Source: Komagataeibacter melomenusus (lineage in GTDB: Bacteria > Pseudomonadota > Alphaproteobacteria > Acetobacterales > Acetobacteraceae). Taken from it: a stretch of DNA of 43,702 nt. Below are positions 1-43,702 of the stretch, piece by piece. The stretch is from the NCBI RefSeq assembly GCF_013155395.1, contig NZ_JABJWC010000031.1, forward strand, positions 1-43,702, written 5' to 3'. Position 1 is the first letter of the stretch. The number at the start of each line of letters is the position of its first letter. The notes below the pieces were generated by a model that was not told the DNA's origin, searched no databases, and saw only the letters and a list, made by a program, of their open reading frames with translations. The position numbers and the translations under genes are program-made.

Positions 1-458
1 GCGGGCCTCGCGCCGGTTACGACGGGGCCAAACGCAAACGGGGCTCGAAGCTGCATATGGCTGTGGATACGCTGGGCCACCTGCTGGCCCTGCATGTCAC
101 GCCAGCCAATCGGGATGATCGCGCCGAAGTCGGACGCCTCGCCGCTGCCATTCAGGAGGCCACTGACGAAAGCGTCGAACTGGCCTATGTCGATCAGGGA
201 TATACGGGCTCAAAACCAGACAAGGCGGCTCGCACGCACGGTATCGCACTCGAAGTCGTCAAATTGCCCGAAGCCAGGCGCGGTTTTGTCCTGCTGCCGC
301 GCCGATGGGTCGTCGAGCGGTCTTTCGCATGGGCCACACGATGCCGCAGGCTCGTCAAGGACTGCGAGCGTTACGCTTCAACCCTCGCAAGTCTCCATGT
401 CGTCGCTTTCGCATGTTTCATGCTCATAAACGCCGCTATACTCGCTCAAGGTGCATAA
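1..458 (+). CDS. IS5-family transposase, C-terminal part (cut by window edge)
   Basis: The reading frame is open from base 3, so the start lies outside the window. The visible part begins [16 protein letters not shown] and then has the first catalytic Asp in AVDTLG, the second in YVDQGYTG, and the Glu in a WVVERSFAW segment followed by a conserved R/K helix. This is the DDE layout of IS5-family (IS427-like) transposases. The C-terminus is intact, ending at 458. Its IS end must lie within the next few bases, because the IS1182 element begins immediately afterwards (CTAG at 465-468). Whether the 5' part is intact cannot be seen. Confidence 0.85.
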
Positions 459-468
459 CACCCTCTAG

Positions 469-1917
469 CAGCCTGTCGGGTTGGGCATTTTGCGGCTGAT
501 AACGCCGAGGCAGACCCGGCTTATGCTGCGTGAAGCCGAGCCATTCTTTTGCAGTTGTATGCGAGAGCGCCGAGTGTCCATTCGGTCGTAACTTTTGCAA
601 GGCTGCGCAGACTGAATCTTCTGAACCCCATGATGCTTTTGATAATTCCAAAGACCGGTTCAACGGTCTGTTTTTGTAGTCTGTAAACATCTCCGGCTTC
701 TGTGGTTTCCAGCCTGTCCTTCATGGCTAGCCGCCAGGGTTCGGTTATCCGGCGTGGCTCCTTGTTTTCAGGAGGTGGCCGGAAATCATATGGCCTGCGG
801 GCGCGAGGCCGTCCGATGGCGACCAGCGGATCGATGCCTTTTTTCCGCAGGTTCCGGACTGCCTGCCCGTTGGCGTAACCGGTGTCGGCGAGCACTGTCT
901 TTGGGAGACCGATCGTGTTTTCCATCGACAGCACCGTGCTGGTAAAGGACGGCGCGTCCGCTGACGTGGCGACAACGCCGGTTGTCACGATCAGCTGGCT
1001 GCCTTCAGCGCAGACCACAGCCTGAGCATTGTAAGCCTGCCGGAACTCATGGGCGTCCGAACGCCGCATGAGGCGGCTGTCCGGATCAGTCAGGCTGATC
1101 TGCCGGTCGGGTGGTGGTTCATCATCGGGCGGTTTCGGCGCCCGGCCACGATGCCCTGTTTTCGCATCATAAGCGGCTTTCTTCTTCTCGTAGGCCGGTC
1201 GCGCCGCCTCGGCCTGAGCCTTCGCGTCAGCTTCCAGCCGGGCGCAGGCTTCATCCAGCTTCGCTTTCAGCGTTTCCCGGCGGGCACGTTCTTCCGGCAA
1301 TGCCTGCGGATCGCTGTCTGTGGCATCCGCGTGCTCCGCCTGGTCCATCAGTTTCGCGATATCCACCCCCAACTGTTCACGCAGGGCCCTGATCCGGTCG
1401 TAGCGCAGGGAGCGGTATTTCGAGGCGTCGGCATCAATCTTCGTGCCGTCGATCGACACCATACCCAGACGCAGCAGGCCCGTCTCGCGCGCCAGAAGCA
1501 GGACCTGCGCAAATGCAGCTTCAATGGCCGTCCGGTTCGTTCGGCGAAAGGCGGCAATCGTGTCGTGATCCGGATGCAGGTTCGCCGCCACGAAGCGCAC
1601 CCCGGTGTCACGATATGTCGCCCGCTCGATCCGGCGTGAGGAAAATAGCCCGTTCGCATAGCTGAAGATCAGAAGGGCCAGCATCAGGCGCGGATGGTAC
1701 TGTGCCTTGCCACCTGTACGTACTGGCACGGAAAACGCATTCATCGGAACCCGCTCAACGGCAGCCACAATGAAATGCGCCATATCATCAGCCGGAAGCC
1801 ACGACTTCAAATCAGGAGGCAGAAGATACGGCTGAGACCGGTCAAACGGGATGAAGCTGCTCATCTCACCACCTTACAACCGCCCCCCTTCACAGGGTAC
1901 CCCAACCCGACAGGCTG
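469..1917 (-). mobile_element. IS1182-family insertion sequence with CTAG target duplication
   Basis: A perfect inverted repeat pairs 465-485 with 1901-1921; the left arm includes AGCAGCCTGTCGGGTTGGG. The outermost four bases are CTAG at both ends (465-468 and 1918-1921) and are best read as a 4-bp target duplication, which gives element borders of 469 and 1917. The single transposase gene fills the element. Intact ends plus an uninterrupted transposase frame suggest a recent, possibly active copy. Confidence 0.85.
521..1864 (-). CDS. IS1182-family transposase
   Basis: This is a full-length 447-aa transposase. The N-terminal domain carries the family signature (FIPFDRSQPYLLPPDL start, then a PRLMLALLIFSYANG helix). 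Next comes the first catalytic Asp in MVSIDGTKIDADAS. An insertion rich in Glu, Ala and Lys, probably coiled coil, covers about residues 180-245. The second Asp is in VLADTGYANG and the Glu is in QTVEPVFGIIKSIMGFRRF. No frameshift or stop interrupts it. It reads toward the IS5 remnant and away from the NACHT gene. Confidence 0.93.
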   Translation of the reverse strand: MSSFIPFDRSQPYLLPPDLKSWLPADDMAHFIVAAVERVPMNAFSVPVRTGGKAQYHPRLMLALLIFSYANGLFSSRRIERATYRDTGVRFVAANLHPDHDTIAAFRRTNRTAIEAAFAQVLLLARETGLLRLGMVSIDGTKIDADASKYRSLRYDRIRALREQLGVDIAKLMDQAEHADATDSDPQALPEERARRETLKAKLDEACARLEADAKAQAEAARPAYEKKKAAYDAKTGHRGRAPKPPDDEPPPDRQISLTDPDSRLMRRSDAHEFRQAYNAQAVVCAEGSQLIVTTGVVATSADAPSFTSTVLSMENTIGLPKTVLADTGYANGQAVRNLRKKGIDPLVAIGRPRARRPYDFRPPPENKEPRRITEPWRLAMKDRLETTEAGDVYRLQKQTVEPVFGIIKSIMGFRRFSLRSLAKVTTEWTLGALAYNCKRMARLHAA

Positions 1918-1940
1918 CTAGCGTGTTACCAGTGTATTTT

Positions 1941-1991
1941 TTGACATTGATATTATCTCATGATAAAAAAACGATACATATTAAGGATTTA
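1941..1991 (+). promoter_or_regulatory. Promoter and RBS of the NACHT gene
   Basis: A consensus -35 TTGACA lies at 1941-1946. A 17-bp spacer leads to TAAAAA (1964-1969); GATAAA at 1962-1967 is an alternative -10 with 15-bp spacing. AAGGA at 1983-1987 is a Shine-Dalgarno sequence 8 nt before the ATG at 1996. The -35 box begins only about 20 bp inside the IS1182 right border, so the promoter belongs to the AT-rich segment and not to the IS. Confidence 0.55.
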
Positions 1992-1995
1992 AATT

Positions 1996-4794
1996 ATGCG
2001 ACCAACAGAATATGCCATTGCCGACAGAATATATAAGAAAATAAATAATCTAGAAAATGAGGAAGATATTGCTAATGATGCTAGAATTGCAACCGAAGGA
2101 TGTTGTAAACTATTAATTTTTTTATTTGATAGAGAGAATTATGATGCAAAAACTTCTGGGAAGACGTTGAGATCGTTGTGTGATAGTTTAAAACATGACG
2201 TTTTGGGAATTAATGCGACTCATCTAAAAAAAATAAAATCATGTATAGAAAAAATAATGACTTTGGGGAATATAGGATCCCATGATGGATCTGTTATTCT
2301 TGAAAAAATTGATATTGGAGATATTATTTTTAATATTAACAGGTTAATACATCTTATATTTAACAGTAAGGAATACATAAATATTGATTTTGAGCTGCCG
2401 AATGGAATGTATAAATTAATTCATAAGCAGGACATTAACAATCAAAACTGGCGATGTGATCAGATAATAAAAATTGTCTATCCGGGCCGAAAGGTAAAAA
2501 TAGAATCGTCATCTCAGAATTACCAATTTTATAATATATCTGATGCGGATGGTAGAAGTATAGGCATACTGTTCTTACATAGAAATATAAGTATGAAAAA
2601 TACTATTGACGAAGTTATAGATAAATCAGATATAAATTCATTTGATAGTATACAGATACTGACTCCTTTAGAAAGAAATAAAGAAACGGGGAAGCCTATT
2701 TCTACAAGAGTAAGCTATATTACGGACTGCTTCAAGCAAAACAATAAGGTAAGACTAGAGCATGAGAAAATAAAAGGCAGTTTCATAGAGGATTATATAT
2801 TTAACCTGAGCCTTGAAAGCCACAAAGAAAATATAATAAAAAACCAGAGAGAACCTTTTTTTGTTGAGCAGAAATTAGTAAAGTATTCTGACCGTCAACG
2901 AGAAATAGGGAGTATGGATTTTATAAATTCTATCATAAACAAAAAACCGGAGTATGACTCCCCAATTTATTTTATATTTGGCGAAGGGGGCATAGGAAAG
3001 ACGACATTTTGTAAAGAGGCTGTAAGAAGAATAAATTCCATTGGAGAAAATGAGAAAAAAATTGGTGTCATCATATCATCTTTTGATATTCCCAATGATG
3101 CATCTGTAGTTCACCAAGTCAATACAATACAAGATTTATATAAATTAGCTAATATTAATAACAACGACTCAATATCTCAAGAAATATTTTCAATTAACGT
3201 CAGAAGTGGAAATATAATTGTTATCGTGGATGGGATGGATGAAATAATATCTAAGCTTAAAGATAAATTTTCTATAAAGAATTTTATAGAATCCGTTTAT
3301 GAACTTAATGATACATATCTTAACTGTTCAGTTATAATCTGTTCGAGAAATTTAAAGTTAGATGAGCGGGAAGGCTACATACATAAATTAAGCTTGAAAG
3401 GTTTTGATAATCCCCAAATTGAAGATTATTTAAGCAAAAGGTTTGATAATGACAAGATAAAACAGAGAGCTCGGAATATAATCGGAGAAATTTACGACAA
3501 AGAATATGATTCTCGGAGAGGCCAGATAACACCTCTTGTCATAAAATTAGCATCTGATTTATCGGCTGAAGATGGATCTATCTCTTTTTCAGATGCATCA
3601 AGCGATTTTCTTATAAAAAAACATGCTATTGATAAAATTATTTATTTGATCGTAAATAGAGAGATAAAAAAGCACGACTTGAACATAGATTTTGATAAGT
3701 ATTTTATCGTGCTAAAAGAAATAGTATTCTCTTCAAGTGCCTCTTCCGTTGATGAAGAAGAGCTAAATTTCATTATCGATATAGCTACCGTAGATATGGA
3801 AGACAATAAGAAAAGGTTTTTTATAAAAGCGATATATTCATCACCGTTATTGCATAAGATCGACAATTTTTTCATTATCAGATATGACTCGTTAGATTTT
3901 TGGGTTAAATCCCGGTACATGGTCAAGCGTATTAAAGAGAATAATCCAGAAACAGATGGATCTGTTTTAAATGCAATGGCTAGAGATTGTTATGCTGGAG
4001 GAGCGCTTGTAAAAGATATTAGTATCAATAGAGAATTATACGGAGACTACGAGAAGAATACTATACATTATATAAAGGCTATTTCCGAAAAAGATGACAT
4101 TGTTAAAAATAGACGTAAAATACTATCTGCGTACTCATATATTTATTGCTCCAGAGAAAATTTGTTAGACAAAGAAAAAACTACTGATTTTATAATATTT
4201 CTTTATGGGGGGAAACTCATTATTGAAAATATGGCCATATACGGGGACTTTTTCCCGTTAGATTTCACAAATATTAAAGTTGTGAATGGGTATTTTAATT
4301 CCTATTCTTCTTTACATAAATGTAATTTCCCCGATCATGTCGTATTTGAAAAAAGTGTTTTTGAAAATTTTCAAGATTTTTCTTATGGCCGGGAAAGTAT
4401 AAAAAGAATAATCTTCGATGATAATTGTATATTATGTGAATCGATAGGAGAGGCTATCGCGACTGCGAACAACAATGCCAATGCTAATAGAGAAAAAATA
4501 AAAAAGGATTTTGATAAGATTTTTAGAGTCGGTTTTAAGGATGGATCGTTTGTGTGGAAATCTGAGCAAGTTTATAGACAGCAATGTTCCACTCTGAAAA
4601 CAAATAAATCAATAAATGATATCATGAATGTTCTTTGTAATTTTGGGATATTTTCGAAAGTCTCTAAGAGAGAGAGACGTGGTTATGGGTGGGTTGTGAG
4701 TGACGATTTTCAAAAAATTGTGGAAGACTATCTAACTCAAGGCATATTACATAATAAAATAGATGAATGTATAAATTCCATAGCTAAACCGTAA
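1996..4794 (+). CDS. NACHT-domain STAND NTPase, candidate anti-phage protein
   Basis: This 932-aa protein has a central NACHT NTPase module. The Walker A motif is GEGGIGKTT (G329-T337, Lys335). The Walker B motif is IIVIVDGMDE (Asp412, Asp415, Glu416). A sensor-1-like VIICSR (Arg451) and an LKGFDNPQIEDYLSKRF segment typical of the NACHT helical/winged-helix region follow. Residues 1-125 form a helical bundle ending in LGNIGSHDG, like DUF4145/HEPN-type domains. The C-terminal part has Phe-rich alternating segments and a possible winged helix at about 830-925. Bacterial NACHT proteins are known single-gene phage-defence factors; that this one is such a factor is inference. The gene is far more AT-rich than all metabolic genes here, is flanked by IS elements on both sides, and so was probably acquired horizontally. 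No effector nuclease or partner gene is visible. Confidence 0.85.
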   Translation: MRPTEYAIADRIYKKINNLENEEDIANDARIATEGCCKLLIFLFDRENYDAKTSGKTLRSLCDSLKHDVLGINATHLKKIKSCIEKIMTLGNIGSHDGSVILEKIDIGDIIFNINRLIHLIFNSKEYINIDFELPNGMYKLIHKQDINNQNWRCDQIIKIVYPGRKVKIESSSQNYQFYNISDADGRSIGILFLHRNISMKNTIDEVIDKSDINSFDSIQILTPLERNKETGKPISTRVSYITDCFKQNNKVRLEHEKIKGSFIEDYIFNLSLESHKENIIKNQREPFFVEQKLVKYSDRQREIGSMDFINSIINKKPEYDSPIYFIFGEGGIGKTTFCKEAVRRINSIGENEKKIGVIISSFDIPNDASVVHQVNTIQDLYKLANINNNDSISQEIFSINVRSGNIIVIVDGMDEIISKLKDKFSIKNFIESVYELNDTYLNCSVIICSRNLKLDEREGYIHKLSLKGFDNPQIEDYLSKRFDNDKIKQRARNIIGEIYDKEYDSRRGQITPLVIKLASDLSAEDGSISFSDASSDFLIKKHAIDKIIYLIVNREIKKHDLNIDFDKYFIVLKEIVFSSSASSVDEEELNFIIDIATVDMEDNKKRFFIKAIYSSPLLHKIDNFFIIRYDSLDFWVKSRYMVKRIKENNPETDGSVLNAMARDCYAGGALVKDISINRELYGDYEKNTIHYIKAISEKDDIVKNRRKILSAYSYIYCSRENLLDKEKTTDFIIFLYGGKLIIENMAIYGDFFPLDFTNIKVVNGYFNSYSSLHKCNFPDHVVFEKSVFENFQDFSYGRESIKRIIFDDNCILCESIGEAIATANNNANANREKIKKDFDKIFRVGFKDGSFVWKSEQVYRQQCSTLKTNKSINDIMNVLCNFGIFSKVSKRERRGYGWVVSDDFQKIVEDYLTQGILHNKIDECINSIAKP

Positions 4795-4804
4795 GTGGAT
4801 ATAA

Positions 4805-5163
4805 GAGCCTGTTTGAAAAATCAGTCTGATGTGATTCAAGCTCAGGATGTGGACGTCAGAGCAGAGGGGCCGGATGGCCAGGATCACCCGCAAGACGAAA
4901 CGCTATCCGTCTGACATAACAGACGAGGAATGGGAGCGGATCGAGCCTTTAATGCCACGTCCCGGACGTCGTGGAAGGCCGCGCGAAATTGAGTTCCGCG
5001 AGGTTATCAACGTGGTGCGCTGTCTGGTACGTTCGGGCGTGGCTGGCGGATGCTGCCAATCCACTTCGGTCACTGGCGGACTGTTTACGGCTGGTTCCGT
5101 GAACTGGCCCGTCGCTTCCTGTTCCAGACCATCCATGACGTGGAACGTATCCACTCGGTGAAG
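4805..5163 (+). pseudogene. Truncated, frameshifted IS5-family transposase
   Basis: The left IS end begins near 4805 with GAGCCTGTTTGAAAAATC. A transposase frame starts at ATG 4874 (MARITRKTKRYPSDITDEEW), the typical N-terminal DUF4096-like domain of IS5-family enzymes. A one-base deletion between 5038 and 5039 shifts the frame: adding one T there restores SGCGWRMLPIHFGHW, which continues in another frame as YGWFRELARRFLFQTIHDV. Homology stops near 5140-5163, before the catalytic domain. It is a dead remnant immediately downstream of the NACHT gene. Confidence 0.85.
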
Positions 5164-5254
5164 GGCGCCTTGCTGGGGCGAACGGTAATTTCTGATCTTA
5201 AAAGCAACCCTAAAAACGTTTCTAAGAACGGAATGTTGATTTTCACTGAGAACT

Positions 5255-6917
5255 GGGGTCTTCCGCAAAGTGTGTGGTGATTTTTGCGCTATGAGATTGG
5301 AAGTACACGTGCCCTGAGGAGTTCGAAGCCCGCTCTCCCGAACATGGTGCGCTTTATCATTTTCAATCGACTGATCTGCCCCTCGACAGGGCTGGTTGTC
5401 CACGATGTCACAAGAGAAGCCCGAATGGCTGCGGCATCCCGTTCAAGGGCTGGAACCAGACGGGAGAGCAGCGTATCCCTTCCTTCTTTCAGTAAAAGCC
5501 TGAGGTTGTCTTCTGATTTCCTGCAGAGCAGATTTTGCATTTTCCTCACCCAGCTGGTTGTTTTTTCCAGTTGGGGTTCTGCTGCAAGAAGTTCCCCGAC
5601 AAACAGGTTCTGCTGATCGGCAAGTGTTCCAGGATCCATCAATAGGAGGCGTGCCAGTTTCCGTCCGAGGGGAGGCACAGCATGGCGTCGGAAGCGCTGT
5701 TGTGGAGACGCAGCCTGTCGTATCGTCAACCATTTCCACACAATCCCATATTTCCCGGTAAAACCCTGACTGACCAGCTCCCGCCACAATGTCGTGGCGT
5801 TATGGCATCCTTCATGCCATCGCCTGTCCAGATAATCCGTATAAGGCGCGAGGATACCGGGCTTTGTCGTGGCACGCTTCCATGTCGGGGCGTGCCCCTG
5901 CCTGAACCAGCGCCGCAGGGTCTTGCGCTCGACACCAATCCTGTCAGCTATGACCTGAAGGCCATGCCCTTCGGCTTTCAGGGCAAGGGCATCATTGAAT
6001 CGGGTTTCACGCCTTGACTGTGCGGCCTGGCTCGCATTCCGTGTGGGCGCCTGTGCTTTTTGCAGGCATGATGGCTGGGCACGCATCCCGGTATCCGTGG
6101 AGGCTGACTGACAGAGTTTCTGCGTGGCAGATGCCATCTGTCTGTGACCTGAACGGCCGATGGTGCACCTCTGTAACAGGCATCCGCGTAGGCTCCAGCC
6201 CGGTCTCTGGCAATGATCTCAATACCGAGATTTTGCACAAGCCATGCAGCAAGGGTATCCGCCTGCCGGTCTGGCAGCAGGTTGACCACATCATTTTTTT
6301 CCAGACCGACCAGGATGGTGCCGTAATGATGCCCCCGACGCCAGGCCCAGTCATCCACACCCAGAACACGGGGAGACCGCGCAGGGGGCTTCCCTGACAT
6401 TCTGGAAAGGAGCCTGCGGATCAGGGTGTCTGCGCTGACCGGGCAACGCAGGCGTTCTGCCATTCTTGCGCCTGCAGACCCACCCACTGCATGGGCCACA
6501 TAATGGTGAAGGTCTGTCAGGCGCATGGTATGACGCCCATAGGGCACGGTCATATGGATGACAAACGTCCGGCGACGACAACCGGCAGTGTTGCAGTAAA
6601 GACGGAACGAGGAAACCCGGAATGTAACACGACGGCCCTGCCAGGGCAGATCCGACAATGTACGGCGATCAAGACTATGGATCCGCTGCATCCGGACATG
6701 ACAGTCGGGACAGACAGCACTGCGATCACACAAACTCGCTTCAATATGCACCGTATTGTCGCTCGGCGTGACCTGATCAACAACGAGAGAGGGCGGAAGA
6801 TCAAGGCACCGGAAGGATGACACGACAGAAAAACCCCAAAAGTTGCATACCTTCAGGATTTCTCAGCTTCTTTTGCGCAGTACAAGTCCTCGCACCACAC
6901 ACTTTGCGGAAGAACCC
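5255..6917 (-). mobile_element. ISL3-family element (inverted repeats visible)
   Basis: Terminal inverted repeats of 25 bp with one mismatch pair 5255-5279 with 6893-6917; the shared core is TCTTCCGCAAAGTGTGTGG. A frameshifted ISL3 transposase lies between them. The expected 8-bp target duplication is not found (TGAGAACT on the left, ATATGTGG on the right). Either flanking sequence was lost or the element recombined after insertion. Confidence 0.75.
5289..6823 (-). pseudogene. ISL3-family transposase, frameshifted
   Basis: Two overlapping frames make up one ISL3 transposase. The N-terminal frame (from 6823) has a zinc-finger-like CPDC...C...C region. It then has the DDE_Tnp_ISL3 signature [22 protein letters not shown] with the first Asp, and [12 protein letters not shown] with the second. 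Homology changes frame right after VTDRWHL, near 6110-6137. The second frame (to 5289) carries a helix-turn-helix segment (VIADRIGVERKTLRRWF) and the C-terminal SPVEGQISRLKMIKRTMFGRAG with the catalytic Glu. A single frameshift probably inactivates it. Confidence 0.85.
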
Positions 6918-7193
6918 ATATGTGGACGGCCCTGTCTTGCAAGGGGGAAAATAGTGGTGTGACCGTGTCGTTTGTACCCATATGTCCGGCCTGTTGTTGC
7001 AGTGTTCAGACTGCTGGCCAAGATGGTTTCTGCGATGGAAGTTCCATTCAGTTCAGCGGTTTTTGAAAACCACGGGCTCTTGCGGAGTGTCTTCCATTCA
7101 GATCGAACGATCCCCCCATCTCCTCTTTGCAGGACTGCGGTATCGGCTCACACGATCACATTCCGTTTCTGTGCATCGTGTTGGCCAATTTCG
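6918..7193 (-). other. Non-coding end of the IS110-type element; candidate bridge/seekRNA region
   Basis: About 275 bp between the ISL3 edge and the IS110 transposase stop hold no credible gene but much small-scale symmetry. There is an ATGGAA-G-TTCCAT dyad (7035-7047) and a GGTTTT-TG-AAAACC hairpin (7058-7071). The 10-mer TTCCATTCAG is repeated (7042-7051 and 7092-7101), and CCCATATGT is repeated (6915-6923 and 6977-6985). IS1111-subgroup elements are known to encode their guide RNA downstream of the transposase, which is this position. That an RNA is made here is inference. Confidence 0.35.
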
Positions 7194-8267
7194 TCAGGAA
7201 GCGGTAGCCGCTGCCATTGCGGCGGCCTCCACCGGTTTGCGATATGTCTCGCCGCTGGTCATCAGCTTCCATGCAATGCGTGCCATCCTGTTGGCCAGGG
7301 CTACAGCAGCGAGTTTCGGCTTCTTTCTGCTCAGAAGACTGACGAGCCATGGCGTGGCGAGACGGCTCTGTTCGTTCTGCCTTACATGCCGAAGCACGGT
7401 GGTCGCTCCGACAACCAGCGTACTTCTCAGGCGGCTGTCTCCAGCCCTGGTGATCCCGCCATGCCTGACCTTGCCGCCTGATGAATGATCACGAGGGGTG
7501 AGGCCTATCCACGCCGCGAAATTCCGGCCTGAGCAGAATAGATACGGATCCGGGGCCTTCATGAGCAGCAGAGCCGCTCCCAGAGGACCGATGCCCGGAA
7601 TTCCGGATAGCCTGCGGCTCACCTCCTGACTTCGATGCCATGTGGCCAGTTTTTCATCGAGCTCCCTGATGTGCTTCATCAGGGCTTCATACTCTTCCGC
7701 CATCTGCGCAAACAGATCACGTGCGAGAGGTGGCAGCGTTTCTTCAGACGCAATCTGCTGAAGGAATGGTTCCACACGGGAGAGACCCGCAGGGGCGGTC
7801 AATCCGAATTCTGCGGCGTATCCCCGAATGGAATTGGCCAGCTGGGTACGTCTGCCAATGAGCCGCTCCCGCATGCCGACAAGCATGAGGGCCGCCTGCT
7901 GCTTAACTGTCTTGACGGGCACAAAACGCATGGTCGGACGGCTCATCGCCTCACAGAGGGCCTCGGCATCTGCCGCATCATTCTTGCTGCGCCTGACGTA
8001 CGGTTTGACAAGCTGTGGCGCCATCAGCCTCACTTCGTGGCCAAGCGCACCAAGGGTTCTGGCCCAGTGATGGGAAGCCCCACAAGCTTCAATGCCAATC
8101 ACTGTCGGCGGAAGTTTCTCGAAAAACCGGATCATCTGATGTCGGCTCAGTTTCCGGCTTGGCGCAACCCGCTCTTCGGCATCCACGCCGTGGAGCTGAA
8201 ACACTTTTTTCGAGGTATCCATGCCGATACGGACCAACTGACGCATGATGGTTTCCTTCACTGACAT
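7194..8267 (-). CDS. IS110-family transposase (DEDD recombinase)
   Basis: This 357-aa protein has the RuvC-like DEDD N-terminal domain: Asp17 in VRIGMDTSKKVF, Glu in VIGIEACGASH, and the Asp pair in KNDAADAEAL. The C-terminal Transposase_20 domain contains SGIPGIGPLGAALLL and the conserved Ser motif PRDHSSGGKVRHGGITRAGD. The ATG at 8267 follows a GAGGAG ribosome binding site. The upstream gap to the inverted repeat is about 70 bp and the downstream non-coding region is long, which fits the IS1111 subgroup better than the IS110 subgroup. The frame is intact. Confidence 0.92.
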   Translation of the reverse strand: MSVKETIMRQLVRIGMDTSKKVFQLHGVDAEERVAPSRKLSRHQMIRFFEKLPPTVIGIEACGASHHWARTLGALGHEVRLMAPQLVKPYVRRSKNDAADAEALCEAMSRPTMRFVPVKTVKQQAALMLVGMRERLIGRRTQLANSIRGYAAEFGLTAPAGLSRVEPFLQQIASEETLPPLARDLFAQMAEEYEALMKHIRELDEKLATWHRSQEVSRRLSGIPGIGPLGAALLLMKAPDPYLFCSGRNFAAWIGLTPRDHSSGGKVRHGGITRAGDSRLRSTLVVGATTVLRHVRQNEQSRLATPWLVSLLSRKKPKLAAVALANRMARIAWKLMTSGETYRKPVEAAAMAAATAS

Positions 8268-8337
8268 TCAACTCCTCAGCATCCTCTCAGGACCACAGGG
8301 AGCCGTCCACACCATCAGTTCTCAGTGAAAATCAACA

Positions 8338-8483
8338 GTAGGAACCTTGCGGGGACCGTCCGCCGATCCTTGTTGCCCCACGAATCGTGTCGTTAATGGG
8401 CGCAAGGGTGTCAGTTCGATCGTATCAAATGAAGCCGCGTGAATTCTGGCGAGGAGAGTGGGAACGACGTTCCTGTTTTCTAA
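8338..8483. other. Intergenic segment between IS110 end and mazEF promoter
   Basis: No gene, repeat or RNA signal recognised in these roughly 150 bases. Confidence 0.4.
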
Positions 8484-8532
8484 TTGAAGCGCTGGTGGTT
8501 GCCGTGTTATATAAAAATATAACTTTTTGAGG
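8484..8532 (+). promoter_or_regulatory. mazEF promoter with overlapping dyad operator
   Basis: A -35 TTGAAG (8484-8489) is separated by 17 bp from TTATAT (8507-8512). The -10 lies inside a dyad GTTATAT-AAAA-ATATAAC (8506-8523) with perfect 7-bp arms. Antitoxins of the MazE/AbrB fold autoregulate by binding such promoter palindromes, so this is probably the MazE(F) operator. GAGG at 8529-8532 is the ribosome binding site for the ATG at 8538. Confidence 0.6.
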
Positions 8533-8537
8533 TAGCC

Positions 8538-8795
8538 ATGCACACCACTAATCTCCGTAAAGTCGGTGGCTCCGTCATGCTGGCTGTTCCGCCAGCGATT
8601 CTGGATGTGCTGCATCTCACAGCAGGTGCAAAAGTCGGTATCTCGGTTGATAACGGTCGGCTTGTGATCGAGCCTGCGGCTCCACCACGCTATACGCTCG
8701 AAGAGCTTCTTGCCCAATGTGATGAAACTGCTGAAATCAGTGCTGAGGATCGGGCGTGGATTGATGCCGAACCGGTCGGGAACGAGATCATCTGA
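8538..8795 (+). CDS. mazE: MazE/PemI-like antitoxin
   Basis: An 85-aa protein starting MHTTNLRKVGGSVMLAVPP. This is the swapped-hairpin AbrB/MazE DNA-binding fold, with the typical K-x-G-x-S-x-x-L-x-x-P pattern and a VGISVDNGRLVIEP strand at about residues 35-50. The acidic C-terminal tail (YTLEELLAQCDETAEISAEDRAW) is the part that in this family wraps around and blocks the toxin. The stop TGA shares one base with the toxin ATG (8795), so the two are translationally coupled. It lies between IS elements, as mobile toxin-antitoxin pairs often do. Confidence 0.9.
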   Translation: MHTTNLRKVGGSVMLAVPPAILDVLHLTAGAKVGISVDNGRLVIEPAAPPRYTLEELLAQCDETAEISAEDRAWIDAEPVGNEII

Positions 8796-9127
8796 TGGAG
8801 CGGGGGGATATCTACCTCGTCTCACTCGATCCCACGTCAGGTCATGAGCAGCAGGGAACACGGCCGGTAATGGTTGTGTCTCCCGCCGCGTTCAATCGGC
8901 TGACGAAAACCCCGATTGTGTTGCCGATTACTAGCGGAGGCAATTTTGCACGTACCGCTGGGTTTGCCGTGTCGCTTGTGGGGGCAGGGACCAAAATAAC
9001 GGGAGTGGTTCGCTGTGATCAGCCTCGTGCTCTTGATATTGGGTCGCGGAGTGGTCGGAAACTGGAGAGTGTTCCGACACACATCATTGATGAAGTGCTG
9101 GCTAAGCTATCCGCGATTTTGGAATAA
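8795..9127 (+). CDS. mazF: MazF/PemK-family mRNA endoribonuclease toxin
   Basis: A 110-aa protein of normal family length. MERGDIYLVSLDPTSGHEQQGTRPVMVVSP is the N-terminal MazF signature, with the conserved GxE/H...GxRP catalytic loop. LPITSGGNFARTAGFAV and GVVRCDQPRALD form the second conserved block, including the conserved Asp-Gln dyad region. It would cut mRNA at short sequence motifs; the target motif cannot be read from sequence. It probably stabilises the island or acts in phage defence beside the NACHT gene. All expected motifs are present, so it appears functional. Confidence 0.92.
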   Translation: MERGDIYLVSLDPTSGHEQQGTRPVMVVSPAAFNRLTKTPIVLPITSGGNFARTAGFAVSLVGAGTKITGVVRCDQPRALDIGSRSGRKLESVPTHIIDEVLAKLSAILE

Positions 9128-9247
9128 CGGCTGGGGAATCTGTCTAATCGATTGATATTAAATACTAAATTTGCGAGCATAATTTATGTGGAAATCGGTG
9201 TGTGCGTGCCCCCGCAACCAAGCATTATCCAATATCATCAGCATGTT

Positions 9248-9283
9248 AAGCCGTCCGGAAGGGCGGCTTTCTGCGTTTTGGAT
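9248..9283 (+). terminator. Probable terminator downstream of mazEF
   Basis: Stem AAGCCGTCC (9248-9256) pairs with GGGCGGCTT (9261-9269) through 9 bp including one G-T wobble, closed by a GGAA tetraloop. TTCTGCGTTTT follows. It lies 120 bp after the mazF stop. The tail is only moderately T-rich. Confidence 0.55.
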
Positions 9284-9294
9284 ATACGCGCAGG

Positions 9295-9474
9295 ATGCAC
9301 AATAGGACTGAAATCGGGGATCTTCACGATGGCGTGAGATTTATCGGCGGCCTTATTGATCAGTGGAAATTACGCGATGTGACGACGATACGCTCGCCGG
9401 CGGAAGCGCTGGCATGGGGCTCTCCGTCGAGGAGCGACTACCGACGTCCGCGAGCAGCCCGGAAAGGTCGGTGA
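9295..9474 (+). CDS. Possible 59-aa hypothetical ORF
   Basis: An ATG at 9295, preceded closely by CAGG, opens a 59-codon frame with plausible composition (MHNRTEIGDLHDGVRFIGGL, later TIRSPAEALAWGSP) ending at TGA 9472-9474. No family is recognised. It may be a decayed fragment of a longer plasmid or chromosomal gene cut by the IS3 element that follows. The remaining bases of 9128-9551 hold only the terminator and no other recognisable feature. Confidence 0.25.
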   Translation: MHNRTEIGDLHDGVRFIGGLIDQWKLRDVTTIRSPAEALAWGSPSRSDYRRPRAARKGR

Positions 9475-9551
9475 TCTCTTTTGCTACCAGATGCACGACA
9501 GATAGCCACAAACAGAACAACCAGTCATGGTTTCCTGCGCCTGAAATCAGG

Positions 9552-10380
9552 CAGCGCTGAAGGAAATCGTTGGAAAAAGTGGTGACGCCTGTCGCCAGAC
9601 GGCAGGCGGTCGACCATATTCGCGGTGTCCTGGCCCTGAGCGAACGCCGTGCCTGTGCGCTTGTCGGTCTTGCCCGCTATATTTCGATCAGGGCCGGACG
9701 ATGTCGTCCTGCGCCAGCGTCTGCGGGAACTGGCGGGCCAGCGGCGCCGCTTTGGATACCGTCGCCTGAGCTATCTTCTGGTGCGGTAAGGCCTCACACC
9801 CAATCACAAGAAGCTGTTCCGCCTTTATCAAGAGGAGGGGCTGAAAGGCCGTCATCGGGGAGGCCGAAAGCGAGCATTGGGGACGCGTTCTCCCATGACC
9901 GTCCCCCAGGAACCTGGGCAGCGCTGGAGCCTGGATTTTGTGTCCGACGTCCTGATCTGTGGCCGCCGGTTCCGCATTCTGGCTGTTATCGACGATTTCA
10001 GCCGGAAGAACCTGGCATTGGTTGCCGACACATCGCTGTCAGGCGGACGTGTGACGCGGGAACTGACAACTCTGGTGGAGCGATATGGCAAACCCCTCAT
10101 GATTGTCAGCGACAACGGGACGGAAGTCACATCCCATGCCATTGTGAAATGGGCCGACGGGATGCAGATCGAATGGCATTATATCGCCCCGGGGAAGCCG
10201 CAGCAGAACGGGTTTGTCAAAAGCTTCAATGGCCGGCTCAGGGATGAATGTCTCAACGAAACGCTGTTCACGTCCCTGACGCATGCCCGCCAGATTCTGG
10301 CTGACGGGCGGGAAGACGATAATACGGTACGCCCGCATTCCCAACTGAATGGCAGGACACCGGATCAGGTCGCCAGACAA
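9552..10380 (+). pseudogene. IS3-family (IS407-like) transposase orfB, decayed
   Basis: A short tail of orfA (ALKEIVG, near 9556) runs into orfB beginning VVTPVARRQAVDHIRGVLALSERRACALVGL (about 9580). A frameshift near 9680 follows, then RLRELAGQRRRFGYRRLSYLL in another frame with a stop at about 9788. An intact stretch from 9877 carries the rve-type DDE catalytic core: [16 protein letters not shown] and [18 protein letters not shown]. Homology ends at PDQVARQ (about 10380), at the edge of a long palindrome. Most of orfA and the IS left end are missing. Non-functional. Confidence 0.85.
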
Positions 10381-10411
10381 GGGTCTCGGGGGCATGCCCC
10401 CGAGACCCTTG
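10378..10411. repeat. 34-bp perfect palindrome
   Basis: The half-site CAAGGGTCTCGGGGGCA is followed directly by its exact complement, giving a 34-bp palindrome with no unpaired centre. As RNA it would form a very stable GC-rich hairpin with A/T-rich edges, like a bidirectional terminator or a dispersed palindromic element. It sits exactly at the junction between the two head-to-head IS3 remnants. Confidence 0.9.
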
Positions 10412-10490
10412 CTATTCCATCAACTCCAAGCCATGAAAACATGAAAAACGGAAACTCTCCTTTTGAGTGGATACAAAAAAGGGGGGCACG

Positions 10491-11185
10491 TCACTGCTGG
10501 CGTGCGACAAAAAGTGTTTCGACGGCAGCGTTGTCAAAACAGTTTCCCTTTCCGGACATTGAAACCAGCAGCCCATGGGCCAGCAGCTTTTTCTGGACAT
10601 CATGGGAGCCATACTGGCTGCCACGATCGGAGTGGAAAATGCAGATGCACCGCCATATCCAGGGCACGGATGGCCAGATCCTTTTTCATCCGGTCGCTCG
10701 TGGCCCACCCGATCACACGACGGCTGAACAGATCGATGACGACAGCGAGGTAGAGCCAGCCCTCGGCAGTCCAGACATAACTGATATCTCCCGCCCATTT
10801 CCGGTTGGGGCCATCGGCAAGGAAATCACCGTCCAGAAGGTTGGTCGCAATATCAGACTGGTGGTGGCTGTCGGTCGTCACCTTGTGGCGACGGGTGCGC
10901 ACGGGCCGGATCCCGTTGTCCTTCATGACGCGGCCAACGCGACGTTCCCCGACATCAAGCCCGGCTTCCCTGAGTTCCATGGTCATGCGAGGCCATCTGC
11001 AGGAACGGTTGCTCAGGGCAAAATGCTCACGGATATGCGTCAGTACCTTCAGATCGGTACGTTGGCGCTGGCAAGGCCGGTCGGGATGTCCAGGCCCGGT
11101 ATCCCCGTGCCGAGACCCGCACAACCTGGCACAGCCTCCCGATTGGCCATTCATGCCGATGTCCGTGGATGAAAGCGAACCTCAT
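10491..11185 (-). pseudogene. IS3-family transposase orfB, multiply frameshifted and truncated
   Basis: The frame from ATG 11185 ([20 protein letters not shown]) overlaps the orfA stop as ATGA. It shifts near 11060 into [29 protein letters not shown]. It then has the DDE core [29 protein letters not shown] and [17 protein letters not shown]. Another shift near 10660 continues with [19 protein letters not shown] and [18 protein letters not shown], then a stop at 10491-10493 truncates the C-terminus. Bases 10412-10490 hold no recognisable gene and presumably derive from the lost 3' end. Confidence 0.85.
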
Positions 11186-11490
11186 GGTTTTTGGCTCGCG
11201 AAGAACTGGGTAGCTTTTTTTAGGATTTCCCTCTCCTCCCGTAAAATCCGGTTCTCCAGGCGAAGACGTTCATTCTCGCGGGCCAGATCAGCCTGAGGCC
11301 CTGATGCCGGCTTGCCCGGACGATAATCTGCTATCCATTTCGCCAGGGTGGATTTGCCAATACCCAGATCGGCCGCAACACGCGTTCGTGACAGTCCGCT
11401 GCTTAACGCGATCCTTATGGCCTCGCGCTTGAAATCTTCCGTATGCTTTATGGTCTCGTCGGTCTCCTGATACGAGCTTAAAACGCTCAA
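11182..11490 (-). CDS. IS3-family transposase orfA (helix-turn-helix)
   Basis: This 102-aa OrfA has an HTH_Tnp_1 domain: TEDFKREAIRIALSSGLSRTRVAADLGIGKSTLAKWIADY. A C-terminal leucine-zipper-like helix follows (LARENERLRLENRILREEREILKKATQFF). The gene contains an A7 run (CCTAAAAAAAGC on the minus strand, at about 11214-11220), the usual programmed -1 frameshift site in IS3 elements. Its downstream orfB is broken, so the intact OrfA alone is unlikely to transpose. The IS end lies at about 11500-11520, 12-30 bp beyond the stop of the neighbouring amidohydrolase. Confidence 0.85.
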   Translation of the reverse strand: MSVLSSYQETDETIKHTEDFKREAIRIALSSGLSRTRVAADLGIGKSTLAKWIADYRPGKPASGPQADLARENERLRLENRILREEREILKKATQFFASQKP

Positions 11491-11531
11491 AGGGTCGGCA
11501 CAAAACCGTCACAAGTCCATGTGCCGACGGG

Positions 11532-12944
11532 TCACCGGTCCTGAATGGGGGGCATCACATGTTCGGGCAGGGGGCAGATATAGGGCTCCTGTTCCAGCTG
11601 GTCTGCATGGTATGTCCTGACGCGTTCCAGCAGGGCCGGGTCCATCAGTACGTCACGTGCGGTCGCGGCCATGGCCTTGGCCACATGGATCATGCCCTTG
11701 TGGGCGATACCGCTCTTGCCCTGTGCCGTCATCTGCCATGAGTGGAGCTGCGTGCCGATGGCGCATGTTGCCCCCCATGCCTGCACTGTCGGCACCGCCC
11801 AGCTCACATCGCCAACATCGGTGGAACCGAAGGGCGGCGGCACGAATCCCATGGGGGATATCTGGTCACATAACGGCGTGTCATCACGCGGGGGCAGGCC
11901 CACGGCAAGATAGGCGGAACGGATATCCGCCGGTGTCAGCGTCTTCTGTATTTCACGCGCGAAATCATAATCTTCGCTGTCAAATTGTGGTGGTCCCAGG
12001 CGGACAAGGCTGGCGTACATCGTATCTTCCAGCGGGGCATTGCCCAGCAGGTTGGATACGGCGCTGACCACGCTTTCCTCCACGCGGGTTTCCGTCATCA
12101 TTGCGGCACCCTGGGCTATTTTCCTGACCCGTTCCGCTAGGCTGCGCATTTCGCTCAGGTTATCCGCGCGCACCAGATAGCGTATGGTGACCTTTGACTG
12201 CACGACATTGGGCGCCTCTCCGCCTGCATCCAGATAGGCATAGTGCACGCGCGCCGTGCTTGGCATGTGTTCACGCAGGTAATTGGTGCCGATATTGAGC
12301 AGTTCCGCCGCATCCAGCGCCGAACGGCCCAGATGGGGGGCGGCGGCTGCGTGTGACGAGCGGCCGTGGAATGTGAAATCGATGCGCATGTTGGCCAGCG
12401 AGGCCGGATAGAACACGCCCGCCATGGAACCGGGATGCCATGATAGCGCGAAATCTACGTCCTTGAACACTCCCTCGCGCACCATGTAGGTCTTGGCCGC
12501 GCCGCCTTCCTCGGCCGGGCAGCCATAATAGCGCACTGTCCCGGCAATGCCGTTTTCGGCCATCCAGTTCTTCAGCGCAGTGGCTGCCAGCATGGCAGCC
12601 CCCCCAAGCAGGTTATGGCCACAGGCATGCCCGTTGCCATTGCCGGGCAACGGACGGCAGGTGGCAACGCCCGCCTCCTGGCTCAGGCCGGGCAGGGCAT
12701 CGAATTCGCCAAGAAAGGCAATGACCGGGCCGCCTTCGCCTGCTTCCCCCATGACAGAGGTGGGAATGCCCGCCAGGTTACGCGTGATGCGGAAGCCGGA
12801 GCGCTCCAGCATGTCCTGCTGCGTATCGACGGATCTGTATTCATCATAGGCCAGTTCCGGGGTTTCCCAGATACGGTCGGCGAAGGTGGAAAAGTCTTTT
12901 CCCAGAGCATCGACATTGCTCCAGATCTGATCAGCGTTTTTCAT
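11532..12944 (-). CDS. M20-family amidohydrolase, AbgB-like (aminobenzoyl-glutamate hydrolase type)
   Basis: About 470 aa, a metal-dependent amidohydrolase of the M20D/AbgB branch. Metal and catalytic motifs are GEFDALPG, NGHACGHNLLG, PAEEGGAAKTYM and SWHPGS, and a dimerisation lid domain starts at MRIDFTFHGRSSHAAAAPH. AbgB-type enzymes release the amino acid from N-acyl or aryl-amide conjugates such as p-aminobenzoyl-glutamate; the actual substrate here is unknown. The frame also allows a TTG at 12956, but ATG 12944 (MKNADQIW) with GGAACGG just upstream is preferred. It is the last gene of the minus-strand block, 39 bp after the other M20 gene, with an IS3 remnant inserted right behind its stop. 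Confidence 0.85.
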   Translation of the reverse strand: MKNADQIWSNVDALGKDFSTFADRIWETPELAYDEYRSVDTQQDMLERSGFRITRNLAGIPTSVMGEAGEGGPVIAFLGEFDALPGLSQEAGVATCRPLPGNGNGHACGHNLLGGAAMLAATALKNWMAENGIAGTVRYYGCPAEEGGAAKTYMVREGVFKDVDFALSWHPGSMAGVFYPASLANMRIDFTFHGRSSHAAAAPHLGRSALDAAELLNIGTNYLREHMPSTARVHYAYLDAGGEAPNVVQSKVTIRYLVRADNLSEMRSLAERVRKIAQGAAMMTETRVEESVVSAVSNLLGNAPLEDTMYASLVRLGPPQFDSEDYDFAREIQKTLTPADIRSAYLAVGLPPRDDTPLCDQISPMGFVPPPFGSTDVGDVSWAVPTVQAWGATCAIGTQLHSWQMTAQGKSGIAHKGMIHVAKAMAATARDVLMDPALLERVRTYHADQLEQEPYICPLPEHVMPPIQDR

Positions 12945-12983
12945 TATCCGTTCCAAGAAAAAAGATGAAGTGGGCCTGCCTGC

Positions 12984-14105
12984 TCAGGCCAGCGTGGCGA
13001 GCAGGTCACGAAAAAGCAGGGTGCGCGGCATGAGTGACGGGATGGATATATGTTCGTGCAGCGTGTGCGCGCCAGCACCGATCGGGCCCAGGCCATCAAG
13101 GGTGGGTATGCCCATGGCTGCAGTGAAATTTCCGTCGCTTCCCCCGCCCGATGAGACATCGCGCAGTTCGATGCCATGACGTCCGGCCAGTTGCGCTGCA
13201 TGGTTGAACAGGGCCGTGATGGCGGCATCCTTGCGGTAGCCCGGCCGGTTGATGCCACCAGTCAGCGCAAGCCGTGTTTTTGGATTGTGCGGCACGGCGG
13301 CGAGAATGCGGTTGACGGTAGACAGGCCGGTGGCGCTGTCGTGCATGCGCATGTCGATTTCAGCCACTGCCGTTTCGGGCACGACATTGGCCCCCGTTCC
13401 CCCCGCGATCATGCCGACATTGATGGTGATGCCCTGCGCGTAATCGGTCATGGCTTCAAGGTCGAGTATCTGCCGGGCCAGTTCCTTGATGGCGCTCTGG
13501 CCCTGGGCATGATGCGTACCGGCATGGGCGGGCACGCCCGTGACCTGCATGGTAAAGCGCGCGGTGCCCTTGCGGCCCGTCACGACTTCACCACCAGGGC
13601 GGGCAGGCTCGGTGACCAGCGCATAACGTGCGCCGCGCGCCAGTTCCTCAATAAGGGGGCGCGATGAGATACTGCCGATTTCTTCATCCGATACAAAAAG
13701 CTGCCGCACCGGCAGTGGCGTCGGCTGGCCCCTGCGTACAAGGCTGCACAGGGCTGTCAGCGCCATTACGGCGCCGCTTTTCATGTCATAGATACCGGGG
13801 CCATAAGCCAGATCCCCTTCCACCCGGAAAGGCAGCTTGTGCGTGATCGTGCCAAGCGGATGCATGGTATCGAGGTGGCTCAGGACAAGTATGCCCGGCG
13901 TAATCAGGTCATCATCGGGTGCATGGACAAGCACATGGTCGCCATGGCCGTGTGTGCCGGGGTAACGTCTGGATTGCAGGCCGCCCGCCTGTGCCGTCGC
14001 CTGCGCCCGGTCCATCATGCGGTTGACGGCAGCGGTGCAGTCGGTTGGGCTTTCTATTTCCACCCATGAACGTATTTCGTTCAGGAGTGTGTGTTCCTCG
14101 ATCAT
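12984..14105 (-). CDS. M20 metallopeptidase, carboxypeptidase G2/glutamate carboxypeptidase-like
   Basis: A 373-aa M20A-type di-zinc hydrolase. Visible metal and catalytic motifs are VLSHLDTMHP (His, Asp), GIYDMKSG (Asp bridging both metals), SDEEIGS (catalytic Glu pair), VTEPAR and the C-terminal GAHTLHEHIS (His). The dimerisation domain starts at about RFTMQVTGVPAHAGTHHAQG. Carboxypeptidase G2-like enzymes remove C-terminal glutamate or hydrolyse N-acyl amino acids. There is no signal peptide, so it is cytoplasmic. It lies 107 bp downstream of an Lrp regulator and 39 bp upstream of the AbgB-like gene, consistent with co-transcription. Confidence 0.85.
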   Translation of the reverse strand: MIEEHTLLNEIRSWVEIESPTDCTAAVNRMMDRAQATAQAGGLQSRRYPGTHGHGDHVLVHAPDDDLITPGILVLSHLDTMHPLGTITHKLPFRVEGDLAYGPGIYDMKSGAVMALTALCSLVRRGQPTPLPVRQLFVSDEEIGSISSRPLIEELARGARYALVTEPARPGGEVVTGRKGTARFTMQVTGVPAHAGTHHAQGQSAIKELARQILDLEAMTDYAQGITINVGMIAGGTGANVVPETAVAEIDMRMHDSATGLSTVNRILAAVPHNPKTRLALTGGINRPGYRKDAAITALFNHAAQLAGRHGIELRDVSSGGGSDGNFTAAMGIPTLDGLGPIGAGAHTLHEHISIPSLMPRTLLFRDLLATLA

Positions 14106-14194
14106 GTCTGTAACCTACCTGCGGGAAGCGCACGCCGTGGTGGCAAGGGTATATCTTGTTTCTTTGTAGTAATATACAAGCGGGTACGTCATAC

Positions 14195-14213
14195 ATATGC
14201 CTTGCGGGCATAT
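14195..14213 (-). repeat. Hairpin at the Lrp gene stop codon
   Basis: ATATGCC-TTGCG-GGCATAT (perfect 7-bp stem, 5-nt loop) touches the stop codon of the Lrp gene. No T tract follows, so it looks more like an intercistronic processing or stabilising hairpin than a terminator. Confidence 0.6.
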
Positions 14214-14692
14214 CATATATCGAGCGGTGCATTATCCACGACCTCTTTCATTACGAAAAAAGTCCGTGTCTGGCGCACTCCTGGCAATGCCAGCAGTTTT
14301 GAACCATGCAGCCTGTTGAAGTCTGTCATGTCCTTTACACGAATTTTCAGAAAGTAATCGAAATCGCCTGCAACCAGATGGCAGTCGAGAACAGCCGGTA
14401 TTTCACGGATCGCCCGTTCAAACGCGGCAAAACTTTCGGGCGTGGAGCGGTCAAGCACCACGCCCACCAGCACAAGGCTGCCCAGATCAAGCAGGGCCGG
14501 GTCAAGCAGGGCGCGGATGCTGCGTATGAAACCGGCCTTGAACAGCATCTGGATACGACGGTGGCACGTAGCGGCGCTGATGTTTGCCTTCACCGCCAGG
14601 TCGGCATTGGCCATGCGGCCATCTTTTTGCAGAAAACGCAGGATCTTGCGGTCTGCCTTGTCCAGGCTGCGTTCTTCCATTGTTTCTTTCAT
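14213..14692 (-). CDS. Lrp/AsnC-family transcriptional regulator
   Basis: A protein of about 159 aa. The N-terminal winged HTH is LDKADRKILRFLQKDGRMANADLAVKANISAATCHRRIQML, followed by the RAM ligand domain (LVLVGVVLDRS, LDCHLVAGDFDYFLKIRVKDM). Lrp-type proteins sense amino acids and usually control neighbouring amino-acid genes. The ATG at 14692 is preferred because AGGG lies 7 nt upstream; a GTG at 14710 is possible. It is encoded inside the minus-strand block, between the MHS permease and the M20 genes, so it may be co-transcribed with its own targets. Confidence 0.92.
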   Translation of the reverse strand: MKETMEERSLDKADRKILRFLQKDGRMANADLAVKANISAATCHRRIQMLFKAGFIRSIRALLDPALLDLGSLVLVGVVLDRSTPESFAAFERAIREIPAVLDCHLVAGDFDYFLKIRVKDMTDFNRLHGSKLLALPGVRQTRTFFVMKEVVDNAPLDI

Positions 14693-14753
14693 CTGTCTGT
14701 TGCCCTGCACATGGAAACGGATACGGGTAAGGGATGGCGTGGCACGCTTCAGG

Positions 14754-16034
14754 CTACTGCTTCGCGCATGCCGCGGTGGTGGAAGAACCGGGCATGCGCC
14801 ACAGAAAGATCAGGGACAGCGACGAGAGGCACAGCATGCCCACGACATAATAGATCCACGACAGGTTGTTGCCCGTATCGGTAATCATCATTGTAAAGAT
14901 CGGCTGCGCCGTGCCGCCGAATATCGTAACACCCAGCGCATATGACAGCCCGGTGCCAAGCGTGCGTACCTTCATGGGAAACATGCCAGGCAGCAGGCAG
15001 ATGCACGCGCCCGTGCTCGCTGCGTGGAATGACATGAGGAACATGATCACGATGGTAAAGACGGTGGGCGTGGGATAGGCGAGCAGAAGCATGAAGGCGG
15101 GAATAAGCAGCACGCATAGCAGGAAACGCGTCACCAGCACGATGCGGAACGGGCCGTAACGGTCTGCCAGGTACCCGCCCAGCAATGCGCCGGGAAAGCC
15201 CACCACGCCAAGTGCGATATTGATGGAAATGGAAAATGCCGCAGGAAAATGCAGGTCCTGTATGGCGAATATGGTGCCATAGAGGAAGAAATACTGCGCA
15301 ATGGTATTGCCTGCGACCAGCATGATGCTCAGTGCGATGCGGCCGGGCATCTGTGTCAGAAGGTGGCTGATGACCGTTTTCATGCTGTGCAGTGTCTGGC
15401 CGGCATGCAGTGTTTCATCCACGTTGCGGCGTATCCAGAACCCGACGGGTGCAATGATGGCCCCGAACAGGAAAGGCAGCCGCCAGCCCCACCCCGCAAG
15501 CTGGGTGTTTGACAGACAGGCCCCCAGCCCGACACCGCCGAGCCCGGAGATGATCGAACCGATATTCTGTGTGGCGATCTGCCAGCTTGCCGCCAGGCCG
15601 ATCCGGTCCCGGGCTGATGATTCAACCAGAAAGGCGGTCGTACTGCCCATTTCCCCACCCGCAGAAAAACCCTGTATCAGCCGCGCCAGGATCAGCAGCA
15701 TCGGTGCCGCCAGCCCCAGCGTGGCATAGCCGGGCAGTATGCCAATCATCAGGCTGCCCAGCGCCATGAGCCAGATGGTCAGTGTCATGGCCTGTTTCCT
15801 GCCATAACGGTCGGCATAGGCACCCATCACCATCGCCCCGATGGGGCGCGAAAGAAAGCCGATTCCGAAAATTACGGTCGAGAGCAGCAGCATCAGATGC
15901 GGGTTGCCAGCCGGGAAATAGGCCTGCGACAGAAAGGTGGAAAAAGCGGCATACACGGTAAAATCGTAGAATTCCAAGGTATTGCCAATTGTGGCCGCGA
16001 CAATGTTGTGTGCTTTTCGCGATTGGTCGTGCAA
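14754..16034 (-). CDS. MHS-family (metabolite:H+ symporter) MFS permease
   Basis: A 426-aa inner-membrane protein with about 12 hydrophobic segments. It opens NIVAATIGNTLEFYDFTVYAAF, the hallmark of the MHS branch (ProP, KgtP, ShiA relatives). The loop 2-3 motif GAYADRYGRKQAM and RLIQGFSAGGEMGSTTAFL in TM5 are also present. Substrates of this branch are carboxylates, betaines and amino acids. The start is a TTG at 16034 with a good upstream GGGGAGAG site; no ATG lies nearby in frame. It lies 73 bp after the GntP gene, with a hairpin between them. Confidence 0.9.
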   Translation of the reverse strand: MHDQSRKAHNIVAATIGNTLEFYDFTVYAAFSTFLSQAYFPAGNPHLMLLLSTVIFGIGFLSRPIGAMVMGAYADRYGRKQAMTLTIWLMALGSLMIGILPGYATLGLAAPMLLILARLIQGFSAGGEMGSTTAFLVESSARDRIGLAASWQIATQNIGSIISGLGGVGLGACLSNTQLAGWGWRLPFLFGAIIAPVGFWIRRNVDETLHAGQTLHSMKTVISHLLTQMPGRIALSIMLVAGNTIAQYFFLYGTIFAIQDLHFPAAFSISINIALGVVGFPGALLGGYLADRYGPFRIVLVTRFLLCVLLIPAFMLLLAYPTPTVFTIVIMFLMSFHAASTGACICLLPGMFPMKVRTLGTGLSYALGVTIFGGTAQPIFTMMITDTGNNLSWIYYVVGMLCLSSLSLIFLWRMPGSSTTAACAKQ

Positions 16035-16087
16035 AATGTGCTCTCCCCTTGATTCCGTGCGCCCTGCCTATAGGGTAACAGCAGTCG

Positions 16088-16116
16088 ATCCTGTAATGCA
16101 CCCTGCGTTACAGGAT
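16088..16116 (-). repeat. Intercistronic hairpin at the gntP-type gene stop
   Basis: ATCCTGTAA (16088-16096) pairs with TTACAGGAT (16108-16116) through a perfect 9-bp stem and an 11-nt loop. The arm contains the stop codon of the GntP-family gene. There is no T tract. Probable mRNA processing or stability element, or an attenuator between two transporter genes. Confidence 0.65.
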
Positions 16117-17454
16117 GACCGACAGCCCCAGCGTGAAGAGCAGGATGATAACGGAAATCAGGGTTTCCGTTCCCGACCAGACAATAAAGGTCTGGGACAG
16201 GGACAGGCCCAGATATTCCTTGAGCTGCCAGAAAACCGGATCATTGACCGGACCGAAGGCAATGGACCCCGCGCCGGTAGCCAGTACCAGCAGTTCAGGC
16301 GAGACGCCGTGCATCCCGGCCATGGCCGGGGCCAGCAGGTTGGCGGCCGTGCCGGTTGCGACCGTGGCCGAACCCGTGGCCAGCCGGACAATCACGGCAG
16401 AAAGATAGGCCAGCAGCAGGGGCGAGATATGGGCCGACAGCGCCGCTGCTGTCAGGGTGCTGGAAATGCCGCTGTCAATGACCGCCTGCCCGAAACCGCC
16501 GCCCGCACCAACCAGCAGGATCACGAACCCCGTGGGGGCGAGGCAGGCATGCAGGGATTGCGCAATCTGCTGTGTCGTTATGCCATTGGGCCGACAGAGG
16601 AGTAATACGGTCACCACCAGCGAGATGATGAGGGAGATGTTCGTCTCACCCAGGAACTGCCCCAGCATATGCACGCCGCCCTGCGTTGACAGGTTTGTCA
16701 GCAGTTGCCCGCATCCGATCAGCATGAACGGCAGGAGGATGCACAGCAGGCTCCGGGCCAGTGACGGGCGGATGGGGGGCGCGGTGCGGGAGAGGAATTC
16801 GGCTTCCATCGGGCTGGTATCGATCGGGCCGATGTGGCGCATGATGAACTGCGTGAACAAAGGCCCGCTTATGATGGCCGTGGGCACCATGATCAGCAGG
16901 CCCAGCGCTATGTTTTCAAGCAGGTTGGCGTGGTAGATGCCAATGGCCTGCATGATTGCCGGATGCGGCGGCATGACCGCATGGGCAATGGACAGGCTGG
17001 CCATGAGCGGCAGGATGGCGAACAGGACCGGCCTGCGGCTTTCCTGCGCCGCGATGAAGGCAAGCGGGGCAAGAAGGATGAAGCCCACATCAAAGAATAT
17101 GGGCAGCCCCACAATCATGCCGATGCCTGACATGGCCCAGTGCAGGTTACGCGCGCCGCACCGGGCCATGACGGATAGGGCCACGGTATCGGCAGCGCCC
17201 GACTGGGCAATCAGCTTGCCAAACATGGTGCCGAATGCAAGCAGGAAACCGATGCTGCCCAGCGCGTTGCCTGCCCCATGCTGGAAGGATGCGACAGCCT
17301 GCGCCGGCGTATCCCCCGCCGCGAGCAGCAGGGCAATCGCCACGCCAAACAGCACGAGCAGGGAATTGATGTTGAAGCGGGCAATCAGGACAATGATCAG
17401 CCCGATTGCCAGTATCCCGGTAATCAGAGCGTAAGTCAGTGACATGTCAGTCAT
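16108..17454 (-). CDS. GntP-family permease (gluconate/D-serine transporter type)
   Basis: A 448-aa, very hydrophobic protein with 12-14 predicted membrane segments. GntP signatures include FGTMFGKLIAQSGAADTVA, GLPIFFDVGFILLAPLAF and AHAVMPPHPAIMQAIGIYHANL; the last is the diagnostic PPHP motif. Family members carry gluconate, fructuronate or, in DsdX, D-serine. Beside a D-serine/threonine-type PLP enzyme and RidA, a D-amino-acid role is the better guess. Translation may start at the inner ATG 17445, which has GGAAG at a better distance than the outer ATG 17454. Confidence 0.9.
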   Translation of the reverse strand: MTDMSLTYALITGILAIGLIIVLIARFNINSLLVLFGVAIALLLAAGDTPAQAVASFQHGAGNALGSIGFLLAFGTMFGKLIAQSGAADTVALSVMARCGARNLHWAMSGIGMIVGLPIFFDVGFILLAPLAFIAAQESRRPVLFAILPLMASLSIAHAVMPPHPAIMQAIGIYHANLLENIALGLLIMVPTAIISGPLFTQFIMRHIGPIDTSPMEAEFLSRTAPPIRPSLARSLLCILLPFMLIGCGQLLTNLSTQGGVHMLGQFLGETNISLIISLVVTVLLLCRPNGITTQQIAQSLHACLAPTGFVILLVGAGGGFGQAVIDSGISSTLTAAALSAHISPLLLAYLSAVIVRLATGSATVATGTAANLLAPAMAGMHGVSPELLVLATGAGSIAFGPVNDPVFWQLKEYLGLSLSQTFIVWSGTETLISVIILLFTLGLSVIL

Positions 17455-17497
17455 CTTCCATGCTGCATGCGGCAGGAGACGCGTGGTGGTGCGCCGT

Positions 17498-18979
17498 TTA
17501 TTTCAGATCATGCGGGTTTTCCACGATCGGCCAGATCTTGCGGCTGAGTTTGGTGTACTGCGTACGCAGCGGGTCAGACGGATAGTGGGTGCCCGCATCG
17601 ACATAAAGGACTTCGGATGCAATGCCTATAAAACCGGCGTAGAAATGATTGGTTGATTTGACAACCAGTACATCCTTACTTAACGGATCAATGCCAATAT
17701 TGGAAAATATGTCGGGCTCGAAACACTGGGTCCGGTTTGTATTGAGTATGATATCGTTGCGGGTTCCTGCAATACGGATGACGGCGCTGGCTCCCAGCGG
17801 CACCTGGCTTTCGCCAAAGCTCTGCCAGGCCTGCTCGACAACCTCCAGCACTTCGATATCGGCATCGATCGGATCACCACCGCCCGGGCCTGACTTGCCG
17901 CCAAAGCGCAGGTGAAGCCGCGCGCCCTTGCCTGCCGCTTCACAGAAGGAAACCGCAACCGGGTCCCAGATGGTCGCGACCGCCATGTTGTCGATACCGG
18001 CCCCGAGCAGGTCAGCAACCAGCAGGGTGCCATCTCCCGCAACGCCCCCGCCGGGGTTGTCCCATATGTCGGCCAGGACAATGGGGGCGGTTATGGCAGG
18101 ATCGGCAATGGCGGCCTGCGCGCGGGCTATGGCCTGTGCGGGTTGCAGCGTGTGCATGCGCGTGCTGCCCCTGAAGCCGAAGACCGCCATGCCCAGTTCA
18201 TGCGCCAGATGCTGGCCCCGGCTGGCGTCATGATCCGTCACCACGACAACCTGGGTGCCCAGGTCCGCCACGTTGCCAGCCAGGAAACCGTGGATGAGCG
18301 AGACGGACAGAACGCCGTCATGGCCCTGCATGGCGCGGATGCGGTCAACAAAGCCACGCAGGGGCTGCTGGCTGGTGGGCAGCACGTCGATCATGCGGCA
18401 GTCAAAGGTTGAAATGACCGGCCTGATCTCATGCCGCACTGCGCGCAGCACGAGGTCAACCAGTTGCTCGGCCCGCACCATGAAGTCCGTATGGGGGAAT
18501 TCAAGGAAGGCGTTCATGACATTCAGGCAGCTTACCCGCAGCGGAGTCAGGTGGCTGTGCGGGTCAAACGTGGCGCCAATCACGACATCCGGGCCAACGC
18601 AGGCGCGGATGTGAGAAAGCAGGTCGCCTTCGCAGTCATCATAGCCCTGCGCCACCATGGCGCCATGCAGGCCCATGACAACGGCATCCACCGGCATGGC
18701 GGCCCTGAGCTGATCGAGTATTTCGTTTCGCAGCCCCTCATAGGTCTGCCGTTTTACTAGGCCGCCCGGTTCGGCCCATGTGCAGGTGCCTTCAACCAGT
18801 TCGAAACCCTCCGCCTGCTGGCGCGCCCGCAGGGCCGGCACGACAGCGGAACACAGGGTCGGTGTGGGCGGGTGTACCCCCGGAGGGGCGTAGAATGCGC
18901 TCTTGAAGGCATTGAGATCGGTCGGCACCGGGGAAAAGGTATTTGTCTCAGTTGCAAGCGAGGCAACAAATACGCGCAC
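17498..18979 (-). CDS. mlrC: M81-family metallopeptidase (MlrC-like), copy 1
   Basis: A 493-aa protein with a GTG start at 18979 and GGAG 7 nt upstream. The N-terminal MlrC domain begins VFVASLATETNTFSPVPTD and has MGLHGAMVAQGYDDCEGDLL and TFDPHSHLTP, the likely metal ligands. The MlrC C-terminal domain (about residues 310-490) shows WDNPGGGVAGDGT and FGGKSGPGGGDPID. The founding member completes microcystin/linear peptide degradation in Sphingopyxis; most relatives are uncharacterised. It lies between RidA (53 bp) and the GntP permease (43 bp), so probably acts on the imported compound. It is clearly paralogous to the gene at 24817-26277. Confidence 0.88.
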   Translation of the reverse strand: MRVFVASLATETNTFSPVPTDLNAFKSAFYAPPGVHPPTPTLCSAVVPALRARQQAEGFELVEGTCTWAEPGGLVKRQTYEGLRNEILDQLRAAMPVDAVVMGLHGAMVAQGYDDCEGDLLSHIRACVGPDVVIGATFDPHSHLTPLRVSCLNVMNAFLEFPHTDFMVRAEQLVDLVLRAVRHEIRPVISTFDCRMIDVLPTSQQPLRGFVDRIRAMQGHDGVLSVSLIHGFLAGNVADLGTQVVVVTDHDASRGQHLAHELGMAVFGFRGSTRMHTLQPAQAIARAQAAIADPAITAPIVLADIWDNPGGGVAGDGTLLVADLLGAGIDNMAVATIWDPVAVSFCEAAGKGARLHLRFGGKSGPGGGDPIDADIEVLEVVEQAWQSFGESQVPLGASAVIRIAGTRNDIILNTNRTQCFEPDIFSNIGIDPLSKDVLVVKSTNHFYAGFIGIASEVLYVDAGTHYPSDPLRTQYTKLSRKIWPIVENPHDLK

Positions 18980-19032
18980 GTTGGTTCTCCTACGGTCATC
19001 AGGACCATCAAGAGGGCAGGCGGGAAAGGGGA

Positions 19033-19401
19033 TCAGCCTACGGGCTTGTAGGCAATCGCCTCGATTTCGACCATGATGCCGGCAGCCATCAGGCCGGCTT
19101 CGACAGTGGTGCGCGCAGGCGGCTCAACAGGGAAATAGGTGGCATAAACCTTGTTGAAGGCACCGAAATCACTGGCGCTGGTCAGGATGGCGAAGGTCTT
19201 GATCACATCACTCATGGCGCAGCCCGCGGTTTCCAGCACGGCGGCGACATGGTCCAGAACGGCTGCGGTCTGGGCCTCTATGCCCCCTTCCACCACCTTG
19301 CCGTCCACGACCGGCACCTGTCCTGATACATAGACGTAATCACCCGCGCGGACCGCCATCGACAGGGGAACGGCGGCCTTGCCAAAAACTTTTTTCATCA
19401 T
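19033..19401 (-). CDS. ridA: RidA-family enamine/imine deaminase
   Basis: A 122-aa protein, the normal size for the YjgF/YER057c/UK114 family. It has the GDYVYVSGQVPV strand and the conserved Arg in PPARTTVEAGLM that binds the carboxylate of the substrate imine. RidA hydrolyses reactive 2-aminoacrylate-type enamines released by PLP-dependent dehydratases. Its neighbour upstream (38 bp) is such a PLP enzyme, so the pair makes biochemical sense. The frame extends further upstream, but MMKKVFGKAAV at 19401 with CGGAAATC in front is the natural start. Confidence 0.93.
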   Translation of the reverse strand: MMKKVFGKAAVPLSMAVRAGDYVYVSGQVPVVDGKVVEGGIEAQTAAVLDHVAAVLETAGCAMSDVIKTFAILTSASDFGAFNKVYATYFPVEPPARTTVEAGLMAAGIMVEIEAIAYKPVG

Positions 19402-19438
19402 GATTTCCGTATTGTTTCGATTATGGTATGTTCGTGGG

Positions 19439-20506
19439 TCAGCTGACGCCGCCACGGGCCGCGACCGGCAGGCGGTCGACAACCTTGCCGTTCGAGACCA
19501 GATAGACATGGTCGAACATGTTCGTGACCACGCAGGCATGGTTGGGGATGATACGGACCTTTTCCCCTATGCCGGGCAGGGTGGCGTCCACGCCTGCGGT
19601 GATCGTGCCGTGTTCCTCGCTCAGTGCGGTAATGCGGCTTTCCTCATGGTCGATGATGTGGCCGTAGCCATCCTGCCCCAGCAGGTCGCTGGTCAGGGTC
19701 TTGGTGCCGGCATCGATAATGGCGCGTGTTTCCGTCGGGCGGCTGATCACGGTGGCCAGTACCGTCAGCGCACAGTCATCGACCGTGGCGGCACCCACCG
19801 CAACCTGGGAGCGGTCCATGTAGACATACGTGCCGGGACGGTATTCGGACATGTTCTGCATGTCGCCCGCCGTCCACAGGTCCGGCGTGCCGCCCACGGT
19901 AATGGCGGGAACGGACAGGCCCGCAGCTTCAAAGACGGCCCTGGCGTGGCCCAGCCACTGATCGGACTGTGCCTGCCTGCCTGCGGCGGGGTAGGTCATC
20001 AGGCCTGCAAACTGCAGGTTGGGCGCGGACATGATGCGGCGCGCGATGGTCAGTGCCTCTTCAGCGGTCTGGACGCCACAGCGGCCACCACCGGTATCAC
20101 ATTCCACAAAAACCCGGAGCGGCGCGATATCCGCCCCGGCCGTAGCCCGGTCATAACCTTCCACCACAGGTATGTTGTCCGCCACGACAGACAGCGCGAC
20201 CTGACGGGCAAGATTGACCATGCGGCCCAGCTTGTGCGCGCCGATGATGTTGTAGGTCAGCAGGATGTCAGCAAGGCCCGCCTGCGCCATGATCTCGGCT
20301 TCGGTCAGTTTCTGGCAGGTAATGCCCACCGCCCCCGCCTTGACCTGCGCACGGGCAAAATAGGGCAGCTTGTGTGTCTTGATATGCGGGCGCAGGCTGA
20401 AGCCATGCGCATTGGCATATTGCTGGGCCTTGTTGATGTTGGAGAATGCCTTGTCGATATCAACCAGCACGGCCGGGGTATCGAGCTTATCAATGGAAAT
20501 CGACAT
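19439..20506 (-). CDS. D-serine dehydratase/D-threonine aldolase-like PLP enzyme
   Basis: A 355-aa fold-III (alanine-racemase-like) PLP enzyme. Lys43 in SLRPHIKTHK is the Schiff-base lysine. TLPGIG and the C-terminal IIPNHACVVTN contain His323 and Cys325, the zinc ligands shared by eukaryotic-type D-serine dehydratase and low-specificity D-threonine aldolase. It would convert D-serine or D-threonine to a keto acid plus ammonia, or cleave D-3-hydroxy amino acids to glycine plus aldehyde; sequence alone does not decide. It is the first gene of the minus-strand block, followed by RidA, which favours dehydratase chemistry. Confidence 0.87.
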   Translation of the reverse strand: MSISIDKLDTPAVLVDIDKAFSNINKAQQYANAHGFSLRPHIKTHKLPYFARAQVKAGAVGITCQKLTEAEIMAQAGLADILLTYNIIGAHKLGRMVNLARQVALSVVADNIPVVEGYDRATAGADIAPLRVFVECDTGGGRCGVQTAEEALTIARRIMSAPNLQFAGLMTYPAAGRQAQSDQWLGHARAVFEAAGLSVPAITVGGTPDLWTAGDMQNMSEYRPGTYVYMDRSQVAVGAATVDDCALTVLATVISRPTETRAIIDAGTKTLTSDLLGQDGYGHIIDHEESRITALSEEHGTITAGVDATLPGIGEKVRIIPNHACVVTNMFDHVYLVSNGKVVDRLPVAARGGVS

Positions 20507-20686
20507 CGTCTTCCCGCGTTTCAGGCAGACGGGGTCAGGCCCATCCGCCGTTATCGATAAAGGGTTCGATGGAACATAATGCGGGGAGCGAAGTGTGTAA
20601 AATTATTATTCATTACAAAAGCGCGATAAAAAAATATTTTCATCAGGATCGGAAAAACCGTCATCCCCCCAGTTCGCACGCCAGGA
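20507..20686. other. Intergenic region ahead of the D-serine-type block
   Basis: 180 bp with an AT-rich core (20595-20645), presumably the promoter region of the minus-strand block beginning at 20506. No unambiguous -35/-10 pair or dyad could be picked. It lies just behind the LysR gene, whose product is a candidate regulator. Confidence 0.35.
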
Positions 20687-21670
20687 TCAGGCGGACAGTC
20701 TGGTAACGTAATCAGCGGGGGGCTGCAGGGCGGGATGGTGGTCGGCCAGCAGGCCGAGCAGGCTTTCGAGCCTGGGGTCGATGTCGCGCTGGACACGGGC
20801 TATGACATGCGTCGTGATGCACAGGGGCATGTTGTCGAACGGGATCGCGCGCACGGCGCCAGCGCGTGCCTGCTGGTGCACTGCAAAATGCGGCAGCAGG
20901 GAAATCCCCTGTCCTGACATGACGAAATTGCGCAGGGTGCTGATATCCTCCGTTTCCAGTATGGGTTGGAAACAGACGCCGGCATCACTTTCCATCTGCT
21001 GCAGCCTGCGGCGCAGGGCATGGTTTTCACTCAGCAGGGCGAGGGGCCTTGTGGCTAGATGCCGGGGGCGTATGCGGGTATGGTCCAGCCATTCATGCCC
21101 GGCATGGACAACAACGGATATGGGCTGGCTGGCGCATAATACGCTGCGTATGCCCTGACAGGGCACAAGATCGTAAGTCAGGCCCATATCGGCACGGCCT
21201 TCCAGCAGGGCATTGGCGATGTCAGATGCGGGCCTGCCCTGTATCTGCAGGCGGGTGCGGGGGAATTCCTGCCGGAAAAGTGGCAGGACATGCTCGATGA
21301 TGTCCTCGGCCAGACCCTCTGCACAGCAGATGCGCACGATCCCGTCATGCTGGCCATGAAGGGTGCGGAAATAGTTCAGGAGCCGCTCGCTGTCTTCATG
21401 CTGGGTGCGGGCGAAATCCGCCAGCGCGCGGCCAGCGGTGGTGGGAATGACCCCGCGTGGCTTGCGTTCGAGCAGCTTGAGGCCGCAGCGGTATTCCAGA
21501 TCCCCGATCTGCCGGCTGATGGCGGATGCGGCGATATTGAGCCGCTCGGCTGCGCCGCGAATGGAACCCTCGGCAATGACAGTCAGGAAATACTGGAGAA
21601 TACGACCGTCAAGATCCCATGATGTGACAGATATGTTTGAACGTCTGGATCGATCTGACATCGTCTTCAT
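20687..21670 (-). CDS. LysR-family transcriptional regulator
   Basis: A protein of about 327 aa from ATG 21670 (ATG 21661 is equally possible; the frame stays open to 21742). The winged HTH is LDGRILQYFLTVIAEGSIRGAAERLNIAASAISRQIGDLE, followed by a LysR substrate-binding domain with GRADMGLTYDLVP and MSGQGISLLPHFAV. It lies between the ACC deaminase gene and the D-serine-type block, all on the minus strand. E. coli DsdC, a LysR protein, controls D-serine permease and deaminase genes, so regulation of the downstream block is an attractive but untested guess. Confidence 0.9.
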   Translation of the reverse strand: MKTMSDRSRRSNISVTSWDLDGRILQYFLTVIAEGSIRGAAERLNIAASAISRQIGDLEYRCGLKLLERKPRGVIPTTAGRALADFARTQHEDSERLLNYFRTLHGQHDGIVRICCAEGLAEDIIEHVLPLFRQEFPRTRLQIQGRPASDIANALLEGRADMGLTYDLVPCQGIRSVLCASQPISVVVHAGHEWLDHTRIRPRHLATRPLALLSENHALRRRLQQMESDAGVCFQPILETEDISTLRNFVMSGQGISLLPHFAVHQQARAGAVRAIPFDNMPLCITTHVIARVQRDIDPRLESLLGLLADHHPALQPPADYVTRLSA

Positions 21671-21830
21671 CTTTCCGCTGTGAAGCTGGACTGGCGAACC
21701 CCATTGATCAGTGACGGGATATGCAGGCGGACGTGGTGCCAATCGTATGGGGTGCGGGCCTCTGTCGTTCTGGCATGGTGTGTCGGTATCGGATGGGCGA
21801 AATACAATGGCGGCGGGCGGTAACGTGTCC

Positions 21831-21886
21831 CTGAAGGCATGGGCCCGGATGCCAGCGATACGGCATCCGGGCGCTGCGGCCTTCAG
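21831..21886. terminator. Large two-tier hairpin at the end of the ACC deaminase gene
   Basis: The inner stem GCCCGGATGCC (21843-21853) pairs with GGCATCCGGGC (21862-21872), 11 bp with no mismatch. The outer arms CTGAAGGC (21831-21838) and GCCTTCAG (21879-21886) extend it. The outer arm includes the ACC deaminase stop codon. The tail is not U-rich, so it may be a Rho-helped terminator or a 3'-end stabiliser. Confidence 0.6.
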
Positions 21887-22893
21887 CCGTTGCGGAAGGT
21901 GTAGCTATAACCGTTCAGTGCGGGCGCGCCACCGAGATGGGCATAGAGAATCCTGGAGCCTTTGGGGAAGAAGCCTTTCTTGACCAGATCCATCAGGCCC
22001 TGCATGGACTTGCCTTCATAGACCGGGTCCGTGATCATGGCTTCGAGGCGGGCGGAAAGGCGGATGGCTTCCACCGTTTCCTTGGAGGGAACGCCGTAAG
22101 CGGGGTAGGCGTAATCCTCGATCAGGACGATATCGTCACCGGCGATTTCCTTGCCGCCGACCAGGGCAGACGTTTTCTGCGCGATGTCGAGCACCTGCGC
22201 CTTCGTCTGGGCCGGGGTGAAGGAGGCATCGATGCCAATGACGTTGCGCGCGCGACCGTCCTCGGCAAAGCCGACAACCATGCCCGCATGGGTGGAACCG
22301 GTTACGGTGCACACTATGATGAAGTCGAACTTGAAGCCAAGTTCAGCTTCCTGCGCGCGCACTTCCTCGGCAAAGCCGACATAGCCAAGGCCGCCATATT
22401 TATGGACCGAAGCACCAGCGGGAATGGCGTAGGGCTTGCCACCCTTTGACTTCACATCGTCCAGCGCCTTGAGCCAGCTGTCACGTATGCCGATGTCGAA
22501 CCCTTCATCAACCAGCTGGGCTTCGGCGCCCATGATGCGGGTCATCAGGATGTTGCCGACACGGTCATAGACCGCATCTTCATGCGGCACCCAGCTTTCC
22601 TGGATCACATGGCACTTCATGCCGATCTTGGCGGCCACGGCGGCGACCAGGCGGGTATGGTTGGACTGCACGCCACCAATGGAGACCAGCGTGTCGGCGC
22701 CGCTTTCGATGGCGTCGGGCACGATGTATTCAAGCTTGCGGAGCTTGTTGCCACCAGCGGCCAGGCCAGAATTGCAGTCTTCGCGCTTGGCGTAGATTTC
22801 CACATCGCCGCCCAGGTATTCGCTCATGCGCGAGAGCTTTTCGATATGGGTGGGGCCGAATGTCAGCGGGTAGCGCTTGAATTTGGAAAGCAT
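21883..22893 (-). CDS. acdS: 1-aminocyclopropane-1-carboxylate (ACC) deaminase
   Basis: A 336-aa fold-II PLP enzyme converting ACC to 2-oxobutyrate and ammonia. It opens [22 protein letters not shown] and has PLP Lys50 ([10 protein letters not shown]), Ser77 (GGVQSNHTR), Tyr266, and the pair Tyr292-Glu293 in [10 protein letters not shown] with Leu320 in YAHLGG. The Glu and Leu correspond to Glu295 and Leu322 of the Pseudomonas enzyme, which separate true ACC deaminases from D-cysteine desulfhydrases. ATG 22893 gives the canonical length; the frame extends upstream to 22935. Expression probably depends on the Lrp protein encoded just upstream. In acetic acid bacteria it would lower plant or fruit ethylene precursor or supply nitrogen. 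Confidence 0.93.
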
Positions 22894-22948
22894 GGGAAAA
22901 TGTCCATTCCTGCTTGGTGATTGCAGATCGATCATGCCACAACCGATA

Positions 22949-23054
22949 TGAAATGTAATTTCTATTTAATGAATAAAATGATATAAAAAACCGTCAAAAA
23001 GAAAATTATAGAATGCTAATATCATTACATCGAAATTTATGAAACATTATTTCA
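22949..23054. promoter_or_regulatory. AT-rich control region of acdS with two GAAA-N5-TTTC dyads
   Basis: Two dyads of the same design occur, GAAA-TGTAA-TTTC at 22950-22962 and GAAA-CATTA-TTTC at 23041-23053, exactly 91 bp apart. A third (GAAA-ACTAT-TTTC) lies at 23622-23634 in front of the Lrp gene. The spacing and AT-rich context suit Lrp/AcdR-type binding upstream of the ACC deaminase gene. Confidence 0.55.
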
Positions 23055-23122
23055 TGACCGTTTTTGGGTTCCGCAGGGCGTCCTGATTGCCAGATCAAAG
23101 GGCGTTATACGGGGGTGCCTTG

Positions 23123-23596
23123 TCATACTGGCAGGGCGGTCGTGTACTTGATCTGTGACAGTGCGAAGCTCGAACGCAGGTTGGATACGTTGGGCAGCGT
23201 GGTCAGGAACCCAATCATGAAATCACGGAACTCCCTGATGTCATGCACGACGATACGCAGCATGTAATCGGATTCCCCGGTCATGAGATAACATTCCATG
23301 ATTTCGGAACGCTGGCTGATCTGTGTCTCGAATTCCTTGAGCGAGGCCTGATCCTGCCGCTGGAGCGAGAGATGGACGAATACACTCACACTCAGCCCCA
23401 GCCGGTCGGGGTCAAGCAGGGTGACCGTGCGCGTGATCACGCCTGAACCGCGCAGTTCCGATACCCGCCGCCAGCAGGGGGAAGGGGAAATGCCAACCCG
23501 TTCCGCCAGTTCCTGGTTGGTCAGGCTGGCATTTTTCTGCAGTTCACGCAGGATCTGGCGGCTGGTTCCATCCAGATCGAAACGATTTTCAGCCAT
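23123..23596 (-). CDS. Lrp/AsnC-family regulator, probable AcdR
   Basis: A 157-aa protein with the Lrp HTH LDGTSRQILRELQKNASLTNQELAERVGISPSPCWRRVSEL. A RAM domain follows (VFVHLSLQRQDQ, MECYLMTGESDYMLRIVVHDI). GAGG precedes the ATG at 23596. ACC deaminase genes are commonly controlled by a neighbouring Lrp-type AcdR. Here the regulator lies in tandem upstream of acdS (230 bp gap), not divergent as is usual, and is itself divergent from an EamA transporter gene. Assignment as AcdR rests on position and family. Confidence 0.9.
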   Translation of the reverse strand: MAENRFDLDGTSRQILRELQKNASLTNQELAERVGISPSPCWRRVSELRGSGVITRTVTLLDPDRLGLSVSVFVHLSLQRQDQASLKEFETQISQRSEIMECYLMTGESDYMLRIVVHDIREFRDFMIGFLTTLPNVSNLRSSFALSQIKYTTALPV

Positions 23597-23621
23597 TTTT
23601 TCCTCTTTTTTTCATAAAATG

Positions 23622-23634
23622 GAAAACTATTTTC
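23622..23634. promoter_or_regulatory. Third GAAA-N5-TTTC dyad, Lrp/EamA intergenic region
   Basis: GAAAACTATTTTC is a 13-bp dyad in the 134-bp AT-rich gap between the divergent Lrp and EamA genes. It matches the two sites in front of acdS, consistent with autoregulation and with control of the exporter. Confidence 0.5.
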
Positions 23635-23730
23635 TATAAAGACTTTCCAAGGGATAAAAATAGGCAATTTTATCCGCAATGACCAATATATATTCCCCGC
23701 ATTCTTCACAGGACATGGTGCGACTGCGCG

Positions 23731-24738
23731 ATGCTGGGTTCCTCCACAAATAAAAAGCCGGTCTTTTCCCCGGCCGCCCGGACCGGGGCGGCGCTTGGTG
23801 TCATGGCGCTGCTGTGGGGGTTGAGCTGGCCCGCCATGAAAACATGCGTCACACTTGCGCCGCCGCTATGGCTGGCGGTCCTGCGTTTTGCGCTGGGTGG
23901 CGCCACGCTGTTCATCGTCCTGCTGTTGCGGGGCAGGATTACCCTGCCACGGCGCAGTGACCTGCCCATCGTGTTCAGCGTTGGCGGGTTGCAGATGATG
24001 GCGTTCACGGCGCTGGGGCTTGTGGCCATGCAGCATACGGATGCGGGGCGGGCGGCACTGCTGGCCTATACCACGCCGCTGTGGGGCACGTTGCTGGCGT
24101 GGCTGTTCATGGGGCAGCGCCCAGGTCTGAGGCGGGTGATGGCGCTGTGCGTCGGTCTGGGCGGTATCGTGCTGATCTGTTCGCCCATCGGCATGGACTG
24201 GACCCGGCCGGGTGCGCTGCAGGCCAATCTCATGCTGCTTGTCGCGGCCATGTGCTGGTCAGTCGTGATCGTGCATGTGCGCCATCACAAATGGACGTCT
24301 TCCCCGCTCGCGCTGGCCCCGTGGCAGATGCTGCTGGCCACCATTGTGCTGGGCGCGCTGGCATGGGCGAAGGAAGGCCCGCCGTCGCATATTGTCTGGT
24401 CCGGTGAACTGGCGGGGCTGCTGCTGTTCATCGGCCCGCTGGCGACATCGGTGTGTTTTGTCATCTCATGCGAATTCGGCCGCCGGGTCTCTACCTTTTC
24501 CATGTCCAGCATCACGCTTGCGGTGCCGGTCATCGGGCTGCTCGCGTCCATGGTTTTCCTGCATGAAGCCATGACCCCGGTGCTGGGCATCGGGCTGGTT
24601 TTCATCATTGCCGGTGGCGTGCTTTCGGCATGGGCGGCACGGGCAGTTCCTGGCCCGGCGCGTGAAGGCGCGCGGGCCCGGGCAGGAGGAGAGCGCCCGC
24701 TGGGACTGACGCCGAACATGCTTGGACCGGAACTGTAG
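23731..24738 (+). CDS. EamA/DMT-superfamily transporter (RhaT/YedA type)
   Basis: A 335-aa inner-membrane protein with ten predicted TM helices in two EamA repeats. The first opens LGVMALLWGLSWPAMKTCV and the second LMLLVAAMCWSVVIVHVRHH. The end of each repeat shows the usual pattern (YTTPLWGTLLAWLFMGQRP and AVPVIGLLASMVFLHEAMTPVLGIGLVFIIAGG). The family exports amino acids and other small metabolites. It is divergent from the Lrp gene, an arrangement typical of Lrp-controlled amino-acid exporters. The C-terminal 30 residues are a polar, Arg/Gly-rich tail. Confidence 0.9.
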   Translation: MLGSSTNKKPVFSPAARTGAALGVMALLWGLSWPAMKTCVTLAPPLWLAVLRFALGGATLFIVLLLRGRITLPRRSDLPIVFSVGGLQMMAFTALGLVAMQHTDAGRAALLAYTTPLWGTLLAWLFMGQRPGLRRVMALCVGLGGIVLICSPIGMDWTRPGALQANLMLLVAAMCWSVVIVHVRHHKWTSSPLALAPWQMLLATIVLGALAWAKEGPPSHIVWSGELAGLLLFIGPLATSVCFVISCEFGRRVSTFSMSSITLAVPVIGLLASMVFLHEAMTPVLGIGLVFIIAGGVLSAWAARAVPGPAREGARARAGGERPLGLTPNMLGPEL

Positions 24739-24759
24739 GAAAACGCTCCCTGAAACACC

Positions 24760-24788
24760 CATGCCGCCCGGCAGGACCGGGCGGCATG
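24760..24788. terminator. Convergent-gene hairpin (EamA gene / second mlrC)
   Basis: CATGCCGCCCGG (24760-24771) pairs perfectly with CCGGGCGGCATG (24777-24788) around a CAGGA loop. It lies between the stops of the two convergent genes and can work for both strands, although neither side has a long T tract. Confidence 0.65.
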
Positions 24789-24816
24789 GTGGAAGGCCCC
24801 GGACGGGAGAGGCCGG

Positions 24817-26277
24817 TCAGGTAAACGGATCTTCCACATGGGGCCACATGGGAATGGTCCGCCGGGGCAGGGAGAGTCCGTTCATGTCGGGCATGACGCA
24901 ACCCGGTACCGCCACGAATATGATACGCTCGGCAATGGCGGCAAACGCATTGTAGAAATGCTGGGCGGACTTGACCACCAAGGCTGCCTTGTCCAGCGAG
25001 ATGCCGCAATTGGTAAAGGCATCGGGGGCAAAGGTCTGCTGCCGGCTGGATGTCACGACAATATCGATCCCCGCCGTGTGCAGCCACACGCTGTCACCCA
25101 GGGTGGCCTGGCCGTTACTCAGGCCCGTCTGGAACAGGGGGCGGATGCAGCGGCGCACGGTCACGCGCATATCGATCGGGTCGCCCGATGTCACGCCGCA
25201 CTTGCCACCTAGCCGCAGGTCGAAGGTTGCACCTTCCCCTGCCTCGATGCACAGGGCCACGGCGGCAGGGTCCCATATGCAGCCGACGGCCACGTTATCC
25301 ACCCCTGCATCGAGCACGGCGCGCAGGATGATCGTGTTGTCCGATGGCGCGCCGCCGCCCGCGTTGTCGGATACATCGGCGATTACGATCGGCCTGCCGC
25401 TGTCATTGTCGCGGATCATGCCGATCGCATCGGGCAGGGGCACGTAGGATGCGACCGTGCTGTCGCGCATGTCCCATATCTCGCGGCCCAGCCTGCGGGC
25501 CAGTGCCTGCGCTGCGGTTTCATCCCCATCGGCAATGACCATCATCTTGGCGCCGACATCGGGAATATCCGCCCAGGGGAAGCCATGGGCGAACGAGACC
25601 GACAGGATGCCGTCATGGCCTTCATAGGTCTGCATCCGGTCCACGAAGGAACGCACGGGTTCGTACGGGGTGCGCCATATGGCCAGCATGCGGCAGTCAT
25701 GATAGGCGATGACCGGATGGATCTCGCCGCGCGCGGTGCGGGTGGCCAGATCATAAAGCTCCTGCGCCCGCTCCACTATGTCATCATGTGGGTATTCCTT
25801 GTAGGTGATGATCAGGCTGGCATTTTCCCGCATGGTTTCCGTCAGGTGGCAATGCAGGTCCAGTTCCGCGCCGATCACGGTGCCCGGGCCGGTCATGGCG
25901 CGGATACGGGCAAGCAGGTCGCCCTCGCAGTCATCATAATCCACCGCGATCATGGCGCCGTGCATGGAAAGCAGGACCACATCGACCGGCATGGCACGCC
26001 GCAGGTCATCAAGGATCATGTCGCGCAGTTCTTCATACACGGCCTTGAGCGTAAGCCCGGCCGGCTGGGCAAAGGCGCATAGGCTCTCCACCACCTCATG
26101 CCCGTCAGCCTGCGCCCGCGCGCGCCATGTGCGCAGCGGTAGCGTGGCGGCGGTCGTGGCCTGAAGGCTGCCATCCGTGCGGAACCAGTCGCGTGCGCCC
26201 ATGAAGGCGGCGCGCCCGGTCGGAATGGGCGAGAAGGTGTTGGTTTCGGTTCCAAGCGTCGCAATGAAATATTTCAT
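24817..26277 (-). CDS. mlrC: M81-family metallopeptidase (MlrC-like), copy 2
   Basis: A 486-aa protein from ATG 26277, aligned at its start with copy 1 (MKYFIATLGTETNTFSP versus MRVFVASLATETNTFSP). A GTG at 26292 is an alternative start. Metal-site motifs are SMHGAMIAVDYDDCEGDLL and LDLHCHLT, closer to the usual MlrC pattern than copy 1, and ADVSDNAGGGAPSDNT in the C-terminal domain. It is the last gene of a minus-strand unit after a D-aminoacylase-like enzyme and a COG0523 GTPase, spaced 15 bp from the latter, so it is a likely recipient of that chaperone's metal. Substrate unknown. Confidence 0.88.
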   Translation of the reverse strand: MKYFIATLGTETNTFSPIPTGRAAFMGARDWFRTDGSLQATTAATLPLRTWRARAQADGHEVVESLCAFAQPAGLTLKAVYEELRDMILDDLRRAMPVDVVLLSMHGAMIAVDYDDCEGDLLARIRAMTGPGTVIGAELDLHCHLTETMRENASLIITYKEYPHDDIVERAQELYDLATRTARGEIHPVIAYHDCRMLAIWRTPYEPVRSFVDRMQTYEGHDGILSVSFAHGFPWADIPDVGAKMMVIADGDETAAQALARRLGREIWDMRDSTVASYVPLPDAIGMIRDNDSGRPIVIADVSDNAGGGAPSDNTIILRAVLDAGVDNVAVGCIWDPAAVALCIEAGEGATFDLRLGGKCGVTSGDPIDMRVTVRRCIRPLFQTGLSNGQATLGDSVWLHTAGIDIVVTSSRQQTFAPDAFTNCGISLDKAALVVKSAQHFYNAFAAIAERIIFVAVPGCVMPDMNGLSLPRRTIPMWPHVEDPFT

Positions 26278-26292
26278 GAAGCGTGTATCCAC

Positions 26293-27279
26293 CTATTCAG
26301 CCACGCAGCGGTCCATGTCCGTGCGCAGGGTTCTGAGGTCGATCTGCCCCTCATATCCGATGAAAACGATGCGTGAGCGGTGCGTGCCCGCTTCCGGGTC
26401 ATGGCCCGCGCCCACGGTTACGCGGTTGCCCACCATCTGGAATACGGCGGGTGTTTCGGGCGCATGGCTGGCGTAGAGAATGCCCTTCGCGCGCAGCAGG
26501 GTCGGGGCATGCGCGCCGATGACCTGCTGAAAAATGTCGAACGCGATGGGCCGGTCACTCTCCCATGCCAGCGAGGCAAAGGGCTGGACGGGCACGGCAT
26601 CGCTGGCACGCAGGCCGCGGCTCCTGCCGGGCGTGGCTGCGTAGTCGAAGGAGAAGGAAAACAGCAGGTTTTCCATCTGCTGGACGGCGGTGTTGTCCAG
26701 CACGAATTCCGCGCGTTTGCCCTGCGCCAGCACCCGTTCGCGCACGCTCTGGCGCTGCTCAGGGGACATCTGGTCCATTTTGGAGAGGATGATGAAGTCA
26801 CCGTCACGGAACTGCTCGGCGCGCAGGGATTGCGCAAAATAGGCCGGGTCCTCCAGGATGTCCTGCCCGTCGGCTACGCAGATCACGCTGTCGAGCGCCG
26901 CTTCCTTCCAGAATACCGCATCAAGCAGCGCTGTCTTGACATCGCCGATCTGCGAGACGCCGCTACATTCTATGATGATGCCGTCAGGCCGCACGGGCTG
27001 GTCAAGCAGGTAACGGATTGTCGAGAGCATGTCGCCCTGCAGCGAACAGCAGATACAGCCGTTGCGCAGCGGAATGACCTGCTCGCGCCCGAGATTGATG
27101 AGATCGGCATCAATGTCGATTGCGCCAAAATCATTGACCACGGCCGACAGCTTCCGTGTGGGGAAGCTGTTGATGATCCGGTTGATGAAGGTTGTCTTGC
27201 CTGCGCCCAGAAAGCCGCCAATCACGATGACAGGCACCGCACCCATGCGGGCGCCGGCCGGAGGGGTGAGGGCGGTCAT
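26293..27279 (-). CDS. COG0523 (CobW-like) metallochaperone GTPase
   Basis: A 328-aa G3E-family GTPase. Walker A is GGFLGAGKTT (Lys28), the metal-binding CxCC motif is NGCICCSLQGD (Cys75, Cys77, Cys78), a switch/Walker B-like IIIECSGVSQ follows, and the G4 motif is SKMD. The CobW C-terminal domain runs from about residue 230. Family members deliver zinc or cobalt to client enzymes, notably when metal is scarce. The start ATG 27279 overlaps the stop of the upstream D-aminoacylase-like gene as ATGA, so the two are translationally coupled. The clients are most likely the adjoining amidohydrolase and MlrC. Confidence 0.92.
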   Translation of the reverse strand: MTALTPPAGARMGAVPVIVIGGFLGAGKTTFINRIINSFPTRKLSAVVNDFGAIDIDADLINLGREQVIPLRNGCICCSLQGDMLSTIRYLLDQPVRPDGIIIECSGVSQIGDVKTALLDAVFWKEAALDSVICVADGQDILEDPAYFAQSLRAEQFRDGDFIILSKMDQMSPEQRQSVRERVLAQGKRAEFVLDNTAVQQMENLLFSFSFDYAATPGRSRGLRASDAVPVQPFASLAWESDRPIAFDIFQQVIGAHAPTLLRAKGILYASHAPETPAVFQMVGNRVTVGAGHDPEAGTHRSRIVFIGYEGQIDLRTLRTDMDRCVAE

Positions 27280-28766
27280 GCCCGGTAGCATCCGCGTACC
27301 GGCTGCCCGGTGCTGGCATTGGCTGCCAGTTCGCCCGCTTCGATCACGGGCTGGCCATTGACCAGCAGATATTTCACGCCCACCGCAGGCCGGTTCATGG
27401 CGGTGAATTCCGCCCGGTCGCTGATCGTGTCCGCATCGAACACACAGATGTCCGCATCGCACCCGACCTGTAGCCGCCCCTTGCGCCGCATGGTCGGGGC
27501 TGCGCATTCGATGATGGTGGCCGGCAGCCAGGAACACTTGGCCATGGCATCGATCAGGCTGACGGCCTTGCGCTCGTTCATGTAGACACGCAGGAAGCGC
27601 GTGAAGGTGCCGGATGAACGCGGATGGGCCACGGCTTCATCGGGCAGGGGCCACGCATCGCCCATGTAGGTCGATCCGTCAGGCATGGTCCAGGGCATGG
27701 CGTCAGATGCGATGATGCCGCCGGGATACAGCACCGATATGTCCAGCAGGTCACGGTGGCGCTGGTTGCTCTCCACATCCAGGAAGTGCCACAGCACAAG
27801 GTTGTCGGCCTTTTCCGCGCTGGCGCGCAGCACGTCCTCGCGGCTGGTCATGTGCTGGCCGTTATCAAGGCGCTGGAGCGCGTCGTATCCCTGGCCCGTG
27901 CGCTGCGGGAAAGCGGGATCGGCAAAGAAGGGCGCACCAATGACGGTGGATGCCGTGCCATACGGATAGGCTTCCACCGTGATCCGCAGCCCCTGCGCCT
28001 GCGCATTGCGCACCAGTTCGGCACAGCGTTCGATATCCATGAGGCTGGTGCTGTTGAAGTGACAGATATGCATGCGCGCGCCGGTTGATCCGGCATAGCC
28101 GATCAGGCGGGTATAGGCTTCCACCGAACTGCGTGGGTCGATGTTGGAAGAGAAGGAAATGTGCGTATAGGTCGGCACGTCATAGCGCGCCGCCAGCGAG
28201 CATATCTGCGAAACTTCCTTTACCCCCGCGCCCGGCAGGTAGGCATTGGGAATGCCGATGCCGATGCCGCCTTCACGCAGGCCCTGTTCCATCATGGCGG
28301 TAATGGCGCTGACCTGCGTGTCGGTTGCCACGTCATCCACCCAGCGCCGGTCGCGGATGCTGCGCCCCATGAGCGTGAGCGGGGCATGGTTGATATCCTG
28401 TCCCGTCATGACCGCGATCCGGGCTGCGACCCATGATACGGATATGCCGTAATTCAGAAGCCGGGTGGTTTTGGTCTGCTGTTCGTACCAATGGCCGACC
28501 GGCAGGGAGCCGATTTCGAATTCAAGCGTGGTAGTCACGCCATCAAATGCCTGCATGCGGTCGGCGGCAAGGGACTGGCCATGGGCATGTATGTCAATGA
28601 AACCGGGGGCGATCACCAGGCCGGTTGCATCGATTTCTTTGTGGCCCGTGCCCTCGACCCTGCCAACCGCCACGATGGCGCTGCCGTTTATGGCCACGTC
28701 GCCAATCACGTCCAGCCTGGTTTCAGGGTCGATCAGCCGGCCATTTCTCAAGACGATATCATACAT
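27276..28766 (-). CDS. N-acyl-D-amino-acid deacylase-like amidohydrolase
   Basis: A 496-aa amidohydrolase-superfamily enzyme. Metal-site residues are His60 and His62 (GFIDIHAHG), His202 (PTYTHIS), His236 (HICHFN) and Asp355 (ASDAMPW), at spacings close to D-aminoacylase. The bridging Cys of classic D-aminoacylases is missing; TTTLEFEIG offers Glu82 or Glu84 instead, so a different metal geometry or substrate (for example other N-acyl or dipeptide amides) is possible. It starts at ATG 28766 with AGGTAA upstream. The gene lies 70 bp behind the CapA-like gene and overlaps the GTPase gene by 4 bp. Confidence 0.85.
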   Translation of the reverse strand: MYDIVLRNGRLIDPETRLDVIGDVAINGSAIVAVGRVEGTGHKEIDATGLVIAPGFIDIHAHGQSLAADRMQAFDGVTTTLEFEIGSLPVGHWYEQQTKTTRLLNYGISVSWVAARIAVMTGQDINHAPLTLMGRSIRDRRWVDDVATDTQVSAITAMMEQGLREGGIGIGIPNAYLPGAGVKEVSQICSLAARYDVPTYTHISFSSNIDPRSSVEAYTRLIGYAGSTGARMHICHFNSTSLMDIERCAELVRNAQAQGLRITVEAYPYGTASTVIGAPFFADPAFPQRTGQGYDALQRLDNGQHMTSREDVLRASAEKADNLVLWHFLDVESNQRHRDLLDISVLYPGGIIASDAMPWTMPDGSTYMGDAWPLPDEAVAHPRSSGTFTRFLRVYMNERKAVSLIDAMAKCSWLPATIIECAAPTMRRKGRLQVGCDADICVFDADTISDRAEFTAMNRPAVGVKYLLVNGQPVIEAGELAANASTGQPVRGCYRA

Positions 28767-28836
28767 GTCGCGTTACCTGTGTGTTGTGGCACGAAGGGAC
28801 TGCCGGTGCAGCCTGTCCTGTTTTTCTGTCATGATG

Positions 28837-30159
28837 TCATGAGGGGCGGACATAGGACAGGACCCCTTGCGCATCGGGGGCAAGGGTCGTGCCCATGGCG
28901 TCCGAAAGCTGCGTAAAGCGCTCTTCTATGCTGCGGGCATGCGCGCCGGTTGCAAGGAAGGGAACGCCGCGCCTGTGCCGCTCCATGCCCAGCCCGAGAC
29001 TGACCGGGTAGATGCGGATGGATTTCAGCCCGTTTGCATCGAATTCACAGATCGGCATGATCGTTTCCCAGAACCGTGTTTCGGCGGGGAAGCCCTTGGT
29101 ATCGTCCTGTGTGCGCTGCTGGTACACCTTGGCGGGAGTCTGCGCAGGATCGGCACGGAAGCGCTGGTAGGAATCATAAGGCAGGCGGGGCACAAGCTCG
29201 TTCTGCCCGATGAAGTTGCCCAGGCTGTAGAAAATCGGCCGGTCCTGATAGATTTCCAGGCCGCGCAGCAGATGTGGCCCGTGGCCTGCAACGATGTCGG
29301 CGCCCGCATCGATCATGGCATGGGCGAAGGTGCGCAGGAATTCCGCCGGAATTTCAGGGTCAAGCTGGCCTGCGGTGTTGTAGCCCACCTCATGGGCATG
29401 AATGCTGACAATCACCCTGTCTGCCGTCATGCGGGCTTCTTCCACCCAGCGCGCCATGTCGGCCAGGTCGCGCGCGTTTGGCGTGGTGGTGATGCGGGCC
29501 TGGGTGCCGGCACGGAAGTTCAGGCCACCGACAGGTAGCACGGACGGATCGGCGGAGGGAAAGGCGAAACCGAGCTGGATGGTCCGCTCCCGCAATGTCT
29601 CCAGCCCCAGTGATACGGCAATATCGCGCAGCGTCGTAAAATGCTCGGGCGTGATGGTGTGCATCGTATCAAAATGCAGCGCGCTGGGGCCGGGCCGGCC
29701 CTGCATGCCATCGGTCTGGGGGGCGGCTTCCTGGCCTGTGGCAAAGCTTGATGTGCACGATGTCATGGCCACCGTGCCCTGCGGGCGGGTGCAGTAGGTG
29801 GGCCTGCGTGCCGCCTCCAGGCAGTCGCCCACGCCGGCATAGAGCAGTTCGCGCGCCTGCATGGCGTCCATGGCCGCGCGCAGGCCGGAGATGCTGTAGT
29901 CAAGGCTGTGGTTGGTTGCTGTTGCAAACAGGTCAAAGCCTGCATCGCACAGTTCATCGATCACCCAGGACGGCGCACCGAAATGCGACCCGCCACTTTC
30001 CAGGGCCGGATCACCCTGAAAATCGTTTGGCAGCACTTCCAGGTTGGTAAAGGCAACATCCGTGCCACGGATCAGGTCGAATAGCGGCAGAAGGGCTTCA
30101 TCTTCCAGGCTGTTGAGGCGACGGAGCAGAATGCTATCTCCCGTAAGGGCAATGCGCAT
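28837..30159 (-). CDS. CapA-family (PgsA-like) metallophosphatase-fold protein
   Basis: A 440-aa protein with the CapA pattern: LTGDSIL at the very N-terminus, DVAFTNLEVL, FATATNHSLDY, IVSIHAHEVGY, DIVAGHGPHLLRG and IFYSLGNFIGQNE. These give the Asp, Asn and His ligands of a calcineurin-like di-metal site. CapA/PgsA proteins belong to poly-gamma-glutamate synthesis in Bacillus. This version has no signal peptide or membrane anchor, and no PgsB/PgsC partners are present, so a cytoplasmic hydrolase of the same catabolic unit is more likely. It is the first gene of a minus-strand unit with the deacylase, GTPase and MlrC. Confidence 0.82.
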   Translation of the reverse strand: MRIALTGDSILLRRLNSLEDEALLPLFDLIRGTDVAFTNLEVLPNDFQGDPALESGGSHFGAPSWVIDELCDAGFDLFATATNHSLDYSISGLRAAMDAMQARELLYAGVGDCLEAARRPTYCTRPQGTVAMTSCTSSFATGQEAAPQTDGMQGRPGPSALHFDTMHTITPEHFTTLRDIAVSLGLETLRERTIQLGFAFPSADPSVLPVGGLNFRAGTQARITTTPNARDLADMARWVEEARMTADRVIVSIHAHEVGYNTAGQLDPEIPAEFLRTFAHAMIDAGADIVAGHGPHLLRGLEIYQDRPIFYSLGNFIGQNELVPRLPYDSYQRFRADPAQTPAKVYQQRTQDDTKGFPAETRFWETIMPICEFDANGLKSIRIYPVSLGLGMERHRRGVPFLATGAHARSIEERFTQLSDAMGTTLAPDAQGVLSYVRPS

Positions 30160-30195
30160 GGCGGGCTCTTCTTTTCATGCAATGGCGTTTGAAAC

Positions 30196-30230
30196 AAAAA
30201 AAGACTGGCACCCCGTGTGGGATGCCAGTC
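30196..30230 (-). terminator. Rho-independent terminator of the TonB-dependent receptor gene
   Basis: On the minus strand GACTGGCA...TGCCAGTC (arms 30223-30230 and 30203-30210) forms an 8-bp stem. After one mismatch there are three further G-C pairs and a short loop, and seven Ts (30202-30196) follow. It lies 24 bp after the receptor stop codon. A textbook intrinsic terminator. Confidence 0.9.
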
Positions 30231-30253
30231 GGTTACATGGCTTGTTTCATGGT

Positions 30254-32668
30254 TCAGAAATCACATCCGAAACGCCCGCCCACGAAGCGCGGCGCGCCGG
30301 CATAACCGATCTGGTCAACCGTGGCGAAGGTTTCGCTCAGGATATAATGGCGGTTGAGCAGGTTGGAGGCATAGGCGTTGACATACCACTGCCCATTGCG
30401 CGGCTTGAAGGTGATGCTCGCACCCATCAGGAAGTAGGAGGGAATGACGTAAACCCCTGTTGCGCGAGGCTGCCAGCCCTGTGCGCCGCGGTAGGAGTAG
30501 TTGCCCTCGAAGGTCAGGGTGTAGGCGTTATGTAGCAGCGGCCTGGTCTGGTAGGACACCGAACCGTTCAGCGTCAGCTTGGGGATACCCATGTCCGCGC
30601 CGTTATAGTTGGTGGTGAAGGACTTGTATGTCTGGGTCTGGGCAAAATATGCCTGCACGGCCTGCTGGTTGACTTCCTGGAACTGATCATAGGTGCCGCG
30701 TTCCCAGCCGATGTTCTGCGTCAGGCTCAGGCCGCGGATGGGGTGGGCCTGGATCTGCACTTCCGTGCCCCAGATGGTGGATTTGGGCGCATTGATGTAG
30801 GAACCATAGATGCCCGGCGTGGGGTTGAGGCCCTGGTTGAGCTGGCCGGGAATGACGATCTGCCCCAGGATCTGCTTGTCATGGTAATCATCATAGAACA
30901 TGGCGGCGTTGACACGCAGGCGATGCTTGAAGAACTCGCTCTTGACCCCGATTTCGTACGCCAGCACCCATTCCGGCTTGAACGGCTTGAGCTGTGCTTC
31001 TGATACCGTTGTATTGGTGGTAAAGCCGCCAGGCTTCACGCCGCGCTTGATGGAGGCATACAGCATCACGTCCTGGTTGATGCGCCAGTCAATGCCCACA
31101 CGCCCCGAGAACTGGTTGGTCATCGCGCCGAAGGTGGGGAAGGGACTGCCGTTCATCAGCCGCTTTTCAGCATTCGTGGGGCCGTAATACTGCACGACCG
31201 TGTCATCCACGATCTGGCGGGTATCGGTTTCGTGGTTCAGCCCGAAGTTGATGCGGACGCTGGGAATGATCTTGTAGCTCAGGTTGACAAACTGATCGAA
31301 TGTTTCGGCAGGCTGGTTGTGATAGCTGTCGCGAATGAACGGATCAGACGGATTGGTGCCGGTTGAATCGAACCAGTTTGCCCCGAAAGTACGGGTGCGG
31401 TTATAATAGGCGCCAACGGTCCATTTGAAGCGGTCGTTGAACATCGGCCTGCCTTCGAGGCGGAGTTCCTGCGAGAAGACATTCGATTCGCCAACGAAAT
31501 ATGTATCACCCGATCGCAGGTCCAGCGCGTCACGGTCATTGTATTCGTGGCGCTGCTGCTGTGCGAAGGACGTGATGGATTTCAGCTTGGCAAAACCAAG
31601 ATCGCGTGACCCCTTGAGGATGATGCTCCACGTCACGTCGTGGTTGTTGGGCACGCTGTTGGGGCTGATGCCCACCTTGTTGGCGAAATTCGGGTTCAGG
31701 TTCCACCCGGTATTGTAGATGTTCTGGTCGCGCGGCTGGGCACCGTAGGTGGAGGATGAATACGGATCGCTCAGCACGAAACCGTAGCCGGACTGCGATT
31801 CATCTTGTGACCAGTTGGCGATCAGGTCGATGTTGGTCTTGCTGTCAGGCTGCCAGGCCAGGCGGCCGCGCAGGGCGCCCATGTTGGCGTTGCCCACGGT
31901 CTGCCCGGTATCGCGGTTACGGAAATAGCCGCCACCTTCCAGCATCTGCCCCGCAATGCGGTACTGCAGGTTATGCGTGATCGAACCCGATACGTAGGCA
32001 TTGGTCTTGCTGCGGGCATAGGAGGCGATGTCCTCCGATGCGCCGTAATGGAATTCCTTTGTGGGGGCGTTACTGTCGATACGCACCTCGCCACCCGTGT
32101 CGGCCATGCCATGCTCGGTGCCTACAGGCCCCGGTTCCACGGCCACGGCGGAAACATCGAACATCTGCCCCGTGCTCATGGAGCTGATCGGGAATGCCAC
32201 GTCATCGAAGTAGGTCATGACAGATGACATGTTGTTCTGCGTGTAGTCTTCCAGGCCGATGCCGCGCAGGTAATACGATGCGGAAGTGGAGCCGCCTTCG
32301 GTCTGGATTGTCAGGTTGGGCACCAGGCGCTGCAGGTCATTGACCGTCTGCACATGCTGCTCGATCAGTGCTGCGGCGCTGATGTGTGAAGTGGAATCCG
32401 GCTCGTGCTGCGCTGCAGAGAACTGGAGGGCGCGGTTGCGGCGCACGCTGATGGTTTCAGGTGCCGCCCTGGACTGCAGGGTGGCGGCGGCGGCCGTGGA
32501 ATGTGTCGATACGGCATGCTGCGGCGCGCCACGATGGGGGCGTTGTGCCGTAGTGTGCGCAGGCTGGGTATCAGCCGCCATGACACTGTGCTGCAGGTCA
32601 TATCCTGTCCAGCCGAAGGCCGTGGCCAGTAGCAAGGTTTTGCGCAGTGCAAATTTTTTCAAGCTCAA
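30254..32668 (-). CDS. TonB-dependent outer-membrane receptor
   Basis: An 804-aa protein when started at TTG 32668, which has a strong GGAGG 6 nt upstream and gives a proper signal peptide (MSLKKFALRKTLLLATAFGW, then ...SVMAADTQ). The frame alone is open to 32788. After a low-complexity linker come a TonB-box-like ETISV and a plug domain (LIEQHVQTVNDLQRLVPNLTIQTEGGSTSASYYLRGIG). The 22-strand barrel ends in the aromatic C-terminus GGRFGCDF. Such receptors import siderophores, vitamins, sugars or peptides. Standing inside an amino-acid-derivative island and divergent from an MFS permease, it may bring in the bulky precursor of this pathway. No iron-uptake genes are near. Confidence 0.9.
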   Translation of the reverse strand: MSLKKFALRKTLLLATAFGWTGYDLQHSVMAADTQPAHTTAQRPHRGAPQHAVSTHSTAAAATLQSRAAPETISVRRNRALQFSAAQHEPDSTSHISAAALIEQHVQTVNDLQRLVPNLTIQTEGGSTSASYYLRGIGLEDYTQNNMSSVMTYFDDVAFPISSMSTGQMFDVSAVAVEPGPVGTEHGMADTGGEVRIDSNAPTKEFHYGASEDIASYARSKTNAYVSGSITHNLQYRIAGQMLEGGGYFRNRDTGQTVGNANMGALRGRLAWQPDSKTNIDLIANWSQDESQSGYGFVLSDPYSSSTYGAQPRDQNIYNTGWNLNPNFANKVGISPNSVPNNHDVTWSIILKGSRDLGFAKLKSITSFAQQQRHEYNDRDALDLRSGDTYFVGESNVFSQELRLEGRPMFNDRFKWTVGAYYNRTRTFGANWFDSTGTNPSDPFIRDSYHNQPAETFDQFVNLSYKIIPSVRINFGLNHETDTRQIVDDTVVQYYGPTNAEKRLMNGSPFPTFGAMTNQFSGRVGIDWRINQDVMLYASIKRGVKPGGFTTNTTVSEAQLKPFKPEWVLAYEIGVKSEFFKHRLRVNAAMFYDDYHDKQILGQIVIPGQLNQGLNPTPGIYGSYINAPKSTIWGTEVQIQAHPIRGLSLTQNIGWERGTYDQFQEVNQQAVQAYFAQTQTYKSFTTNYNGADMGIPKLTLNGSVSYQTRPLLHNAYTLTFEGNYSYRGAQGWQPRATGVYVIPSYFLMGASITFKPRNGQWYVNAYASNLLNRHYILSETFATVDQIGYAGAPRFVGGRFGCDF

Positions 32669-33270
32669 CTCACGCCTCCAATCATGCTGGGGTGACACAA
32701 ACGCCTGATGGTTCGCAGCACCTGATCGTGTGTGGGGTGGGGGATAAGGACTCGTTTTGCGTTCCTGTCGGGAAACTGCGCTGATCATTACGGATGTGGT
32801 TTGTTTTCACAGCTGCTATTTTGTTATTCACCGTTGCCTCTGTGGCAACAATTTTTTCATTACCAAAAATGAATGAAGACAATAATATCGTTCTATATCA
32901 ATTAATTGAATGTCTTTTTTTTATTTTTTTTACAGGATTTCCGGAGGATTTTTCATATCGAAATCGGTCTGAATCGGGGGTGACGTGCTTTCGCATCATC
33001 GGTGACGCGATAAAAATGTCACGCTCCGTTCAGTCGGATCGCGGTCCGGCACGGGGGCGGCCGCATTCGTTTCATGCATGACATTAAATTCGGCACCGAA
33101 ACACTTTTCTGCGTTGACATGGCCGTGCCTTTGAATCGTAAAGTCGGTTGGCAGGCGCATCAGATTTTGCACTGTGGGGAAGGTTGTGAGGCTGTTCCCC
33201 ACACAATCTGCAAGTAGATGTGCGCAGAATATTTTCATTATCGACAGTCAAAGCAGAGCGGGGTTTATTG
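32669..33270. promoter_or_regulatory. Divergent control region, receptor / MFS permease
   Basis: About 600 bp without a credible gene. It contains GTTGCC-TCTGT-GGCAAC (32833-32849), which is followed by AATTTTTT, and TTCATT-N6-AATGAA (32856-32873). It also has a long dyad TGTGGGGAA-N13-TTCCCCACA (33173-33203) about 70 bp before the permease start. The 10-mer ATTTTTTCAT (32851-32860) recurs in the rpiR/dpaL gap at 35569-35578. These are likely operator or leader hairpins; exact promoters were not assigned. Confidence 0.45.
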
Positions 33271-34608
33271 ATGGCTGATCCATCACGATCTTCCATGAAC
33301 GCAACGGAGCAGGACATGCTCGGGCGCATCTATCGCAAGATGGATGTGCGTATCGTAACGATCCTGCTGGTTGCCTATCTTCTCGATTGTGTGGATCGGC
33401 TGAATATCGGGTTTGCGCAGAAGAACATTTCCGAACATCTGGGCATGAACAGCAGCGATTACGGCATGGCTGCGGGTATTTTCTTCATTGGTTATGTCCT
33501 GTTCGAAATTCCATCGAATCTGATGCTGCCGCGTGTGGGCGCGCGGCGTACGTTCGCGCGCATCATGGTCCTGTGGGGGGCGACGTCGGCCTGTATGGGG
33601 TTGTTACATGACAAGAACATGTTCTACGTCTTGCGCTTCATGCTCGGCATGTTCGAAGCCGGTTTCGCGCCTGCATGCATGTTCTACCTGGGCCTGTGGT
33701 ATCCGCCTTCACGGCTGGCTACCGTCCTTTCGGTGCAGCAGACCGCATCGCCCCTGGCCGGTGTCATGGCCGGGCCGCTTTCGGGGTGGCTGATCTCGTC
33801 GATGGATCATGTCGGCGGGGTGGATGGCTGGCGGTGGATGTTCATGCTGGAAGGGCTGCCGAGCATCATCATGGGAGTTGTGGTCTTCTTCATCCTGCCC
33901 GACCGCCCCGAAGATGCGCGCTGGCTGGATGACCGCGAACGCATGCTGCTGAAACGCGATAGCGCGCCGGCCCCTTCGGCGGTCTATTTTTCCAGTTTTC
34001 GGGCCGTGCTGCGCTCGCCCGTGATCTATGTGCTTTCCCTGGCTTATTTCTGCCTGATCTGCGGTATCTACACGGTCAATTTCTGGCTGCCCAACATCAT
34101 ACGCAATGCTGGCGTCCAGTCGGAACTACAGACCGGCCTGTTCTCGGCCATTCCCTACGCCGTGTGCACGATCGCGATCATCATATGGGCGCGCCGCTCC
34201 GACCGCACGGGTGAGCGCAGGCTGCACAGCACGCTGCCGGCAGCCTTCGGTGCGCTGGCCCTGTTCGTTACGGCGTTTGTGGGGGGCAGCCTGTTCCTGT
34301 CGCTTGTGGTCGTCTCCATTGCAATCTCGCTGATCTTTTCCGCCTACATCATCTTCTGGGCCGTGCCGTGCGAGATGCTCAAGGGCCCGGGTGCGGTTGG
34401 CGGCTTTGCGCTGGTCAATTCCATCGGGCTCATGGGCGGGTTCTGCAGTCCCATCATCATCGGTCACCTCACGAACTGGACCGGCACCCTTGCCGCGGGC
34501 CTTGTCTGCATGGGCCTGATCGTGGCCACCGGCAGCATTCTCCTGTTCGTGTCCGTGCCACGCGGGCCTGCCAGGCAGCACAAGCCGGTCACGGCCGTAG
34601 CCGCCTAG
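33271..34608 (+). CDS. MFS transporter, anion:cation symporter (ACS) type, copy 1
   Basis: About 445 aa from ATG 33271 (MADPSRSSMN); the frame is open from 33220. Twelve TM segments are visible. The N-terminal ACS signature is VRIVTILLVAYLLDCVDRLNIGFAQ with the essential D-R-x-N. GIFFIGYVLFEIPSNLMLPRVGARRTFARIM carries the loop motif, followed by RFMLGMFEAGFAPACMFYLGLWYP. Substrates in this family are organic anions such as tartrate, phthalate, galactonate or pantothenate. Convergent with rpiR and divergent from the TonB-dependent receptor, it may supply the inner-membrane step for the same compound. Confidence 0.92.
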   Translation: MADPSRSSMNATEQDMLGRIYRKMDVRIVTILLVAYLLDCVDRLNIGFAQKNISEHLGMNSSDYGMAAGIFFIGYVLFEIPSNLMLPRVGARRTFARIMVLWGATSACMGLLHDKNMFYVLRFMLGMFEAGFAPACMFYLGLWYPPSRLATVLSVQQTASPLAGVMAGPLSGWLISSMDHVGGVDGWRWMFMLEGLPSIIMGVVVFFILPDRPEDARWLDDRERMLLKRDSAPAPSAVYFSSFRAVLRSPVIYVLSLAYFCLICGIYTVNFWLPNIIRNAGVQSELQTGLFSAIPYAVCTIAIIIWARRSDRTGERRLHSTLPAAFGALALFVTAFVGGSLFLSLVVVSIAISLIFSAYIIFWAVPCEMLKGPGAVGGFALVNSIGLMGGFCSPIIIGHLTNWTGTLAAGLVCMGLIVATGSILLFVSVPRGPARQHKPVTAVAA

Positions 34609-34621
34609 GCACGCAGCAGGC

Positions 34622-34657
34622 CTGACTGTGGGCAGCCGTGCGCTGGCTGCCCGTCAG
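34622..34657. terminator. Hairpin between convergent MFS and RpiR genes
   Basis: GGGCAGCC (34630-34637) pairs with GGCTGCCC (34645-34652) around GTGCGCT. An outer CTGAC/GTCAG pair extends it (34623-34627 region with 34653-34657). The outer arm contains the RpiR stop codon. Probable bidirectional terminator without a T tract. Confidence 0.6.
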
Positions 34658-35541
34658 ACCGTGTTCGTGTTTTCAGATTCCCCGTGCAGGTTGTCCACCT
34701 GCCGGTACAGCATCTCGATACGGGCCAGGCGTTCGGTCGTTTCGGTACCCATCGCGCGTTCCACCATGGAGCATAGGGCATTGATGACGGTGGTGCCTGC
34801 GCTGTAGCTGTCAAAAATTCCGGGGCTGTCGCTGAAGGTCAGCAGGGATACGGTGACAAGACTGGCCAGCGGGGCGCTGTGCAGGTCGGTGACCAGAATG
34901 CTCTGCATGCCGATATTATTGGCCTCGAGCAGGATATTGCGCACCAGTTGCGGCTGCCGGCGAAACCCGACGACAATCAGCAGATCATCGGGCTGCATGG
35001 TAGCCACGTCATCACCGGCCGACATGCCGTTCTGGGCAATCAGCCGCACATCGGTCTTGAGCAGGACCAGCAGCGCGCGCATGTACAACGCCAGTGACGT
35101 GGAATTGCGGAAACCTGTGACCCAGATCCGCGGGGCGGCCACAATCATGCCGACGGCCTTGTGCATGGCGCGATCCGGAATTTTTTCCAGGGTATAGGTC
35201 AGGTTGCTGATATCAGCCTGGATATAGGCCGCGAGCGTGTTGTCCGACTGGCCACCGTTGCGCAGCCTTTCTTCCTGCCGCAGGGAAGGCGGCGCCCAGT
35301 TGACCTGCGCGCGGGCCTGCGCGCGGGCCGCCGTGTAGCTCTCATATCCCAGCCGCTTGAACAGCCGTGCCGCTGTGGCGTTTGAAACCTGTGCCCGTTC
35401 AGCCAGCTCATTTGCGGCGTAGCTTGAAATGTCGCCATGCAGTTCACGGATTACGGTCGCGAGCCTGCGTTCCCCCGGGGTGAGGTGTTCCAGCGCATCC
35501 ATGATCCGCTGGTTGAGCGAACTGCTTTTTTTCTGGTTCAA
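34654..35541 (-). CDS. MurR/RpiR-family transcriptional regulator with SIS domain
   Basis: A 295-aa protein. The N-terminal HTH_6 domain covers LNQRIMDALEHLTPGERRLATVIRELHGDISSYAANELAERAQVSNATAARLFKRLGY. The SIS domain (about residues 130-265) has IWVTGFRNSTSLALYMRALL and DDLLIVVGFRRQPQLVRNIL. SIS domains usually sense phosphosugars, but RpiR proteins beside hydantoin/carbamoyl-amino-acid genes are known in proteobacteria. The start is TTG 35541 with AAGG about 9 nt upstream. It is divergent from the dpaL block, which it most likely controls. Confidence 0.88.
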   Translation of the reverse strand: MNQKKSSSLNQRIMDALEHLTPGERRLATVIRELHGDISSYAANELAERAQVSNATAARLFKRLGYESYTAARAQARAQVNWAPPSLRQEERLRNGGQSDNTLAAYIQADISNLTYTLEKIPDRAMHKAVGMIVAAPRIWVTGFRNSTSLALYMRALLVLLKTDVRLIAQNGMSAGDDVATMQPDDLLIVVGFRRQPQLVRNILLEANNIGMQSILVTDLHSAPLASLVTVSLLTFSDSPGIFDSYSAGTTVINALCSMVERAMGTETTERLARIEMLYRQVDNLHGESENTNTV

Positions 35542-35561
35542 AAAATTATGCCTTTCCTTTG

Positions 35562-35597
35562 TGAAAAGATTTTTTCATAATAGCACGATAATGAAAA
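35562..35597. promoter_or_regulatory. Operator-like dyads between rpiR-type gene and dpaL
   Basis: TGAAAA-GATT-TTTTCA (35562-35577) is a perfect 6-bp-arm dyad 21 bp in front of the regulator start. A second, overlapping symmetry pairs TTTTCAT (35572-35578) with ATGAAAA (35591-35597). The 134-bp divergent gap therefore holds three half-sites of TGAAAA type, a plausible binding region for the RpiR protein. Confidence 0.5.
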
Positions 35598-35675
35598 TCG
35601 TACGCGGTTTCACGGGTAACCCTACTCTTGTCACAGGAGTTACCGTGTTGTCCGTCTTTAAGGGAACTGAAAATC

Positions 35676-36887
35676 GTGACTGATCCGTATGCGGGCATGG
35701 TTATTGATGCGCATCATGCTGGCCAGCGTGGGGCGGGTGGTTACCCGGCTACACTGGCAAAGGCCCTGAACCGTCATTTTACGGCTGATGCCCTTGCCAT
35801 TATTTCGCAGTGGCCCGGTTACAGGCCAACCCCGCTGCTGGCGCTGTCCGCCATGGCGGTCGATGCGGGTGTGGGCAGCGTGCTGTACAAGCATGAAGCC
35901 GGTCGGTTCGGTCTGGGCAGCTTCAAGGCGCTGGGGGGAGGGTATGCGGTTTTTCGTCTTCTTGCCCAGCGAATCGAGGAAGAAACCGGCCACGTGCCGC
36001 AGGTGGCGGACCTGCTTGCCGGGCGTTACCGCGACATCACCCAGAAGGTGACCGTAACCTGCGCGACCGATGGCAACCATGGCCGTTCGGTTGCGTGGGG
36101 GGCTTCGCTTTTTGGCTGCAACAGCGTGATTTTCGTGCATGGTACGGTCACCCGCCAGCGGGCAGAGGAAATCGCCCGCCTGGGTGCCAGAATCGTACGT
36201 GATCCGGGCAATTATGATGATGCCGTGCGCGCCGCCAATGCAGCAGGCGAAGCGAATGGATGGCTGGTGGTCTCCGATACATCCTATGAAGGATACATGA
36301 CCGTGCCACTGGATGTGATGCGCGGTTACGGCGTGCTGCTGCATGAAACGCTGGAGCAGCTGGGCAGCACGCGGCCCACGCATGTTTTCCTGCAGGGCGG
36401 CGTGGGCGGGTTTGCCGCCGCCATCATTTCCGGCCTGTGGGAACATTACGGGGCGAACTGCCCGCGCATCATCATTGTCGAGCCTGAAAACGCAGCCTGC
36501 CTGCTGCTGAGTGCGCGCAATGGCCGCCCGAGTGTTGTCAGCGGCCTGCATGACACGATCATGGCCGGTCTGGCCTGTGGCGAGCCCTCCCTCGTGGCGT
36601 GGCCGTATGTGGAGGGGGCGGTTTCCGACTATCTCGCCATCCCCGATGAGGCCGTGCGCGTTGCCATCCGGCAGCTGGCGCAGGGTAGCGGGCAGCCGCC
36701 CGTTATTGCGGGGGAAAGCGGGGCCGCGGGCCTGGCTGGCCTGCTCGTGGCCGCAGCCGATGGAACGATGCGCCAGGCGCTGGGGCTGGATGGTCAGTCC
36801 TGCGTGCTGCTGGTCGGCACGGAAGGAGCGACGGACGTGCAGATGTGGGAAAGCATAACCGGCCGTAAACTGGAACAGCCCGCATGA
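35676..36887 (+). CDS. dpaL: 2,3-diaminopropionate ammonia-lyase
   Basis: A 403-aa fold-II PLP enzyme converting D- or L-2,3-diaminopropionate to pyruvate and two ammonia. Lys84 in GRFGLGSFKALGGGYAV is the PLP lysine of this family. CATDGNHGRSVAWGA and VVSDTSYEGY carry the conserved Asp residues, and FLQGGVGGFAAAI and AGESGAAGLAG are further family blocks. The start GTG 35676 has AAGGGA 10 nt upstream and gives the expected length; the frame is open to 35628. The stop overlaps the next ATG (ATGA, 36884-36887), so it is coupled to the carbamoylase gene. E. coli ygeX has a similar neighbourhood (ygeW, ygeY, hyuA). Confidence 0.93.
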   Translation: MTDPYAGMVIDAHHAGQRGAGGYPATLAKALNRHFTADALAIISQWPGYRPTPLLALSAMAVDAGVGSVLYKHEAGRFGLGSFKALGGGYAVFRLLAQRIEEETGHVPQVADLLAGRYRDITQKVTVTCATDGNHGRSVAWGASLFGCNSVIFVHGTVTRQRAEEIARLGARIVRDPGNYDDAVRAANAAGEANGWLVVSDTSYEGYMTVPLDVMRGYGVLLHETLEQLGSTRPTHVFLQGGVGGFAAAIISGLWEHYGANCPRIIIVEPENAACLLLSARNGRPSVVSGLHDTIMAGLACGEPSLVAWPYVEGAVSDYLAIPDEAVRVAIRQLAQGSGQPPVIAGESGAAGLAGLLVAAADGTMRQALGLDGQSCVLLVGTEGATDVQMWESITGRKLEQPA

Positions 36888-38116
36888 CGGCGCCCACACT
36901 CCAGGTCAACCCGACCCGCCTGCTGCAGCGTATCGCCAGCCTTGGTGCCTGTGGCGCCCTGTCGGGGGGCGGGGTCTCCCGCCTTGCGCTGACGGATGCG
37001 GATGCACAGGGGCGCGCCGAACTGCTGCGTCAGATGCGTGAACTGGACATGGAGATCCGGATCGACCCTGTCGGCAACATCTTCGGCATCCATGCGGGTG
37101 TCGAGGATGCGGTTGTCATGATGGGATCGCATATCGACACGGTCTCGACCGGCGGGTTGTATGACGGGACGCTGGGCGTCATTGCCGGGCTGGAGGTCGT
37201 GGCATGCCTGAAGGATGCGGGCATCCGCCCGCGCCACCCCGTGGTGGTCGCCGCCTTTACCAATGAGGAAGGCGCGCGCTACGCGCCCGACATGCTGGGC
37301 AGCCTGGTCTATTCCGGTGTGATGGATGTGCAGGATGCCTACCGCATAACGGGATGCGACGGCTCGGTCCTGGGCGAGGAACTGCGCCGGATCGGCTATT
37401 GCGGCATGCAGTCCGGGCCGCAGGCCATCCATGCCTATGTGGAACTGCATATCGAGCAGGGACCGGTGCTGGAAGACCGGGGCCTCAATATCGGTATCGT
37501 CACCGGGGTGCAGGGTATTTCATGGACCGAAATCACGGTGGAGGGGCGCTCGGCGCATGCCGGCACCACGCCAATGCGGCTGCGGCATGATGCGGGGCTG
37601 GCCGCAGCGTACATCACCATGGGCCTGTCCGACATGGTGGCCCGCATGGGGCCAGAGCAGCTTGCAACTGTTGGCGCACTGAGCCTTGCCCCCAATCTGG
37701 TCAATGTGGTCGCCAGTCGCGCGGTCATGACGGTTGATCTGCGCAACCCCGACAACACCGCATTGTGCGCGGCTGAATCCACGCTGGCAAAACTGATGGG
37801 CGAAGCCGCAACCCGTTACGGCGTGAACGTGTCGCACCGCACCCTTGCCCGTTTTGAACCGGTGCCCTTCACGTCCACCCTTGTCGATACCATCGAGGCA
37901 ACAGCCCGCAAGATGGATCTGAGCTGCATGCGGCTGTATTCCGGTGCGGGTCACGATGCCCAGATGATTGCCCCCATCGCCCCCACCGCCATGATTTTCG
38001 TGCCCAGTGTTGCGGGGATCAGCCACAATATCCGTGAATACACCCATCCAGACGACATAATGAATGGGGCCAATCTCTTGCTGCGTGTTGTCACAGATCA
38101 GGCAGGCATTGCCTGA
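36884..38116 (+). CDS. Zn-dependent N-carbamoyl-amino-acid hydrolase / allantoate amidohydrolase family (M20)
   Basis: A 410-aa hydantoinase/carbamoylase-family amidase. Metal and catalytic residues are His83 (MMGSHIDTVSTGG), Asp94 (LYDGTLGV), Glu128-Glu129 (FTNEEGARY), His189 (VELHIEQGP) and the C-terminal His in GISHNIREYTHPDDI. The dimerisation domain begins at about TEITVEGRSAHAGTTPM. Members hydrolyse N-carbamoyl L-amino acids, allantoate, ureidoglycine or beta-ureido acids; sequence reading does not decide which. The coupling to dpaL suggests it makes a diamino acid from a ureido compound. Cytoplasmic. Confidence 0.9.
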   Translation: MTAPTLQVNPTRLLQRIASLGACGALSGGGVSRLALTDADAQGRAELLRQMRELDMEIRIDPVGNIFGIHAGVEDAVVMMGSHIDTVSTGGLYDGTLGVIAGLEVVACLKDAGIRPRHPVVVAAFTNEEGARYAPDMLGSLVYSGVMDVQDAYRITGCDGSVLGEELRRIGYCGMQSGPQAIHAYVELHIEQGPVLEDRGLNIGIVTGVQGISWTEITVEGRSAHAGTTPMRLRHDAGLAAAYITMGLSDMVARMGPEQLATVGALSLAPNLVNVVASRAVMTVDLRNPDNTALCAAESTLAKLMGEAATRYGVNVSHRTLARFEPVPFTSTLVDTIEATARKMDLSCMRLYSGAGHDAQMIAPIAPTAMIFVPSVAGISHNIREYTHPDDIMNGANLLLRVVTDQAGIA

Positions 38117-38134
38117 AGCCGGAAAGATAGAGTG

Positions 38135-39040
38135 ATGTCCAGAGAAATTATTGTGGCAGCGGCCCAGATGGGGCCGATCGCACGCCACGAGACACGTACC
38201 CAGGTTGTCGTTCGCATGCTTGCCCTGCTTGAAAAGGCGGCAAGGCGTGGGGCCAACCTTGTGGTGTATCCCGAACTGACGCTTACCACGTTCTTTCCGC
38301 GCTGGTTCATGGCTGACCAGGCTGAAATCGATACGTTCTTTGAAACGGAAATGCCCTCGGCTGAAGTGGCGCCCCTGTTTGCCCGCGCGCGTGAACTCGG
38401 CATCGCCATGAACTTTGGTTATGCCGAAAAAACGGTGATCGATGGCACGATGCGCCGTTTCAATACCGCCATACTGGTGGATCAGGACGGCAATATCTGC
38501 CTGAAATACCATAAGATTCATTTGCCCGGCCACCCCGAGCACGAACCCTGGCGGCAGTTCCAGCATCTGGAAAAGCGCTATTTCGAACTGGGGGAAGCAC
38601 CTTACGGCTGCGCTGACGTGCTGGGGGGCAAGATGTCCATGGCGATCTGTAACGACCGCCGCTGGCCCGAAACATACCGCGAGGTCAGCCTGCGCGGCGC
38701 CGAAATGCTGTTGATCGGCTATAATACGCCACTGCATTATCCGCTGGCGCCCGAGCACGATCATCTCCAGTCCTTCCATAACCACCTGTGCATGCAGGCG
38801 GGCGCGTACCAGAATGGCCTGTGGGTTGTAGCCGTAGGCAAGGCCGGGACTGAGGAAGGTGTCGCGATGCTGGGGCAGAGCTGCATCATTGCCCCCACGG
38901 GTGAAATCGTGGCGCTGGCCAGCACCACCGGCGATGAGGTCGTAACGGCATGTTGTGATCTTGATCGCTGCCAGGAATTGCGTGAAAATATCTTCAACTT
39001 TTCAAAGAACAGGCGCCCCGACATGTACACCGCGATATGA
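38135..39040 (+). CDS. N-carbamoyl-D-amino-acid hydrolase (nitrilase superfamily)
   Basis: A 301-aa protein that lines up along its whole length with the Agrobacterium D-carbamoylase. The catalytic triad is exactly conserved, Glu47 (VVYPELTLTTFFPRW), Lys127 (YHKIHLPGH) and Cys172 (MAICNDRRWPE). QHLEKRYFELG and SFHNHLCMQAGAYQNG are typical of this subgroup. It releases a D-amino acid, CO2 and ammonia from N-carbamoyl-D-amino acids. ATG 38135 is preferred to GTG 38132; GGAAAG lies upstream. It follows the M20 carbamoylase by 18 bp, so the operon can treat both enantiomers. Confidence 0.94.
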   Translation: MSREIIVAAAQMGPIARHETRTQVVVRMLALLEKAARRGANLVVYPELTLTTFFPRWFMADQAEIDTFFETEMPSAEVAPLFARARELGIAMNFGYAEKTVIDGTMRRFNTAILVDQDGNICLKYHKIHLPGHPEHEPWRQFQHLEKRYFELGEAPYGCADVLGGKMSMAICNDRRWPETYREVSLRGAEMLLIGYNTPLHYPLAPEHDHLQSFHNHLCMQAGAYQNGLWVVAVGKAGTEEGVAMLGQSCIIAPTGEIVALASTTGDEVVTACCDLDRCQELRENIFNFSKNRRPDMYTAI

Positions 39041-39326
39041 TTTATGAGAGAATATTCTTTTCTGTTTCATAGAGAGAAATAAGCTTTCATATCCATCCGC
39101 GCTGCCGGTCCGGGCTCAGCAGGCAAAATATATTTGTTTGCATGTCAAAATAACATGCTGTTATGGTTTACCCGTTCCGGTGTGGTGGCCTGTATACAGG
39201 CCTGCATTACGGAACTTGTGTCTATTTTTTCTATCGTTTGTTTCGTATTGTATGCATGTATATGGGTCCGATATTTATTAACGTAAATATCGTTCCCGCT
39301 GTTTATGGGGCGCGGAAAGAAAAGTC
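39041..39326 (+). promoter_or_regulatory. Control region of the amidase block with three dyads
   Basis: This 286-bp gap contains GCATGT-N7-ACATGC (39140-39158), the perfect palindrome GGCCTGTATACAGGCC (39187-39202) and CGATATTTA-N6-TAAATATCG (39269-39292, perfect 9-bp arms) ending 34 bp before the amidase ATG. No coding signal is present. The density of symmetric sites suggests a separately regulated promoter for the amidase, flavoenzyme and permease genes. Confidence 0.6.
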
Positions 39327-40817
39327 ATGACCAGTCTGTGTGATGTATCGGCAATAGGGCTCTGTCAGATGTTGCGGGCGCGTGATGTTTCCGCCCATGA
39401 GGTCCTGGATTCCTGCCTTGAGCGGATCGAGGACATCAATCCCGCCATCAATGCCATTGTCGCCATGGATGTACAGGCCGCCCGTACCCAGGCGGACCAC
39501 GCTGACCAGGCCCTACGGGCCGGGGAGGATGTCGGGCCGTTATGCGGGCTGCCTGTGGGCATCAAGGATACGCACGTCACCGCCCATCTGCGCACGACCT
39601 TCGGCAGCCCCATCTATGCCAATTACGTGCCGGAGCATGATCAGGGCATTGTGCGCCGCCTGCGTGCCGCAGGGGCGGTCATTGTTGGCAAGACCAACAC
39701 GCCGGAATGGGCGGCAGGCGCCAATAGCCGCAACCCCGTATATGGCGCGACGGGCAACCCGTTCAATCCTCTGCTTTCCGCCGCCGGGTCGTCTGGCGGT
39801 TCGGGTGCGGCGCTCGCCTGCGGCATGCTGCCCCTGTGCACGGGGTCTGATACGGGTGGCAGCCTGCGCAACCCGGCGGCCTTCAACGGCATCGTCGGCA
39901 TGCGCCCATCTCCCGGGCTGGTGGCGAATGAGCGGCGGCCACAGGGCTGGTTCCCGCTTTCGGTTGACGGGCCGATGGCACGCAACGTGGCGGATACGGC
40001 GCTCATGCTGTCCGTCATCGCCAGTGACTCCTGCGAAGATCCGCTTGCCTATACCCTGCCGACCGGGGCCGTGCGCGCCGTGCCGCAGGACTACACCCCG
40101 ACCGAGCCCGCCTGCACCGGCAGGCTGCGCCTTGCCGTGACCGAGGATTTTGGCTTCGCGCCCACCGAAAATCTTGTCAGGCGGGCCTTTCGGGCCAGGG
40201 TGCCAGCCATTGCCGCCCTGTTTGGCAGCATGACGCAGGCGCATCCTGACTGCACGCAGGCTGATGAGGTGTTCAGCATCCAGCGGGCCTCCATGTTCCT
40301 TTCGGCGCATCATGAGCGTTATGTCAGCCACTTCGAGCAGATTGGCCCCAATATTCGTGCCAATATTGAAGAAGGGCTTCAATATACCCTGCACGACCAG
40401 GCCCGCGCGGCGGTTCTCCAGACCCGTATCTATCGTTCCTATCAGGCGTTTTTCCGCGATCATGACATCCTGATCAGTCCCGCCATCACCTTGTCTCCCC
40501 GGCCCTGGACGGAACTGTACCCTGCCGAGATCGATGGCAGGAAAACGCGCAGTTATTATCACTGGCTGGCGCTGGCCTATGCGGTGACCCTGTCCGGGCA
40601 CCCTGCCATCAGCATCCCCGTGGGGCTTGATGAGGCAGGCATGCCGTTCGGGCTGCAGATTGTCGCGCCCCGGGGCGGGGATGCGCTGCTGATGCAGGTT
40701 GCCCTTGCCGTGGAGCAGGCGCTGGCATCCGATCCGGCGCTGTGCCGCCCGCTGCCGGATCTTGATGCGCTGCGCAAGGCGCCGCCCATCGCGCAGTATC
40801 CCGGTTTTTTCGGGTAG
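39327..40817 (+). CDS. Amidase-signature family amidase
   Basis: A 496-aa enzyme with the complete Ser-cisSer-Lys triad: Lys80 (GLPVGIKDTH), cis-Ser155 (AAGSSGGSGAA) and nucleophile Ser179 (GSDTGGSLRNPA), with the usual 24-residue Ser-Ser distance. The C-terminal SGHPAISIPVGLDEAGMPFGLQIVAP is also standard. It hydrolyses a carboxamide to acid plus ammonia; relatives act on amino-acid amides, allophanate or indoleacetamide, and the substrate here is not readable. ATG 39327 follows GGAAAG. It starts a second transcription unit with the flavoenzyme and permease. Confidence 0.92.
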   Translation: MTSLCDVSAIGLCQMLRARDVSAHEVLDSCLERIEDINPAINAIVAMDVQAARTQADHADQALRAGEDVGPLCGLPVGIKDTHVTAHLRTTFGSPIYANYVPEHDQGIVRRLRAAGAVIVGKTNTPEWAAGANSRNPVYGATGNPFNPLLSAAGSSGGSGAALACGMLPLCTGSDTGGSLRNPAAFNGIVGMRPSPGLVANERRPQGWFPLSVDGPMARNVADTALMLSVIASDSCEDPLAYTLPTGAVRAVPQDYTPTEPACTGRLRLAVTEDFGFAPTENLVRRAFRARVPAIAALFGSMTQAHPDCTQADEVFSIQRASMFLSAHHERYVSHFEQIGPNIRANIEEGLQYTLHDQARAAVLQTRIYRSYQAFFRDHDILISPAITLSPRPWTELYPAEIDGRKTRSYYHWLALAYAVTLSGHPAISIPVGLDEAGMPFGLQIVAPRGGDALLMQVALAVEQALASDPALCRPLPDLDALRKAPPIAQYPGFFG

Positions 40818-40910
40818 CGGCTGCGCAGGATCACCCATCCATCAGGCACGCCTTACGTCAACATATAATGGGGCCACGACCGCCGGGGTGGTGGCACGAA
40901 CGGAACAGGA

Positions 40911-42167
40911 ATGATGCAGGCATCGGTAATCGTTTTGGGTGCGGGCATGGTCGGAACCAGCACGGCCTACCACCTGCGCCAGCAGGGGCTGGAGGTCGTT
41001 CTGGTCGATGCCAGGCAGCCCGGGCTGGAAACATCGTACGGCAACGCAGGTGTCATCCAGCGCGAGGCGGTGGAGCCCTATCCGTTCCCCCGTTCCGTGG
41101 GCAAGCTGCTCAGGGTGGGACTGGGGCTGGACAATACGGTTCATTACACGCCATCGGCCCTGCCGGGTCTTGCCTCGCGCCTGCTGCGGTACTGGTGGAA
41201 TTCACGTCCGTCGGCTTATGGCCATATTGCCAGCGCCTATTCCGCCCTGATCCGGCATGCGCTCGACGAGCACCTTCCCATGATCGAGCGCGCGGGCGCA
41301 TCTGAGCAGATCGTCAGGGATACGGGCATGTACATCATGTACCGTTCCGCGCGTGAACTGCAGGCTGAAGCCACGATTGCGCGGCAGAAGGCAGAGCAGT
41401 ATGGCCTGAAGCTTGATGTGCTGAACGGGGCGGAACTGACGTTGGCGCAACCCATGCTCAGGGGCACCATGGCGGGGGCGCTGCACTGGCGTGATCCGTG
41501 GAGCATTCACGGCCCCGGCCGACTGGTGGGCCGGTATGCGGAACTGTTCGGGCGCGATGGCGGCCACTTTGGCATTGGCCATGCCCAGACCCTGCGCCCG
41601 AACGGGGCGGGCTGGCAGATCAATACGGCGGATGGCGTGGTGCAGGCCGAGCATGTGGTGATTGCGCTGGGCCCCTGGGCGCGCGAGGCCCTGCTGCCAT
41701 TTGGGTATGATGTGCCGCTTTTCGCCAAGCGGGGCTACCACCGTGAATTTGCCGAGGTGAAGAACTGCCCCGATGCCCCGATGCTCGATACCCATACCGG
41801 CACCATGCTGGCCCCGATGGGCGATGGCGTGCTGCGGGTGACCACGGGGGCGGATTTTTCACGTTTCGGCGCGCCGCCTGCCCTGCGGCAACTAACCCGT
41901 TGCTGCCGGCATGCCGGTGAATTGCTTGACCTTGAGGGCAGCCGCCCCAATGGCGGGCCATGGCTGGGTAACCGGCCCTGCATGCCCGACATGCTGCCCG
42001 TTATCGGGCCTGCGCCCCGGCACAAGGGCATGTGGTTCCATTTTGGCCATGGCCACCAGGGCATTACGCTTGGCCCGGTAACAGGGCGCATGCTGGCTGA
42101 ACGCATTGCGGGCAAGACATCTTTCATCAACATGACGCCTTACCTGCCTGACCGCCTGGGCCTGTAA
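40911..42167 (+). CDS. FAD-dependent D-amino-acid dehydrogenase/oxidase (DadA-like)
   Basis: A 418-aa DAO-family flavoprotein. The dinucleotide-binding motif is VIVLGAGMVGTSTAYHLRQQG, with Glu/Asp-type ribose contact VVLVDARQPG. DadA-like blocks are ETSYGNAGVIQ, GMYIMYRS, RDPWSIHGPGRLVGRY, ALGPWAREAL, KRGYHREF and the C-terminal GLEG-like PDMLPVIGPAPRHKGMWFHFGHGHQGITLGP. It would deaminate a D-amino acid to the 2-oxo acid, passing electrons to the respiratory chain or oxygen. Starts at ATG 40911 or 40914. It follows the amidase by 93 bp and fits as the step after D-carbamoylase or amidase. Confidence 0.9.
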   Translation: MMQASVIVLGAGMVGTSTAYHLRQQGLEVVLVDARQPGLETSYGNAGVIQREAVEPYPFPRSVGKLLRVGLGLDNTVHYTPSALPGLASRLLRYWWNSRPSAYGHIASAYSALIRHALDEHLPMIERAGASEQIVRDTGMYIMYRSARELQAEATIARQKAEQYGLKLDVLNGAELTLAQPMLRGTMAGALHWRDPWSIHGPGRLVGRYAELFGRDGGHFGIGHAQTLRPNGAGWQINTADGVVQAEHVVIALGPWAREALLPFGYDVPLFAKRGYHREFAEVKNCPDAPMLDTHTGTMLAPMGDGVLRVTTGADFSRFGAPPALRQLTRCCRHAGELLDLEGSRPNGGPWLGNRPCMPDMLPVIGPAPRHKGMWFHFGHGHQGITLGPVTGRMLAERIAGKTSFINMTPYLPDRLGL

Positions 42168-42228
42168 CCGCAGGCCGGGCGCGAACACAGCCGCTTTGTG
42201 CCGTTACTGATATGAAATGGGATCCGTG

Positions 42229-43452
42229 ATGCCATTCAATATTAAAAATCCTGTATCGAAATGGTGGGTGTTCGCGCTTCTTTACGTGGCCTGGTGTCTT
42301 TCCTTTCTTGACCGCTCGGCCATGAACATGGCCGCACCCGTTATTGTTGGGGATCTGCATATCTCACCTGCCAGGCAGGGCATGATACTGGGCATATTCT
42401 ATCTGGGATATGCCTTCATGCAGATTCCCGGCGGGTGGATGGCCGACCGGTACGGCCCCAAATGGATTGTCATCACGGGCCTGGTCGCATGGTCGGCCTT
42501 TACCATGATGACCGGACTGACATGGTCGTTCCTGTCCCTGATCGGGGTGAGGGTGCTGTTCGGACTGGGGGAGGGGATCTTTCCCGGTGCCAGTGTAAAG
42601 AGCATTTACCAGTATTTCGTGCCGAAGGAGAGAGGCAGCACGACAGCGTTCCTGATGTCGTCAAACTTTGTTGGCAGCATGATTGCGCCGTTCGTCATCA
42701 TTCCGCTTATCTATTACATGGGCTGGCGTGCCGTGTTCGTGGTCATGAGCGGTGTGGGGATGCTGCTGGCGGGGGTGTATGCCCTGTCGGTACCACGACA
42801 GGCAGGGGGGCCGGACAATGTGCCGACCATTCCCGTAAACTGGCACACGATTGCAATACTTCTTAAACTGCGTGAAACATGGCGGCTTGTTGGTATTTTC
42901 TTTTGCATCAGCCTTGTCAATAAAGGGCTGGATACCTGGATGCCGTCCTACCTACTGCGTGAATGCGGCATTTCCCTAAAATCCGCAGGCTTTCTGCTTT
43001 CTGCGCCCTACCTTTCCGCCGGGATTGCAACGGCACTGGGGGGATGGGTGCTGATGCGGTATTTTCATGACCGTGAGCGCATGTTCATGAACGTGAACAT
43101 CGTGCTGTTATGCCTGGCGCTGGGTGGCATGTACTGTGCTTCTACGGTCAATGAAGTCATTTTCTGTGAAGTTCTGGTCTATTTTTTCAAGTCGCTTGCC
43201 TTTTCAGCCATCATGTTCCTGCCGTCGCGCACGTTGCCGCCCGTCTTTATCGGGTTGGGCATCAGCATCATCAATTTTGGTGGTCAGGTGGCAGGGTTTG
43301 TTTCCGCGCCCCTGATCGGGCTTATTCTCGGCGTGACAAAAAGCTACAGTATCGTTTTTCTCTGTCTTGTGGGCGCTGCGGCATGGGCCATGGTAATCAA
43401 CATGGCTTGTGGCCGGGTTGCACTGTATCAGCCGGGCAATGAAGAGCGGTAA
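42229..43452 (+). CDS. MFS transporter, ACS type, copy 2
   Basis: About 407 aa, 12 TM segments. The N-terminal WWVFALLYVAWCLSFLDRSAMNMAAPVI contains the D-R motif. GIFYLGYAFMQIPGGWMADRYGPKWIVI is the loop 2-3 motif, and GVRVLFGLGEGIFPGASVKSIYQYFVPKERG is the TM4-5 block. These place it in the galactonate/hexuronate/phthalate permease group. ATG 42229 (MPFNIKNP) has GGGATCC upstream; ATG 42217 is a less likely start. It is the last gene of the plus-strand block and probably imports its substrate. It is only distantly similar to the ACS permease at 33271. Confidence 0.92.
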   Translation: MPFNIKNPVSKWWVFALLYVAWCLSFLDRSAMNMAAPVIVGDLHISPARQGMILGIFYLGYAFMQIPGGWMADRYGPKWIVITGLVAWSAFTMMTGLTWSFLSLIGVRVLFGLGEGIFPGASVKSIYQYFVPKERGSTTAFLMSSNFVGSMIAPFVIIPLIYYMGWRAVFVVMSGVGMLLAGVYALSVPRQAGGPDNVPTIPVNWHTIAILLKLRETWRLVGIFFCISLVNKGLDTWMPSYLLRECGISLKSAGFLLSAPYLSAGIATALGGWVLMRYFHDRERMFMNVNIVLLCLALGGMYCASTVNEVIFCEVLVYFFKSLAFSAIMFLPSRTLPPVFIGLGISIINFGGQVAGFVSAPLIGLILGVTKSYSIVFLCLVGAAAWAMVINMACGRVALYQPGNEER

Positions 43453-43516
43453 GAAACTGTTTTGAAACAAATGCTTGATGGAAGCACGAAAATTTTCTGG
43501 GTGTCGCCTTTTTTCA

Positions 43517-43702
43517 GGGCCTGTTGGGAATTATCGTGAATTGATGATTGCAGCGGAGAGATAAATCATCGCTGTGAATGATCTGTCTGTCTTGTCGCTC
43601 CGCGTGGCGATACGCTTGAACTCCTTGAGCTTGCAGAAGAAGTTCTCGATGAGATGGCGCGCCTTGAACAGGGCTTTATCGAACGGGCGTCTGTCGAGAC
43701 GA
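43517..43702 (-). mobile_element. Right-edge IS5-family element (partial)
   Basis: The IS end begins at about 43517 with GGGCCTGTTGGGAATTATC, similar in layout to the GAGCCTGTTTG end at 4805. It lies 64 bp after the permease stop; the other end is outside the window, so target duplication cannot be tested. Confidence 0.7.
43531..43702 (-). CDS. IS5-family transposase, C-terminal part (cut by window edge)
   Basis: A minus-strand frame too short for usual ORF listing runs into the window edge. It reads RLDRRPFDKALFKARHLIENFF, then CKLKEFKRIATRSDKTDRSF, then TAMIYLSAAIINSR and a stop at 43531-43533. The ENFF..LK.F.RIATR.DK segment with its catalytic Glu is the C-terminal hallmark of IS5-family (IS427/IS1031-like) transposases, common in acetic acid bacteria. 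Intactness cannot be judged. Confidence 0.85.
   Translation of the reverse strand, partial: RLDRRPFDKALFKARHLIENFFCKLKEFKRIATRSDKTDRSFTAMIYLSAAIINSR

Follow-up and report, generated by a model that had tools for sequence, protein, structure and literature searches.

A 43,702-nucleotide stretch of DNA from Komagataeibacter melomenusus (the window) carries a solitary, AT-rich gene whose product was originally predicted, from the letters of the sequence, to be a NACHT NTPase of foreign origin and a candidate phage-defence protein. The question raised by this locus is what such a protein does among the insertion sequences (IS) of an acetic acid bacterium. We conclude that the gene probably encodes an NLR-related, single-protein STAND anti-phage receptor of the abortive-infection type, which belongs to a rare clade and was acquired horizontally.

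Composition and setting of the gene

The NACHT STAND NTPase open reading frame (ORF; 1996..4794, + strand) begins with ATG and encodes 932 aa with no internal stop, and a plausible ribosome-binding site, AAGGA (1983..1987, + strand), was recognized by eye ahead of it. Its product (P0001, the window protein) has homology beyond chance, because tblastn matches a full-length homologue with an E value of 7e-39 across 98% of the length; a single blastp comparison with this homologue gives E 4e-50.

The ORF has a GC content of 0.308 and a GC3 of 0.27, whereas the 11 other measured ORFs of the window range from 0.54 to 0.64 and from 0.64 to 0.79, respectively. The predicted departure from the base composition of the surrounding genes is therefore evident (GC of 31% versus roughly 60% around). 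Codon use differs as well, in that ATA, which is rare in the host, occurs 75 times per 1000 codons, compared with 0–14 in the 11 other ORFs.

The gene lies inside an IS cluster, as had been proposed. To its left is an IS1182-family element (469..1917, − strand) delimited by inverted repeats and containing a transposase at 521–1864; CTAG flanks this element at 465–468 and 1918–1921 (by eye), and the annotation IS1182 is carried by the best 10 of 15 plasmid matches. To the right are transposase ORFs, beginning with the start of another IS (4804..5161, + strand) that holds a transposase fragment (4847–5161) and whose left boundary is indicated by another genomic piece that matches from 4804. The nearby genes of the window, as recognized by eye, are IS elements and metabolic genes and form no defence island. 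A DNA-level plasmid search with the NACHT-gene island returned no match.

The promoter that had been assigned to the gene could not be recovered. A consensus scan finds 0 sites in 1922–1996, and the 15 sites that it finds across 1850–4900 do not exceed the mean of shuffled sequences (16.3). By eye, a perfect TTGACA at 1941–1946 lacks a good −10 partner. The lack of a supported promoter, together with the extreme AT content, the host-rare ATA codons and the IS elements on both sides, would suit a recently trapped foreign gene that has no function in its host and is silent cargo between IS elements. We regard this as quite improbable, given that the 932-codon frame is unbroken, that the NACHT motifs are preserved and that AGA/AGG use (33.3 per 1000) is not above that of one neighbouring transposase ORF (33.5).

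The NACHT core and its predicted fold

The nucleotide-binding domain (aa 323–485; 2962..3450, + strand) is recognized by the Pfam models NACHT and NPHP3_N. The NACHT model scores 23.9 bits (E 4.3e-5) when the whole protein is searched with hmmscan, under the curated cut-off of 26.7, and 27.7 bits, above this cut-off, in a six-frame search of the genome; NPHP3_N exceeds its own cut-off (E 1.1e-5). Counting NACHT matches across 200 genomes proved too unspecific, with 133 genomes matching, 33 of them above cut-off, and 11 of 14 control genomes matching too.

All motif residues named in the original prediction are where it had placed them. Walker A reads GEGGIGKT (aa 329–336; 2980..3003, + strand) and includes Lys335; Walker B reads IVIVDGMDEI (aa 408–417; 3217..3246, + strand) and includes Asp412, Asp415 and Glu416, which form an acidic motif of the DxxDE type. 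Arg451 (3346..3348, + strand) falls within VIICSRN, which starts at aa 446, and presumably plays a sensor-1-like role as in other NACHT proteins. These five residues are invariant among five aligned proteins.

The predicted structure of the whole protein has a mean pLDDT of 67.5. Foldseek aligns this model with NOD2 (5irn, E 5.8e-11) and also with NLRC4 and NLRP3, at low query-length TM-scores, and with the bacterial anti-phage protein Avs4 (8dgf, E 2.3e-8). Its alignments to NLRs span roughly 500–700 columns and include the helical region past NACHT (aa 486–704; 3451..4107, + strand), which appears HD1/WHD/HD2-like from its modelled secondary structure and from these matches; residues 650–693 are modelled at pLDDT under 50. 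The model thus presents the NBD-HD1-WHD-HD2 fold of NOD2, NLRC4 and NLRP3. A PDB sequence search with the window protein found no match, and a profile of the core reached NOD2 entries at E 0.0092 amid general P-loop proteins. Profile search and structure prediction, the checks suggested at the outset, therefore uphold the NACHT identity through a borderline Pfam score, the fold match to NLRs and Avs4, and the homologues.

The likeness to these proteins has limits. Animal NLRs such as NOD2, NLRC4 and NLRP3 share the NACHT domain and the helical domains that follow it, but the window protein is bacterial, has no leucine-rich repeats that we could find, and carries an effector unlike CARD or PYD. 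Avs4 (AVAST) is likewise a STAND NTPase, although its chains comprise 1,534–1,541 residues, compared with 932 in the window protein, whose C-terminal domain takes up about 230. PADLOC, which includes Avs, gives no family for the window protein at E values up to 10, and we do not assign it to any PADLOC system; the matches of its relatives are weak.

Relatives and their exchanged N-termini

Six relatives share both the NACHT core and the C-terminal domain; plasmids carry two of them, phage-like contigs three and a metagenome-assembled genome (MAG; L007) one. The Pfam NACHT cut-off is exceeded by all six, by L007 with 0.1 bit to spare. One relative came from 140 candidate stretches in a search of genome contigs, whereas viral-contig searches reduced 21, 124, 194, 600, 124 and 33 candidates to 0, 1, 4, 0, 3 and 0 relatives, respectively; because viral contigs were searched on purpose, the viral share among the relatives is biased. 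In this count a second Pantoea record (same protein, 99.7%) was merged with the first, L009, L016, L017 and L018 duplicate the contigs of L008, L010 and L011, and a Calothrix plasmid match (E 3e-3) was left out. L015, which has the family C-terminal domain behind another NACHT core, was counted apart. We rejected L004, L005 and L006/L014, NACHT proteins in which pentapeptide and WD40 repeats were recognized by eye and whose match is confined to the NTPase, and L012, another NACHT protein (by eye).

The gene is rare among related bacteria. The window itself is the sole match both among 200 genomes of the taxonomic family (E up to 1e-3) and among 376 genomes of the class (E up to 1e-20). A phage gene proper is not indicated either, as 50,697 phage records contain no match and PHROGs yields for P0001 a weak P-loop match alone (E 0.00043).

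The N-termini of the six relatives are exchanged over the common NACHT and C-terminal domains. Four carry a nucleoside phosphorylase (PNP_UDP_1; E 1.3e-13, 6e-14, 5.5e-19 and 9.8e-12), one a TIR domain (TIR_2; E 3.6e-17) and one DUF4145. This tripartite architecture suggests that the N-terminus is the effector and the C-terminal domain the sensor. A review (PMC10952713) treats both phosphorylase and TIR domains as effectors of anti-phage systems, some of them NLR-like. The phosphorylase-type N-termini give weak PADLOC matches to the effector model PDLC00759 (E 2.2e-9 to 7.3e-13) and to PDC-M60C.

The genomic contexts of the relatives are also suggestive. An Aliarcobacter relative adjoins Lamassu-like (LmuB, E 1.2e-17) and Mokosh-like (MkoC, E 6.1e-61) genes, and L010 adjoins a DNA methyltransferase and Vsr. 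Among the neighbours of L008 are phage repressor, CII-like and primase genes; those of L011 include genes for a helicase loader, replication initiation and a repressor. In the MAG, the gene is preceded by an RlpA-like ORF of its own strand and followed by an aconitase-like ORF of the opposite strand (both names by eye). PADLOC matched all but two of the ten neighbour proteins checked. In all six loci the GC of the gene is below that of the rest of the locus (0.21–0.43 versus 0.25–0.59). By eye, we noticed no neighbour gene shared by all six, with L011 at a contig edge and visible on one side only; nor were conserved metabolic operons, the setting that the original prediction had named as contrary to its proposal, seen in the stretches covered around the six relatives, L011 again on one side. 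We do not favour a metabolic or housekeeping role, as the relatives have no common neighbour in the stretches seen.

Residence on plasmids and next to genes of phage lysogeny and replication, and the enclosure of the window copy by IS elements, could instead reflect a STAND conflict protein directed against plasmids or other mobile DNA, or a stability or superinfection-exclusion gene of the element itself. We judge this unlikely, since the TIR and phosphorylase effectors and the Lamassu-, Mokosh- and restriction-modification-like neighbours are of anti-phage kinds. The boundary with defence is in any case thin, in that prophage-borne defence is also exclusion.

Returning to the candidate anti-phage receptor, its N-terminal region (aa 4–134; 2005..2397, + strand) appears to be DUF4145-like, mainly through one plasmid homologue, P0002. 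The two N-termini match by blastp (E 2e-6), and DUF4145 is above cut-off in P0002 (Pfam E 2.6e-5). The same model matches the N-terminal fragment of the window protein weakly (E 0.0061; 17.0 bits versus a cut-off of 23.1), does not match the whole protein, and does not retrieve the window ORF from the genome at E up to 0.1. DUF4145 belongs to the HEPN superfamily, and in it the Rx4-6H motif is described as mostly conserved (80%) (PMC3710099). The window protein has GNIGSH at 91–96, and the canonical arginine is absent, residues 89–91 before His96 being T, L and G; in P0002 seven residues separate an R from the His. An RNase activity of this domain, although the canonical arginine is missing, would be the family expectation. 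The region is predicted with low confidence to form five helices, the N-terminal 150 residues being modelled mostly at pLDDT < 50, and a two-row N-terminal profile retrieves from the PDB designed TIM barrels, at best with E 1.4e-4, together with unrelated proteins. P0002 also gives a weak PADLOC match to mad8 (E 2.2e-5).

Between this region and NACHT lies an alpha/beta domain (aa 150–300; 2443..2895, + strand) that hhalign relates to the TIR-type relative (E 1.7e-6) and to L010 (E 3.7e-4); comparison of the DUF4145 type with the other three phosphorylase-type relatives is not significant (0.2).

The C-terminal domain (aa 705–932; 4108..4791, + strand), a candidate sensor with no Pfam name, is common to the family. 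By hhalign, the two DUF4145-type proteins align in this domain with three phosphorylase-type proteins (probability 96.9, E 1.4e-10), with the TIR-type protein (93.5, E 2.3e-7) and with L010 (98.8, E 9.1e-17). Modelled separately (mean pLDDT 82), it has no match at E 0.001 or better in the PDB or among viral models. In the window protein no Pfam, NCBIfam or PADLOC model matches this part above cut-off or at a convincing E value, a sub-threshold match to LFE_1968-like being the one that Pfam gives for the fragment (E 0.081); in P0002, residues 764–855 weakly match a PADLOC type I specificity-subunit model (E 5.6e-4). The strand pattern of the models and a pentapeptide-repeat likeness seen by eye suggest a short beta-solenoid-like stretch (aa 742–790; 4219..4365, + strand); in the corresponding stretch of L015, Pentapeptide_3 matches below threshold (E 0.04). 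The end (aa 857–930; 4564..4785, + strand) seems winged-helix-like, and L008 has a sub-threshold TFIIE_beta match in the corresponding place (E 0.0039).

The resemblance of this end to MarR and TubR winged helices (best E 0.032) invites the reading that the protein is a STAND transcription regulator in the style of MalT/SWACOS, which binds DNA through it. This is very improbable, as the matches are weak, it is not obvious what N-terminal TIR and phosphorylase enzymes would do in a regulator of this kind, and the six relatives have no common neighbour gene that we noticed by eye.

A candidate immune receptor and its clade

A constant switch and sensor, swapped effectors and residence on mobile DNA fit a STAND immune receptor. 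In this receptor, the C-terminal domain, with its helices, short beta-solenoid and winged-helix-like end, would keep the protein inactive until it senses a phage product or a host component altered by infection. The NACHT module would then exchange ADP for ATP and oligomerize, gathering the N-terminal DUF4145/HEPN-like domains, which may halt growth or kill the infected cell and so protect against phage. Of the original prediction, the NACHT NTPase, its foreign origin and its candidacy for phage defence are backed by the homologues, the effector swapping, the phage and plasmid contexts of the relatives and the fold, with protection itself a presumed consequence.

The closest design is that of bNACHT proteins (bNACHT25/32, NCH1; bNACHT02/12, SNaCT), in which a single gene likewise encodes an N-terminal effector, a central NACHT and a C-terminal sensor (PMC12169576). 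However, bNACHT25/32 have an N-terminal PD-(D/E)XK nuclease where the window protein is DUF4145-like, and the C-terminal domain of the window protein has no library match. With HEPN/DUF4145 proteins, including BxaP, which protects against T4 (PMC10799925), the window protein appears to share a DUF4145-like N-terminal domain, but here the domain is fused to a NACHT switch and has no canonical Rx4-6H arginine. Bacterial HEPN-STAND fusions are described in general terms in PMC3710099. Among the matches listed in a search of the Komagataeibacter phage-defence literature, no title concerns NACHT defence. The proposed new subtype is plausible: Pfam, NCBIfam and PADLOC leave the C-terminal part without a match above cut-off or at a convincing E value, and the N-terminal part is DUF4145-like mainly by way of its homologue.

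More tentatively, the family may be an unnamed clade of bacterial NLR-related proteins with its own C-terminal sensor and at least three interchangeable effectors. The DUF4145/HEPN-like effector, which has no canonical RNase arginine, would work through another chemistry or through binding, and because L015 carries the sensor behind a different NACHT core, this sensor would serve as a portable module for phage recognition.

If these readings are true, the locus adds to the NLR-like immune receptors of bacteria a rare clade whose common sensor and switch are paired with different effectors. It would then become possible to ask how DUF4145 acts upon triggering, and effectors could be swapped under a constant trigger. 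The window would also furnish a gene for defence against phages in acetic acid bacteria.

An AT-rich NACHT gene among insertion sequences

The 932-residue predicted NACHT NTPase is encoded by a single uninterrupted open reading frame (ORF; 1996–4794, plus strand, 932 codons) with a GC content of 0.308 and a third-position GC content (GC3) of 0.27, compared with 0.54–0.64 and 0.64–0.79, respectively, in the 11 other window ORFs measured. ATA codons occur at 75 per 1,000 in this ORF versus 0–14 per 1,000 in the 11 others. The shift in composition falls at insertion sequences. To the left (469–1917) lies an element of the IS1182 family, which has inverted repeats and is flanked by CTAG at either end; 12 of its 15 matching records are Komagataeibacter plasmids. 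To the right, another insertion sequence starts near 4804, and minus-strand transposase ORFs lie at 5289–6823 and 7194–8267, the first being a broken pair in two overlapping frames; we take these to resemble ISL3- and IS110-type transposases.

A plausible ribosome-binding site (AAGGA, 1983–1987) was identified by eye. The original prediction had also given the gene its own promoter, a claim that found no backing in a consensus scan, which lists no site in 1922–1996. Consensus sites in the region around the gene number 15 against 16.3 in shuffled sequences, and thus show no excess.

Three further features of the window were observed. The contig starts within an insertion sequence copy (1–468), to which the genome contains six more matches, including two at 98%. 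On the right-hand side of the insertion sequence cluster, adjacent ORFs of 85 and 110 amino acids (8538–9127) resemble, by eye, a MazEF-type toxin–antitoxin pair. A tRNA-Arg (TCG) reported by ARAGORN at 33748–33824 lies within an ORF (33220–34608) that looks like an MFS transporter by eye, and is probably a false call.

NACHT motifs and predicted fold

Lysine 335 of Walker A, residues 412, 415 and 416 of Walker B, and arginine 451 all stand at the positions originally assigned to them, and each is invariant in the five proteins of alignment A6. In a Pfam search of the window protein NPHP3_N scores above the cut-off and NACHT slightly below it, and NACHT exceeds the cut-off in a six-frame search. 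An AlphaFold model (mean pLDDT 67.5) reaches 70–90 for most of the NACHT and downstream part, and falls below 50 for residues 650–693 and most of 1–152. Its top Foldseek match is NOD2 (E = 5.8e-11), followed by NLRC4 and NLRP3; the bacterial receptor Avs4 bound to phage portal also matches (E = 2.3e-8). TM-scores by query length are low (0.16–0.28 among the best 50 matches listed), a level that need not surprise in multidomain proteins with flexibility, and the matches therefore back the fold class rather than close relation.

Exchanged N-terminal domains over a common core

Six relatives of the window protein carry three types of N-terminus. By Pfam, the Aliarcobacter protein carries DUF4145 (E = 2.6e-5, above the cut-off), with PNP_UDP_1 in the phosphorylase-type proteins from Pantoea (E = 1.3e-13), a metagenome-assembled genome (MAG) locus, L007 (E = 6e-14), and viral contigs L008 (E = 5.5e-19) and L010 (E = 9.8e-12), and TIR_2 in viral contig L011 (E = 3.6e-17). 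Both DUF4145-type proteins were compared as a pair by hhalign, and their C-terminal domain matches that of three phosphorylase-type proteins (probability 96.9, E = 1.4e-10), L010 (98.8, E = 9.1e-17) and TIR-type L011 (93.5, E = 2.3e-7), each E-value referring to a single comparison. The domain looks portable, because it also stands behind a different NACHT core in an NTPase outside the family (L015, 1–2184; probability 95.8 and E = 7.4e-9 against the phosphorylase type). Its model (pLDDT 82) comprises helices, short paired beta-solenoid-like strands, one long helix and, at the end, a winged-helix-like part, with weak fold matches to MarR and TubR (best E = 0.032). A middle domain (residues 150–300) is common to the window protein, L011 (E = 1.7e-6) and L010 (E = 3.7e-4); comparison with the other three phosphorylase-type proteins is not significant (0.2).

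The window N-terminus aligns with that of the Aliarcobacter protein (blastp E = 2e-6, single comparison), conserving E23, A29, R30, E34, C37, K38, G91, N92, G94, S95 and H96. The direct DUF4145 match of the N-terminal fragment is weak (E = 0.0061), the whole protein gives none, and the window ORF is absent from the matches of a DUF4145 search of its own genome. DUF4145 is a member of the HEPN superfamily, and PMC3710099 lists the Rx4-6H motif as mostly conserved (80%) in it. The window N-terminus has the histidine and lacks the arginine. Elsewhere in the genome (L033, 1441–3273), a helicase subunit resembling those of type I restriction systems has a DUF4145 N-terminus and reads QGNRAAH at the equivalent place, by eye. 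The window domain can thus be called DUF4145-like, but it is doubtful that it acts as an RNase.

Distribution and proposed mechanism

Relatives of the window protein are rare. The only full-length plasmid match by tblastn is Aliarcobacter pM830MA (24.6% over 98%, E = 7e-39), with the Pantoea protein a further plasmid match; genome contigs yielded the one MAG locus. Viral contigs yielded L008, L010 and L011, a share that is no measure of enrichment since such contigs were deliberately searched. Full-core matches in the family sample (1/200 genomes) and class sample (1/376) are the window itself. Of 398 genomes sampled across the phylum, 4 match the protein query and 3 the profile; apart from the window, these matches cover either the NTPase alone (L004–L006, L014) or, in L015, just the C-terminal part. 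Because genome searches with profiles scored no more than two initial candidates in most of the genomes listed, family members may be missed.

The Aliarcobacter gene is flanked by SbcCD-like/LmuB-like and MkoC-like genes. At the same locus (L002, 10292–14211), a pair of adjacent ORFs matches consecutive segments of MkoC (Mokosh), as if split, and a dGTPase gene adjoins. L010 adjoins genes for a DNA methyltransferase and the nuclease Vsr. Among 10 ORFs chosen across the three viral loci, repressor- and excisionase-like genes lie near L010; L008 neighbours repressor, CII-like and primase genes, and L011 helicase-loader, replication-initiation, repressor and exonuclease genes. The Pantoea gene lies on a mobilizable plasmid with a tyrosine recombinase on each side, and no defence-like gene was noticed beside L007. 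Whatever the host GC, the gene in all six relatives has a lower GC content than the DNA around it at the locus (gene/surroundings: Aliarcobacter 0.207/0.253, Pantoea 0.327/0.484, L007 0.415/0.594, L008 0.434/0.562, L010 0.378/0.576, L011 0.319/0.472), a pattern consistent with an AT-rich gene that has spread horizontally more than once.

This kind of protein is already known. Literature searches outside the main catalogue of bacterial NACHT clades did not turn up the combination of a DUF4145-like effector, NACHT and this C-terminal domain, so we claim novelty for the variant and not for the kind. Bacterial NACHT proteins have a tripartite effector–NACHT–sensor layout (PMC12169576), TIR and phosphorylase effectors are described in a review as depleting NAD and ATP, including in NLR-like systems (PMC10952713), and BxaP is an example of a DUF4145 protein that protects against T4 (PMC10799925). 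If the window protein works as bacterial NACHT proteins do, the C-terminal domain would sense, the NACHT core would switch and oligomerize, and the N-terminal domain would stop the cell.
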